Below, piece after piece: positions 1 through 42,326 of a stretch of 42,326 bases of DNA (positions are counted from its first letter, which is position 1; each line of letters opens with the position of its first letter). The stretch is taken from positions 1 to 42,326 of the forward strand of contig QZJG01000002.1 in NCBI GenBank assembly GCA_003599275.1, given 5' to 3'. The notes under the pieces were generated by a model, which was given only the letters and a program-made list of their open reading frames with translations, did not search any database and was not told where the DNA came from. Origin of the DNA: Nitrospiraceae bacterium (lineage in GTDB: Bacteria; Nitrospirota; Thermodesulfovibrionia; UBA6902). A program made the position numbers and the translations under genes.

Positions 1-19
1 CCGGAGGAAGGATGATTGG

Positions 20-108
20 TTAACCACTGAGGACGCACGAGAATAATGAGAAAAAAGATTTCATTATTTTTTCCTGAACTTAGTTTTTACTCTGTGCCTC
101 TGTGGTCA
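20..108. repeat. degenerate inverted repeat upstream of glutamate synthase
   Basis: The gene-free start of the window holds two arms, one around 22-40 (ACCACTGAGGACGCACGAG) and one around 91-107 (TCTGTGCCTCTGTGG). They are imperfect reverse complements separated by AT-rich sequence. The same arm type recurs at 24390-24464. It looks like a dispersed intergenic repeat rather than a promoter element. No sigma-54 signature and no strong Shine-Dalgarno sequence precede the gene at 121. Confidence 0.5.
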
Positions 109-120
109 GAAAAGTAAGAT

Positions 121-1230
121 ATGTGCAGACTCGCAGCTATAACATCAAGTGAATATTTCTCCCCGATAGAGAACATCACCGCCCTTGAGACGATGAAGGA
201 GGGACACGACGGCTCCGGCATGGGGCTTATCCTGAAGCGCCTCGGCGGTGAATTTGAGGAGCTGAAGGACTATCCGATCCTGTCGGGCATCTGCTCCAAG
301 GACGGGATGAAGACGCTTGATGATTACATGAACAAGCTCGGGTTCAAGCTGAAATATGCCTGGACCCCGAAGATAAAGCCCGTCAGGGGGATTGAGGGCC
401 GCGACCATTATTTTGCGAGGGTTTATGATTACCCTGATATTTACAAGCACAGCGCCCTGAATGACAGGGAAGATCTTCTCCTTAAGACGAGACTTGCCCT
501 CAGGAAATTCGGGGAAAGCGATGAGTCAATCATTGTGTTCTCCTTCTGTCCCGATATCCTGACATTGAAAGAGGTCGGAGACCCGCTCGAACTCAGTGAG
601 TTTTTCGGTCTCGACAAATCCCCTCTCAAGGCAAAGATCATCTTTGCGCAGGGCAGGCAGAATACCAATTATGCCATTAATATGTATGCATGCCACCCGT
701 TTTTCATTCAGGGATTCGGCTCGATGACAAACGGCGAGAATACGGCCTTTGTGCCGATCAGGGAATTTTTGATGAGCAGGAACTTTCCCGGTTATATCGG
801 TTACAACAGCGACAGCGAGGTCTTCTGTCATATTCTTCATTACACCTGCAAGCAGCTTGGTTATCCGCTTACATATTATAAGGACGTAATAACTCCGCTA
901 AAACAGTCGGAAATCGATAAAAGGACCGACAGCGAGGTCGCAAGATTATTGAAGATATCGTTAAGGCCGCTTTGCATAGACGGCCCCAATTGTGTTATTG
1001 CCTTCACGCCTGACGGGACGTGCCTGATGGTCCAGGATGCAAAGAAACTGAGGCCGGGAATTGTCGGCGGCGTGAAGGGCAAATACGGATTTATGTCCGA
1101 AGAGTGCGGGCTTGACAGCGTAATCCCGCAGAGAGACAAATCTCAGGATGTATTCCCCATGAGATACGACATGGTTATTGTCAGGCCGGACGCACAGGAG
1201 GTTACGGTATGGAACCAGCTTCACGGTTAG
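121..1230 (+). CDS. glutamate synthase, glutaminase (amidotransferase) subunit
   Basis: This 369-residue protein is the class II glutamine amidotransferase part of glutamate synthase, encoded as its own gene. It hydrolyses glutamine and passes ammonia to the synthase subunit encoded next. The protein begins Met-Cys, so after Met removal Cys2 is the N-terminal nucleophile. This also fixes the start, even though the upstream sequence offers only a weak ribosome binding site. GHDGSGMG near residue 29 and YIGYNSDSEVF near residue 226 fit the Ntn-hydrolase fold. The C-terminal part (RPLCIDGPNCVIAFTPDG) resembles the second half of the same domain. The 3' end overlaps the next gene by 22 bases, implying translational coupling. 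Free-standing GltB domains of this kind are typical of archaea and some deep-branching bacteria. Confidence 0.9.
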   Translation: MCRLAAITSSEYFSPIENITALETMKEGHDGSGMGLILKRLGGEFEELKDYPILSGICSKDGMKTLDDYMNKLGFKLKYAWTPKIKPVRGIEGRDHYFARVYDYPDIYKHSALNDREDLLLKTRLALRKFGESDESIIVFSFCPDILTLKEVGDPLELSEFFGLDKSPLKAKIIFAQGRQNTNYAINMYACHPFFIQGFGSMTNGENTAFVPIREFLMSRNFPGYIGYNSDSEVFCHILHYTCKQLGYPLTYYKDVITPLKQSEIDKRTDSEVARLLKISLRPLCIDGPNCVIAFTPDGTCLMVQDAKKLRPGIVGGVKGKYGFMSEECGLDSVIPQRDKSQDVFPMRYDMVIVRPDAQEVTVWNQLHG

Positions 1231-2870
1231 ACCATAATCACGAGCTTTCAGTAAAGGATTTACCATACATAGTCAGATGGCGTGACGACAGGTGCAAGCG
1301 TTGCGGCAGATGCACTGCCGTTTGTCCCATGCTTTCAATAGAACCGGCTGTAGTTGTGAAACGTGTAGTGCAGTCGGAGGGGTTGACCCCGGAGCCGAAG
1401 GCAGTGCGCCATGTCACTACAATGGTCAAACAGACAACCAATATCGAGCGTTATTGCATAGGCTGCGGGACTTGCACCCTCGTTTGTCCGAATGAAGCGA
1501 TAGAGCCCGAATATAATCCACAGCACAAATTCAATTTTCATAAAAACAGGGGCGGTCATCCATACAGGAGGGGCGGCAGGAGAAACGATCCGATGCCTTC
1601 CACGCTGGACCGGCTCAGGTTCACAAGAATCTCCATGCTCACCGACCCTGCGCTTGACGCGGGAAGACACGAATTCAGGATCAGGACTTACCTGGGCAGA
1701 ATCCTTCCCGCTGAAGAGCTTCCTGTAAAGATGGTGAACGGCAAGCTTGAAGCGGACCAGGCAACCGGCAGGTTCATCCCGCCGGTCCGGGAGATATACC
1801 CGGTAATGATCGGCAGCATGTCCATCGGCGCGCTTTCCCCCACCATGTGGGAAGGGCTTGCAATGGGCATCACCTATCTCAATGAAGTAGAAGGAATGCC
1901 GGTTGTGATGTGCTCCGGTGAAGGCGGCATGCCGCAGCGGCTTTTAAAATCGAGGTTTATAAAATATTTTATCCCTCAGATCGCATCAGGTTATTTCGGC
2001 TGGGATGAGATCGTCAGGACGCTCCCCCATATGGTTGAAGACCCCTGCGCAATAGAAATCAAATACGGGCAGGGCGCAAAGCCCGGAGACGGCGGGCTGC
2101 TCATGGCGCACAAGGTTTTGAAATTAATCTCCGAGATAAGAGGGGTGCCGATGGGCGTAGACCTCCCGTCACCCCCGACGCACCAGACCCAATATTCAAT
2201 CGAGGAGTCCGTTGCCAAGATGATCCAGTCGATGTCGATGGCGTGGGGCTTCAGGGTCCCTGTTTATCCGAAGATTTCAGGCACGAGGACGGCAAAGGCG
2301 GTTTTGAATAATCTTGTGAGAAACCAGTATGCCGCAGCATTGTCCATTGACGGCGAGGACGGCGGGACCGGGGCGGCATATAACGTCTCTATGGATACGA
2401 TGGGACATCCCATTGCTTCAAATATCCGGGAATGCTACCTCGATCTTATAAAGCACGGCAAGCAAAATGAGCTGCCTCTTATTGCGGCGGGCGGCATCGG
2501 CAAGAAAGGCCACCTTGCTGCAAATGCTGCGGCGCTGTTTATGTTGGGCGCATCCGCTGTTTCGATAGGGAAATATATAATGCAGGCGGCAGCGTCCTGT
2601 CACGGAGACGAGATGAACCGCTGCAATGTTTGCAATCTCGGCAAATGCCCGAGGGGCATCACGACGCAGGACCCTAAACTCTACAGGAGGCTTGATCCCG
2701 ATGTGGTTGCAGAGAGGGTTGTCGAGGTATACAAATCACTGGATATAGAGTTGAAGAAGATATTCGCCCCGATGGGCAGAAGCACGGAACTGCCAATCGG
2801 CATGTCCGACGGTATCAGCACGGACGACCATGCTATTGCAGAGAGATTGCAGATTAGTTATGTATGTTGA
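1209..2870 (+). CDS. glutamate synthase, FMN/Fe-S synthase subunit with N-terminal ferredoxin domain
   Basis: This 553-residue protein is the central synthase part of glutamate synthase, which makes glutamate from 2-oxoglutarate and channelled ammonia on FMN. The N terminus is a two-cluster ferredoxin: Cys29/32/35/39 (CKRCGRCTAVCP) and Cys83/86/89/93 (CIGCGTCTLVCP). The FMN-binding barrel follows, with PVMIGSMSIGALS, SGEGGM, KYGQGAKPGDGG, SIDGEDGGTGAA and AAGGIGKKGHLAANAAALF. CNVCNLGKCPRGITTQ near residue 475 corresponds to the short Cys segment of the 3Fe-4S site. The start lies inside the amidotransferase gene (22-base overlap). The ferredoxin module suggests electrons reach the FMN through Fe-S clusters, from the reductase subunit at 3065 or a soluble ferredoxin. 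Family assignment is secure; the electron donor is inference. Confidence 0.92.
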   Translation: MEPASRLDHNHELSVKDLPYIVRWRDDRCKRCGRCTAVCPMLSIEPAVVVKRVVQSEGLTPEPKAVRHVTTMVKQTTNIERYCIGCGTCTLVCPNEAIEPEYNPQHKFNFHKNRGGHPYRRGGRRNDPMPSTLDRLRFTRISMLTDPALDAGRHEFRIRTYLGRILPAEELPVKMVNGKLEADQATGRFIPPVREIYPVMIGSMSIGALSPTMWEGLAMGITYLNEVEGMPVVMCSGEGGMPQRLLKSRFIKYFIPQIASGYFGWDEIVRTLPHMVEDPCAIEIKYGQGAKPGDGGLLMAHKVLKLISEIRGVPMGVDLPSPPTHQTQYSIEESVAKMIQSMSMAWGFRVPVYPKISGTRTAKAVLNNLVRNQYAAALSIDGEDGGTGAAYNVSMDTMGHPIASNIRECYLDLIKHGKQNELPLIAAGGIGKKGHLAANAAALFMLGASAVSIGKYIMQAAASCHGDEMNRCNVCNLGKCPRGITTQDPKLYRRLDPDVVAERVVEVYKSLDIELKKIFAPMGRSTELPIGMSDGISTDDHAIAERLQISYVC

Positions 2871-3064
2871 AAAGTTCAATAGCGCAGAAGAGCAAAAGCG
2901 CGGAAGTTATCAAATGGTGTCATTCCCGCTTGTCGGGAATCCAGTTTTTTCATTCCCCCTTAGAAAAGGGGGAGGCAGGGGGATGTTGAGTTAAACACAC
3001 CCCTAACCCCTCTTAATAGAGGGGAAGATTCCGGGTCAAGCCCGGTACGACGAGAAAAGCTGAT
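2871..3064. repeat. cluster of palindromic repeats inside the glutamate synthase operon
   Basis: The 194 bases between the synthase and reductase genes hold several adjacent small palindromes and no coding sequence. At 2919-2944 there is GTCATTCCCGCTTGTCGGGA followed by ATCCAG. At 2951-2985 a CCCCCTTA...AGGGGG unit appears. At 3007-3024 there is CCCCTCT-TAAT-AGAGGGG with perfect 7-base arms. At 3031-3045 there is CCGGG-TCAAG-CCCGG. Each type recurs elsewhere in the window (5434, 24023, 17602). The stems could attenuate or stabilise the operon mRNA between the second and third genes. Confidence 0.75.
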
Positions 3065-5398
3065 ATGAAAAAGATAACGTTAAAAGGAAACATCAACGGC
3101 AAGCGCACCCCTTCGAGGATTTTTGAGGAAGAAATCCAGGATGCAGTCCGCCAGGGTGTGCGGGAGCTTCACGTCGTTGCCGACGGGCAGCACGGCATAG
3201 GCGGACGCATATGGCCGAAGGGCGAGGCTGTAAAGATTACGGTTGAGGGGCCTGTCGGACAGAGGCTCGGCAGTATGGGTATGTTCGGCACCGAGATCGT
3301 GGTAAAGGGAAGCGCCTCTGATGATGCCGGCTGGATCAACTGCGGGGCAAAGATTACAGTGCTTGGAGACGTCACAAACGGCGCCCACAATGCCGCAGCG
3401 CAGGGGGTGCTCTATGTGCAGGGCAGCGGCGGCGCGCGCTGCGATACCATGACGAAGCACAATCCAAAGTTTGATCCGCCGCAGTCGTGGTATTTCAGAG
3501 ACGTGGGCGATACCTTTGCGGAATTCAAGGCAGGCGGCATCGCGGTTGTCTGCGGGGTAAACCCCCGGAATCCCGAAAGTGTTCTCGGTTACCGTCCGTG
3601 TGTCGGAATGGTGGGCGGGATGGTATATTTCCGTGGACCTATACAAGGCTACAGCGAAGGCGACGTCAGGCTCCTTGAGCTGACCGATCAGGACTGGCAA
3701 TGGCTTACTGCAAACATAAGACCTTACCTTGATGCAATCGAACGAACTGCATACCACGAGGAACTCACACGCTCAAAAGACGAATGGAAAAAGCTTGTTC
3801 CCTACACTGCACAGGAGCGTGCAAAGAAAAAGGCCTTCAAGATGTCCATCGCTGAGTTTCGCGGCAGCGTATGGGAGGCGGGAGTCGGCAAGGGCGGGAT
3901 TTTTGCAGAGTATCTGAACCATCCTTTCTCCGTCCTTCCGTATATAACCACAGGAGCTGACCGGAGATACAAGCCGGTATGGAATAATTACAAGTATGCT
4001 CCGCCGTGCGAATATGCATGTCCAAGCGGAATACCCACTCAAAAGCGCGCACAGCTTCTAAGGGCGGGAAAACTCCACGAGGCGCTCGAGCTGGTCCTTC
4101 AGTACAGCCCGCTGCCTGCAACCGTCTGCGGCGAGATATGCCCGAACCTCTGCATGCAGTCCTGCACGAGATCGCGGCTGGACAGGCCTCTCAATATCAA
4201 GGAGCTGGGGAAGGCAAGCAGAGATGTCTCCGCGCCGAAGCCGGAGGGAAAAACAGGGAGGAAGGTTGCCGTTGTCGGCGGCGGCCCCGGCGGGTTGTCC
4301 GCAGCGTGGCAGCTTGCGCTGAAAGGGCATGACGTCGATCTTTATGAGGCCGAGGAAAAGTTAGGCGGCAAGCTCGAACTCTGCATCCCGAGGGAAAGGC
4401 TTCCGCAGGAAGTCCTTCAAAAGGAGCTCGACAGATTCCGGGAGACGGGTATTAATGTCGAATTGGGCGCAAAGGTATCCAAAGATAAATTTGATGAGAT
4501 ATATAAAAACCATGACGCCGTTGTTGTCGCATGCGGGGCCCACAAGCCGAGGATGATGAACATCCCCGGCACGGAAGACACTGTTTCCGCATATGACTTT
4601 TTAAAAGGAATAAATATCGGCGATGCCCCGAAATTGCAAGATAAGAGAGTGGTCGTCATCGGCGCGGGCAATGTAGGAATGGACGTTGCAGCCCAGGCCT
4701 TCCACTGCGGCGCTAAAGAGGTGACGGCAGTTGATATTCAGAAACCTGCTGCATTCGGCAACGAGCTTGAGATCGCCCAGTCATTGGGAACGAAAATCCT
4801 CTGGCCGAAGTTCACCGAAAAATTTGTAAAGAAGGAAAAGAAGATCTACTTTACCGACGGCTCATCGCTTGACGCGGATGTTGTCGTTGTGTCCATTGGC
4901 GATATGCCGATGACGGAATTCCTCCCACCCTCAGTGCACACAAACAAACAGGGCTGGATAGAAGCGGACGAAGTCGGCCACACATCCGATCCAAAAGTTT
5001 ATGCAATCGGCGATGCAACCAAACTCGGACTTGTAACACACGCCATCGGTCACGGCAGAAAGGCCGCCGATGCCGTTCACGCCCTGCTTTCAGGAAGGTC
5101 TTATTACATGCCCGCCAAAAGGCCAATCGTCCCGTATGATAAGATTAAGACCTCCTACTATGATATCTGCAAAGGCGAGCCCTTCAAACCTGAGACGGAA
5201 GCTAACAAATGCATGTCCTGCGCCGTGTGCAGGGACTGCCGTATGTGCGAGGCGACATGTTATTACGGGGCCATCAGCAGAAAGGAAAATCCGGACGGCT
5301 CATATGAATACGTGGTTGACGAAAACCTCTGCATCGGATGCAGCTTCTGCGCGGGCATCTGCCCCTGCGGCGTGTGGGAGATGACGGAGAATATTTAG
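3065..5398 (+). CDS. glutamate synthase GXGXG domain fused to GltD-type NAD(P)H oxidoreductase and ferredoxin
   Basis: This 777-residue protein fuses three modules. Residues 1 to about 245 are the GXGXG beta-helix that normally ends GltB (GQHGIGGRIWPKG, GWINCGAKITVLGDVTNGAH). Residues about 310-700 are the GltD-type reductase: an N-terminal cysteine-rich helical domain (CEYACPSGIPTQKRA, CGEICPNLCMQSC), an FAD site (VAVVGGGPGGLSAA, near residue 400) and an NAD(P)H site (VVVIGAGNVGMDVAA, near residue 528). The C terminus, from about residue 716, carries a further cysteine-rich ferredoxin (CMSCAVCRDCRMC, CIGCSFCAGICPCG). It presumably takes electrons from NAD(P)H and passes them to the synthase subunit encoded upstream. 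The gene is separated from its partner by a 194-base repeat cluster, and its start has no clear Shine-Dalgarno sequence. Domain calls are firm; the cofactor preference (NADH or NADPH) is not visible. Confidence 0.9.
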   Translation: MKKITLKGNINGKRTPSRIFEEEIQDAVRQGVRELHVVADGQHGIGGRIWPKGEAVKITVEGPVGQRLGSMGMFGTEIVVKGSASDDAGWINCGAKITVLGDVTNGAHNAAAQGVLYVQGSGGARCDTMTKHNPKFDPPQSWYFRDVGDTFAEFKAGGIAVVCGVNPRNPESVLGYRPCVGMVGGMVYFRGPIQGYSEGDVRLLELTDQDWQWLTANIRPYLDAIERTAYHEELTRSKDEWKKLVPYTAQERAKKKAFKMSIAEFRGSVWEAGVGKGGIFAEYLNHPFSVLPYITTGADRRYKPVWNNYKYAPPCEYACPSGIPTQKRAQLLRAGKLHEALELVLQYSPLPATVCGEICPNLCMQSCTRSRLDRPLNIKELGKASRDVSAPKPEGKTGRKVAVVGGGPGGLSAAWQLALKGHDVDLYEAEEKLGGKLELCIPRERLPQEVLQKELDRFRETGINVELGAKVSKDKFDEIYKNHDAVVVACGAHKPRMMNIPGTEDTVSAYDFLKGINIGDAPKLQDKRVVVIGAGNVGMDVAAQAFHCGAKEVTAVDIQKPAAFGNELEIAQSLGTKILWPKFTEKFVKKEKKIYFTDGSSLDADVVVVSIGDMPMTEFLPPSVHTNKQGWIEADEVGHTSDPKVYAIGDATKLGLVTHAIGHGRKAADAVHALLSGRSYYMPAKRPIVPYDKIKTSYYDICKGEPFKPETEANKCMSCAVCRDCRMCEATCYYGAISRKENPDGSYEYVVDENLCIGCSFCAGICPCGVWEMTENI

Positions 5399-5433
5399 GG
5401 CTTTCCTTTTATTATTGACCTGAAAAATAAGCC

Positions 5434-5461
5434 GTCATTCCCGACTTGATCGGAAATCCAG
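5434..5461. repeat. dispersed palindromic repeat (GTCATTCCCG...ATCCAG type)
   Basis: GTCATTCCCGACTTGATCGG followed by AAATCCAG is a second copy of the element at 2919-2944. It lies in the 196-base gap between the glutamate synthase operon and the P-II gene. The rest of the gap (5462-5594) is AT-rich and presumably holds the P-II promoter. I see no GG-N10-GC sigma-54 site in it. Confidence 0.65.
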
Positions 5462-5528
5462 ACCCGCCTTACTTCAGTTTATTGCAAATCATCTCAATCT
5501 CTATTCTTCAGTCTGCATTCTGATGTGA

Positions 5529-5932
<404 letters not shown>

Positions 5933-5933
<1 letters not shown>

Positions 5934-5960
5934 GATTTCCATCATGGCGCAGGGAAATCC
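5933..5960 (+). terminator. stem-loop immediately after the P-II stop codon
   Basis: GGATTTCC (5933-5940) and GGAAATCC (5953-5960) are perfect 8-base inverted repeats around a 12-base loop, beginning at the last base of the P-II stop codon. No U-tract follows, so it is either a weak terminator or an mRNA 3'-end stabiliser. Confidence 0.4.
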
Positions 5961-6039
5961 ATACACCATCCCGCCTTTAAATGCCGAGAGTTGCGCATTG
6001 ATTTATTAAAATCCAAAGGGTTACCCGGATACGTTTTAT

Positions 6040-6055
6040 TGGCACACAAGTTGCA
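6040..6055 (+). promoter_or_regulatory. sigma-54 (-24/-12) promoter
   Basis: TGGCAC (6040-6045), a 5-base spacer and TTGCA (6051-6055) match the RpoN consensus TGGCAC-N5-TTGCA. The invariant GG (6041-6042) and GC (6053-6054) are exactly 10 bases apart. The predicted transcription start is near 6066, giving a leader of about 49 bases before the small gene at 6115. I found no second site of this quality in the window. No clear NtrC-type enhancer dyad was recognised upstream, so the activator is unknown. Confidence 0.85.
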
Positions 6056-6114
6056 TTTACCTTACATTAAAGAAAGACGGCAGTATTTAATAATCTTTTA
6101 TCAGGAGGTGTGCC

Positions 6115-6246
6115 ATGACATTACAGGAACTTACCGAAAAGATCAAAAGGACGTGCGGGGCGTGCGAGGAGTGCGACCCATGCTGTACAGGCAATATTCT
6201 TAAAAAATGCATTGAAAATGACAGGGTCTCTCTGGCGTCGGTTTAG
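6115..6246 (+). CDS. 43-residue cysteine-rich protein under sigma-54 control
   Basis: A short frame begins at ATG 6115 behind a strong Shine-Dalgarno sequence (AGGAGGTG, 6 bases before the ATG) and ends at TAG 6244-6246. It encodes 43 residues with a short helical N terminus (MTLQELTEKIKRT). A cysteine cluster follows at positions 14, 17, 20, 23, 24 and 32. Cys14, 17, 20 and 24 reproduce the CX2CX2CX3C spacing of a ferredoxin-type 4Fe-4S ligand set, although the usual proline after the last cysteine is absent. Zinc or another metal is equally possible. There is no signal peptide, so it should be cytosolic. I do not recognise the family. The perfect sigma-54 promoter and the neighbouring P-II gene suggest a role in nitrogen or stress physiology, but this is inference. 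Confidence 0.75.
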   Translation: MTLQELTEKIKRTCGACEECDPCCTGNILKKCIENDRVSLASV

Positions 6247-6264
6247 TTCAGGGATTGTTGGGTC

Positions 6265-6294
6265 TTACCAAGACGCGACCTGTTCTGGTAAAAT
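6265..6294 (+). promoter_or_regulatory. putative sigma-70-type promoter placing the transcript start at the FliK-like ATG
   Basis: TAAAAT lies at 6289-6294, exactly 6 bases before the ATG at 6301. A TTACCA hexamer lies 18 bases upstream of it (6265-6270). There is no Shine-Dalgarno sequence between the -10 box and the start codon, so the mRNA would be leaderless. The same arrangement recurs at 31367 and, on the minus strand, at 26605-26610. Confidence 0.45.
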
Positions 6295-6300
6295 TTTTTA

Positions 6301-7404
6301 ATGACTAATAAAATCGGAACAGGCGACGCCGGCAATATACCGCCCGCTGCCGTATCAGGTAAGGGACTCCCGATACGGCCGGGCACGGTTGTCAGGGCGG
6401 AAGTCATGGATGTCCCGGAAGACGGCAGTGCGGTCCTTCGCATCATGTCATCGGGTGGCAGAGAGACAATCATTAAGGCCTTTACCGAAGTCCCGCTGAC
6501 AAAAGGACAGAACATCTACCTCGAAGTATTGGGCAGCGGGAATAATGTCAGGATGCACTTCATTGGGGACATTAAAGAACCGGCGACTCCCCTTCAGCAG
6601 AATGTCCCCGTGAGGTTCCTCGCAATGTTGGCCGGGCTTTCCGCATCAAGGCCCGGCAATCCGGAATTCAAAGAGCTACTGAATATGCTCAGCTCTCTTC
6701 CCGGCAATATCAAGGCCGCCATACCCGAGCTTGAAGGCCTTGAAAAATTGCTCCTTGGCGCCAAACAGATCGACGGCAATATTCTCCGTGCTTTCATAGA
6801 GACCTCGGGCGTGGCCTTTGAAACGAGGATGAAAATAGCCGTGCTGAGCGACCCGGGCTCAGTCCTACGGGGCCTCATGGCCTTACAGACTGAAGGAGAT
6901 CTGAAGGGTATTCTTCTCAGACTCAAGGGCCTGTTGAAAGGGAAGGATGTCGTCAAAACCCTCAGACAGGCCGGGGTCAAGGCTTCAGAGATGTTGGAAA
7001 TGATAGAAAGGTTCACCCGGAATATAGAGTTTTTCCAGTTGACCTCAAAGATCAACGACATGTTTTATACCTTTCTCCCCCTCCTGTGGGACGGATTAAA
7101 GGACAGCGAATTTCTGTTCAGAAGAGATAAACATGAAAAGCGCGACGCTTATGTGTGCGATATAAATCTCGACCTCGAAAAAATAGGGAAACTCTCCGTG
7201 TCGGTGAATGTGATGGAGAAGGCGTTTTATGTCGCTTTTTTTGCCGAGCGGGCGGAAGTCGCCGCCTTTATTAACTCAGAGAAAAAATTACTCGAGGACA
7301 GGTTCGCATCACAGGGACTTGCACTGAAAGGCATAACGGTCCATCACAAAAAGGACATAGTGTTCGGGCGTGTGCAACCCCGGGGAGTCAGCATAAGGAC
7401 ATAA
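6301..7404 (+). CDS. FliK-like flagellar hook-length control family protein
   Basis: This 367-residue protein resembles the FliK/YlqG group, which senses hook length and interacts with FlhB in the flagellar export gate. The N-terminal part (residues about 25-90, PIRPGTVVRAEVMDVPEDG) looks like a small beta domain. The middle is helical and low in conservation. The C-terminal about 80 residues (KIGKLSVSVNVMEKAFYVAF) resemble the FliK C-terminal domain. The next gene, 3 bases downstream, encodes a free-standing FlhB C-terminal domain, and this pair is a recurring arrangement outside the main flagellar cluster. No other flagellar gene is present here. The start has no Shine-Dalgarno sequence and appears leaderless. 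The assignment rests on C-terminal similarity and on the neighbour. Confidence 0.65.
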   Translation: MTNKIGTGDAGNIPPAAVSGKGLPIRPGTVVRAEVMDVPEDGSAVLRIMSSGGRETIIKAFTEVPLTKGQNIYLEVLGSGNNVRMHFIGDIKEPATPLQQNVPVRFLAMLAGLSASRPGNPEFKELLNMLSSLPGNIKAAIPELEGLEKLLLGAKQIDGNILRAFIETSGVAFETRMKIAVLSDPGSVLRGLMALQTEGDLKGILLRLKGLLKGKDVVKTLRQAGVKASEMLEMIERFTRNIEFFQLTSKINDMFYTFLPLLWDGLKDSEFLFRRDKHEKRDAYVCDINLDLEKIGKLSVSVNVMEKAFYVAFFAERAEVAAFINSEKKLLEDRFASQGLALKGITVHHKKDIVFGRVQPRGVSIRT

Positions 7405-7407
7405 GCC

Positions 7408-7683
7408 ATGAAGGAAAAACCATTAAAGTCTGCAGCGCTAAAATACACGCATGGCAAAGACCCTGCGCCCGTGCTCATTGCCAAAGGCAGGGGCAAGGTT
7501 GCCGAAAAAATCATCGAGGCCGCCAAGGCCCACGGTATACCCATCCATGAAGACGGGGAGCTTGTCGAATTCCTCTCGATGCTTGACCTTTATCGGGAGA
7601 TCCCGCCTGAACTGTACAGGGCGGTTGCCGAAATTCTTGCGTTCATATATTCAATAAAGCGGAAAACACCGGGCCTGTTATAG
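7408..7683 (+). CDS. free-standing FlhB C-terminal domain protein (FhlB/YlqH type)
   Basis: This 91-residue cytosolic protein corresponds to the C-terminal tail of the flagellar export switch FlhB, without its membrane part. The pattern ALKYTHGKDPAPVLIAKGRG, then AEKIIEAAKAHGIPI, then LVEFLSMLDLYREIPPELYRAVAEILAFIY matches the FlhB/YscU tail downstream of the autocleavage site. The NPTH cleavage motif itself is absent. Such paralogues can partly replace the FlhB tail in other bacteria. It sits 3 bases after the FliK-like gene and is presumably co-translated with it, consistent with a FliK-FlhB interaction module. Confidence 0.85.
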   Translation: MKEKPLKSAALKYTHGKDPAPVLIAKGRGKVAEKIIEAAKAHGIPIHEDGELVEFLSMLDLYREIPPELYRAVAEILAFIYSIKRKTPGLL

Positions 7684-7773
7684 CCGCGTACGGATTTTTC
7701 ATGTATAATAAGTTTTGACGAATTTTAGTAATTAAGAGAGAAGTTTTTCTTTCGATCCCGGAGGTATCAGCTA

Positions 7774-8896
7774 ATGGCTACGTATGATGTAAAAGATAAA
7801 TTAAACGAGATCCAAATGAGAATCGACGCCCTCAGGAGGTATCTTTGATGTACCGCATAAAAATTATCGGCTCGATACCCTTCAAAAAGAGCTTTTAGCC
7901 GAGGGCTTATGGGAAGACCCTGCAAAGGCGCAGGAGCTGCTGAAAGAGAAATCCGGCATTGAAAGCACCCTTCAACCCCTTATCCAAATAGAAAAAAAAT
8001 ATGAGGACCTCGCCCTCCTTCTTGAGCTGTCGGCTGAAGAAGGAGGAGAAGACCTTCTGAAAGACGCTGATGAAAGCATTGAAGGGCTTTTATCGGAGCT
8101 TGATGACATCGAATTAAAAAGTATCCTTTCGCAAAAGGAAGACAGTCATAACGCCATAATGACCATTCATCCCGGCGCAGGCGGCACGGAAAGTCAGGAC
8201 TGGGCGCAGATACTGATGAGGATGTATATCAGATGGGCCGAGCGCGTGGGCTTCAAGGTGGAGATAGCAGACCTGCTGCCCGGCGAAGAGGCCGGGATAA
8301 AGAGCGCGACCCTGACCATAAGCGGCCCGTACGCATACGGCTATTTAAAGGGAGAGGCCGGCGTTCATCGCCTGGTGAGGATCTCGCCGTTTGACGCCAA
8401 CAAGAGACGTCATACCTCGTTTGCCGCCATACTTGTGTATCCGGAGATAAGCGAAGACATTGATGTAGAAGTAAGAGAAGACGATCTGAAGCTTGACACC
8501 TTCAGGGCCTCAGGCGCGGGCGGACAGCATGTAAACAAGACATCTTCTGCGGTCAGGCTCACCCACCTCCCTACCGGCATTGTCGTCAGTTGCCAGAACG
8601 AACGCTCACAGCACAAAAACAAAGCAATGGCCATGAAGATACTCAAGGCGCGTCTTTATGCAATGAAGAAAAGGGAACAGGATGAAAAGCTTGAAGGCTT
8701 TATCGGAGAGAAAAAAGACATTGCATGGGGCAGCCAGATACGCTCTTACACTCTTCAGCCATATCAGCTCATTAAAGATCACAGGACAGGCTTTGAGGCC
8801 GGCAATGTGAATGCCGTGCTGGACGGCGCGATCGACGACTTTATAAAAGAGTATTTGCTTATTAAAAAGAAGGGCGCTCCATCAGCCTCCGGGTAA
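7774..8896 (+). CDS. prfB: peptide chain release factor 2, expressed by programmed +1 frameshift
   Basis: The protein recognises UGA and UAA stop codons and triggers peptide release. Translation starts at ATG 7774 behind CCGGAGG and reads 24 codons to CTT-TGA. It then shifts +1 (GAT at 7847) and continues to TAA 8894-8896, giving about 373 residues, close to the family length. The RF2-specific SPF tripeptide ([11 protein letters not shown]) and the catalytic GGQ loop ([18 protein letters not shown]) are both present. The internal TGA is not a lesion: it is the conserved autoregulatory site, where low RF2 raises frameshifting. [21 protein letters not shown] leader precedes the site as in other bacteria. 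The gene has its own 90-base upstream gap with a TATAAT at 7704-7709. Confidence 0.97.
7834..7848 (+). promoter_or_regulatory. prfB programmed +1 frameshift signal
   Basis: The internal Shine-Dalgarno element AGGAGG (7834-7839) is followed by TAT-CTT-TGA. This places it three bases before the slippery CTT codon, as in the classical RF2 site. The base after TGA is T rather than the C found in E. coli. Confidence 0.95.
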
Positions 8897-8989
8897 CTGA
8901 TACCTCACCTGTTCTGAAATTCAGGAATCTTTATCACTCTCTTGACCGCGAAATCGGAAGTGCTATTATTTGGGGTAGGAGGTGTTTAT

Positions 8990-9493
8990 ATGAAATCATT
9001 CATAACATTAATAATTACTCTCTTGTTGCTTACCGCTCTCGCTGTTGCGCAACATCAAAAAGCGCAGCCCGCGCCTAACGGCATTACCTTGCCGGAGGGC
9101 TATAAAGACTGGCGGTTGATCGCGCCGTCGCACCGCTCGGACAATAATACAATAAGAGCTGTCCTCGGGAATGATATTGCGATACGGGCCGCGAGAAAGG
9201 GAAAGACCAATCCCTGGCCTGACGGAACTACATTTGCAAAACTCGTATGGAAAGACAGGACCCATGAGAAATGGCCGACCGCCACTATCCCTGGAGACTT
9301 TGTTCATGCGGAATTTATGATAAAGGATTCAAAAAAGTATGCGGCAACCGGGGGATGGGGTTTTGCGCGCTGGCTCGGATTGGAACAGAAGCCGTACGGC
9401 AAGGACGCCGGTTTTGTGCAGGAGTGTTTCGGCTGTCATACACCGGTGAAGGGAAATGACTATGTATTTACTCATCCGGCGGAGCTGCCGTGA
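8990..9493 (+). CDS. cytochrome P460 family protein, secreted
   Basis: The start at 8990 follows GGTAGGAGGTG; an in-frame ATG at 8942 would hide the signal peptide. The 167-residue product begins with a hydrophobic export signal (FITLIITLLLLTALAVA), so it should act in the periplasm. The body resembles cytochrome P460: LPEGYKDWRLI near the N terminus, KLVWKDR in the middle, and a single c-type haem motif CFGCH near the C terminus. P460 proteins oxidise hydroxylamine or nitric oxide in ammonia oxidisers. Many homologues in other bacteria have unknown substrates, and the Lys-haem crosslink cannot be predicted here. No other nitrogen-oxide gene is nearby. It is a single-gene unit between prfB and a toxin-antitoxin pair. 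Confidence 0.85.
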   Translation: MKSFITLIITLLLLTALAVAQHQKAQPAPNGITLPEGYKDWRLIAPSHRSDNNTIRAVLGNDIAIRAARKGKTNPWPDGTTFAKLVWKDRTHEKWPTATIPGDFVHAEFMIKDSKKYAATGGWGFARWLGLEQKPYGKDAGFVQECFGCHTPVKGNDYVFTHPAELP

Positions 9494-9606
9494 AGTGCAT
9501 ACTTATTATCAGTCATGCCGGCTTGTAGAGGACTTTCACCCTGCTAATTTTTAGCTCATAAACGATAACGGCATAATCAAATTGACTCCATAAGTGATGT
9601 GGGTTA

Positions 9607-9618
9607 TTATAGCTATAA
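9607..9618. promoter_or_regulatory. palindrome upstream of the antitoxin gene, probable autoregulatory operator
   Basis: TTATAGCTATAA is a perfect 12-base palindrome 25 bases before the antitoxin ATG, overlapping a possible -10 box (CTATAAAT). Ribbon-helix-helix antitoxins bind short dyads of this kind to repress their own operon. The role is inferred from position and symmetry. Confidence 0.5.
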
Positions 9619-9643
9619 ATTGCCACATTATTTGGAGGGAAAT

Positions 9644-9874
9644 ATGAGAACAATTCAAATGACTTTAGATGATGATTTAGTAGCATCCGTTGATAGGGTT
9701 GTTAAAAAGCTTAAAACATCGCGTTCAGCATTTACCCGAAAGGCATTGAAGGATGCTATCAAACAAGTGAATGTCAACATGCTTGAAAAAAAGCATAAAA
9801 AAGGATATGAACGTTATCCCATCGGCAAAACAGAATTTAGCGTTTGGGAATCAGAGCAGGAGTGGGGTGAATGA
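9644..9874 (+). CDS. ribbon-helix-helix antitoxin (MazE/CopG-like)
   Basis: This 76-residue protein starts at ATG 9644 behind TTGGAGGG. Its N-terminal 45 residues form a ribbon-helix-helix DNA-binding fold (RTIQMTLDDDLVASVDRVVK, then SRSAFTRKALKDAI). A charged C-terminal tail (KKGYERYPIGKTEFSVWESE) is the likely toxin-binding segment. It should neutralise the MazF-type ribonuclease encoded immediately downstream and repress the operon, probably through the palindrome at 9607. The stop codon overlaps the toxin start by 4 bases (ATGA), the usual coupling that keeps antitoxin in excess. The pair is visibly AT-richer than its neighbours, which suggests recent acquisition. Confidence 0.9.
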   Translation: MRTIQMTLDDDLVASVDRVVKKLKTSRSAFTRKALKDAIKQVNVNMLEKKHKKGYERYPIGKTEFSVWESEQEWGE

Positions 9875-10182
9875 AGCGGGGAGAGATAAGATGGTACAAA
9901 TTCAAAAGTCCTGACAAGAAACGCCCTGTGGTGATTTTAACGAGAAATTCTATTTTAGATTATTTAGGTGAAGTCACAGTTGTGCCAATAACCTCAACCA
10001 TAAGAGACATACCGAGTGAAGTACTCTTATCCAAAGATGACGGTATGCATAATGATTGTGCTATTAATTGTGACCATATGCAGACAGTTTCAAAAGAGAA
10101 AATTGGATCGTTGATTACTACTTTATCTAAAGAAAAACTGTTTCAAGTTCGTAACGCAATTAATTTTGCATTGAATCTTTAA
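9871..10182 (+). CDS. MazF/PemK-type mRNA interferase toxin
   Basis: This 103-residue protein matches the PemK/MazF family: an N-terminal RGEIRWYKF, then KKRPVVILTRNSILDY, then the core TVVPITSTIRDIPSEV, then DCAINCDHMQTVSKEKIG. MazF toxins are ribosome-independent endoribonucleases that cut mRNA at short sequences and so arrest growth. The active-site-type Arg (RPVVIL) and the TSTIR Thr/Ser cluster are intact, so the toxin is probably functional. It is encoded 4 bases into the antitoxin stop. It ends 16 bases before the convergent hflX gene, with no visible terminator between the two. Confidence 0.92.
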   Translation: MKRGEIRWYKFKSPDKKRPVVILTRNSILDYLGEVTVVPITSTIRDIPSEVLLSKDDGMHNDCAINCDHMQTVSKEKIGSLITTLSKEKLFQVRNAINFALNL

Positions 10183-10198
10183 TAGCAAAGGACACTTA

Positions 10199-11845
10199 TT
10201 AAGCGCTGAATGGGGAATCAGACGGCCAGAGTTTATTCTCTATGGCGGTCATCAGCTTATGAAATGTCTCCGGATGTTTTGCTGAGATAGAGAGACCGCT
10301 GGACCGTTTGCACACATTTCCGACTTCTTCCCTGTTTGCAAGGTCCTCTTTATTGAAGACCAGAAGCTGAGGTTTTTGGGAAAGTCCGAGATCGCTGAGT
10401 ATCTTCTCAACGGACTTCATATGCTGTTCAAATCTCGGGTTCGATATGTCTACAACATGAAGGAGCAGGTCCGCATCCTTAAGCTCTTCAAGCGTTGACC
10501 TGAATGCGGCGAGCAGGTCTTTCGGGAGGTCACGGATGAAACCGACGGTGTCGGTAATGATGACGTCCCTTTCTCTGGGAAATCTCAGTCTTCTGCTTGC
10601 GGTGTCCAGCGTTGCAAACATCTTGTCTTCCACAAACGTGGCGCTTTTTGTGAGGTTGTTGAGCAATGTTGATTTCCCTGCATTTGTATAGCCGATGATC
10701 GATATTATCGGGAGCCCCAGTTCGACCCTTCGCGACTTCCTTTGCTGCCTTGCTCGGCCCAGTGATTCAAGCTGTTTTTCGAGCAGGGTTATCCTTTCTC
10801 TTACCCTTCTTCTGTCCACTTCAAGCTTCATCTCACCGGGTCCCCTGCCGCCGATGCCGCCCATCAGCCTTGACATGGCAGTGCCTTTGCCTGTAAGCCT
10901 CGGCAGTCTGTAGCGCAACTGCGCAAGCTCCACTTGCACCTTTCCGTCCCGGCTGTGTGCGCGCCGCGCGAATATATCGAGAATAAGCTGGGAGCGGTCA
11001 ATGACCTTCATTTCCGTCAAATCATTGATGGCTTTTATCTGGGAGGGGTTCAAATCCTGATCAAAGATGAGCATGGTTGCGCCCCTGTTCAGGGCGTTAA
11101 TCACCAGTTCTTTTATTTTTCCCTGTCCCATCAGGAACTTCGGGTTAATCTCCTTTGGCCTCTGGAGCACGGTGTCGAGGACTATGACATCGCTTGAAGC
11201 GGCGAGCTCCCGGAGCTCTTCTATCGATTCTTCCTGTTCATGTCTCGGCCCCTTTGAAACACTTACAAGGATCGTCCGCTCCCGCCTGTCTTTTACATCA
11301 AAGCCCGTCCTTTGGGATTGCAGACTGTCTTCAACAGACGAGACCATTTTATCAAAGTCTTCAAATGCGGTTTCAAGCCTCTGAAAGGGGAGAGGCCCTT
11401 TAATCTCATGTGATATTCCTGAGTCGGTTAAAGAGAGATGTGCAAGAGAAACGTTGTCAGGCTGGCCGCTTTTCAACCCTATAACAATGAGCGCGTCAAG
11501 TCTCAAAAGCGAGAGGTCGGTAATGTCGTCCTGGTTGATTGCTTCGCTTTTGAGATGTGTATGGACCAGTCGAAGTCCCCGGAGCACTTTTCTGCCGATG
11601 GGATAATTGGTAAGCTCGGGTATAAATATTCCCTTTGCGTCTCCGACGATTACATGGCTGATATTCCCGCTCCTGTCTGCAAGCACGCCGGTTTGGCGGC
11701 CTGTCGAGTTTGAGCATTCAGCCATGTATTTTGCAAGCTCGGCGGTCAGCGCTTTGTCTTTTGGTATGCGTCGCCTGTATATCCTCTCAAGCGCCTTAAG
11801 CTCGCTTCCTTTTAAACCTGAGATGTTGCCGTAAACTGACGGAAT
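10199..11845 (-). CDS. hflX: GTPase HflX, ribosome-associated
   Basis: HflX is a GTPase that binds 50S subunits and splits stalled ribosomes. The G domain is complete: IIGYTNAGKSTLLNNL (G1), DTVGFIRDLP (G3) and NKED (G4). The HflX N-terminal domain (MLIFDQDLNPSQIKAI) and the glycine-rich linker SRLMGGIGGRGPGE are also present. The first ATG lies at 11723-11725, but family-like coding continues in frame upstream (SVYGNISGLKGSEL, YRRRIPKDKALTAELAKY). That stretch has no ATG, GTG or TTG before the stop near 11912. The end given here is an ATT codon (11843-11845) preceded by GGGGG. An alternative is that the original start was lost when the repeat at 11886 inserted. With the ATG start the protein has 508 residues and lacks the conserved N terminus. 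Confidence 0.9.
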   Translation of the reverse strand: MPSVYGNISGLKGSELKALERIYRRRIPKDKALTAELAKYMAECSNSTGRQTGVLADRSGNISHVIVGDAKGIFIPELTNYPIGRKVLRGLRLVHTHLKSEAINQDDITDLSLLRLDALIVIGLKSGQPDNVSLAHLSLTDSGISHEIKGPLPFQRLETAFEDFDKMVSSVEDSLQSQRTGFDVKDRRERTILVSVSKGPRHEQEESIEELRELAASSDVIVLDTVLQRPKEINPKFLMGQGKIKELVINALNRGATMLIFDQDLNPSQIKAINDLTEMKVIDRSQLILDIFARRAHSRDGKVQVELAQLRYRLPRLTGKGTAMSRLMGGIGGRGPGEMKLEVDRRRVRERITLLEKQLESLGRARQQRKSRRVELGLPIISIIGYTNAGKSTLLNNLTKSATFVEDKMFATLDTASRRLRFPRERDVIITDTVGFIRDLPKDLLAAFRSTLEELKDADLLLHVVDISNPRFEQHMKSVEKILSDLGLSQKPQLLVFNKEDLANREEVGNVCKRSSGLSISAKHPETFHKLMTAIENKLWPSDSPFSA

Positions 11846-11885
11846 GGATGCCCCCGTATAAAGTTTTATCCTAAGAAAAGCATTT

Positions 11886-12031
11886 ATCCACAGATTACGC
11901 AGATTGGCACGGATTTATTAAACACTTAATCAGCTTTTGTCTTTCACCTTTTGGGTGAATAAACAATGTAAGCCTATTGAGCCTCTATCTTATTTATATT
12001 ATTGTCTTTATCTGTGAAATCTGCGGATATA
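11886..12031. repeat. long inverted repeat upstream of hflX (CAGATTACGCAGATT type)
   Basis: ATCCACAGATTACGCAGATT begins at 11886. An imperfect reverse complement, ATCTGTGAAATCTGCGGATA, ends at 12031. About 100 bases of AT-rich sequence separate the arms. Together they fill most of the 202-base gap between hflX and the TPR gene, which holds no gene. The element starts about 40 bases upstream of the conserved N terminus of HflX, where the promoter and ribosome site would be expected. Confidence 0.65.
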
Positions 12032-12047
12032 ACTGCCGTTTTCAGTT

Positions 12048-12797
12048 TTATTTGCTCGCCGGTCCCCCGGCAGGTTTCTGTTCCGTGCTTCCTGCATTAT
12101 TCTGTTTTGTCATCCGGGCGATTTTCTCTCCAGCTTCGGCGCTCCATGTCGATGCAGGGAACTCACTGACAAGCGCCCTGTATTTTTCGAGCGCCTGCGC
12201 GGTGTTTCCGGCGCTATCATAATATCTTGCCTCCAACAGGAGGGCCGTATCCTTGAAGGCGCCTCCGCCGACCTTTGCAAGATTCCCGGTCGCTTCGAGC
12301 GCCTTGTCGTTTTTGCCGCTTTTAAAATAGGCGGACGCGAGCTTCTGGTAAACAAGAGGCAATATTTCCCTGTTGCTTCCGAACTTGTTAACAAATACAT
12401 TGTATTGCTTGATCGCGTTGTCATAATCGCCGAGATTGTAATAACAATTGCCGAGATTGAACAGCGCTGTCGGGGTCGCCTTTATATCAATGGATTTTTT
12501 ATAGAGGTCCAACGCCTTCTTCCATCTTTCGGTAGCCGGAAGGGCCTTGTCTTTTCCGGCTGCGTAATAAACATCGTCGGCTTCCCTTTCCACTGCATAG
12601 GCCTTTCCGGTTTGGGAAGATGAATAAAATCTGAAAGCCGTCAGCAGCAGGGCGGCCACGGCGATTACCGATACGATGATGATCACCTGCCTTTGCCTCT
12701 TTTTCATTAAATCCAGCGCCTGTAAGGCGACGTGTTTTACCTCCTCCGCCTCGGCGGGTTTCTTTTTAGCAGGTTTTTTCTTGATAGTCTTGGGCAT
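12048..12797 (-). CDS. inner-membrane tetratricopeptide-repeat protein
   Basis: This 249-residue protein has a lysine/alanine-rich cytosolic N terminus (residues 1-36) and one membrane segment (about 38-60, VIIIVSVIAVAALLLTAF). A periplasmic region with TPR-like helices follows (TALFNLGNCYYNLGDYDNAI, VYQKLASAYFKSGKNDKAL, LLEARYYDSAGNTAQALEKY). The topology resembles YfgM-type proteins, which assist export of envelope proteins; a cell-division or envelope-assembly scaffold is equally possible. The ribosome site GGAGGAATTAG lies in the end of the PHP gene, whose stop codon abuts this ATG, so the two are co-translated. The C terminus (NNAGSTEQKPAGGPASK) is low complexity. Confidence 0.75.
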   Translation of the reverse strand: MPKTIKKKPAKKKPAEAEEVKHVALQALDLMKKRQRQVIIIVSVIAVAALLLTAFRFYSSSQTGKAYAVEREADDVYYAAGKDKALPATERWKKALDLYKKSIDIKATPTALFNLGNCYYNLGDYDNAIKQYNVFVNKFGSNREILPLVYQKLASAYFKSGKNDKALEATGNLAKVGGGAFKDTALLLEARYYDSAGNTAQALEKYRALVSEFPASTWSAEAGEKIARMTKQNNAGSTEQKPAGGPASK

Positions 12798-13451
12798 CTA
12801 ATTCCTCCGGGTTTCCTCAATAAGCCTCTCTGAATTTTCAAAAACTTGTTTTATACTTTCTTCTGCAATGCCCGCGGCAAGCAGAACCAGCTTTGCACGT
12901 TCAACCGTTATCAAATCTTCAGGGGCGTGGGAGTCGGTATTGATCACAAGCGCGGCTCCCGTTTCCTTTGCGACCTTCGCGACATGGCCGTTTGAAATGC
13001 TGTGCCCCTTGCGCGAGGTGATCTCAAGAGCAACTCCTCTTTTCTTTGCCATCAACGCATTTTCGACACTGATGAGACCCGGATGAGAAAGGATATCCGC
13101 CCCGGCTTCAATGCCGGCCCTGTTGGTCCCCGGGGCCACCGGCTCGGACAGGGTCTCTCCGTGTACAACTACGATTTTTGCGCCGAGTTTCCGCGCGCGT
13201 TCAACCATCTTGCCGATCAGTCCGGGCGGCACGTGGGTTATCTCTGCGCCGGGTAGGACTTTTATCTGCAGATACTCATTTAAGGCTTCGATAGTCTTAA
13301 CGATAGCGGGGACCACATTTTCAATATTGGATGGGTCCACATGGTCGGTAATCGCCAGCGCCCTGTAACCCGCAACATAAGCCCTCCGGATAAACTCCGA
13401 AGGGACAAGTACCCCGTCGCTAAGCAGAGTATGAGTATGCAAATCAATCAT
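12798..13451 (-). CDS. PHP-domain phosphoesterase
   Basis: The 217-residue protein begins at MIDLHTHTLLSDG, the first metal-binding motif of the PHP fold; a GTG 29 codons upstream would add an unrelated tail. Further metal ligands follow in family order: ITDHVDPSN, GAEITHVPP, VVVHGETL, ILSHPG and INTDSHAPEDL. PHP proteins of this stand-alone type are usually histidinol-phosphatase-like or phosphoesterases of unknown substrate. The order of motifs and the length fit such a hydrolase rather than a DNA polymerase PHP domain. It is co-transcribed with the downstream TPR membrane protein (adjacent stop and start). The substrate cannot be named. Confidence 0.85.
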   Translation of the reverse strand: MIDLHTHTLLSDGVLVPSEFIRRAYVAGYRALAITDHVDPSNIENVVPAIVKTIEALNEYLQIKVLPGAEITHVPPGLIGKMVERARKLGAKIVVVHGETLSEPVAPGTNRAGIEAGADILSHPGLISVENALMAKKRGVALEITSRKGHSISNGHVAKVAKETGAALVINTDSHAPEDLITVERAKLVLLAAGIAEESIKQVFENSERLIEETRRN

Positions 13452-13560
13452 GACACTGTAACATACAGAAAATCCGGCGTAAAAGTCAAAACGGCAAGGG
13501 CAGCGGATTCCAGTGAGGACGTGTAAATTCCTTCTCACCGGCGTCGGGCCGGGGCCGGAA

Positions 13561-14862
13561 TTACGGCCTGCCGATGGAATAATATTGGAAACCCATCTTC
13601 CTCACCCTGTCGGCTTCATAAATGTTCCGGAGGTCAAAGAACAATTCCCCATGCACAAGCTTTTTTATCCTGAGTAAGTCCAGGTTCCTGAACTGGTTCC
13701 ATTCCGTGACTATGACGACGGCGTCGCTCCCCTTTGCAGCTTCGTAGACGTCTTTACAATATGTAATTTTGGGCAATATCTTCTGTGCGTCGTCGACCGC
13801 GACCGGATCGTAGGCGCGTACCTTTGCCCCCGCCTTTAGGAGCTTGGTTATGATATAAAGCGAAGGCGCATCTCTCAGGTCATTGGTGTTGGGCTTAAAC
13901 GAAAGACCGAGGATACAGACGGTCTTGCCCTTTGCCTTGCCCAGCGCCCCGATTATTTTATCGGCAGCTTTGGCTTTTTGATTTTCATTGGCCTTTATGA
14001 CCGCCTCGATAATGCCCATATCAACGCTGTTTTCTTTGCCGATCTGCAATAGGGCGAGGGTGTCTTTCGGAAAGCATGAGCCGCCGTAGCCCGGGCCCGC
14101 GTGAAGGAATTTCGGCCCAATCCTGCGGTCCAGCCCCATTCCCTTGGCGACGACCTGGACATCAGCGCCGACATTTTCGCAGAGGTTTGCAATCTCATTG
14201 ATATAAGATATTTTGGTGGCGAGAAATGCGTTTGAGGCATATTTTATAAGCTCTGCCGTTTTGACATCCGTTATCACTATAGGGGTCTCTATGAGGTAGA
14301 GTGGGCGGTAGAGGTCTTTCATTATCGCAACCGCCTGGGCGCTCGAAGCGCCGATGACGACCCTGTTAGGTCTCATGAAGTCCTCGATCCCGGCGCCCTC
14401 CCTCAGAAATTCAGGGTTGGAAACGACGTCGAAGTCCACACTCTCCTTCAGGTTCCTGGAAATAATCTTCCGGATTTTTTCACCAGTGCCTACGGGGACG
14501 GTGCTTTTTGTGACAATGACTTTATAGCTTTTTATATGCCTTGCTATGTCCCTGGCGACATTTTCCACATACTTCATCTCCGCGGAGCCGTCTCCGCGGG
14601 GAGGGGTGCCCACCGCTATAAAAATCACCAGCGAGTTGTCTACGGCATCGGCTATGTCGGTGGTAAAATTCAGCCGTCCGGCCTTCAGGTTCCTCTGTAA
14701 AAGTTCTTCAAGTCCCGGCTCATAGAACGGGACAACGCCTTTTTTCATCGACTGGATTTTCTTTTCATCGTTATCAACACAGGTCACATGTATCCCGAAC
14801 TCTGCAAAACATGCCCCCGTAATCAATCCCACATATCCGCTACCAATGACAGCTATATTCAT
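13561..14862 (-). CDS. ugd: UDP-glucose 6-dehydrogenase
   Basis: This 433-residue cytosolic enzyme oxidises UDP-glucose to UDP-glucuronate with two NAD+, supplying uronic acid or its derivatives to LPS or capsule. The Rossmann start MNIAVIGSGYVGLITGACFA, the STVPVGTGEKI segment, the NPEFLREG motif and the catalytic-cysteine loop GYGGSCFPKDTLAL are all intact. The C-terminal NAD/UDP-binding part has VCILGLSFKPNTNDLRDAPS. The start follows a good ribosome site (AAAGGAG, 5 bases before the ATG). It is the last gene of the minus-strand envelope cluster, 110 bases after the DUF3108 gene, a gap that may hold its own promoter. Confidence 0.95.
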   Translation of the reverse strand: MNIAVIGSGYVGLITGACFAEFGIHVTCVDNDEKKIQSMKKGVVPFYEPGLEELLQRNLKAGRLNFTTDIADAVDNSLVIFIAVGTPPRGDGSAEMKYVENVARDIARHIKSYKVIVTKSTVPVGTGEKIRKIISRNLKESVDFDVVSNPEFLREGAGIEDFMRPNRVVIGASSAQAVAIMKDLYRPLYLIETPIVITDVKTAELIKYASNAFLATKISYINEIANLCENVGADVQVVAKGMGLDRRIGPKFLHAGPGYGGSCFPKDTLALLQIGKENSVDMGIIEAVIKANENQKAKAADKIIGALGKAKGKTVCILGLSFKPNTNDLRDAPSLYIITKLLKAGAKVRAYDPVAVDDAQKILPKITYCKDVYEAAKGSDAVVIVTEWNQFRNLDLLRIKKLVHGELFFDLRNIYEADRVRKMGFQYYSIGRP

Positions 14863-14972
14863 TTTTTCTCCTTTGGAAATGAAGTTTAATCAACGGATTG
14901 TTTAAATTTAAGTTTAGTTACTGATTAAGAATTTTAGAATAATTTCAGAAAATTTAAAACAGGGACGAAGGT

Positions 14973-15722
14973 TCAATAATCCCCTTCAGCCAATTCCACG
15001 GAAAAAGTGCCGATAGGGGCCTTGCTCTTAAGCAGGACGGGCAGCTTTCTTTCATCGTCAGTGGCCCAGATAAGAATATCTCCCGTTTTACGGAAAAGCC
15101 CCTCTGATTTTAAAAGAGGCTTTACGAGTATCGTTGCAAAGTCGCCGGCAGGCACACTCACCTTTTCCTTCCTCAATACCTGAATTTCAGTATGATAGAG
15201 TTTTTTGCTGTCAAAGATGTCGATATATTTCGACTTCCCTTCTTCCAGGGACATCTTTGTCATTGCATAGAACGCCGACAGCGGATCATATGCTGATTGA
15301 TCGACGTAGAATTCAACTCTCTGCCCTTTTATTTTGTCGTGATAAGTTATCTTCTGCTTTCCGCTGTCCGTCATAGATTCAAAATATGTCACTTTATCAC
15401 GCTTGTGCCGCCCTTCGCTTGCCTTAAGGATAAAACTTTTCGGGTAGCCATCCGGATTCAGAGTGCTTTGCGCGAAATCTTCTACCTTATAAAAAATGGA
15501 AATGACCGGTGCGGATGCAGCAAAGGTTTTAATAACGACGCCTTCGGGAGTATCTTCATAGTTAAGGACTGCTTCTCCGGCCTTGATTCCCGACCAGTAT
15601 ATATGGTAAACGAACCTTTTATTGATTGACTGTCCGGCCTCGACAACAGCGGACAGTGAATAGAGAATAGTAAACAGACAACAAAACACGACAAATGTTT
15701 CCCGGCTTCTGCGCTTCTTCAT
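14973..15722 (-). CDS. DUF3108 domain protein, exported
   Basis: This 249-residue protein has an N-terminal export signal (residues about 8-29, TFVVFCCLFTILYSLSAVVEA). The DUF3108 pattern follows: FVYHIYWSGIKAGEAVLNYE, YKVEDFAQSTLNPDGYPKSF, then DPLSAFYAMTKM and VPAGDFATILVKPLL. The family is periplasmic or surface-exposed in Gram-negative bacteria and its biochemical role is not established. The ATG overlaps the waaC stop by 4 bases (ATGA), so it is translated with a core-LPS heptosyltransferase. This is a contextual hint that it serves envelope or LPS assembly. The 110 bases downstream hold no gene. Confidence 0.85.
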   Translation of the reverse strand: MKKRRSRETFVVFCCLFTILYSLSAVVEAGQSINKRFVYHIYWSGIKAGEAVLNYEDTPEGVVIKTFAASAPVISIFYKVEDFAQSTLNPDGYPKSFILKASEGRHKRDKVTYFESMTDSGKQKITYHDKIKGQRVEFYVDQSAYDPLSAFYAMTKMSLEEGKSKYIDIFDSKKLYHTEIQVLRKEKVSVPAGDFATILVKPLLKSEGLFRKTGDILIWATDDERKLPVLLKSKAPIGTFSVELAEGDY

Positions 15723-16723
15723 AAATTTTCTTTCACCGCCTCAAACACTTCTCCAACACTTATTTTATCCATGCAAACAAATTCCCTGCATTTCTTCTTC
15801 CGGCAGGGACGGCATGAAACGCCTGACGCAAGTACTTTAAAATTCCTGTTCTCCTGCCAGCCGTATGGTCCCGTCTTTACCGGGTCGGTAGGCCCGAAGA
15901 CGGCCACAAGCGGTTTATTAAAAGAGGCCGCTATGTGCATTGGGCCTGAGTCATTGCTGACTACGGCCCTTGCCCCTGCAATCAGGGCAACGAGCTCTCT
16001 TAAATCTGTTTTCCCGCAGAGGTCAACAACTTCTGCACTTCTGTATTTTTTTAACTCCACAATCTCCTGCGCTATCTTTCCATCGCCCTTACTTCCGACA
16101 ATAACGGCGGGGATTGAAAGCTTTCCAATAAGTGATGCAAATTTTTCCGCAGGCCATCTCTTGGTTTCCCACCTCGCAGAAGGGACTATCACTATATATT
16201 CGCCGATGCCGCCTAAAAGTTTTTTGACTTTTGCCTTTGGTCCTTTGTCGACATAAAGCGGAAATTCGGCACTGTTTACTTTGGCCCCGATTGCTTTTGC
16301 TATTTCAAGGCATTTGTCCACGGCGTGCATGTCTTTACTGACGCGGATTTTCTTGTCATAAAAAAACGTACTCCCCTCCCGTGCATCCGCAAAACCGACT
16401 TTCATCGCGGACTTTGCAAATAATGTCATCACCCCGCTTCTTAAAAGTCCCTGAAGGTCAACAACTACGTCATAACGCTGTGCCTTCAATTCATTGCAAA
16501 GTGTCTTTGCTATATGGAACATCCTGCCGACTTTCTTTAATGCGTCTTTATCAAAGACAATGAGTCTGTCAATCAGGGGATTGCCTTCGAGGATGTCTTT
16601 AAAATTCCTGCCTATCACCCAGTCAATCCGGGCCTTTGGGAAGGTGTCTTTTACTGCCTTCAAAAAGGGCAGGGCATGAATAACGTCACCCAGTGAGCTG
16701 GGCTTGATGATAAGCAGCTTCAT
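15719..16723 (-). CDS. waaC: lipopolysaccharide heptosyltransferase I
   Basis: This 334-residue GT9 enzyme adds the first L-glycero-D-manno-heptose to Kdo on lipid A. The start at 16723 gives MKLLIIKPSSLGDVIHALPF, the canonical N terminus with the Gly-Asp acceptor motif; a longer in-frame start only adds a non-conserved tail. Other family features are YDVVVDLQGLLRSG, PSARWETKRWP and the donor-binding stretch AVVSNDSGPMHIAAS, then VAVFGPTDPVKTGPYG. A cysteine-rich end follows (CRPCRKKKCREFVC). No Shine-Dalgarno sequence precedes the start. TATAAA lies 9 bases upstream of the ATG, so the message could be nearly leaderless. The 3' end overlaps the DUF3108 gene by 4 bases. Confidence 0.9.
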   Translation of the reverse strand: MKLLIIKPSSLGDVIHALPFLKAVKDTFPKARIDWVIGRNFKDILEGNPLIDRLIVFDKDALKKVGRMFHIAKTLCNELKAQRYDVVVDLQGLLRSGVMTLFAKSAMKVGFADAREGSTFFYDKKIRVSKDMHAVDKCLEIAKAIGAKVNSAEFPLYVDKGPKAKVKKLLGGIGEYIVIVPSARWETKRWPAEKFASLIGKLSIPAVIVGSKGDGKIAQEIVELKKYRSAEVVDLCGKTDLRELVALIAGARAVVSNDSGPMHIAASFNKPLVAVFGPTDPVKTGPYGWQENRNFKVLASGVSCRPCRKKKCREFVCMDKISVGEVFEAVKENL

Positions 16724-16769
16724 TACAATAAGTTTATAGAAACGCTGCCGTGATTGGCAATCGCCGCCG

Positions 16770-17510
16770 TCAGAGTTGTTTCTCCCACGTCTTTGCGTAT
16801 TTAAGAAATGTATAGTAGCCGTAAAAGACTGCAAGCATCAGTCCGCGTGTGCCGTCGAGGAATCCGAGCCGCAGGAAATACATTTTAAGAAAAGTTGAAA
16901 GCGGTCTCACTGTGAGAGAAAACAACCCGGCTTTTCCTGATTTTTTTATTATCTCCCGAGCGGCAAGCGCAGAGTACTTTTCCATTCTCGATACGAAATC
17001 GGAGACACTGCGGTAGGTGTAATGCCTGAGAGGATTTTTCAGATATCCTGTCCTGCCGTCAACGATTATCTTCTCATGTACCTCACGGATCTCAAAACGC
17101 CCCTTGTCCTTTCTGAATAATCGCAAGGTATAATCGGGCCACCAGCCGCCGTGCTTTATCCATTTGCCGATAAAATAATTCTCCCTCGGAATATAAAAAC
17201 CACTGCTTTCCGTATCTGATATTGCTGCCACAATTTCCGTCTTCAATTCCGGCGTTACCCTCTCGTCGGCATCGAGTATTAAAACCCATACCCCTTTCGT
17301 GTAATCAACCGCCTTCTGTTTCTGCCGTGCAAACCCTTCCCACCGGATTTGATAAACTTTATCGGTGTATTTTCTGCAAATTTCGACAGTCCTGTCGCTG
17401 CTGAAGGCATCGACGACGATAATTTCTTTTGCATCGGCAACGCTCACCAGAGCGTCTTCGATGTTGTGTTCTTCATTCTTTGTTATTATGGCAACCGAGA
17501 CTGGAAACAA
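16770..17510 (-). CDS. family 2 glycosyltransferase, WaaE/KdtX-like
   Basis: This 246-residue inverting GT-A transferase resembles WaaE/KdtX enzymes, which add a beta-glucose to the inner-core heptose. The N-terminal SVAIITKNEEHNIEDAL, the ADAKEIIVVDAFSSDRT segment and the metal-binding ILDADERV are typical. The C-terminal half has GWWPDYTLRLFRKDKGRFE, then VHEKIIVDG and a hydrophobic tail near FLDGTRGLMLAVFYGYYTFL that may associate with the inner membrane. Translation starts at TTG (17508-17510) behind a good ribosome site (AAGGAGT, 5 bases upstream). A 113-base repeat region separates it from the upstream GT4 gene. Confidence 0.88.
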   Translation of the reverse strand: MFPVSVAIITKNEEHNIEDALVSVADAKEIIVVDAFSSDRTVEICRKYTDKVYQIRWEGFARQKQKAVDYTKGVWVLILDADERVTPELKTEIVAAISDTESSGFYIPRENYFIGKWIKHGGWWPDYTLRLFRKDKGRFEIREVHEKIIVDGRTGYLKNPLRHYTYRSVSDFVSRMEKYSALAAREIIKKSGKAGLFSLTVRPLSTFLKMYFLRLGFLDGTRGLMLAVFYGYYTFLKYAKTWEKQL

Positions 17511-17530
17511 TTACGACTCCTTATAAAAAA

Positions 17531-17640
17531 TGTCACCCCCCTTGCCCCCTTTCGGTACGAGTCGTTTCCGACCCCTCAATGGAGGGGGACAACAGAATTC
17601 CCCTCTCCCCTTGCGGGAGAGGGTCAGGGAGAGGGGTTTC
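17531..17640. repeat. palindromic repeat cluster that includes the end of the GT4 gene
   Basis: The gap holds TCGGTACGAGTCGTTTCCGA (17552-17571), akin to the element inside metG at 37110. A perfect hairpin CCTCTCCC-CTTGC-GGGAGAGG (17602-17622) follows, and a further GAGGGG arm reaches into the coding end of the GT4 gene. The GT4 stop codon (17624-17626) lies within the element. The strong stem could terminate or stabilise the mRNA between two glycosyltransferase genes. Confidence 0.75.
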
Positions 17641-18754
17641 CTCTTTCATCAAGTATCCTCTCATACAACGCCTGTATTTTCTCAATATGCTTCTCAAAAG
17701 TAAACTCTTCAGCCAACTGTCTTGCATTCGCGCTCATCGACTCCAGTTTGTCTCTATTGGTCATAAAGAACCTTATCTTCTCCGCGATAGTCCTTACGTC
17801 CTCCGGCTCCGGTATGACATAACCATGCGCCCCGTCTTTTATTATCTCCGCAGCGCCGCTGTTTTTCGTTGTTATCACCGGGAGCCCGCTTGCCAGGGCT
17901 TCAAGGTGGACATTACCGAATGGTTCATAGATTGTGGGGAAAACAAAGATGTCGGCGGCGGCGTAGTACTTGTAGTTGTCCTTCTGCGGCCCGCAGAAAA
18001 TGATATTGGGGACAGGGGGGTGTTTACCCTTCCCCACAACCAACACCTTAACCGGCCCTTCCATCCCTTTGACCGCTTCGATCAAAGCTCCGACGCCCTT
18101 TCTCTCAAAGCCCGACCCCATAAAGAGCGCTACAAAATCATTCTCAGCCAATCCGTGCTTCCGCCTTATCTCATCTCTGTACTTTTCTCTGTTCCCCGGG
18201 TGAAATTTTTCCGTATCAACGCCATTATAAATCACCTCTATATCGGAAGCCGGAACGCTGTAATTGTCAATTATATTCCTTTTGACCATCTCTGATATGG
18301 CGATGATTTTTTTATACCTGTGCCTGATGAAAATCTTATGCTCCAGATCAAGGATGAGCCAGTGATACGGGTTCAGGACAATAGAAAGCTTGCCCAACAG
18401 CCCGGTCCTCTTCCATCTCTGCCTGAGCCATTCAATGTGACAGCCGTCTCCAGCCCGGTAAATGTCCTGATACATTGTCTTGTCATGGGTCTGGATTATG
18501 TCGAAATAATTTCTCTGTTTCTTCAGAATGAAATATGAAGATATTGCAAATGAGAGGTCCCTTAGAAATGAATTGAACGTGACGGCAGGCACTTGATGGA
18601 AGTAAATATTTTTGTGTGTTCCGTCCGCCTGCCATTTTATTGCGAATACATGCATCTCGTGCCCGTCATTGGCAAGCTTTTCTATGAAACTTCCTGAAAA
18701 ACTTTCCGCCCCTCCGTGGAAGGTATATTTCTTTCTAATTATGGCTACTTTCAT
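17624..18754 (-). CDS. family 4 glycosyltransferase, WaaG-like
   Basis: This 376-residue GT-B retaining transferase fits the LPS core glucosyltransferase group. The start at 18754 gives MKVAIIRKKYTFHGGAESFS, with the Gly-Gly acceptor loop. The donor-binding signature is complete: VALFMGSGFERKGVGALIEA, KVLVVGKG, then the EX7E motif FPTIYEPFGNVHLEALASGL. The start overlaps the O-antigen ligase gene by 20 bases. The last residues (RGNPSP) are encoded by an intergenic-type repeat, so the native C terminus has probably been replaced or trimmed by repeat insertion. The catalytic domain is unaffected. The specific sugar cannot be read from sequence. Confidence 0.88.
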   Translation of the reverse strand: MKVAIIRKKYTFHGGAESFSGSFIEKLANDGHEMHVFAIKWQADGTHKNIYFHQVPAVTFNSFLRDLSFAISSYFILKKQRNYFDIIQTHDKTMYQDIYRAGDGCHIEWLRQRWKRTGLLGKLSIVLNPYHWLILDLEHKIFIRHRYKKIIAISEMVKRNIIDNYSVPASDIEVIYNGVDTEKFHPGNREKYRDEIRRKHGLAENDFVALFMGSGFERKGVGALIEAVKGMEGPVKVLVVGKGKHPPVPNIIFCGPQKDNYKYYAAADIFVFPTIYEPFGNVHLEALASGLPVITTKNSGAAEIIKDGAHGYVIPEPEDVRTIAEKIRFFMTNRDKLESMSANARQLAEEFTFEKHIEKIQALYERILDERGNPSP

Positions 18755-19949
18755 TTGTTCCACTGGCTGCCATTCCCAAGCCGAGCACGACTGCAAGGTG
18801 TGTCATTTCTACGGATGTCAGCATAGAGTGCACAACATAATTGCCTAAAATTATTGATGCACAAGCTATCAGCATATAGCTTTTCAGTCCGGTGGCACGA
18901 AGGGCTTCCGTCCAGAAAACTTTTATCGCGATAAGGACCAGCAGCAGATATGGAATAAAACCGATAATCCCCTGGTGAAATAAGATCTCAAGAAACATGT
19001 TGTGCTGGTTCTTGTCGGTCGGGAGGGCTTTCTTTAAAATCGTTTCTTTAAAAGGCTCATCCCGGTGAAACAGATCGTCGCCGTAACCCCAGCCGGTTAC
19101 GGGCCTGTTCACTATGGCATAAACCGCCGCTTTCCATAACACCGTGCGTTCGTTGAAGGTGTGAAGGTCTCTTGTTAAATTATCTATCCTTGTTTTGACG
19201 TCAGGGACTGACCAATATGCGAGTATTCCGATTACGAGAGGAACAATTATTAAATATGCCATAATTTTTTTCAGGTTATATCCTTTTTTTCTTGAAAGGT
19301 ATAAAGACCAGATAAACATTATGCTTGCGAAGCCGGCAAGTCCCCCTCTCGATGTGCTCAGGACCAGCGCAAGAACGAAGACAACAAGCGATACGGTCAG
19401 AATGGTCCTTGAAGCGGCGCCCTTCCAGGTATGGTAGAGGACAAAAGAAAAAGGAAGAAGCATGCACAGATATCTTGCAAACCTGTTGTGCCATATATGG
19501 ACCAATAATGTATCGGGCTTCAGCATCTCCATTTCCTGGGTGCCGTAACTGTAAAATCCCGCCCCGACTATAAGGATTGCAGTAACGTAGCAAACAAAAA
19601 GCGCTTTTTTAAGTCTTTCCCCGTCAGCCATCACCGTGCTGATCACGGGGAAGAGCAAGCCGACCTTGAGGAGCTCTCTTTTAAGGTCCATCAAAGAATA
19701 CAATGGGTCGATGGAGAATATCACGGCAAAAGGCGCTACTCCCAGCCAGATCCACAACCACTTTGAAACAGGCTTTTTCAAAAGGTAAAGATTTTTTCTA
19801 TGTTTCAAAGTGAACAGCCACAGGGCGAAATTCCCGAATATCAAAATATTCCTTATGCCCTCTCCTTTTGCAAGGAACGTAAGAAATATGTACAGATAAA
19901 TACCGTACTCAATAATCCTGTCCAGGGTTTCATATCTCTTTTCCATCAA
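18735..19949 (-). CDS. waaL: O-antigen ligase family membrane protein
   Basis: This 404-residue polytopic protein has about ten to twelve hydrophobic segments and a large periplasmic loop around residues 250-320. The loop contains RTVLWKAAVYAIVNRPVTGW and then NQHNMFLEILFHQGIIGFIP, the Wzy_C/WaaL signature with conserved Arg and His. Another conserved Arg lies in STSRGG. Such enzymes transfer undecaprenyl-linked O-antigen to the lipid A core on the periplasmic face. A Wzy polymerase or another bacterial ligase is an alternative. Translation begins at TTG 19949 or the adjacent ATG 19946. The 3' end overlaps the GT4 gene by 20 bases, tying it to core assembly. Confidence 0.85.
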   Translation of the reverse strand: MMEKRYETLDRIIEYGIYLYIFLTFLAKGEGIRNILIFGNFALWLFTLKHRKNLYLLKKPVSKWLWIWLGVAPFAVIFSIDPLYSLMDLKRELLKVGLLFPVISTVMADGERLKKALFVCYVTAILIVGAGFYSYGTQEMEMLKPDTLLVHIWHNRFARYLCMLLPFSFVLYHTWKGAASRTILTVSLVVFVLALVLSTSRGGLAGFASIMFIWSLYLSRKKGYNLKKIMAYLIIVPLVIGILAYWSVPDVKTRIDNLTRDLHTFNERTVLWKAAVYAIVNRPVTGWGYGDDLFHRDEPFKETILKKALPTDKNQHNMFLEILFHQGIIGFIPYLLLVLIAIKVFWTEALRATGLKSYMLIACASIILGNYVVHSMLTSVEMTHLAVVLGLGMAASGTNESSHN

Positions 19950-20003
19950 TTCGTTCTGTTGTTTGCCCGTATCGCCGGATACAATCTTTATTCCTGTGAA
20001 TTG

Positions 20004-21005
20004 TTACAGATTGGCCATGTCCAGAATCTGCCGGACCCTGTTGTCATATGTGTGGTCTTTCAACACTCTCTTGTGCCCTGCAAGGCTGATTTCACTTCTT
20101 TCATCCGGGTGGTGAAGATAATACTCTATCAAACTTTTAAGCCCGTCAATGGTTTTATAGCAGATGATTTCTTTACCTACCCTGAACAAGTCCTCCATAT
20201 CTTCTTTGTATTCTGCAATCTGAAATCCGCCGCACGCAGCTATGTCGAAGGTCCGGCCCTGGGTCCCTTTGATATCATTTAAAGGATGATGCGGATTCAG
20301 TGAAATGACGGCCCCGCAGATTGCCTTTGTCTTGTTTGTGCCCCATACTCCCCTGCCTTTGTAGAGCTTTCGAATCGCATTATCGGTCCTGGTCCATCCG
20401 GTCCCCCAAATGGCCGGCTTGAAATCCAGGAGCTCTTCCACAAGTCTCAGCCGGTAAGGATACATCGAGCCCATTATCATCAGATTTGACGAGAAGATCC
20501 CCATATCCGCAGCGTCAAGTTTTAAAGGCTTTCTAACGGCAGGGTCTGCGCACTGGGGCAGGTAATGGACATTTCTGAAACCCGTCTTCCTGAGGCATTC
20601 CAGAACATAGGTGTCTTTAACAAAGTAATAATGGCACGGGGCAATAGCATTAAAATTACCCATAAGTATGGGATTGTCATTCATTACATTTATGATTATC
20701 GTGTCTGTTCTTTTCCTTATTTCCCGGAGCGTATCCGCTTCTATGGGGCCCGCCTTGAATAACGCCAGGATATCGGGTCTTGTACGCATTACACAACCGA
20801 GCAGCCTTTTGTTCATGATGTGGTGCCATAACCTTTTTAAGTGCTTATCATTCTCTACGAACCGGAACATGCCGTCAAGTCTGTAGGCAAAATAACCGGT
20901 CTCTATCCCGGCCCTTTCGAATGCCTTCATAAACAACCAGCTTTTCTCATCTATAAACCGGTCATCTTTTGTGACCAGCTCAGGTCCGGCAATCAGTATT
21001 TTCAT
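20004..21005 (-). CDS. CgeB-like glycosyltransferase family protein
   Basis: This 333-residue cytosolic protein resembles the CgeB/DUF3880 group of GT-B transferases. The N terminus is MKILIAGPELVTKDDRFIDE. The middle contains TIIINVMNDNPILMG and YYFVKDTYVLECLRKTGF, with VHYLPQCADP as the domain hinge. The C-terminal half (KGTQGRTFDIAACGGFQIAE, then DLFRVGKEIICY and LAGHKRVLKDHTYDNRVRQIL) is the most conserved part. Members decorate spores, capsules or other surface glycans; the donor and acceptor are unknown here. It lies 54 bases before the O-antigen ligase gene in transcription order, with a weak ribosome site, and probably belongs to the same operon. Confidence 0.8.
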   Translation of the reverse strand: MKILIAGPELVTKDDRFIDEKSWLFMKAFERAGIETGYFAYRLDGMFRFVENDKHLKRLWHHIMNKRLLGCVMRTRPDILALFKAGPIEADTLREIRKRTDTIIINVMNDNPILMGNFNAIAPCHYYFVKDTYVLECLRKTGFRNVHYLPQCADPAVRKPLKLDAADMGIFSSNLMIMGSMYPYRLRLVEELLDFKPAIWGTGWTRTDNAIRKLYKGRGVWGTNKTKAICGAVISLNPHHPLNDIKGTQGRTFDIAACGGFQIAEYKEDMEDLFRVGKEIICYKTIDGLKSLIEYYLHHPDERSEISLAGHKRVLKDHTYDNRVRQILDMANL

Positions 21006-21093
21006 TTATTCTTTTCCGTGAAGGATGCGCATTGGCTGACAATCATTATAACTGCGTTTAAACACAATTTTAAACTTCATACCCGCTTTTAAC

Positions 21094-22215
21094 TTATGAA
21101 CTCCCTTCCAATCCTGTTTGCCCTTTCTGCGGTGTCTCTTTGCGGTTGATGTTCAAAAGACCGCAAACCGCTTTAAAGACCTCATCGGGTGTGATCGAAT
21201 CCAGACAGTGCTTCTTTGCCTTGCACCTGTAATTGGTAGTGCCGCATTCACAAGGAGCCTGTACAACCGCTGCGAGAGATTGGTCCATATGCCAGGGCTT
21301 CCACTGCTCCAGATCACCGGGGCCGAATATAACAACCAGCGGCCGGTCCAGGTACGAGGCAATATGCGCAGTGCCTGAATCAACACTTATCACAAGGTCG
21401 GCACGTTCGATAAGTGCACACAGCTCTCCAAATGAGGTCCTGTCAATCAGGGACAAGGCAGGCCCTTTCATCCCTTCCAGTATCCTGTCGGATTGTTCTC
21501 TTGCGAGCGTTCCTCTTCCCGTGAAAATTATTTTCATCCCCGGTTCTCCAAGCAACCTGTCGCACAGCCCTGCAAAAAAATTCGGGCGCCAGTTCTTCGA
21601 TTGTTTGCTCCCGCTCGGAGAAACTACCACCAGACGGGCGCCGGCATCCGGAAGGAATTCTGAAATCGTTTCTTTTTCGGAAGGGGCAATCCACAGGGTC
21701 CGCTTCTGCCGACCGCAATCAAATTTGCCAAGAGGTTTTAAGGCCTTCAGATTTCGGTCAACATCGTGTTCGCTGTCCGTATATCTTTCAACAGCAGAAA
21801 AATAGCGGTACTGCAAGCGGTGTTTCAGGCACACGCCTTTGAGTGATTCGGGAAGAACACCCAAGGCATATTTTATATTCAGCTTTTTCTTCAGCCTTAT
21901 CCAGCCGGCATCCTGAGAAGAGGTAATCATCAAATCATAACGCGGGCAGTGGCGCTTATCTTTCCCCAGGTCGTCAATTAACATGATATTAATTGCCGGG
22001 ACACGTTCAGCAACTGCAAGACCGTCTTTCCGGCAGGCGAGAGTGATCCGGGCCGAAGGGAACATTTTCCTGACGCAGAGGATGGTCGGGAGAAAGGTCA
22101 GCATGTCACCTAATTTTTGACACCTGAATAATAATATATTTTTGATCTCCCCTTTATCGAAAGCCTTGAGGAGCCGACTCTTCTCATCCGAATTTGAGGA
22201 TTTCCAGTTTATCAT
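21094..22215 (-). CDS. family 9 glycosyltransferase (heptosyltransferase-like)
   Basis: This 373-residue GT-B enzyme is related to LPS heptosyltransferases. NILLFRCQKLGDMLTFLPTI carries the Gly-Asp motif. VVVSPSGSKQSKNWRPNFFA and the donor-site stretch DLVISVDSGTAHIASYLDRPLV complete the signature. A cysteine-bearing C terminus follows (CECGTTNYRCKAKKHC), reminiscent of the end of the waaC product at 15719. It is a distinct paralogue, so a second core heptose or another sugar is likely. The gene starts one base after the asnB stop (TGA-A-ATG), so the two are translationally coupled. An 88-base gap precedes the CgeB-like gene. Confidence 0.85.
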   Translation of the reverse strand: MINWKSSNSDEKSRLLKAFDKGEIKNILLFRCQKLGDMLTFLPTILCVRKMFPSARITLACRKDGLAVAERVPAINIMLIDDLGKDKRHCPRYDLMITSSQDAGWIRLKKKLNIKYALGVLPESLKGVCLKHRLQYRYFSAVERYTDSEHDVDRNLKALKPLGKFDCGRQKRTLWIAPSEKETISEFLPDAGARLVVVSPSGSKQSKNWRPNFFAGLCDRLLGEPGMKIIFTGRGTLAREQSDRILEGMKGPALSLIDRTSFGELCALIERADLVISVDSGTAHIASYLDRPLVVIFGPGDLEQWKPWHMDQSLAAVVQAPCECGTTNYRCKAKKHCLDSITPDEVFKAVCGLLNINRKETPQKGQTGLEGSS

Positions 22216-22216
22216 T

Positions 22217-24175
22217 TCAGACCCTGTATGTTCTCCTCCATAATTCCAGCACTATCATCAGCCATAACTGTTCGGAGACATTCATATCCGTTGTGGTAAA
22301 TTCGTCGATTATCCTGTGGACGCGTTTCAGGTCAAATATGTCCCCTGAAACAAAATCTTCCTTTGAAAATATTCCGTACAGGAGCGCCGGGTTCCCCTTG
22401 AACCAGTATTTTATAGGCGGGCTGAACCCCATTTTTTTCCGGTGGATTATCTCCCTCGGGACATATTCCTCAAGGATGGTTTTCAGGATATACTTGCCGC
22501 TTTCCTTAAATTTATATTCGGGCGGCAGGGCATTGCAGAATTCCACCAGACGATAATCGACAAAAGGGTTCCTGCCCTCCACGGAATGGGCCATTAAAGC
22601 GAGGTCGGTCTTCGTGAGTATGTAATCGGGCAAATAGGTGTGCATGTCGATCCAGATAAGCCTTTCGATGGTGTCTGAAATTTTATTGAAATCATCAAGC
22701 CCGTCAACGAGGTCTTCAAGTGTAAAATTATCGAGCTTGTCATAAAATCCCGGGACCATCACATACCTTTTAAAGGTGTCGCTGAATCCGTTAAACCTTT
22801 TCAGATACGCCCCCCAGAATCCCGCCGCCAGATCTTCTGCAATTCTCTGAAGTTTTCCGATGAACTTTTTTTTGTTGATCTGCGGCGGCAGTTTTTTCAG
22901 AAGGTCCGTCCTTATTTGCGGCAGGAATCCCAGGATCCTTCCGCGTGCATGGATATAATACCTTTTATAACCGCCCAGGAGCTCATCGCCTCCGTCACCT
23001 GAAAGTATCACCTTGACATGTTCGGAAGTATATTTCGACAGGTAATACGTAGGGATATAAGAAGGGTCGCCGAACGGCTCATCCAGTGAATTTATGATTT
23101 CCTGTAAATCATTGTATGTAAGCTCGGGTGTCTGAAACTCGTGGTGTGTTGTCCGGAAACGGTTTGCCACTGCCCTTGCATATTCCGATTCGTCATAGCC
23201 GGGTCTGTCGAATTTTATCGTGAAGGTGTTGATGTTGTTCACGCCGTTGTCTTTCAGGAAAGCCACCATGGCGCTTGAGTCCATTCCACCGCTGAGATAA
23301 ACGCCGATGGGGACGTCGGATATGGTCCGCATGAATACCGCTTCTGAAAAGATTTTTTTAAGGCCCTCTTTTGCCTCGGGAAATGAGAAAGAGCTTTTAG
23401 GGAAAAACGAGGGCCTCCAGTAAATCTCTTTCCTGATCTGCCGGGTGCTCATATCAAATTCCAGATACTCCGCAGGGGAAAGTTTGCGCACTCCGTCAAG
23501 GATGGTACCCGGAGACGGGACATACTTTAGTGTCAGGAACCTGTCTAATGAACCGGGATCGAGCCTGCGGGGGATGAGATGCATGAACCCCTTGAGCTCA
23601 GACGCAAAGATAAAGGTATCACGGTCATAAAAATATTTCAGGGGTTTAACGCCGAGCCGGTCCCGCACCAGGAAGAGTTTATTGCTTTTTTTGTCCAGCA
23701 GGGCAAAGGCGAACATCCCCCTCAATTTGTTTATGACATCAATCCCCCATTCTTCGTAACCGTGAATTATCACTTCCGTGTCCGATTTCGATTTGAAGGA
23801 GTGCCCTTTTGCCAGCAACTCGTGCCTGATTTCCCTGAAGTTGTAGATCTCTCCGTTATAAGAAATCCGGACTGTACCATTCCTTCGATTGCACTCAGGA
23901 CAGTCTTCATTGCACATCGGCTGGCTTGCTGCCTCAGAAAGGTCGATAATGCTTAAGCGGGTATGAGCAAGGACGGACGACCATTCACCATCAGGCATTG
24001 AGGCGGCAGAAAAGTATTGGGCACCCCCTCTGTGTCCCTTATTAAGGGGGGAATTTGTAAAGGTGACAACTCCGGCGTTGTCAGGCCCCCTGTGATGGAG
24101 GGCCTTCAAAGACATGTGAAGTTCCTTTGTCGTTATCTTCCCGTTTTCTGAAAAAAATCCGAATATGCCGCACAT
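22217..24175 (-). CDS. asnB: glutamine-hydrolysing asparagine synthetase with repeat-derived insertion
   Basis: This 652-residue protein joins an N-terminal class II amidotransferase (MCGIFGFFSENG, Cys2 nucleophile, HHRGPDNAG, LAHTRLSIIDLS, SYNGEIYNF) to an ATP-dependent synthetase domain (VYLSGGMDSSAMVAFLKDNG, LSGDGGDELLGGYKRY). In polysaccharide clusters such proteins often amidate a sugar acid rather than make bulk asparagine. The start is fixed by Cys2, yet no Shine-Dalgarno sequence precedes it. Between HRGPDNAGVV and LAHTRLS about 25 extra residues occur. Part of these (NSPLNKGHRGGA) is encoded by a copy of the CCCCCTTA...AGGGG intergenic repeat, read in frame. A CNEDCPECNRRN segment after SQPM is a further small, cysteine-bearing addition. 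Confidence 0.93.
   Translation of the reverse strand: MCGIFGFFSENGKITTKELHMSLKALHHRGPDNAGVVTFTNSPLNKGHRGGAQYFSAASMPDGEWSSVLAHTRLSIIDLSEAASQPMCNEDCPECNRRNGTVRISYNGEIYNFREIRHELLAKGHSFKSKSDTEVIIHGYEEWGIDVINKLRGMFAFALLDKKSNKLFLVRDRLGVKPLKYFYDRDTFIFASELKGFMHLIPRRLDPGSLDRFLTLKYVPSPGTILDGVRKLSPAEYLEFDMSTRQIRKEIYWRPSFFPKSSFSFPEAKEGLKKIFSEAVFMRTISDVPIGVYLSGGMDSSAMVAFLKDNGVNNINTFTIKFDRPGYDESEYARAVANRFRTTHHEFQTPELTYNDLQEIINSLDEPFGDPSYIPTYYLSKYTSEHVKVILSGDGGDELLGGYKRYYIHARGRILGFLPQIRTDLLKKLPPQINKKKFIGKLQRIAEDLAAGFWGAYLKRFNGFSDTFKRYVMVPGFYDKLDNFTLEDLVDGLDDFNKISDTIERLIWIDMHTYLPDYILTKTDLALMAHSVEGRNPFVDYRLVEFCNALPPEYKFKESGKYILKTILEEYVPREIIHRKKMGFSPPIKYWFKGNPALLYGIFSKEDFVSGDIFDLKRVHRIIDEFTTTDMNVSEQLWLMIVLELWRRTYRV
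24023..24055. repeat. intergenic-type palindromic repeat inserted in asnB
   Basis: The plus-strand sequence ACCCCCTCTGTGTCCCTTAT followed by TAAGGGGGGAATT is the same element type as at 2951-2985 (both have a CCCCCTTA...AGGG stem and a nearby GGGGG block). It keeps the asnB frame open and encodes NSPLNKGHRGGA on the minus strand. Confidence 0.75.
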
Positions 24176-24344
24176 ATAGTTTTTAGCCGGTAGTCTGAAA
24201 ACAAAAACTGAACGCTATTCCCGTGAACAGGAATTAATTGGAACAGTCGATACATAAAAGTACCATATTGGCAATATTTTTGAAAATTCGGGGTTGCCGG
24301 CGGGTCTGCGACAAAGAAGGTTTTATCCTGAAAAAACAGTTGAG

Positions 24345-24464
24345 CCACAGCCAACAGCAGGCGCTTTAAGCGAGAACACAGAGAAAAGATTAAAAGACAA
24401 TAGATTAAGAAAAAAAATCATTTCACCCTTCTTTATCTCTGTGTACTCTGTGGCAAATTGCCGT
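24345..24464. repeat. inverted repeat of the CCACAGAG...CTCTGTGG type
   Basis: The gap between asnB and the 59-residue gene (296 bases) contains GCCACAG and GAGAACACAGAGAAAAG on the left and CTTTATCTCTGTGTACTCTG followed by TGGC on the right. These are imperfect inverted arms around AT-rich sequence. The element resembles the one at 20-108. I see no coding sequence in this gap. The asnB promoter should lie in the remaining 24176-24340. Confidence 0.6.
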
Positions 24465-24471
24465 TTTGGGT

Positions 24472-24651
24472 TTACTCTATATTGAACACCGCCACTTCTT
24501 TTATGCCGGGGATATATTCCCCCACGGGGACCAGCTTACGGCCTTCGTTTACGCAACCTATCACTATCGTCCACAACTGGTTAAGCTCTGTCTTTTCCCG
24601 CTCGCTCTCCGGGATCATTTTAAGAAGTGTGCCTTCAAGTTCGATTTTCAT
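24472..24651 (-). CDS. 59-residue protein of unknown function, downstream of sodB
   Basis: A short frame starts at ATG 24651, three bases after the superoxide dismutase stop, and ends at TAA 24472-24474. The product (MKIELEGTLLKMIPESEREK, ending KEVAVFNIE) is small, mixed-charge and lacks any signal peptide or membrane segment. A single cysteine lies in VIGCVNEGRK. Spacing and strand imply co-translation with sodB, although the ribosome site is weak. I do not recognise the family. Codon usage resembles neighbouring genes, and the pattern of alternating hydrophobic and charged residues supports a real small domain. Confidence 0.6.
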   Translation of the reverse strand: MKIELEGTLLKMIPESEREKTELNQLWTIVIGCVNEGRKLVPVGEYIPGIKEVAVFNIE

Positions 24652-24654
24652 AAC

Positions 24655-25233
24655 TTACTTAAGCCTCGCCTCTGCAGCCTTCCAGTCGATGTTCTTGAAA
24701 AATGTCTCGATATAGTCTGCCCGCTTAAGGCCGTAATCAAGCATAAACGCATGTTCGAAAACGTCCATTATAAGAATGAGATTGCTGCCTGCCGGATGAG
24801 AAACGTCATGTTCGTTGATCCAGAAGTTGATCAACTTTCCGTTTGCGGTGTCCTGATAAAGCGCTACCCATCCTATGCCCCTCATTGTGCCTGTTGCCTT
24901 GAAATCTTTTTCCCATGCTTCATAACTTCCGAAAACGTCGGAGAGTTTCTTTGACAGCCTGCCGTCTTTATCAATACCGCCCTTTCCCCCAAGGTTCTCG
25001 AAGTAATATTCATGAAGCCGCATGCCGTTAAATTCCCACCCGAGTCTTCTCTTGAGCTCGGCAAATTCGGGTGTGCCCGTCTTGCCGTCTTTTAGCATCT
25101 GATCGAGTGAGTCCATGACCTTATTGGTGTTTGTCACATACCCCTGATAGAGCGTGAAGTGGTTTTTCAGCAGGGTCTCGCTGAAGCCTTCCATGCCGAT
25201 AAGTTTTGAATAATCCTTTGCCGTGTATGGCAT
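24655..25233 (-). CDS. sodB: superoxide dismutase, Fe/Mn type
   Basis: This 192-residue cytosolic enzyme dismutates superoxide. The start at 25233 (MPYTAKDYSKL) follows a strong AAAGGAGGG; an in-frame start further upstream would only translate the leader. The family layout is intact: metal-ligand histidines in LLKNHFTLYQGYV and MRLHEYYFENLGG, and the Asp-His pair in MDVFEHAFMLDYGLKRADYI. The segment INEHDVSHPAGSNLIL is slightly unusual before the last ligand pair. Fe versus Mn cannot be settled by eye. It heads a small operon with the 59-residue gene. An imperfect hairpin lies in its leader (25271-25306), and a DUF1059 gene is upstream on the same strand. Confidence 0.93.
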   Translation of the reverse strand: MPYTAKDYSKLIGMEGFSETLLKNHFTLYQGYVTNTNKVMDSLDQMLKDGKTGTPEFAELKRRLGWEFNGMRLHEYYFENLGGKGGIDKDGRLSKKLSDVFGSYEAWEKDFKATGTMRGIGWVALYQDTANGKLINFWINEHDVSHPAGSNLILIMDVFEHAFMLDYGLKRADYIETFFKNIDWKAAEARLK

Positions 25234-25270
25234 ACCCTGACCCTCCTTTTTAATTAATAGTATTCTGAAA

Positions 25271-25306
25271 GCAGGCGGGTTACTATGACCGATATCATAC
25301 GCCTGC
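25271..25306 (-). promoter_or_regulatory. bulged stem-loop in the sodB leader
   Basis: GCAGGCG (25271-25277) pairs with CGCCTGC (25300-25306). Inside it TATGA (25284-25288) pairs with TCATA (25295-25299), giving 12 base pairs with a one-sided 6-base bulge. It lies about 40 bases before the sodB start, between that gene and the DUF1059 gene. It may be a terminator, an attenuator or a binding site. Confidence 0.45.
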
Positions 25307-25359
25307 AAAAGACCACCCTGTCCTCTGCGGGCCGGAAACATTTTTTCCCCTTCCGCGAG

Positions 25360-25533
25360 TTATGCTTCGTGGACATGTTTGCGCCAGCTATCCAGATAGT
25401 CTTTTGTTACTTTTTTTATACCGTGATGTTTTGTAGCGTGCTCCGCAGCTTTTTTTAAGACCTCCTCAGTTGTCTTGCCTTTCGCCACAAAACTGCACTC
25501 AACGCCCACATCTTTGCAACCCAATGCTTTCAT
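25360..25533 (-). CDS. DUF1059 family small protein
   Basis: This 57-residue protein starts at ATG 25533 behind an excellent ribosome site (AGGAGGT, 5 bases upstream). The sequence (MKALGCKDVGVECSFVAKGK, then TTEEVLKKAAEHATKHHGIK) matches the DUF1059 pattern: two conserved cysteines near the N terminus and a helical segment rich in His and Lys. The fold has been likened to small metal-binding proteins but no biochemical function is established. It lies upstream of superoxide dismutase on the same strand, 126 bases away. That placement could reflect a shared oxidative-stress or metal role; this is inference from position alone. Confidence 0.8.
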   Translation of the reverse strand: MKALGCKDVGVECSFVAKGKTTEEVLKKAAEHATKHHGIKKVTKDYLDSWRKHVHEA

Positions 25534-25633
25534 ACCGCACCTCCTGTCTGGTTATCTGAAAACCAGTATATCAGAAAACAGAAGGATTACAAGTTTTCGT
25601 TTGGGACTGCTTGGCTTGCCTTAACAAAACACT

Positions 25634-26599
25634 TTATTTTCTGAACTCCTCCATGGCCTCTCTCACCAATGCTTCAGGCCCGTCCATATATCTCGGTGAA
25701 AAGTGAAGGGGCTGAAGGCTGCCTGCACCGGCTTCTCTTGCGGTCCTGCCGGCCTCTCTTGCTGTAAGATGGTATCTGTCTTTTGCCCGGCCCCTGTCTT
25801 TTTCCAGAAAATAAGTCTCGATATAAAGCACGTCCGAGCCCTTAACAAGCTCAATAATTTTTTTTATGTTCTCCTCGCTGCCGAGGGCATCAACGACATA
25901 TGATATCTTTTGTCCCTTCGTTATTTCAGCGATGTGCTCAAGCTCAGCAAACGCGAACGTCTTCTCGTTTATTGTAAAGGTGGTGTCTATCGCCTTTTCT
26001 CTTATTGCCGTCTTCAAGTTGCCGAGCCACGGGCCGACGGGGAGGCCCATTCTGTTCAGCTTGTCCTTGTCGATGTTGATATGGTAATCCTCCTCAAGAC
26101 TGAATGCCAGACAGGGGATCTGGTGGTCAAGGACCACGGTAGAGACCCTGAAGAAGGCATTTTGCATGATGATACTGTCAAACGACCTCGTCCCGAAGTC
26201 TTCGCGCATAAAGGAGTTCTCCGCCTTAAAAACAGTTTTTTTTATGAGTCCTTCTGCAATCTCCGATACGTGAAGGACGACAGGGTAATCGCCGATGAGA
26301 TTCCACGTATAACTTTTCAGTTTCCCCTCTACGCAATCCGTAAAGCCGGACGGCCCGTATAGGCGCAGCGGGGTGTCCTTTTTCAGGCTGACTCTCAGGA
26401 CATTGTCAAAACCTATGAAGTGGTCAACATGTGTATGGGATATAAAAATATCATCTGTTTTGAGGATATCTCTTGCGGAAAGGCCTGTAGTAAATCCGAG
26501 ATCGAACATCAATGCCCGCCCTTCTCTGAGCACCCTGATATAGAGGCCGGGGTCTCCAAAAGGGTCATTGAGCAGTCTTGCGTGAAAAGAGGGTTTCAT
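25634..26599 (-). CDS. MBL-fold hydrolase, RNase Z-like
   Basis: This 321-residue protein has the metallo-beta-lactamase motif SHTHVDHFIGFDNVLR (HxHxDH) and the general order of the RNase Z group: RLYGPSGF, then LDHQIPCLAFSLEE, then KISYVVDALG, IETYFLEKD and LTAREAGRTAREAGAG. HFSPRY near the end supplies the last histidine. RNase Z removes the 3' trailer of tRNA precursors. This protein lacks an obvious flexible-arm motif, so a different phosphodiester or ester substrate is possible. The start has no Shine-Dalgarno sequence, and TATAAT lies only 5 bases before the ATG. It is divergent from galT across a 199-base gap. Confidence 0.8.
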   Translation of the reverse strand: MKPSFHARLLNDPFGDPGLYIRVLREGRALMFDLGFTTGLSARDILKTDDIFISHTHVDHFIGFDNVLRVSLKKDTPLRLYGPSGFTDCVEGKLKSYTWNLIGDYPVVLHVSEIAEGLIKKTVFKAENSFMREDFGTRSFDSIIMQNAFFRVSTVVLDHQIPCLAFSLEEDYHINIDKDKLNRMGLPVGPWLGNLKTAIREKAIDTTFTINEKTFAFAELEHIAEITKGQKISYVVDALGSEENIKKIIELVKGSDVLYIETYFLEKDRGRAKDRYHLTAREAGRTAREAGAGSLQPLHFSPRYMDGPEALVREAMEEFRK

Positions 26600-26604
26600 G
26601 GAAA

Positions 26605-26610
26605 ATTATA
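26605..26610 (-). promoter_or_regulatory. -10 box directly before the MBL-fold hydrolase start (leaderless)
   Basis: On the minus strand TATAAT ends 5 bases before the ATG, with no ribosome binding site in between. Transcription would start at or next to the start codon. A second TATAAT on the plus strand, around 26624-26629, may serve the divergent galT. Confidence 0.5.
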
Positions 26611-26676
26611 GCTTAATTAGTGATATAATGAACAATAAAATTAAGAATTTCAGATGAAATGCCGATTGAAATGCAG

Positions 26677-26696
26677 GGTCCGATGGTTCGGTCCCG
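26677..26696. other. hairpin in the galT / MBL intergenic region
   Basis: GGGTCCGA and TCGGTCCC pair with one mismatch around a 4-base loop, in the middle of the divergent gap. It may be a dyad for a regulator or part of the galT leader. No known riboswitch pattern was recognised. Confidence 0.35.
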
Positions 26697-26798
26697 GTGT
26701 TTATTGACCTGGAAGCGTTTTTAATGCAGGCCATAAATAATCAAGCAAAATTTTAAAAATTATATCATCATTGCCTGAAATTGGAGAGGGAGGATTGA

Positions 26799-27791
26799 AT
26801 GCCTGAACTAAGGAAAGACCCCGTATCCGGCAGATGGGTCATTATATCGGTGGAAAGGGGCAAACGCCCCTCTGATTTTGGAATGAGGGTCTCTGCAAAA
26901 AAGGGAGGTTTCTGCGCCTTCTGTGAAGGGAACGAACGCACTACCCCCCCGGAAATACTGGCTTTCAGGCCGGACGGCAGCAGGCCCAATACGCCCGGAT
27001 GGACTCTCAGGGTAGTGCCCAATAAATTCCCTGCGCTCCTTATCGAAGGGAGCCTCAACAGGGCGGGCGAAGGCATATTCGACAAAATGAACGGTGTCGG
27101 GGCACATGAGGTAATCATAGAAAACCCGAACCATAATTCTACCCTTTCGACGATGCCCCTGAAATCAATCGAGGACGCATTATGGGCCTTTCATCAAAGG
27201 ATCACGGACCTTAAGAGAGACAGCCGTTTTAAATATGTGCTCGTCTTTAAAAATGAAGGCGAGGAGGCCGGCGCCTCACTTGAACACACGCATTCCCAGC
27301 TTATTGCCCTGCCGATCGTACCGCATCTCGTCGAGGAGGAGATCGAACAGGCAAAACAGTACTATAGTTATAAGGAGCGGTGCATCTTCTGCGACATAAT
27401 CCATCAGGAGAGGGGCAGCAAGACCAGGGTCATTTCCGAAAATGATGACTTTATCTCACTCGCCCCTTTTGCCCCGAGGGCGCCCTTTGAAACAATAATA
27501 TTGCCCAGGAGGCATGAATCCAGTTTTATGCCGGACGGGAAAATAAGTCTCCTGGCCCAGATTATCCAGAGGACCCTGAAGCAGATAGACAAGGTCCTGG
27601 ATATGCCTCCGTATAACATGATGATACACACATCGCCTTTCAAGGTGGAGGTCAATGAATATTATCACTGGCATATTGAGATACTGCCGAAGCTCACAAA
27701 GATCGCGGGCTTCGAATGGGGCTCCGGGTTTTATATCAACTCCATGCCTCCGGAGGACGCCGCACGGTTCATGAGGGAGGCGGAGATATAA
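26799..27791 (+). CDS. galT: galactose-1-phosphate uridylyltransferase family protein
   Basis: This 330-residue HIT-superfamily transferase starts at ATG 26799 behind GGAGAGGGAGG. The N-terminal half has LRKDPVSGRWVIIS, two CXXC-type zinc ligand sites (FCAFCEGNER, later RCIFCDII) and GAHEVIIENPNHN. The catalytic histidine lies in EHTHSQLIALP, where classical GalT has HPHGQ; the HTHSQ form is common in deep-branching lineages. The enzyme exchanges UMP between UDP-glucose and a hexose-1-phosphate. A related nucleotidyltransferase activity on another sugar phosphate is possible. It could feed nucleotide sugars to the polysaccharide cluster. The histidine kinase gene follows 47 bases downstream and may be co-transcribed. 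Confidence 0.88.
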   Translation: MPELRKDPVSGRWVIISVERGKRPSDFGMRVSAKKGGFCAFCEGNERTTPPEILAFRPDGSRPNTPGWTLRVVPNKFPALLIEGSLNRAGEGIFDKMNGVGAHEVIIENPNHNSTLSTMPLKSIEDALWAFHQRITDLKRDSRFKYVLVFKNEGEEAGASLEHTHSQLIALPIVPHLVEEEIEQAKQYYSYKERCIFCDIIHQERGSKTRVISENDDFISLAPFAPRAPFETIILPRRHESSFMPDGKISLLAQIIQRTLKQIDKVLDMPPYNMMIHTSPFKVEVNEYYHWHIEILPKLTKIAGFEWGSGFYINSMPPEDAARFMREAEI

Positions 27792-27838
27792 TAACCCGGC
27801 ATAGTTATCAGATATATGATATGAGCTTTTAAAACACG

Positions 27839-30800
27839 ATGGCTGAAATAACGGAAAATAAAATGCGCAGCGAAAAGTCCCTCGAGAGGGACATCCTGAC
27901 AAAAATTTCCCAGATCACAAGTTCGACCTTTGAGTTGAGGGAGATCCTTGATACCGTCTCGAGGGAAGTGGCGGACACACTTGACAAGGACTTGTGCTCT
28001 ATTTGCCTGCTGAAACCTGAAAAGAAATTCATTTGCATTGAATCGGTAAAAAGTAACGGTAAAGATTCCATAGTCGTGTACGGGATCAAAGACGAGGACG
28101 ATATCATTAACGTACTGTTTAAGGACAACCGGCCGCTGGCAGTGGAGGACATAAGGAGTGAGCCCCAGGTAAAGGCCCTTCTCAATCCCGAAGCAGACGA
28201 CCTGCGTTCTCTTCTGGCGGTGCCTATTCTGAAAGACAACGCCATCGCGGGCGTCCTTATGGTAAGAACGAGGGAGCCCTATGTCTACAGCGAAGATGAA
28301 ATCAACATCCTTACCATTATTTCGTACAACATCAGCGCTGCCATCCGCAATGCCGAGCTTTACAGAAGCGTTAAGGCGCAGTTTGACAAGCTCAAAGTCA
28401 TCCATGAGATAGGCAAGGCGATAACTTCCATTCTTAATATTGACGAGCTTCTCCCCTACATATGCGAGGAGGTGTCGAAGGTCTTTAATGTAACCGGCTG
28501 CATCCTGAGACTCCTTGAAGGCGAAAATCTGCTGATAAAGGCCTCATACGGACTGCCCGATACAATCAGGCAAAAAATGACCCTTCGCCTCGGCGAGGGG
28601 ATAGCGGGGCATGTGGCCCTTACGGGCGAGCCGCTGGTGATAGATGACGTTTCAAAGATGCCCGAAAATTTGCGCGTCCCCGAGATCGAGGCGACGTCCG
28701 TGCTGTGCGTCCCGCTCACTATCGGGGACAAAATAATAGGCACTCTCGGACTTTACAACAAAAGAGACGAATGGGGGGTCACCACCTTTACAAAAGATGA
28801 TCCAAGGACGTTGATGACCTTTGCCTCCGCCTCCGCCATCGCCATAGAAAACGCGAGACTCTACAGGACGGAAATAGAAAAGGAAAAAGAGGTCACCCAG
28901 ACAAAGGACTATCTTGCAAGCCTTATAGACAATTCCGCCGATGCGATCGTCACATCGGACCTGGACGGACTGATCACATCCTGGAACAAGGGCGCGGAAA
29001 TTATCTACGGCTTTAAAGAAGAAGATGTGACGGGCCGGTTTCTCCCCATGATCCCGCCGTTTTTGGTGGAGGAAGAAAAGGCCTTTATGGGAAAGATACG
29101 CCAGAAAGAGACATTAAGAAACCTCGAGACGATCAGACAGACGAGGAACGGCAGACTTATTGAGGTGAGCCTGACCCTTTCGCCCATACTGGATTCATAC
29201 GGGAACGTTACGGGAATAAGCGGGATATCCAGAGACATATCAGAGAAGAAAATGGTCGAAAAGGAATTGATCAGAAAAAACCAGGAGCTGTCGAGGCTGT
29301 TTTTCATAAACTCGGTCGTGAGGAGCACGCTCGAGCTGGACAAGCTTCTCAAAATGGTGCTTACCGTAGTTACAATGGGCGACGGACTCGGGTTTAACAG
29401 GGCGATACTGTTTCTTGTCGATGAAACGCACAATGCATTGAAGGGGATTATGGGCGTAGGCCCTGCAGGCCCCGACGAGGCAAAAGAGATATGGCTTTCC
29501 ATGGAAGGAAAGAGCCTGGGGGCCATTATTGAGGAAATAGAGCGTGGGCCCGTAAAACTCGATTCTTATCTGGACAAGCTCAGCCAGAACCTGAGTGTGG
29601 ACCTTGAAACGGACTGTATCCTCAGCAGGTGTATAAAGGAGAAAAGGCCTTTCAATATCCAGAATGCCAGGACCGAAACCCTGGTGACTCCCTATCTCAT
29701 CCAGATGATAGGCGCCGAGGCCTTCGGCATAGCGCCGCTGATAGCAAGAGACAGCGTGATAGGGTTGATATGGGTTGACAACCTTTTTACCGGCAAACCC
29801 ATAAAAGATGAAGACCTCCTGTTTTTAATGGGGTTTTCGAGCCAGATCGCATCTGCCATAGAAAACGCGAGGCTCTTTGAAAACGTTTCTCTCGCAAGGG
29901 CGGAGCTCAAGAATATATTCGAGTCGATCTCGGACATGGTCTATTTTACCGACAGCGACTTTACCATAAAGCGTATCAACCAGGCTGTCGTAAAGAGGAC
30001 CGGAAAATCCGAAGAAGAGATCATAGGAAAAAAGTGCTACGAAATATTTCATGGAAAAGAAGGGCCGTGGGAGGCATGTCCACATTCCAGGTCGGTCAAC
30101 CAGAGACAACCTTTTGTAGGAGAGCTGGAAGACCCCTATCTCGGCTCCACCTTTGTTGTTTCGAACTCACCGATATTTGATTCAACCGGAAATTTTGTCG
30201 GGACCGTCCATATATCGCGCGACATTACGGAGCTGCGCACATTAAGAGAGAGGGTCATACATTCAGAGAGAATGGCCGCGTTAGGGGAATTGGCCGCGAG
30301 GGTAGCACACGAGATAAGAAACCCGCTTATTTCCATAGGGGGGTTTGCCCGGAGGCTCGAGAGGAAACTCACGGACGACACACAGGAGTATGCGCGGATC
30401 ATCGTCAACGAAGTCACGAGGCTCGAAAATATCCTCAAGGAGATACTTGGTTTTGTGAAAAGCTCCAGGGTCAACAAGATGAGCCTGAACATCAATGAAG
30501 TTGTAAATAACATTATAGACTTTATTACGCCCGCGATGACCGAAAGGCATAACACAATAATCAGAGACCTGTCCGAGGTCCCTATCATGACGGCGGTTGA
30601 CCCCGACAGGATCAAAGAGGCGCTTCTTAACATTATTACAAATGCTTCACAGGCAACAGACACCGGGACCATTACCATAAAGACAAGGATGGAAGACAAC
30701 GAGGCCGTAATCGAACTGTCGGACACGGGTTGCGGCATCAGGCCGGAGGACCTCAAGAGCATCTTTAATCCCTTCTTTACGACGAAGCCGCAGGGGACGG

Positions 30801-30928
30801 GCCTCGGTCTTGCAGTGACCCACAAGATCATACAGGAGCATGACGGCAAGATAAAAGTCGAAAGCGCGTGGGGCGGGGGAACGGCCTTCAAGATATATCT
30901 GCCGTTGGATGAAAAACAGGAACAATGA
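27839..30928 (+). CDS. soluble GAF-GAF-PAS-GAF-PAS histidine kinase
   Basis: This 1029-residue protein has no membrane segment or signal peptide. Domains in order are GAF (about 20-170), GAF (about 185-345, GEGIAGHVALTGEPLVI), PAS (about 356-478, IDNSADAIVTSDLDGLITSW), GAF (about 483-680) and PAS (about 690-800, FESISDMVYFTDSDFTIK). A HisKA dimerisation domain follows with phospho-acceptor His824 in AARVAHEIRNPL. The HATPase domain has N935 in LLNIITNASQA, then SDTGCGIRPEDL and QGTGLGLAVTHKI. All catalytic boxes are intact. It should sense cytosolic small molecules, redox state or haem-bound ligands; no sensor residue identifies the signal. A single-domain response regulator follows 47 bases downstream. 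The start lacks a Shine-Dalgarno sequence. Confidence 0.93.
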   Translation: MAEITENKMRSEKSLERDILTKISQITSSTFELREILDTVSREVADTLDKDLCSICLLKPEKKFICIESVKSNGKDSIVVYGIKDEDDIINVLFKDNRPLAVEDIRSEPQVKALLNPEADDLRSLLAVPILKDNAIAGVLMVRTREPYVYSEDEINILTIISYNISAAIRNAELYRSVKAQFDKLKVIHEIGKAITSILNIDELLPYICEEVSKVFNVTGCILRLLEGENLLIKASYGLPDTIRQKMTLRLGEGIAGHVALTGEPLVIDDVSKMPENLRVPEIEATSVLCVPLTIGDKIIGTLGLYNKRDEWGVTTFTKDDPRTLMTFASASAIAIENARLYRTEIEKEKEVTQTKDYLASLIDNSADAIVTSDLDGLITSWNKGAEIIYGFKEEDVTGRFLPMIPPFLVEEEKAFMGKIRQKETLRNLETIRQTRNGRLIEVSLTLSPILDSYGNVTGISGISRDISEKKMVEKELIRKNQELSRLFFINSVVRSTLELDKLLKMVLTVVTMGDGLGFNRAILFLVDETHNALKGIMGVGPAGPDEAKEIWLSMEGKSLGAIIEEIERGPVKLDSYLDKLSQNLSVDLETDCILSRCIKEKRPFNIQNARTETLVTPYLIQMIGAEAFGIAPLIARDSVIGLIWVDNLFTGKPIKDEDLLFLMGFSSQIASAIENARLFENVSLARAELKNIFESISDMVYFTDSDFTIKRINQAVVKRTGKSEEEIIGKKCYEIFHGKEGPWEACPHSRSVNQRQPFVGELEDPYLGSTFVVSNSPIFDSTGNFVGTVHISRDITELRTLRERVIHSERMAALGELAARVAHEIRNPLISIGGFARRLERKLTDDTQEYARIIVNEVTRLENILKEILGFVKSSRVNKMSLNINEVVNNIIDFITPAMTERHNTIIRDLSEVPIMTAVDPDRIKEALLNIITNASQATDTGTITIKTRMEDNEAVIELSDTGCGIRPEDLKSIFNPFFTTKPQGTGLGLAVTHKIIQEHDGKIKVESAWGGGTAFKIYLPLDEKQEQ

Positions 30929-30975
30929 TTTATTTATATTATTAACTTCATATCAGAGAAAGAAGGGAGGAAGCC

Positions 30976-31323
30976 ATGAAGCTTCTCGTTGTTGACGACG
31001 ATTTAAACATACAGCGCCTGTACAAGGAAGAGCTCGAGGAAGAGGGGTACAATGTCATTATCGCGACTACCGGCAAGGAAGCGCTTGAGATATTCGAAAA
31101 GGAAAACCCCGATATCGTGACTCTCGACATACTCATGCCCGATATCGACGGGATAAGTCTCCTGAGGAAAATGAAGGAGAAGCGCCCCAATATACCGATA
31201 ATAATGTCGACGGCGTATGACTACAGGGATGATTTTGCGGTATGGGCCTCTGAAGCATATATAGTGAAATCATCCGACCTCAGCGAATTGAAGAATACGA
31301 TTAAAAAGCTTATCAGTGAATAG
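30976..31323 (+). CDS. single-domain response regulator (CheY-like receiver)
   Basis: This 115-residue protein is a receiver domain only. The acidic pair sits in LLVVDDDLN, the phospho-acceptor Asp51 in DIVTLDILMPD, the switch Thr in IIMSTAYDY and the conserved Lys in AYIVKSSDL. Having no output domain, it must act by protein contact or as a phosphorelay intermediate. It has a strong ribosome site (AAGGGAGG) and follows the histidine kinase gene directly, so the kinase is the likely partner. The sequence (MPDIDGISLLRKMKEKRPNI) is closer to Spo0F-like than to chemotaxis CheY receivers, but this is a judgement by eye. Confidence 0.93.
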   Translation: MKLLVVDDDLNIQRLYKEELEEEGYNVIIATTGKEALEIFEKENPDIVTLDILMPDIDGISLLRKMKEKRPNIPIIMSTAYDYRDDFAVWASEAYIVKSSDLSELKNTIKKLISE

Positions 31324-31366
31324 GTGCTTTGTGAGGGGAATTACAATTTTTTTTAACGGACGCCGG

Positions 31367-31372
31367 TAAAAT
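31367..31372 (+). promoter_or_regulatory. -10 box 6 bases before the DD-carboxypeptidase ATG
   Basis: GGTAAAAT-N6-ATG here is nearly identical to the sequence before the FliK-like gene at 6288-6301. There is no Shine-Dalgarno sequence at this ATG. The alternative TTG start at 31487 does have one (AAAGGG). Confidence 0.45.
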
Positions 31373-31378
31373 ATTTTT

Positions 31379-32425
31379 ATGAAGGCGCATAAAAAGGCAC
31401 CAAAATCATTGCCTTTTACCTGGCCGATCATTATAATTTCAGAAAGATTTTATAGTTACATTAACCCAATAAACAAAGGGAAACATTTGAGACCAGAGGA
31501 AGAAGCTGGTAACAGGCAAGACGGACGCAGGCATCGCGCCGGTCTTTTTCATTTCATTTTTTTTATATCGGCGCTCTTCGTGATGTTATCGGCAGAAACC
31601 TCTTGCGCTGCCGATGTCTATGCAAGAGCGGCGGTCGTTATTGACGACAAAGAAGAAATCCTTTACGCAAAGAACCCTGACCTCAAGCTGCCTCCAGCCA
31701 GCACGACAAAGCTCATCACCGCCATGGTAGCTCTCGATAAATTAAATCCGGACAGCATGGTAACTGTCAGCAGAAAGGCGGCTGACACGCCTTCCGTTCA
31801 ACCGCATCTCCGGGCGGGTGACAATATCAGCGTGCGAGACCTCCTTAACTTTGCATTAATAAGGTCCATTAACGGCGCTGCCATTGCCCTTGCCGAGTCC
31901 GCGGCAGGTTCTGAAAACTCTTTTGTTCCCCTCATGAATGAAAAGGCCCTTTCGGTCGGCGCGTTGAATACCAGATTTATAAATGCCTCCGGGCTTCCCG
32001 GAAAAGGGCAGCACACCACGGCCCGCGACCTTGCCAGGATCATGAAAAAGGCCCTTTCATACCCGCTTATTGCAGAAATTATCGACACAAAGGTCAAGGC
32101 GCTGGACGTCGACGGTAAAACCATTCTCCTTACAAATACAAATAATCTTCTATGGGATGACGACGACCATTTAGGCGGCAAGACAGGATATACAAGGGCG
32201 GCGCGCCATTGTTTTGTCGGCGCTTCCAGCAAAGAGGAAGGCGTCATCATTATCGCACTCCTCGGAGACTCGTCAAGAAATACGCTCTGGACAGATGCCG
32301 AAAAACTTCTTGCAAAGGACTTTGAGAAAGGTACCATCATCATAACGGACCAGAAAAGCTATAAAGTAAAACCCCGGAGAGTTAACCGGAGCAGGACCAG
32401 GCGAAGCAGGACCAAGTCTTTGTAG
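31379..32425 (+). CDS. dacA: D-alanyl-D-alanine carboxypeptidase (S11 / PBP5 family)
   Basis: This penicillin-binding carboxypeptidase trims the terminal D-Ala of peptidoglycan stem peptides. The three active-site motifs are present: SxxK in PPASTTKLI (Ser108 and Lys111 by the long start), SxN in SINGAA, and KTG in GGKTGYT. A hydrophobic export segment (LFHFIFFISALFVMLSAETSCA) is preceded by RRHR, so the catalytic domain is periplasmic. From ATG 31379 the protein has 348 residues and an odd 50-residue leader. From TTG 31487, behind AAAGGG, it has 312 residues with a normal signal peptide, and I consider that start at least as likely. The arginine-rich C terminus (RVNRSRTRRSRTKSL) may contact the membrane or cell wall. 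Confidence 0.9.
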   Translation: MKAHKKAPKSLPFTWPIIIISERFYSYINPINKGKHLRPEEEAGNRQDGRRHRAGLFHFIFFISALFVMLSAETSCAADVYARAAVVIDDKEEILYAKNPDLKLPPASTTKLITAMVALDKLNPDSMVTVSRKAADTPSVQPHLRAGDNISVRDLLNFALIRSINGAAIALAESAAGSENSFVPLMNEKALSVGALNTRFINASGLPGKGQHTTARDLARIMKKALSYPLIAEIIDTKVKALDVDGKTILLTNTNNLLWDDDDHLGGKTGYTRAARHCFVGASSKEEGVIIIALLGDSSRNTLWTDAEKLLAKDFEKGTIIITDQKSYKVKPRRVNRSRTRRSRTKSL

Positions 32426-32572
32426 AATATAATCTTACTGCCAGAGGTCTCTTCATTTTTTCAACCCCTTATTTTCACCAGGAATACTTACTTTAATAAG
32501 CCCAAGCGCCCAATAGGGTAAGGGCTGTCCTGATTGCATCTTCCCTACTTCATAAAGTAACATTAATACGTT

Positions 32573-33586
32573 ATGTTTCAGAGCTTCAGCACAACAGGAA
32601 TAGGCAGTTTGCCGCACACGGACCCCGTGGAGGCGTGTGACATAATTCTGAATTCGGTTGATATCCCCTTCTGGCCGCAGCTTCCGCACAGGAGCTTCCT
32701 CGAACTTATGGTCCCTCAATACTCCGAGGGCTTTCCCTTTGTAAAGATCGAGGGGGAGGACGTCAGCGTAATAGAAGGTGAGGAGAAGGCGGTCTCGATT
32801 TTTTATGAGACGGTCGCCGGTAAAAACGGCTTCCCTATTTCCAGGGAACGCGCAGCCGGGCTGCATGCCTTTATCGATATCCTCGGAAAACGCGGCAGGA
32901 AACCCGACACGTTAAAAGGGCATATTACGGGACCGCTTACCTTTACATTATCTCTGACCGACGGCCAAAAGAGGCCTGTTTATTTTGATGAGGAGCTCAG
33001 GGAGCTTGCGCTTGAGCTTCTTAAGGGCAAGGTGACCTGGCAGATTAACGCACTGAAGCAATTTGCCGGCAAGGTGCTTATCTTTGTCGATGAGCCGATC
33101 CTCTCGGCGTTAGGCACATCCGCTTATTTAGGCGTAAGCAATGACGAGGCGTCAAGGATGCTCCGGGAGATTGTCGGACATATCAAGGCTTCCGGTGGCA
33201 TTGCCGGGATCCATTGCTGCGGCAAGGCTGACTGGCCCCTGATTCTTTCGTCGGGCATTGACGTCTTCAATTTTGACGCATATTTTTATTGGGACACCCT
33301 CGGCATCTATCCGGAAGAGATAAGGAAGTTTATTGCAGGCAACGGTTATATCGCGTGGGGAATAGTCCCGACAACGGACAATGTAAGAGGCGTGACCCTG
33401 CAAGGCCTGGCAGAGCAGCTTGAAAGGGGACTGACCTCGCTGGAAAAGATCGGTATCCCCCGCGACAGGCTTTTGCAACAGTCGCTTTTGACCCCTTCCT
33501 GCGGCACCGGCTCACTGGAAATACGGGACGCCCTGAAGGTTTTTTCTTTACTGAAGGACTTAAGGAACAGGTATGCCCGGGATTAA
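32573..33586 (+). CDS. core-MetE-like methyltransferase (B12-independent methionine synthase catalytic domain)
   Basis: This 337-residue protein has the barrel of the MetE/UroD superfamily without the N-terminal half of classical MetE. It begins FSTTGIGSLPHTDPVEACDI. Likely zinc ligands are His214 and Cys216 in GIHCCGK and Cys310 in TPSCGTGSL; other landmarks are LKGHITGPLTFTLSLTDG and FVDEPILSALG. Short core-MetE proteins in Dehalococcoides make methionine using methylcobalamin rather than methyl-tetrahydrofolate, which is a reasonable hypothesis here. Many annotations simply say methionine synthase or uroporphyrinogen decarboxylase-like. The gene overlaps tmk by 14 bases and heads a tightly packed run. 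The 147-base upstream gap has no clear Shine-Dalgarno sequence and no recognised riboswitch. Confidence 0.8.
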   Translation: MFQSFSTTGIGSLPHTDPVEACDIILNSVDIPFWPQLPHRSFLELMVPQYSEGFPFVKIEGEDVSVIEGEEKAVSIFYETVAGKNGFPISRERAAGLHAFIDILGKRGRKPDTLKGHITGPLTFTLSLTDGQKRPVYFDEELRELALELLKGKVTWQINALKQFAGKVLIFVDEPILSALGTSAYLGVSNDEASRMLREIVGHIKASGGIAGIHCCGKADWPLILSSGIDVFNFDAYFYWDTLGIYPEEIRKFIAGNGYIAWGIVPTTDNVRGVTLQGLAEQLERGLTSLEKIGIPRDRLLQQSLLTPSCGTGSLEIRDALKVFSLLKDLRNRYARD

Positions 33587-34196
33587 AGGGTTTATCTCCC
33601 TTGAAGGTATCGAAGGCTCAGGCAAAAGCACGCAGGTAAAACTTCTTGCCGGACATCTTCGGGCAAAAGGCCATAATGCCATCGAGACGGTTGAGCCCGG
33701 CGGTACAAACATAGGACTGAAGATAAGAGCGCTGCTGCTCGATCCCCGGAACCACATGGACCCTCTTACCGAGCTCCTCTTGTATTATGCATCGCGCGCG
33801 CAGCATGTGAGAGAGGTGATATATCCTGCAATACTCAAAAAGACGATCGTCATTACGGACCGTTTCACCGACTCTACGGTTGCATATCAGGGGTACGCGA
33901 GGGGAGTGGATTTGTCGCTTATACGCGCCTTGGATGAAATCGTAGTGCCGGACATGAAGCCTTCCCTCACCTTTCTGCTCGACCTCGACGCTGAGGAGGG
34001 GTTGAGGAGGAACCGGCAAGCCCGGAAAGAGGACAGGTTTGAGCTTGAAGCTCTCGAATTTCACAAGCGCGTCAGGACCGGTTTTCTCCAAATCGCAAAA
34101 GAAGAGCCGGAAAGGGTAAGAGTTGTCGATGCCTCACGCAGCGCAGAAGAAGTGAGCGCGGAGATAATAAAGATAGTAGAGGAAGTATGGCACTAA
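33573..34196 (+). CDS. tmk: thymidylate kinase
   Basis: This 207-residue cytosolic enzyme phosphorylates dTMP to dTDP for DNA synthesis. The P-loop LEGIEGSGKSTQ (residues 10-21), the DRFTDSTVAYQGYARG motif with the DR(Y/F) signature, and a Lys/Arg-rich LID (LRRNRQARKEDRFE) are present and the length is normal. The start lies 14 bases inside the core-MetE gene, and the stop overlaps holB by 10 bases. This fits translational coupling in a replication/translation housekeeping run. The tmk-holB-ricT-metG order resembles that of Firmicutes, supporting the assignments of all four. Confidence 0.95.
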   Translation: MPGIKGFISLEGIEGSGKSTQVKLLAGHLRAKGHNAIETVEPGGTNIGLKIRALLLDPRNHMDPLTELLLYYASRAQHVREVIYPAILKKTIVITDRFTDSTVAYQGYARGVDLSLIRALDEIVVPDMKPSLTFLLDLDAEEGLRRNRQARKEDRFELEALEFHKRVRTGFLQIAKEEPERVRVVDASRSAEEVSAEIIKIVEEVWH

Positions 34197-35272
34197 AAGA
34201 CGTCATCGGCCAGGAGAAAGCGATCAACATCCTTTGCGGACGCATTGCAAAAGACCGTGTCCCCCATGCCCTTTTATTTGCCGGCGATGAGGGCATAGGC
34301 AAGAGGCTCGCCGCAATGAATTTCGCAAAGACGCTTAACTGTCAGGGCAAAGAACATAGAGCAAAGGGCGTGGAGGAAACCGGCCTGGATTTCGGGTTCT
34401 TTCCACCGGAGACCGAGGCGGTCAATGCCGGTCCCCAACCCCTGACCCCTGACCCTCTTATCGACTCATGCGATCAGTGCCCGTCCTGCGTAAAGATCGA
34501 CAAAGCCGGTCACCCGGATGTCTTCATTATAGAGCCTGAAGGCGACGGAGACCAGATAAGGGTTGATGCAATAAGGCAGCTTGAAGAAGCCCTGGCGTAC
34601 AAGCCGTTTGAAGGAAGCTATAAAATAGCCATAATAGACAATGCGGAAAAGATGAATCAATCAACGGCCAATGCGTTCCTGGACACTTTAGAATCACCGC
34701 CGGACCAGAGTGTACTGGTCCTGATTTCCTCAAGGCCCGATATGCTTCTTCCCACTATACGCTCCAGATGCCACAGGATAAACTTTTCGCCGCTGTCCCC
34801 CGATACGATGAGCAGCCTCCTTGAGGCGAGGCTTAAGAAGCTTGACCGTGAGCAGGCATTGCTGCTTGGCAGGCTTTCCGGCGGGAGGCCCGGGTATGCG
34901 CTGAATGAAAACCTTATAGGAAAGAGGGACCGGTCTCTGGATATTTTAAGGCAGATGACGGGCGGTCTCAAAGAAGAATTCAGGGACGACAAAATGTCTA
35001 TGGAGGAATTGTTTGACTGGGGAGAGGTATGGCTCAGAGATATGGCGGTGTTCAAGGCGACTGGACAGGGGGAGTTTCTTGTCAATAAAGACAAAGTAGA
35101 TGAGATCAGGGCTTTTACCGCAGACGCGGCTTTAAGGGATATACTTAAATTGGCCCGTGACCTTTATAATATAAGAGGACGTTTTAATTTTAATCTTAAC
35201 GAAAAAATCACCATGAACTACACGAGCCTTTTAATGAGAAAGGGACTGGGGAAGACAGATGCAGGAAAATAA
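34187..35272 (+). CDS. holB: DNA polymerase III clamp loader subunit delta' with enlarged zinc domain
   Basis: This 361-residue protein is the delta' subunit of the DNA polymerase III clamp loader, which opens the sliding clamp. VIGQEKAINIL, HALLFAGDEGIGKRLAAMNF (a P-loop-like stretch without the final Ser/Thr, as is usual for delta'), and KIAIIDNAEKMNQSTANAFL followed by DTLESPP fit the family. The zinc cysteines are split. The first (LNCQGK) is followed by about 44 residues before CDQCPSC, where homologues have around ten. The inserted stretch (EHRAKGVEETGLDFGFFPPE, then PQPLTPDPL) looks foreign, and its CAACCCCTGACCCCTGACCC DNA is repeat-like. The frame is kept, so the protein is probably functional. 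Confidence 0.9.
   Translation: MALKDVIGQEKAINILCGRIAKDRVPHALLFAGDEGIGKRLAAMNFAKTLNCQGKEHRAKGVEETGLDFGFFPPETEAVNAGPQPLTPDPLIDSCDQCPSCVKIDKAGHPDVFIIEPEGDGDQIRVDAIRQLEEALAYKPFEGSYKIAIIDNAEKMNQSTANAFLDTLESPPDQSVLVLISSRPDMLLPTIRSRCHRINFSPLSPDTMSSLLEARLKKLDREQALLLGRLSGGRPGYALNENLIGKRDRSLDILRQMTGGLKEEFRDDKMSMEELFDWGEVWLRDMAVFKATGQGEFLVNKDKVDEIRAFTADAALRDILKLARDLYNIRGRFNFNLNEKITMNYTSLLMRKGLGKTDAGK
34347..34460. repeat. probable repeat-derived insertion in the holB zinc domain
   Basis: About 110 bases separate the first and second zinc cysteine codons, where homologues need about 30. The end of the segment contains CCAACCCCTGACCCCTGACC (34434-34453), a pyrimidine-rich tandem that resembles the intergenic element CACCCCTAACCCC at 2999. 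Boundaries are approximate, and repeat ancestry is less certain here than in asnB or metG. Confidence 0.4.
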
Positions 35273-36344
35273 TAGCACGGAAATCCGCACGGAACCTGAG
35301 GAGGCCGTAAAACACGACGTAGTCGGCATCCGGTTCAGGGCGTGCGGCAGGATATATACATTTGAGATCGGCGATATAGATGCGCCTGCCGGCTCTCAGG
35401 TAGTAGTCGAATCGGAAATGGGACTGAGCATCGGTCGTGTTGTGAGACCGAAACATACCGTAGAAAAAACAGATGAGCCGTTGAAAAAGGTCATCAGGCT
35501 GGCCGACGAGAAGGATTTCGAGTCAATCAAGGATAACCGTTCCCTTGAAAATGAGGCAAAGACCTATTGCATCGGCAGGACCAAAGAATTGAAGCTTCCC
35601 ATGAAAATCGTGGCCGCCGAGACAACACTGGACAAAAAGAGGTTCATATTCTATTTCTCGGCTGAAGGCAGGATAGATTTCAGGGAGCTGGTGAGGGACC
35701 TTGCCTCGAAATTCAAGACCCGCATCGAGATGAGGCAGATCGGTGTAAGGGACGAGGTGAAGCTGCTTGGCGGCATCGGCGTTTGCGGAAGGCAGACATG
35801 CTGCAGCCTCTTTCTTACGAGCTTCGAGCCCGTAACAATAAAGATGGCGAAACAGCAGGACCTGTCGATAAACCAGAGCAAGCTTTCCGGCATCTGCGGC
35901 AGATTGATGTGCTGTCTCGGCTACGAATGCAAAGACGGCCCGGAAGCCGTGGAAGTCCCGGCGGTCAGGGATGAAGATGAGACACATGAGGATATGGTGA
36001 CGATCGCGGAGGGTCTTTCCCCTTCGCAAGCTGAGGCGGGTACCGTTTCCGAAAGCCGGCCGGCTGACGACAGGCGCGGCGCAGACAAAACTGCCACCGG
36101 CGGTGCAGTGCAGGAGAGGTCTTCCGGTAAAAGGAGACATTCAAGAAGGGGCCATCGCGGGGCCGGAAGGCAGCACTCACCGGAGAAGGCATTAAATGAC
36201 AAGCCTCCGCATGACAGCGCCCCACAGGGAAAACCTCCTGGGGAAGGCGGGCAGGGGCAGAAGCAGCCTGAGGGCGGCGCAAAGGGGAAACCTTTCAACA
36301 AGCGGAGAAGATTCTGGAAAAAGAAGAAAAATGACCAGAAATGA
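35259..36344 (+). CDS. ricT: PSP1-domain protein, RicT/YaaT family
   Basis: This 361-residue protein matches RicT, part of the Ric (Y) complex that in Bacillus affects RNA processing and development and carries Fe-S clusters. The PSP1 domain (residues about 20-225) includes GIRFRACGRIYTFEI, DFRELVRDLASKFKTRIEMR and the two conserved cysteine sets GVCGRQTCCSLF and GICGRLMCCLGYE, which are cluster ligands in Bacillus RicT. The C-terminal third (from about residue 245) is a disordered, Gly/Pro/Lys-rich tail ending in RRRFWKKKK, not present in typical RicT and perhaps RNA-binding. The start overlaps holB by 14 bases and the end overlaps the likely metG start by 14 bases, the same spacing three times in this run. 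Confidence 0.9.
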   Translation: MQENNSTEIRTEPEEAVKHDVVGIRFRACGRIYTFEIGDIDAPAGSQVVVESEMGLSIGRVVRPKHTVEKTDEPLKKVIRLADEKDFESIKDNRSLENEAKTYCIGRTKELKLPMKIVAAETTLDKKRFIFYFSAEGRIDFRELVRDLASKFKTRIEMRQIGVRDEVKLLGGIGVCGRQTCCSLFLTSFEPVTIKMAKQQDLSINQSKLSGICGRLMCCLGYECKDGPEAVEVPAVRDEDETHEDMVTIAEGLSPSQAEAGTVSESRPADDRRGADKTATGGAVQERSSGKRRHSRRGHRGAGRQHSPEKALNDKPPHDSAPQGKPPGEGGQGQKQPEGGAKGKPFNKRRRFWKKKKNDQK

Positions 36345-38388
36345 ATCCATTGATATGGAACAAAAACATTCACCGGAAAAATTTTACGTCACCACTCCCA
36401 TTTACTATGTCAACGACGTCCCTCACATAGGACATGCTTACACAACCGTTGCCGCTGATGTCCTTGCGCGGTACAACAGGCTTACGGGGAAAAAGGTTTT
36501 CTTCCTGACCGGAACGGATGAACACGGACAGAAGGTTGAAAAGGCTGCAAAAGATAAAGGACTCACGCCGCAGGAACATGCCGACATCATGGTCGGGAAC
36601 TTCAAATCCCTGTGGGAGAAACTCAATATATCAAATGACGCCTTCATTCGTACTACGGATGCGGAGCATATTAAAACCGTACAGGGACTAATCCAGGTCC
36701 TCCGGGACAAAGGAGAAATAGAGAAGAGGCAGTATGCGGGATGGTATTGCACCCCTGATGAGCGGTTCTGGACGGAGAAAGACCTTGTTGAAGGGAACTG
36801 TCCTGATTGCGGGCGGCCCGTTGAACAGATACAGGAGGAAAACTATTTCTTCCTGATGTCAAAGTATCAGAAACGGCTCATTAAATATATCGAAGACAAT
36901 CCATCTTACATTCTCCCTGACACTCGCAGGAACGAGGTGCTCGGATTTTTAAAAAACAACACCCTCGGCGACCTCTGCATATCGAGGCCGAAGTCAAGAC
37001 TGTCATGGGGAATACCTTTCCCCTTCGATGAAAATTTTGTGACCTATGTATGGTTTGACGCGCTGGTGAACTATTATTCGGCGACAAAATACCTTGCCCC
37101 TTGCTCCTCGGAATCGAGTCGTAACGACTTGCCCCTTGCCCCTGAAAATTGGTGGCCGGCGGACCACCACCTTGTCGGAAAGGACATCCTGACCACCCAT
37201 GCCGTTTACTGGTCTACCATGCTCATGGCGCTTGATTTCCCTCTGCCCAAAAACATCTTTGCCCACGGCTGGTGGACGGTTGACGGAAAGAAGATGTCCA
37301 AGTCCATCGGGAATGTTGTTGACCCGAATGAGATGATTGAAAAATACGGAGCGGATGCATTCAGGTGTTTCCTCTTCAGGGAGGTGCCGTTCGGGCTCGA
37401 TGGTAATTTTTCAGAAGAGGCGTTGATAAACCGGACCAATACCGACCTTGCAAATGACCTCGGAAATCTTTTGAGCAGGTTTTCAACGATGGCGGAGAAA
37501 TATCTTAACGGAGAGATTAAAAAGCCCGAATCATTTGATCGGATTGATGATTTTACAAGACAATGTATGGCTGCAGGCTTCGAAGCGCACAACTATGAGA
37601 GGAACTGGGCTTCGCTTCGCTTCAATGTGATACTCGACCATATCTGGGAACGGATACGGGCTGCAAATAATTACATTGCACAGACAGAACCCTGGAAATT
37701 GGCGAAAAGCAATCCCGGTTATCTTATGGAAGTGTTATTCAATTTATGGAATGCATTGAGACTGACTGCTGTCTCGCTTTGTCCGTTCATGCCCGATACT
37801 GCTGAAAAGATGTGGAAGCAATTAGGGCTGAGGTCATTGATTGAAGAGACTAAACAAAGCTTGCCAAAGATCCCGGTTGAAGGGCCGGGAAATTATCCTG
37901 GAATATTTACATGGGACTGGATGCCTGGTTATGAAATAAAAGTTTCTAAAGGGGAACAATTATTCCCGAGGATAGAGGTCAAGAAAGAAATTACAAAAGA
38001 AAAGGAAGGCAAAGGGACGATGACTGAATCAGGACAAGCTTCTACCGAACAGAAAACAGAAGAAAATTTAATTTCCATTGAAGACTTTGCAAAAGTGCAA
38101 CTGAAGATAGGAAAAGTGCTTCATGCCGAGCGGGTGGAGAAGTCCAATAAACTTATAAAACTTCAGGTTGATACCGGGGAGAAAAGACAAGTGGTCGCCG
38201 GAATCGGCAAGGCATATACGCCTGAAGAGCTCACCGGCAAAAGCATTGTTGTCGTAACAAATTTAAAACCCGCCAGGCTGATGGGCGTTGAGTCGCAGGG
38301 TATGCTGCTTGCGGCTACCGACAGTAATGGTGTATTATCCATTTTAGCGCCTGAAAAGGATGTGAAGGAAGGAGCGGTGATCAAGTAG
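36331..38388 (+). CDS. metG: methionyl-tRNA synthetase with C-terminal tRNA-binding domain
   Basis: This 685-residue enzyme charges initiator and elongator tRNA-Met. The start at 36331 (MTRNESID) overlaps ricT by 14 bases; ATG 36355 is an alternative, and ATG 36196 is rejected because it lies deep in ricT. The class I signatures are PHIGHAY (HIGH) and GKKMSKSIGN (KMSKS), with a single zinc knuckle CPDCG. The C-terminal about 110 residues (EDFAKVQLKIGKVLHAERVE, then RQVVAGIGKAY and LKPARLMGVESQGMLLAA) form the EMAP/Arc1p-type tRNA-binding fold. Between VNYYSATKY and WWPADHHLVGKD about 15-20 extra residues (LAPCSSESSRNDLPLAPEN) occur, encoded by a palindromic repeat. The insertion is in frame and lies in the catalytic domain. 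Confidence 0.95.
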   Translation: MTRNESIDMEQKHSPEKFYVTTPIYYVNDVPHIGHAYTTVAADVLARYNRLTGKKVFFLTGTDEHGQKVEKAAKDKGLTPQEHADIMVGNFKSLWEKLNISNDAFIRTTDAEHIKTVQGLIQVLRDKGEIEKRQYAGWYCTPDERFWTEKDLVEGNCPDCGRPVEQIQEENYFFLMSKYQKRLIKYIEDNPSYILPDTRRNEVLGFLKNNTLGDLCISRPKSRLSWGIPFPFDENFVTYVWFDALVNYYSATKYLAPCSSESSRNDLPLAPENWWPADHHLVGKDILTTHAVYWSTMLMALDFPLPKNIFAHGWWTVDGKKMSKSIGNVVDPNEMIEKYGADAFRCFLFREVPFGLDGNFSEEALINRTNTDLANDLGNLLSRFSTMAEKYLNGEIKKPESFDRIDDFTRQCMAAGFEAHNYERNWASLRFNVILDHIWERIRAANNYIAQTEPWKLAKSNPGYLMEVLFNLWNALRLTAVSLCPFMPDTAEKMWKQLGLRSLIEETKQSLPKIPVEGPGNYPGIFTWDWMPGYEIKVSKGEQLFPRIEVKKEITKEKEGKGTMTESGQASTEQKTEENLISIEDFAKVQLKIGKVLHAERVEKSNKLIKLQVDTGEKRQVVAGIGKAYTPEELTGKSIVVVTNLKPARLMGVESQGMLLAATDSNGVLSILAPEKDVKEGAVIK
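37092..37145. repeat. palindromic repeat inserted in metG
   Basis: CTTGCCCC flanks a core TCGGAATCGAGTCGTAACGA, within which AGTCGT-A-ACGACT (37117-37129) is a perfect 6-base-arm palindrome. The element at 17540-17575 has the same CTTGCCCC...TCGG-ACGAGTCGT layout in an intergenic region. Here it is translated as part of the MetG catalytic domain. Confidence 0.65.
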
Positions 38389-38457
38389 TCGCCGGAATGC
38401 AGAAAATCAATTAAAGAGAGTTCAGTAAAATATTCCATAAAGAAAAGAGGACATAGT

Positions 38458-38898
38458 ATGAGCGCTGAGATAATTTCCATCAACGTAAGTGACAAAAAGG
38501 GCATGAGGAAGAAGGCCGTTGAAAGCGCAGTGTTAAGAGATAATTATGGCATTGAAAACGATGCCCACGCATCTGACACATGGCACAGACAGGTGAGCCT
38601 GTTGGCCATTGAGAGCGTTGACAAGATGCGTGCAAAGGGGCTTAAGGTAGGTCCGGGAGATTTTGCCGAAAACATTACAACCAAAGGCATTGTACTCATG
38701 ACCCTTCCTATCGGTACAAAAATGATTATCGGGGAAGACATTGAAGTTGAGGTGACCCAGATCGGCAAGCTGTGCCATAACCGCTGCGCGATTTATGAGC
38801 AGGCAGGTGACTGCGTGATGCCGAGGGAAGGCATCTTTGTAAAGGTGCTGAAGGGCGGCACGATTAAAAAAGGAGACGGGATAAGGGTAATTCAGTAG
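38458..38898 (+). CDS. MOSC domain protein
   Basis: This 146-residue protein is a stand-alone MOSC domain, a fold found at the C terminus of molybdenum cofactor sulfurases and in YiiM-type reductases. It is thought to carry or deliver sulfur or molybdopterin. The pattern AVLRDNYGIENDAHASDTWH, then RQVSLLAIESVD, GPGDFAENITTKGI and GKLCHNRCAIYEQAGDCVMP is typical; the Cys in the last stretch is the candidate persulfide carrier. The next gene encodes a MogA/MoaB-type protein, so the pair is probably a molybdenum cofactor unit. The start has a modest ribosome site (AGAGGAC). Short MOSC-MogA pairs and fusions are seen in other anaerobes. Confidence 0.88.
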   Translation: MSAEIISINVSDKKGMRKKAVESAVLRDNYGIENDAHASDTWHRQVSLLAIESVDKMRAKGLKVGPGDFAENITTKGIVLMTLPIGTKMIIGEDIEVEVTQIGKLCHNRCAIYEQAGDCVMPREGIFVKVLKGGTIKKGDGIRVIQ

Positions 38899-38904
38899 AT
38901 AGAA

Positions 38905-38980
38905 GTTAGTAGTTAAGGGGAAAAAACTTCAACCCTATTTTTCCTGCTACTAACTACTGGCTACTAACTACTAACTACTG
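38905..38980. repeat. inverted/tandem repeat of the ACTACTAACT type
   Basis: GTTAGTAG (38905-38912) faces CTACTAAC copies at 38947-38954 and 38961-38968, with further CTAACTACT units up to 38979. The element fills the 84-base gap between the MOSC and MogA/MoaB genes and ends three bases before the next ATG. It therefore replaces any normal ribosome binding site. Confidence 0.7.
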
Positions 38981-38982
38981 TT

Positions 38983-39495
38983 ATGATCAAGGTTGCAATC
39001 CTGACATTAAGCGATAAAGGCTCGAAGGGCGAGAGGAAGGACACGAGCGGGCCGACGATTGAGAGAATGGTAAAGAAGATCGGGGCCGAGGTCTCAAGCT
39101 ATGAGATCATCCCTGATGAAAAGGCATTGATCAAAAAAAGGCTCCTTTCATTATGCAAAAAGGTTGACTTGATATTAACAACGGGCGGCACAGGTTTGTC
39201 TCCGAGAGACGTGACGCCTGATGCAACGCGGGAAGTTATCGAGCAGGAGATACCGGGAATAGCAGAAGCCATGCGTTACAAAGGGTCAAAAAAGACGCCG
39301 TTTGCGATGCTTTCGCGGGCGGTTGCCGGGACAAGAGGCAAGACCCTGATTATCAACCTTCCGGGGAGTCCGGCAGCCGTGAAGGAAAATCTCTCCGTAA
39401 TCCTTGCATGTCTTCCCCATGCCGTTGAGAAGATAAAAGGCAGTACGGAAGACTGCGCCCACACAGGAAGACATTCTTCGCTTTGCCCGGAATGA
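38983..39495 (+). CDS. molybdenum cofactor biosynthesis protein, MogA/MoaB family
   Basis: This 170-residue protein has the MPT-binding fold that adenylylates molybdopterin or inserts molybdate. KVAILTLSDKGSKGERKDTS, then LILTTGGTGLSPRDVTPDAT (the conserved TGGTG loop) and LIINLPGSPAAVKENL are all present. MogA and MoaB cannot be told apart here. The last 10-15 residues (CAHTGRHSSLCPE) are encoded by a copy of the ATTCTTCGCTTTGC repeat that continues past the stop, so the native C terminus has probably been overwritten. No Shine-Dalgarno sequence precedes the ATG because the ACTACTAACT repeat lies directly upstream. It follows the MOSC gene and is probably co-transcribed with it. Confidence 0.9.
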   Translation: MIKVAILTLSDKGSKGERKDTSGPTIERMVKKIGAEVSSYEIIPDEKALIKKRLLSLCKKVDLILTTGGTGLSPRDVTPDATREVIEQEIPGIAEAMRYKGSKKTPFAMLSRAVAGTRGKTLIINLPGSPAAVKENLSVILACLPHAVEKIKGSTEDCAHTGRHSSLCPE

Positions 39496-39552
39496 CACGC
39501 GAAGGCCCACGACAGGTTACGGTCTGTCATGCTGAACGAAGTGAAGCATCTC
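39470..39552. repeat. repeat pair overlapping the end of the MogA/MoaB gene
   Basis: GACATTCTTCGCTTTGCCCG (39470-39489) continues as GAATGAC; its reverse complement matches GTCATTCTGAGCGAAGCGAA at 42253. A second unit, GTCATGCTGAACGAAGTGAA followed by GCATCTC, lies at 39526-39552. The stop codon of the upstream gene is inside the first unit, and the ccdA start is 13 bases after the second. Confidence 0.75.
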
Positions 39553-39565
39553 TTATTTTGATAAC

Positions 39566-40303
39566 ATGTCGAACGTAGGTTACATAGGCGCTTTTTTAGG
39601 CGGGATACTTTCTTTCCTTTCCCCATGTGTATTGCCGCTTATCCCATCGTATGTCTCCTATATCACCGGAATTTCTTTTGAAGACTTCAAGACCGGCGAT
39701 AAGGCTTTTATACGAAAACTTACCCTTATAAATTCCTCCGCATTTGTCCTTGGCTTTTCCATCGTATTCATTCTGCTTGGCGTGTCCTCATCTTACATAG
39801 GTTCTTTATTCTCGTTCTATTATGACCGGATAAGAATAATCGGCGGGACAATTATCATATTGTTCGGTCTCTATGTAATGGGTATTCTGAAATTAAGTTT
39901 TCTTGCATCGGACAAAAGGATCCATCTGAAATCAAAACCGCGGGGTTATTTGGGCTCTCTTGTTGTAGGGCTGACGTTTGGCGCGGGATGGACGCCGTGT
40001 ATCGGACCGATACTGGGTTCAATTCTGCTTATTGCAGGCACCACAGGCTCTGCCATGCAGGGCTTTAAACTCCTTCTTGTGTATTCCGCAGGGCTTGCGA
40101 TCCCGTTTGTGACTACATCGCTTCTTATAAATACATTCCTCAGCCACTTCCGTGCGATCCAGAAGTATATGAGGGTCATAATGATCCTGAGCGGACTTTT
40201 GCTGATCGCCTTCGGGGTAATCCTGCTGACCGACTCCGTGCACATCCTCCTGAGCATGGCGCCGGACCTGGGAGTTGAAGAATTAATTATACCCCCCAAA
40301 TAA
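39566..40303 (+). CDS. ccdA: cytochrome c biogenesis membrane protein CcdA
   Basis: This 245-residue inner-membrane protein has six predicted membrane segments and the two CcdA cysteine motifs, LSPCVLPLIP (segment 1) and GWTPCIGPILG (segment 4). It carries reducing power from cytosolic thioredoxin across the membrane to keep apo-cytochrome haem-binding cysteines, or other periplasmic thiols, reduced. A c-type cytochrome (the P460 protein at 8990) is encoded in the same window. No ResA, CcsA/B or thioredoxin partner is adjacent. The start lacks a Shine-Dalgarno sequence. A repeat element ends 13 bases upstream, so its promoter may be repeat-derived or very short. Confidence 0.92.
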   Translation: MSNVGYIGAFLGGILSFLSPCVLPLIPSYVSYITGISFEDFKTGDKAFIRKLTLINSSAFVLGFSIVFILLGVSSSYIGSLFSFYYDRIRIIGGTIIILFGLYVMGILKLSFLASDKRIHLKSKPRGYLGSLVVGLTFGAGWTPCIGPILGSILLIAGTTGSAMQGFKLLLVYSAGLAIPFVTTSLLINTFLSHFRAIQKYMRVIMILSGLLLIAFGVILLTDSVHILLSMAPDLGVEELIIPPK

Positions 40304-40321
40304 ACGGCGTGCCCTTTTTCG

Positions 40322-40501
40322 CTACAATATTTTTCCCCGCCTGCTGAAAAACTCGCTCAGGGCGACCCTTATGACGCCGCCCCGGGACCAATTCTGCCCG
40401 GTCTCTCCCGAGTATTCTTCCGCAACTTCTTTCAGCGCTTCGAGGACTTCTTCTTCGAGGTAGACCGTGGTCTTGATTAATTTTTCCTGATCGTCAGACA
40501 T
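40322..40501 (-). CDS. 59-residue ribbon-helix-helix (CopG-like) protein
   Basis: A short frame starts at ATG 40501 behind GAGGAA and ends at TAG 40322. The product (MSDDQEKLIKTTVYLEEEVL, then EALKEVAEEYSGETGQNWSR and GGVIRVALSEFF) has the ribbon-helix-helix order: a beta strand (KTTVYLEEE) followed by two helices. It is probably a dimeric DNA-binding repressor or an orphan antitoxin. No toxin-like frame accompanies it. It is encoded on the strand opposite to ccdA and to the futalosine hydrolase, and its start is 48 bases from the latter gene's start, so it could regulate that divergent gene. Confidence 0.75.
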   Translation of the reverse strand: MSDDQEKLIKTTVYLEEEVLEALKEVAEEYSGETGQNWSRGGVIRVALSEFFSRRGKIL

Positions 40502-40531
40502 GGTTTAATTCCTCAAACTGATATTTTATTT

Positions 40532-40537
40532 TATAAT
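40532..40537 (+). promoter_or_regulatory. -10 box upstream of futalosine hydrolase
   Basis: TATAAT lies 12 bases before the ATG at 40550. The intervening ACATCACACATT contains no ribosome site, so the leader would be only about 6 bases. No convincing -35 hexamer is visible. Confidence 0.4.
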
Positions 40538-40549
40538 ACATCACACATT

Positions 40550-41284
40550 ATGAAATTTCTCGTGTTGTTGTCATCGATGCCTTTTGAATCGGAAATGGTC
40601 TTTTCCCGTATGAAAAACGTCCGTACCTCTGAAATTGGAGGAAAAAAATATTATAAAGGGAGGCTCGGCGATCTTGATTTACTCGTATCCAATACGGGCA
40701 TCGGCAAGGTAAACGCGGCCCATTCAGCAACATGCATTGCTGAACGTTTCCCGGTGAGAGGCATTATCAATATCGGCGTCGGAGGCGCTTGTCCCGGCTC
40801 AGGGCTTAAAGTTGGAGACATTGCGGTGGCCTCAAAAGAAATATACGGAGACGAGGGGGTGACACTCTCAAGAGGCTGGAAAGATATGAGAGAGATAGGA
40901 ATTCCAGTAGTGAAGGTTGGGAACAGGAAGTATTTCAATGAGTTTCCGGTGGACAGGGCTTTTTCAACAAAGGTCATAAACGCACTCACCGGTCACAGGT
41001 CACTCGTAACTAAGTCCGGCCCCTTTGTCACAGTCTCTTCGACTTCGGGCACTTCCCCAAGGGCAGCCGAACTTGGGAAACGCTTTAAGAAGGCAATCTG
41101 TGAAAATATGGAAGGCGCGGCCATCGCCCAGGTCTGCATCATTTATAAAATACCCATGCTTGAAATACGGGGAATAAGTAATATTGCCGGCGTGCGGGAC
41201 AAGAGAAGATGGGGCTTGAAACTCGCTTCGGAGAATTGTCAGAAGGCTTTATTGACTTCTTTGGCCGTTATTAATATAGTGTAG
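40550..41284 (+). CDS. mqnB: futalosine hydrolase
   Basis: This 244-residue nucleosidase cleaves futalosine to hypoxanthine and dehypoxanthine-futalosine in the alternative menaquinone pathway. It belongs to the MTA/SAH nucleosidase superfamily: VSNTGIGKVNAAHSATCIAE, INIGVGGACPGSGLKVGDIA and the catalytic region CENMEGAAIAQVCIIYKIPM, LEIRGISNIAGVRDKRRWGL. The YGDEGV motif and the WGLKLA ending separate MqnB from MTA/SAH nucleosidase. No other mqn gene lies in the window. A TATAAT box close to the start suggests a nearly leaderless mRNA. The neighbouring ribbon-helix-helix gene is divergent. Confidence 0.88.
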   Translation: MKFLVLLSSMPFESEMVFSRMKNVRTSEIGGKKYYKGRLGDLDLLVSNTGIGKVNAAHSATCIAERFPVRGIINIGVGGACPGSGLKVGDIAVASKEIYGDEGVTLSRGWKDMREIGIPVVKVGNRKYFNEFPVDRAFSTKVINALTGHRSLVTKSGPFVTVSSTSGTSPRAAELGKRFKKAICENMEGAAIAQVCIIYKIPMLEIRGISNIAGVRDKRRWGLKLASENCQKALLTSLAVINIV

Positions 41285-41313
41285 ATATTATTCCGGATCA
41301 AAAGGAGAAGACC

Positions 41314-41595
41314 ATGAAAAAAATTATTATCGTGATGCTGGCTTTAGTTATTGTTTTTACATCGACGGGGGCATTTGCAAAGGAACGACCCGAAGCAGTG
41401 AATATCATGGGGGACTTATTTATCATGAGGCCCCTGGGCTTCTGTTCTTTTGTTTTAGGGACCGCCGTCTTCATTGTTGCCTTGCCGACTGCCGCGATCT
41501 CAAAGAGCACAAAACAGACTGCCGACGTCCTTGTCGGGGACACTTACAGGTTTACGTTTACGCGCCCGCTTGGGGAAATCCCGTCGGGGTTATAA
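41314..41595 (+). CDS. small membrane protein of unknown function
   Basis: This 93-residue protein starts at ATG 41314 behind AAAAGGAGAAG. It has an N-terminal export signal or first membrane segment (KKIIIVMLALVIVFTSTGAFA) and a second hydrophobic stretch (PLGFCSFVLGTAVFIVALPT). The tail RFTFTRPLGEIPSGL is polar and ends in a conserved-looking FTRPLG. If the signal is cleaved after AFA, a short protein with one membrane segment remains. I do not recognise a characterised family. It follows futalosine hydrolase on the same strand by 29 bases and ends 28 bases before the convergent nitroreductase gene; no terminator is visible between them. Confidence 0.7.
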   Translation: MKKIIIVMLALVIVFTSTGAFAKERPEAVNIMGDLFIMRPLGFCSFVLGTAVFIVALPTAAISKSTKQTADVLVGDTYRFTFTRPLGEIPSGL

Positions 41596-41623
41596 GATAT
41601 CGGGTTTGTAATTCACCGGTAAA

Positions 41624-42127
41624 TTATTTCCTGGCAAAAACAACCTGCTCCAGTCCCTTCCGGCTGCCCCTCCCGCCCTTTTGTGCAGGATAACCGAGGG
41701 CAATTACAGCCATGAGCTCAAGGTGCTGAGGACCGCCGGTCAATTCCAGTATTTTATCTTTACTCTTCAATATCTCGCCAAGCCAGACTGCGCCGAGCCC
41801 CAACGAGTGAATTGTCAAAAGCATATTCTGGATGCATGCCCCGATTGCCTGGCAGTCTTTTGTCCTGTCGTAGCTCAGGGAATTATCGAGGAACACAGCG
41901 ATCAATACATTCGCGCTTAAGACAATTTCAGAATAATGGGTCAGACCGGAGATTTCAGTTTTCAGGTCCTTGCCTTTTATGACAGCGAACTTCCACGGCT
42001 GGTTGTTCATCCCCGAAGGCGCCCATGTGCCCGCTTCGATTATCTTGTTGATAACTTCGTCAGCTACCGGCCCTTCAGTGAACCTTCTGATGCTGCGGCG
42101 TGTTTTAATGATTTCAAAAATGTCCAT
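41624..42127 (-). CDS. nitroreductase family protein
   Basis: This 167-residue FMN-dependent oxidoreductase has the N-terminal MDIFEIIKTRRSIRRFTEGP, then AGTWAPSGMNNQPWKFAVIK and the C-terminal LGLGAVWLGEI region of the family. Such enzymes reduce nitro compounds, quinones or flavins with NAD(P)H; the natural substrate is not predictable. At 167 residues it belongs to the short subfamily common in anaerobes. The start lacks a Shine-Dalgarno sequence. Upstream, a TATAAA on the minus strand about 30 bases away could be the -10 box. It is convergent with the small membrane protein gene. Confidence 0.88.
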   Translation of the reverse strand: MDIFEIIKTRRSIRRFTEGPVADEVINKIIEAGTWAPSGMNNQPWKFAVIKGKDLKTEISGLTHYSEIVLSANVLIAVFLDNSLSYDRTKDCQAIGACIQNMLLTIHSLGLGAVWLGEILKSKDKILELTGGPQHLELMAVIALGYPAQKGGRGSRKGLEQVVFARK

Positions 42128-42231
42128 GGAGCAGATACATCTTAATTGAACATTTATAATTTGGCAATGCCGGTTTTTAGTCAGGTCGGACCCATTGCCT
42201 GCTAACAGTCTGCTGAAAAAGTATTTTGGCT

Positions 42232-42326
42232 GTCATTGCGAACCCTTCGCGGGTCATTCTGAGCGAAGCGAAGAATCTCGTCTTTACGCTCTGGGTAAAC
42301 TCCGTGAAGCAATCCGCTTCTATATT
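42232..42326. repeat. repeat cluster at the window end (ATTCTGAGCGAAGCGAAGAATC type)
   Basis: GTCATTGCGAACCCTTCGCG (42232-42251) is followed by GTCATTCTGAGCGAAGCGAA (42253-42272) and then GAATCTC. The second unit is a near-complete match to the reverse complement of 39470-39496. The segment ends in GTGAAGCAATCCGCTTC, so the cluster may continue beyond the window. The rest of this gap (42128-42231) holds no gene that I can see. Confidence 0.7.

What the first reader, a model, noticed from the sequence alone, without database searches (positions are those of the whole stretch)
6040..6246. Sigma-54-controlled micro-ferredoxin-like protein next to P-II
The sequence shows a consensus -24/-12 promoter (TGGCAC-N5-TTGCA), a strong ribosome site, and a 43-residue frame with cysteines at 14, 17, 20, 23, 24 and 32. 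Positions 14/17/20/24 fit CX2CX2CX3C. Established knowledge: sigma-54 often drives nitrogen genes, and P-II is the central nitrogen sensor. Inference: this is a nitrogen- or stress-induced small Fe-S or metal protein that I do not recognise. It is easy to miss because it falls below usual gene-length cut-offs.
Basis: partly seen in the sequence, partly recalled or inferred. Interest (0 to 1): 0.72.

Follow-up and report, generated by a model that had tools for sequence, protein, structure and literature searches.

The report
Sigma-54-driven cysteine-rich microprotein family
A tiny, unnamed cysteine-rich bacterial protein is real and conserved in relatives, and the DNA switches in front of its gene point to cell-surface and flagellar control systems rather than to nitrogen control.

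Summary
The 43-residue frame (6115-6246), the -24/-12 site (6040) and the ribosome site are there. In 37 genomes of the family I count 19 intact genes in 16 genomes, plus one broken copy and one contig-end fragment. They evolve as protein (pS > pN in 153 of 153 pairs). A -24/-12 site precedes 18 of 19; the nineteenth has an assembly gap there.

The nitrogen reading is not supported. P-II/glnA neighbours are confined to one genus, and the sigma-54 promoter of amtB in those same clusters has a different enhancer (TACA-N4-TGTA), absent from all 20 microprotein upstream regions checked. Those carry, at fixed spacing, T1 (near TGTATG-N6-CATACA, the published GlrR/QseF geometry; 13 of 18) or T2 (GGAA-N5-TTCC, also found before flagellar genes). 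The three two-copy genomes have one copy of each type.

Best reading: a small effector, probably [4Fe-4S] or metal binding, made on demand by a GlrR-like and/or a flagellar sigma-54 activator; in two genomes it sits where GlmY sRNA sits in Enterobacteriaceae. Metal binding, target and activator identity are unproven. No Pfam or NCBIfam family matched convincingly; no PDB match.

The parts
6115..6246 (+). Cysteine-rich microprotein gene, 43 aa; C14, C17, C20, D21, C24 invariant in 19 aligned members
6040..6055 (+). Sigma-54 promoter -24/-12 (TGGCAC-N5-TTGCA); start expected near 6066 (prediction)
5948..5965 (+). T1 enhancer, CGCAGGGAAATCCATACA, 93 bp before the -24 GG; left half degenerate
   Evidence: score 14.4, p 0.001; for the position
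5933..5940 (+). GGATTTCC at the place where single-copy relatives of the genus have a T2-like site; perhaps a decayed T2 (inference, not significant)
   Evidence: (T2 p 0.484)
6020..6023 (+). GTTA element 21 bp before the -24 GG, possibly part of an IHF site
   Evidence: 11 of 18 promoters, mononucleotide shuffles mean 1.9, maximum 6
6103..6110 (+). Ribosome-binding site AGGAGGTG
5595..5933 (+). P-II gene upstream (context, not shown to be a functional partner)
   Evidence: PF00543 E 9.1e-35
6301..7404 (+). FliK-like gene 54 bp downstream; possible read-through partner, since no + strand terminator-like site was found in between
   Evidence: PF02120 E 3.3e-10
7408..7683 (+). FlhB C-terminal-domain-like gene behind it
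   Evidence: PF01312 E 1.9e-19

Best explanation
A family of 39-60-residue proteins without a signal peptide (N-terminal helix-like stretch, CX2CX2C-D-P-C-C loop, second short helix-like stretch; all judged from sequence) is made on demand from a sigma-54 promoter. In most members the activator is a GlrR/QseF-like response regulator of the glrK-lipoprotein-glrR operon, bound to TGTATG-N6-CATACA 102-107 bp (or one helical turn less, 93 bp) upstream of the -24 GG, perhaps with IHF bending the DNA in between. In others it is the flagellar sigma-54 activator, bound to GGAA-N5-TTCC; some promoters carry both. The protein most likely binds a [4Fe-4S] cluster or another metal through Cys14/17/20/24 and acts as a small effector or feedback factor that ties surface and motility programmes to redox or metal state. 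Shown by computation: gene, coding constraint, promoter, enhancers, genes that share them. Inferred: which proteins bind the enhancers, IHF, metal binding, effector role.
For: 19 intact genes under purifying selection. -24/-12 at 18 of 19. T1 at 13 of 18 promoters, each p<=0.010, at 93-107 bp; T2 at the other 5, each p<=0.025, and also at G004 and G006. Perfect TGTATG-N6-CATACA directly behind glrR in G005, G006 and G009, where another gene follows. Published QseF sites: TGTN12ACA with IHF at the sigma-54 promoter of glmY (PMC6075780, passages); TGTCN10GACA (PMC8745638, passages). Among NCBIfam models the adjacent response regulator scores best with GlrR. T2 plus promoter: 55 matches over 37 genomes against 5 for the reversed control; 21 of 30 such loci look flagellar (Pfam on representatives). 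Presence: GlrK in 17 of 18 genomes with a hit against 8 of 19 without; flagellin 18 of 18 against 12 of 19. Two-copy genomes G000, G026 and G034 have one T1 and one T2 copy each. Nitrogen-type promoter of amtB has another enhancer.
Against: The window's own T1 has CGC where TGT is expected. G004 has gene and T1 but no close GlrK. Both motifs were first seen in these upstream regions, so their p-values are post hoc; the 20 T1 training sites came largely from a search with the half-site CATACA taken from them, and were picked by eye from a noisy list. The strict T1+promoter pattern gave only 19 matches in 11 of 37 genomes, several of them probably chance and one in a genome without GlrK (G014). 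GlrR's cut-off is not met (478.5 against 763 bits). The T2 activator was not identified. Presence counts are not corrected for kinship. Conserved C23 (18 of 19) and C32 (15 of 19), and no proline after the last cysteine, are unlike a textbook ferredoxin. No structure could be predicted. The gene is absent or broken in close relatives (G002, G005, G008, G009).
Confidence: 0.6

Rival explanations
1. One reading: a nitrogen-stress protein switched on by an NtrC-type activator, working with P-II or glutamine synthetase.
For: P-II lies upstream in five loci of the genus and convergent glnA follows in seven. Sigma-54-like sites stand at amtB in those clusters. In Enterobacteriaceae glrR is followed by glnB (PMC8745638, passages), so a real GlrR/P-II link is conceivable. 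Loose NtrC-like patterns do match in four loci inside glnA, once in window ORF 3065-5398 and once before the receiver gene of G004.
Against: None of these NtrC-like matches lies at a microprotein promoter; the amtB enhancer TACA-N4-TGTA is in 7 of 7 amtB and 0 of 20 microprotein upstream regions; no NtrC over cut-off in the own genome; neighbourhood not kept outside the genus.
Confidence: 0.12
2. A zinc- or thiol-type regulator (for example of the AAA+ activators or of a flagellar component) that needs no Fe-S cluster.
For: C23 and usually C32 are kept too; controlled by two activators that share only sigma-54 and the AAA+ core; FliK-like and FlhB-like genes follow in the window.
Against: The minimal invariant set is the ferredoxin-like CX2CX2CX3C; the few weak profile hits of members include NuoI and LdhH, both iron-sulfur proteins (nature of the families recalled).
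Confidence: 0.25
3. The transcript is a regulatory RNA like GlmY and the frame is incidental.
For: Same kind of promoter as glmY and, in G024 and G030, the same place before glrK.
Against: pS>pN in 153 of 153 pairs; no unusual fold; no Rfam family at its cut-off.
Confidence: 0.03

Closest known systems
glmY, the sigma-54/QseF(GlrR)-activated gene of the Enterobacteriaceae qseEGF locus
   Same: Sigma-54 promoter; enhancers near TGT-N12-ACA; possible IHF site; place next to glrK-lipoprotein-glrR (before glrK in G024 and G030)
   Different: The product is a small protein, not an sRNA; other phylum; some copies have a flagellar-type enhancer instead; most lie behind glrR or away from the operon
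2[4Fe-4S] ferredoxin motif CX2CX2CX3C
   Same: Spacing of the four invariant cysteines
   Different: Single half motif in about 43 residues, T (not P) after the last cysteine in 18 of 19, extra C23 and usually C32, no Fer4 model match
Flagellar sigma-54 genes (FlgF/G, FliK, FliS, MotA) of the same genomes
   Same: T2 copies share GGAA-N5-TTCC and the sigma-54 box
   Different: The microprotein is no known flagellar part, and most copies have T1 instead
Small proteins that act on P-II or glutamine synthetase, such as PirA and the GS inactivating factors (recalled)
   Same: Small size; P-II/glnA neighbourhood in one genus
   Different: No sequence relation was tested; the control region points elsewhere

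Membership tests
Sigma-54-dependent genes | -24/-12 element with GG-N10-GC | tested here: met
   18 of 19 intact genes, the nineteenth has a gap
Sigma-54-dependent genes | Activator site about 100 bp upstream | tested here: met
   T1 or T2 at 18 of 18 promoters (post hoc motifs)
Sigma-54-dependent genes | rpoN present and required | not tested
   rpoN was not searched; about 25 strong matches to a sigma-54 activator model in the own genome make it likely
GlrR/QseF regulon | Enhancer TGT-N12-ACA | tested here: inconclusive
   Met letter for letter in some relatives (e.g. G021, G026, G036; G015); the window copy is CGC-N12-ACA
GlrR/QseF regulon | GlrR orthologue in the genome | tested here: inconclusive
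   GlrK-lipoprotein-GlrR operon in G000; best NCBIfam model GlrR but under its cut-off for the G036 protein tested
GlrR/QseF regulon | GlrR binds and activates the promoter | not testable with these tools
   Needs footprinting or a mutant
Flagellar sigma-54 regulon | Enhancer GGAA-N5-TTCC shared with flagellar genes | tested here: not met
   Window copy p 0.484; met by the second copy in the own genome, p 0.001
Nitrogen (NtrC-type) regulon | Enhancer shared with amtB of the same clusters | tested here: not met
   7 of 7 amtB, 0 of 20 microprotein upstream regions
Ferredoxin | CX2CX2CX3C | tested here: met
   19 of 19
Ferredoxin | Match to Fer4-type models | tested here: not met
   no Fer4 match for the window protein; only weak NCBIfam hits in single members (NuoI 2 of 17, best E 0.013)
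Ferredoxin | Bound [4Fe-4S] cluster | not testable with these tools
   Needs purified protein and spectroscopy

The most novel reading that the evidence does not exclude
In this lineage the GlrK-GlrR surface-sensing system speaks through a tiny Fe-S protein where Enterobacteriaceae use the small RNA GlmY, and the same microprotein has been shared and passed between the GlrR and the flagellar sigma-54 regulons by enhancer exchange: both enhancers in one promoter, or one each after duplication. It would be a redox-aware link between surface and motility programmes.
Probability: 0.3. Interest if true: 0.75.

Novelty: new variant of a known kind. Interest (0 to 1): 0.6.

Why it matters
It adds an unnamed protein family below usual gene-length cut-offs, with an unusually readable control region. 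It suggests that a GlrR-type system, known mainly for GlmY and rpoE in Enterobacteriaceae, has a protein output in a Nitrospirota lineage. The T1/T2 pattern, both in one promoter or one each after duplication, is a natural case of regulatory rewiring that can be tested directly.

Tried and rejected
Nitrogen/NtrC control. 

Relatives outside the family. Phylum sample: 5 of 295 genomes, four of them family members, the fifth (G223) judged chance on reading. Class sample: 23 of 230, of which 18 are the family genomes above; of the other five weak ones I read G012, G199 and G308 and judged them unrelated; G303 and G341 were not read. Genome contigs: 19 pattern stretches, 14 relatives, titled as Nitrospirae, Nitrospiraceae or Thermodesulfovibrionia bins or 'Bacterium BMS3Abin06'; the pattern CDPCCT[GW][NY] cannot find members as distant as G027. 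Viral contigs: 13 pattern stretches, 0 relatives. Plasmids: no match. PDB: 0. Pfam: two weak matches under their cut-offs. NCBIfam: three weak families in 1 or 2 of 17 members each. PHROGs and PADLOC were not searched.

RNA reading: (z 0.56); one Rfam row, a eukaryotic snoRNA, 22 bits against a cut-off of 39.

CATACA-N65-95-GGCA-N7-TGC over 37 genomes: 37 of 37 genomes have matches, control hits are fewer but present, many matches look like coding sequence, and the list was cut. I picked 20 by eye; L147 and L148 are doubtful.

Literature (search listings unless said): CDPCCT gave 0 papers; searches listed nothing that I recognised as this family. Seen as passages: PMC6075780, PMC8745638, PMC12691602, PMC3162934.

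Full report
A profile of the frame hits 18 of 37 genomes of the same family. Of its 26 rows I keep 21 places: 19 intact genes in 16 genomes, one broken copy behind P-II (G009) and one contig-end fragment (G030); five weak rows were dropped after reading. Named records from the species scan are Nitrospirae/Thermodesulfovibrionia metagenome bins. Over 36 codons of 18 genes synonymous change exceeds non-synonymous change in 153 of 153 pairs, pN/pS 0.28. The most distant member (G027) lacks Cys23 and Cys32 but keeps Cys14, 17, 20 and 24, which are invariant in 19 of 19.

Promoter. Of 19 intact genes, 18 have GGCA-N6-TTGC (17) or GGCA-N6-GTGC (1), 59-157 bp before the start of the match. In the nineteenth (G015) the expected spot is an assembly gap, with a perfect TGTATG-N6-CATACA upstream. 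The boxes were picked with a loose pattern, so their likeness is only partly independent. In the own genome the strict pattern occurs 34 times against 2 for its reversed control.

T1. Aligning the promoters showed an imperfect palindrome 93-107 bp before the -24 GG in 13 of 18, near TGTATG-N6-CATACA, that is TGT-N12-ACA. Published QseF (GlrR) sites are TGTN12ACA, used with IHF at the sigma-54 promoter of glmY (PMC6075780, passages); another paper gives TGTCN10GACA (PMC8745638, passages). In G005, G006 and G009 a perfect copy stands directly behind glrR. The glrK-lipoprotein-glrR operon borders the microprotein gene in nine genomes: the gene lies behind glrR in seven (G013, G015, G021, G026, G031, G034, G036) and before glrK in two (G024 and the fragment of G030), the place that glmY holds in Enterobacteriaceae. 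The regulator's best NCBIfam model is GlrR, under its cut-off. The middle gene is a TPR/YfiO-like protein by Pfam; calling it QseG-like rests on position. A further element, GTTA 21-23 nt before the GG, is in 11 of 18 and may mark an IHF site.

T2. The five promoters without T1 (G000 second copy, G023, G026 and G034 second copies, G027) carry GGAA-N5-TTCC or a one-letter variant at 90-113 bp. Of the 34 strict sigma-54 sites of the own genome, 30 were held as loci; 4 of these 30 have T2 and all 4 look flagellar (two FlgF/G-type, two FliK-like; one of each confirmed by Pfam). Over 37 genomes T2 plus promoter gives 55 matches in 25 genomes, the reversed control 5. I read 30 of the 55: 21 look flagellar from their first residues (FlgF/G-type 5, FliK-like 9, FliS 3, MotA 4), 3 are microprotein genes, 6 look like chance or are unknown. 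Pfam confirmed FlgEFG (L191, L215), FliK (L199, L235), FliS (L218, L228) and MotA_ExbB (L211); two FliK-like frames cut by the locus end (L214, L221) gave no FliK match.

Partition. G000, G026 and G034 have two copies each, one T1 and one T2. The five single-copy genomes of the window's genus (G001, G003, G004, G006, G007) have T1 with a T2-like site 15-19 bp further upstream; single p-values 0.001-0.079, combined 1.4e-5. The window copy has no significant T2. G010, without the gene, still has a T1-like site before glrK.

Nitrogen test. In the seven glnA loci of the genus (glnA, P-II, amtB and glnE confirmed by Pfam on one representative each) the first amtB has a -24/-12-like site at its start in 7 of 7. 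Upstream of it stand palindromes TACA-N4-TGTA, 57-74 bp and mostly also 128-145 bp before the site (in G000 distances were not measured). This motif is in 7 of 7 amtB and 0 of 20 microprotein upstream regions. So a sigma-54 nitrogen promoter seems to exist next door, and the microprotein does not share its enhancer.

Presence. GlrK (E<=1e-75) is in 17 of 18 genomes with a microprotein hit and 8 of 19 without; flagellin in 18 of 18 and 12 of 19 (Fisher p 0.001 and 0.008, not corrected for kinship). G004 is the exception for GlrK.

Other genes behind T1-type sites include an L,D-transpeptidase/SPOR protein, a PilZ protein, an acetyl-CoA-synthetase-like protein and small secreted-looking proteins; these sites were picked by eye from a noisy list. 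They would fit the view of sigma-54 as controller of the cell exterior (PMC3162934, passages).

Function. CX2CX2CX3C in an anaerobic lineage most often means [4Fe-4S] (recalled), so I commit to an Fe-S or metal effector, about one chance in two for Fe-S. What it acts on cannot be told from sequence. The P-II link is a neighbourhood in one genus, perhaps an echo of the glrR-glnB order in Enterobacteriaceae.

Noticed in passing
window 7690-8896 (prfB): Release factor 2 gene with the usual programmed +1 frameshift: a short first frame ends at ...AGGAGGTATCTTTGA and continues in the +1 frame.
   Followed up: partly
window 3065-5398: 777-aa fused protein with a GXGXG-like region, a pyridine-nucleotide oxidoreductase domain and a C-terminal Fer4-type part, upstream of P-II.
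   Followed up: no
L024-L028, L040, L023: upstream of the first amtB: Repeated palindrome TACA-N4-TGTA upstream of a sigma-54-like site at amtB, a candidate nitrogen-activator enhancer of this genus.
   Followed up: partly
L027 and L028 (G004, G007), between P-II and the microprotein gene: A 122-aa receiver-only response regulator with its own CATACA half-site and sigma-54 box.
   Followed up: partly
L036, L038, L039, downstream of the microprotein gene: A TerB-family gene follows these T2-type copies on the same strand; possible partner. TerB confirmed by Pfam for L039.
   Followed up: partly
L038 and L039, upstream of the microprotein gene: A 68-aa NifU-like protein under the Pfam cut-off and a larger ASKHA-looking protein (named from recall).
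   Followed up: no
L172 (G010), just before glrK: T1-like site kept although the microprotein gene is absent.
   Followed up: partly
L202 and L203 (own genome contig 30): Two neighbouring sigma-54 boxes with the same letters TGGCACAGCGTTTGC before genes for secreted-looking proteins; perhaps a PEP-CTERM-type regulon (recalled).
   Followed up: no
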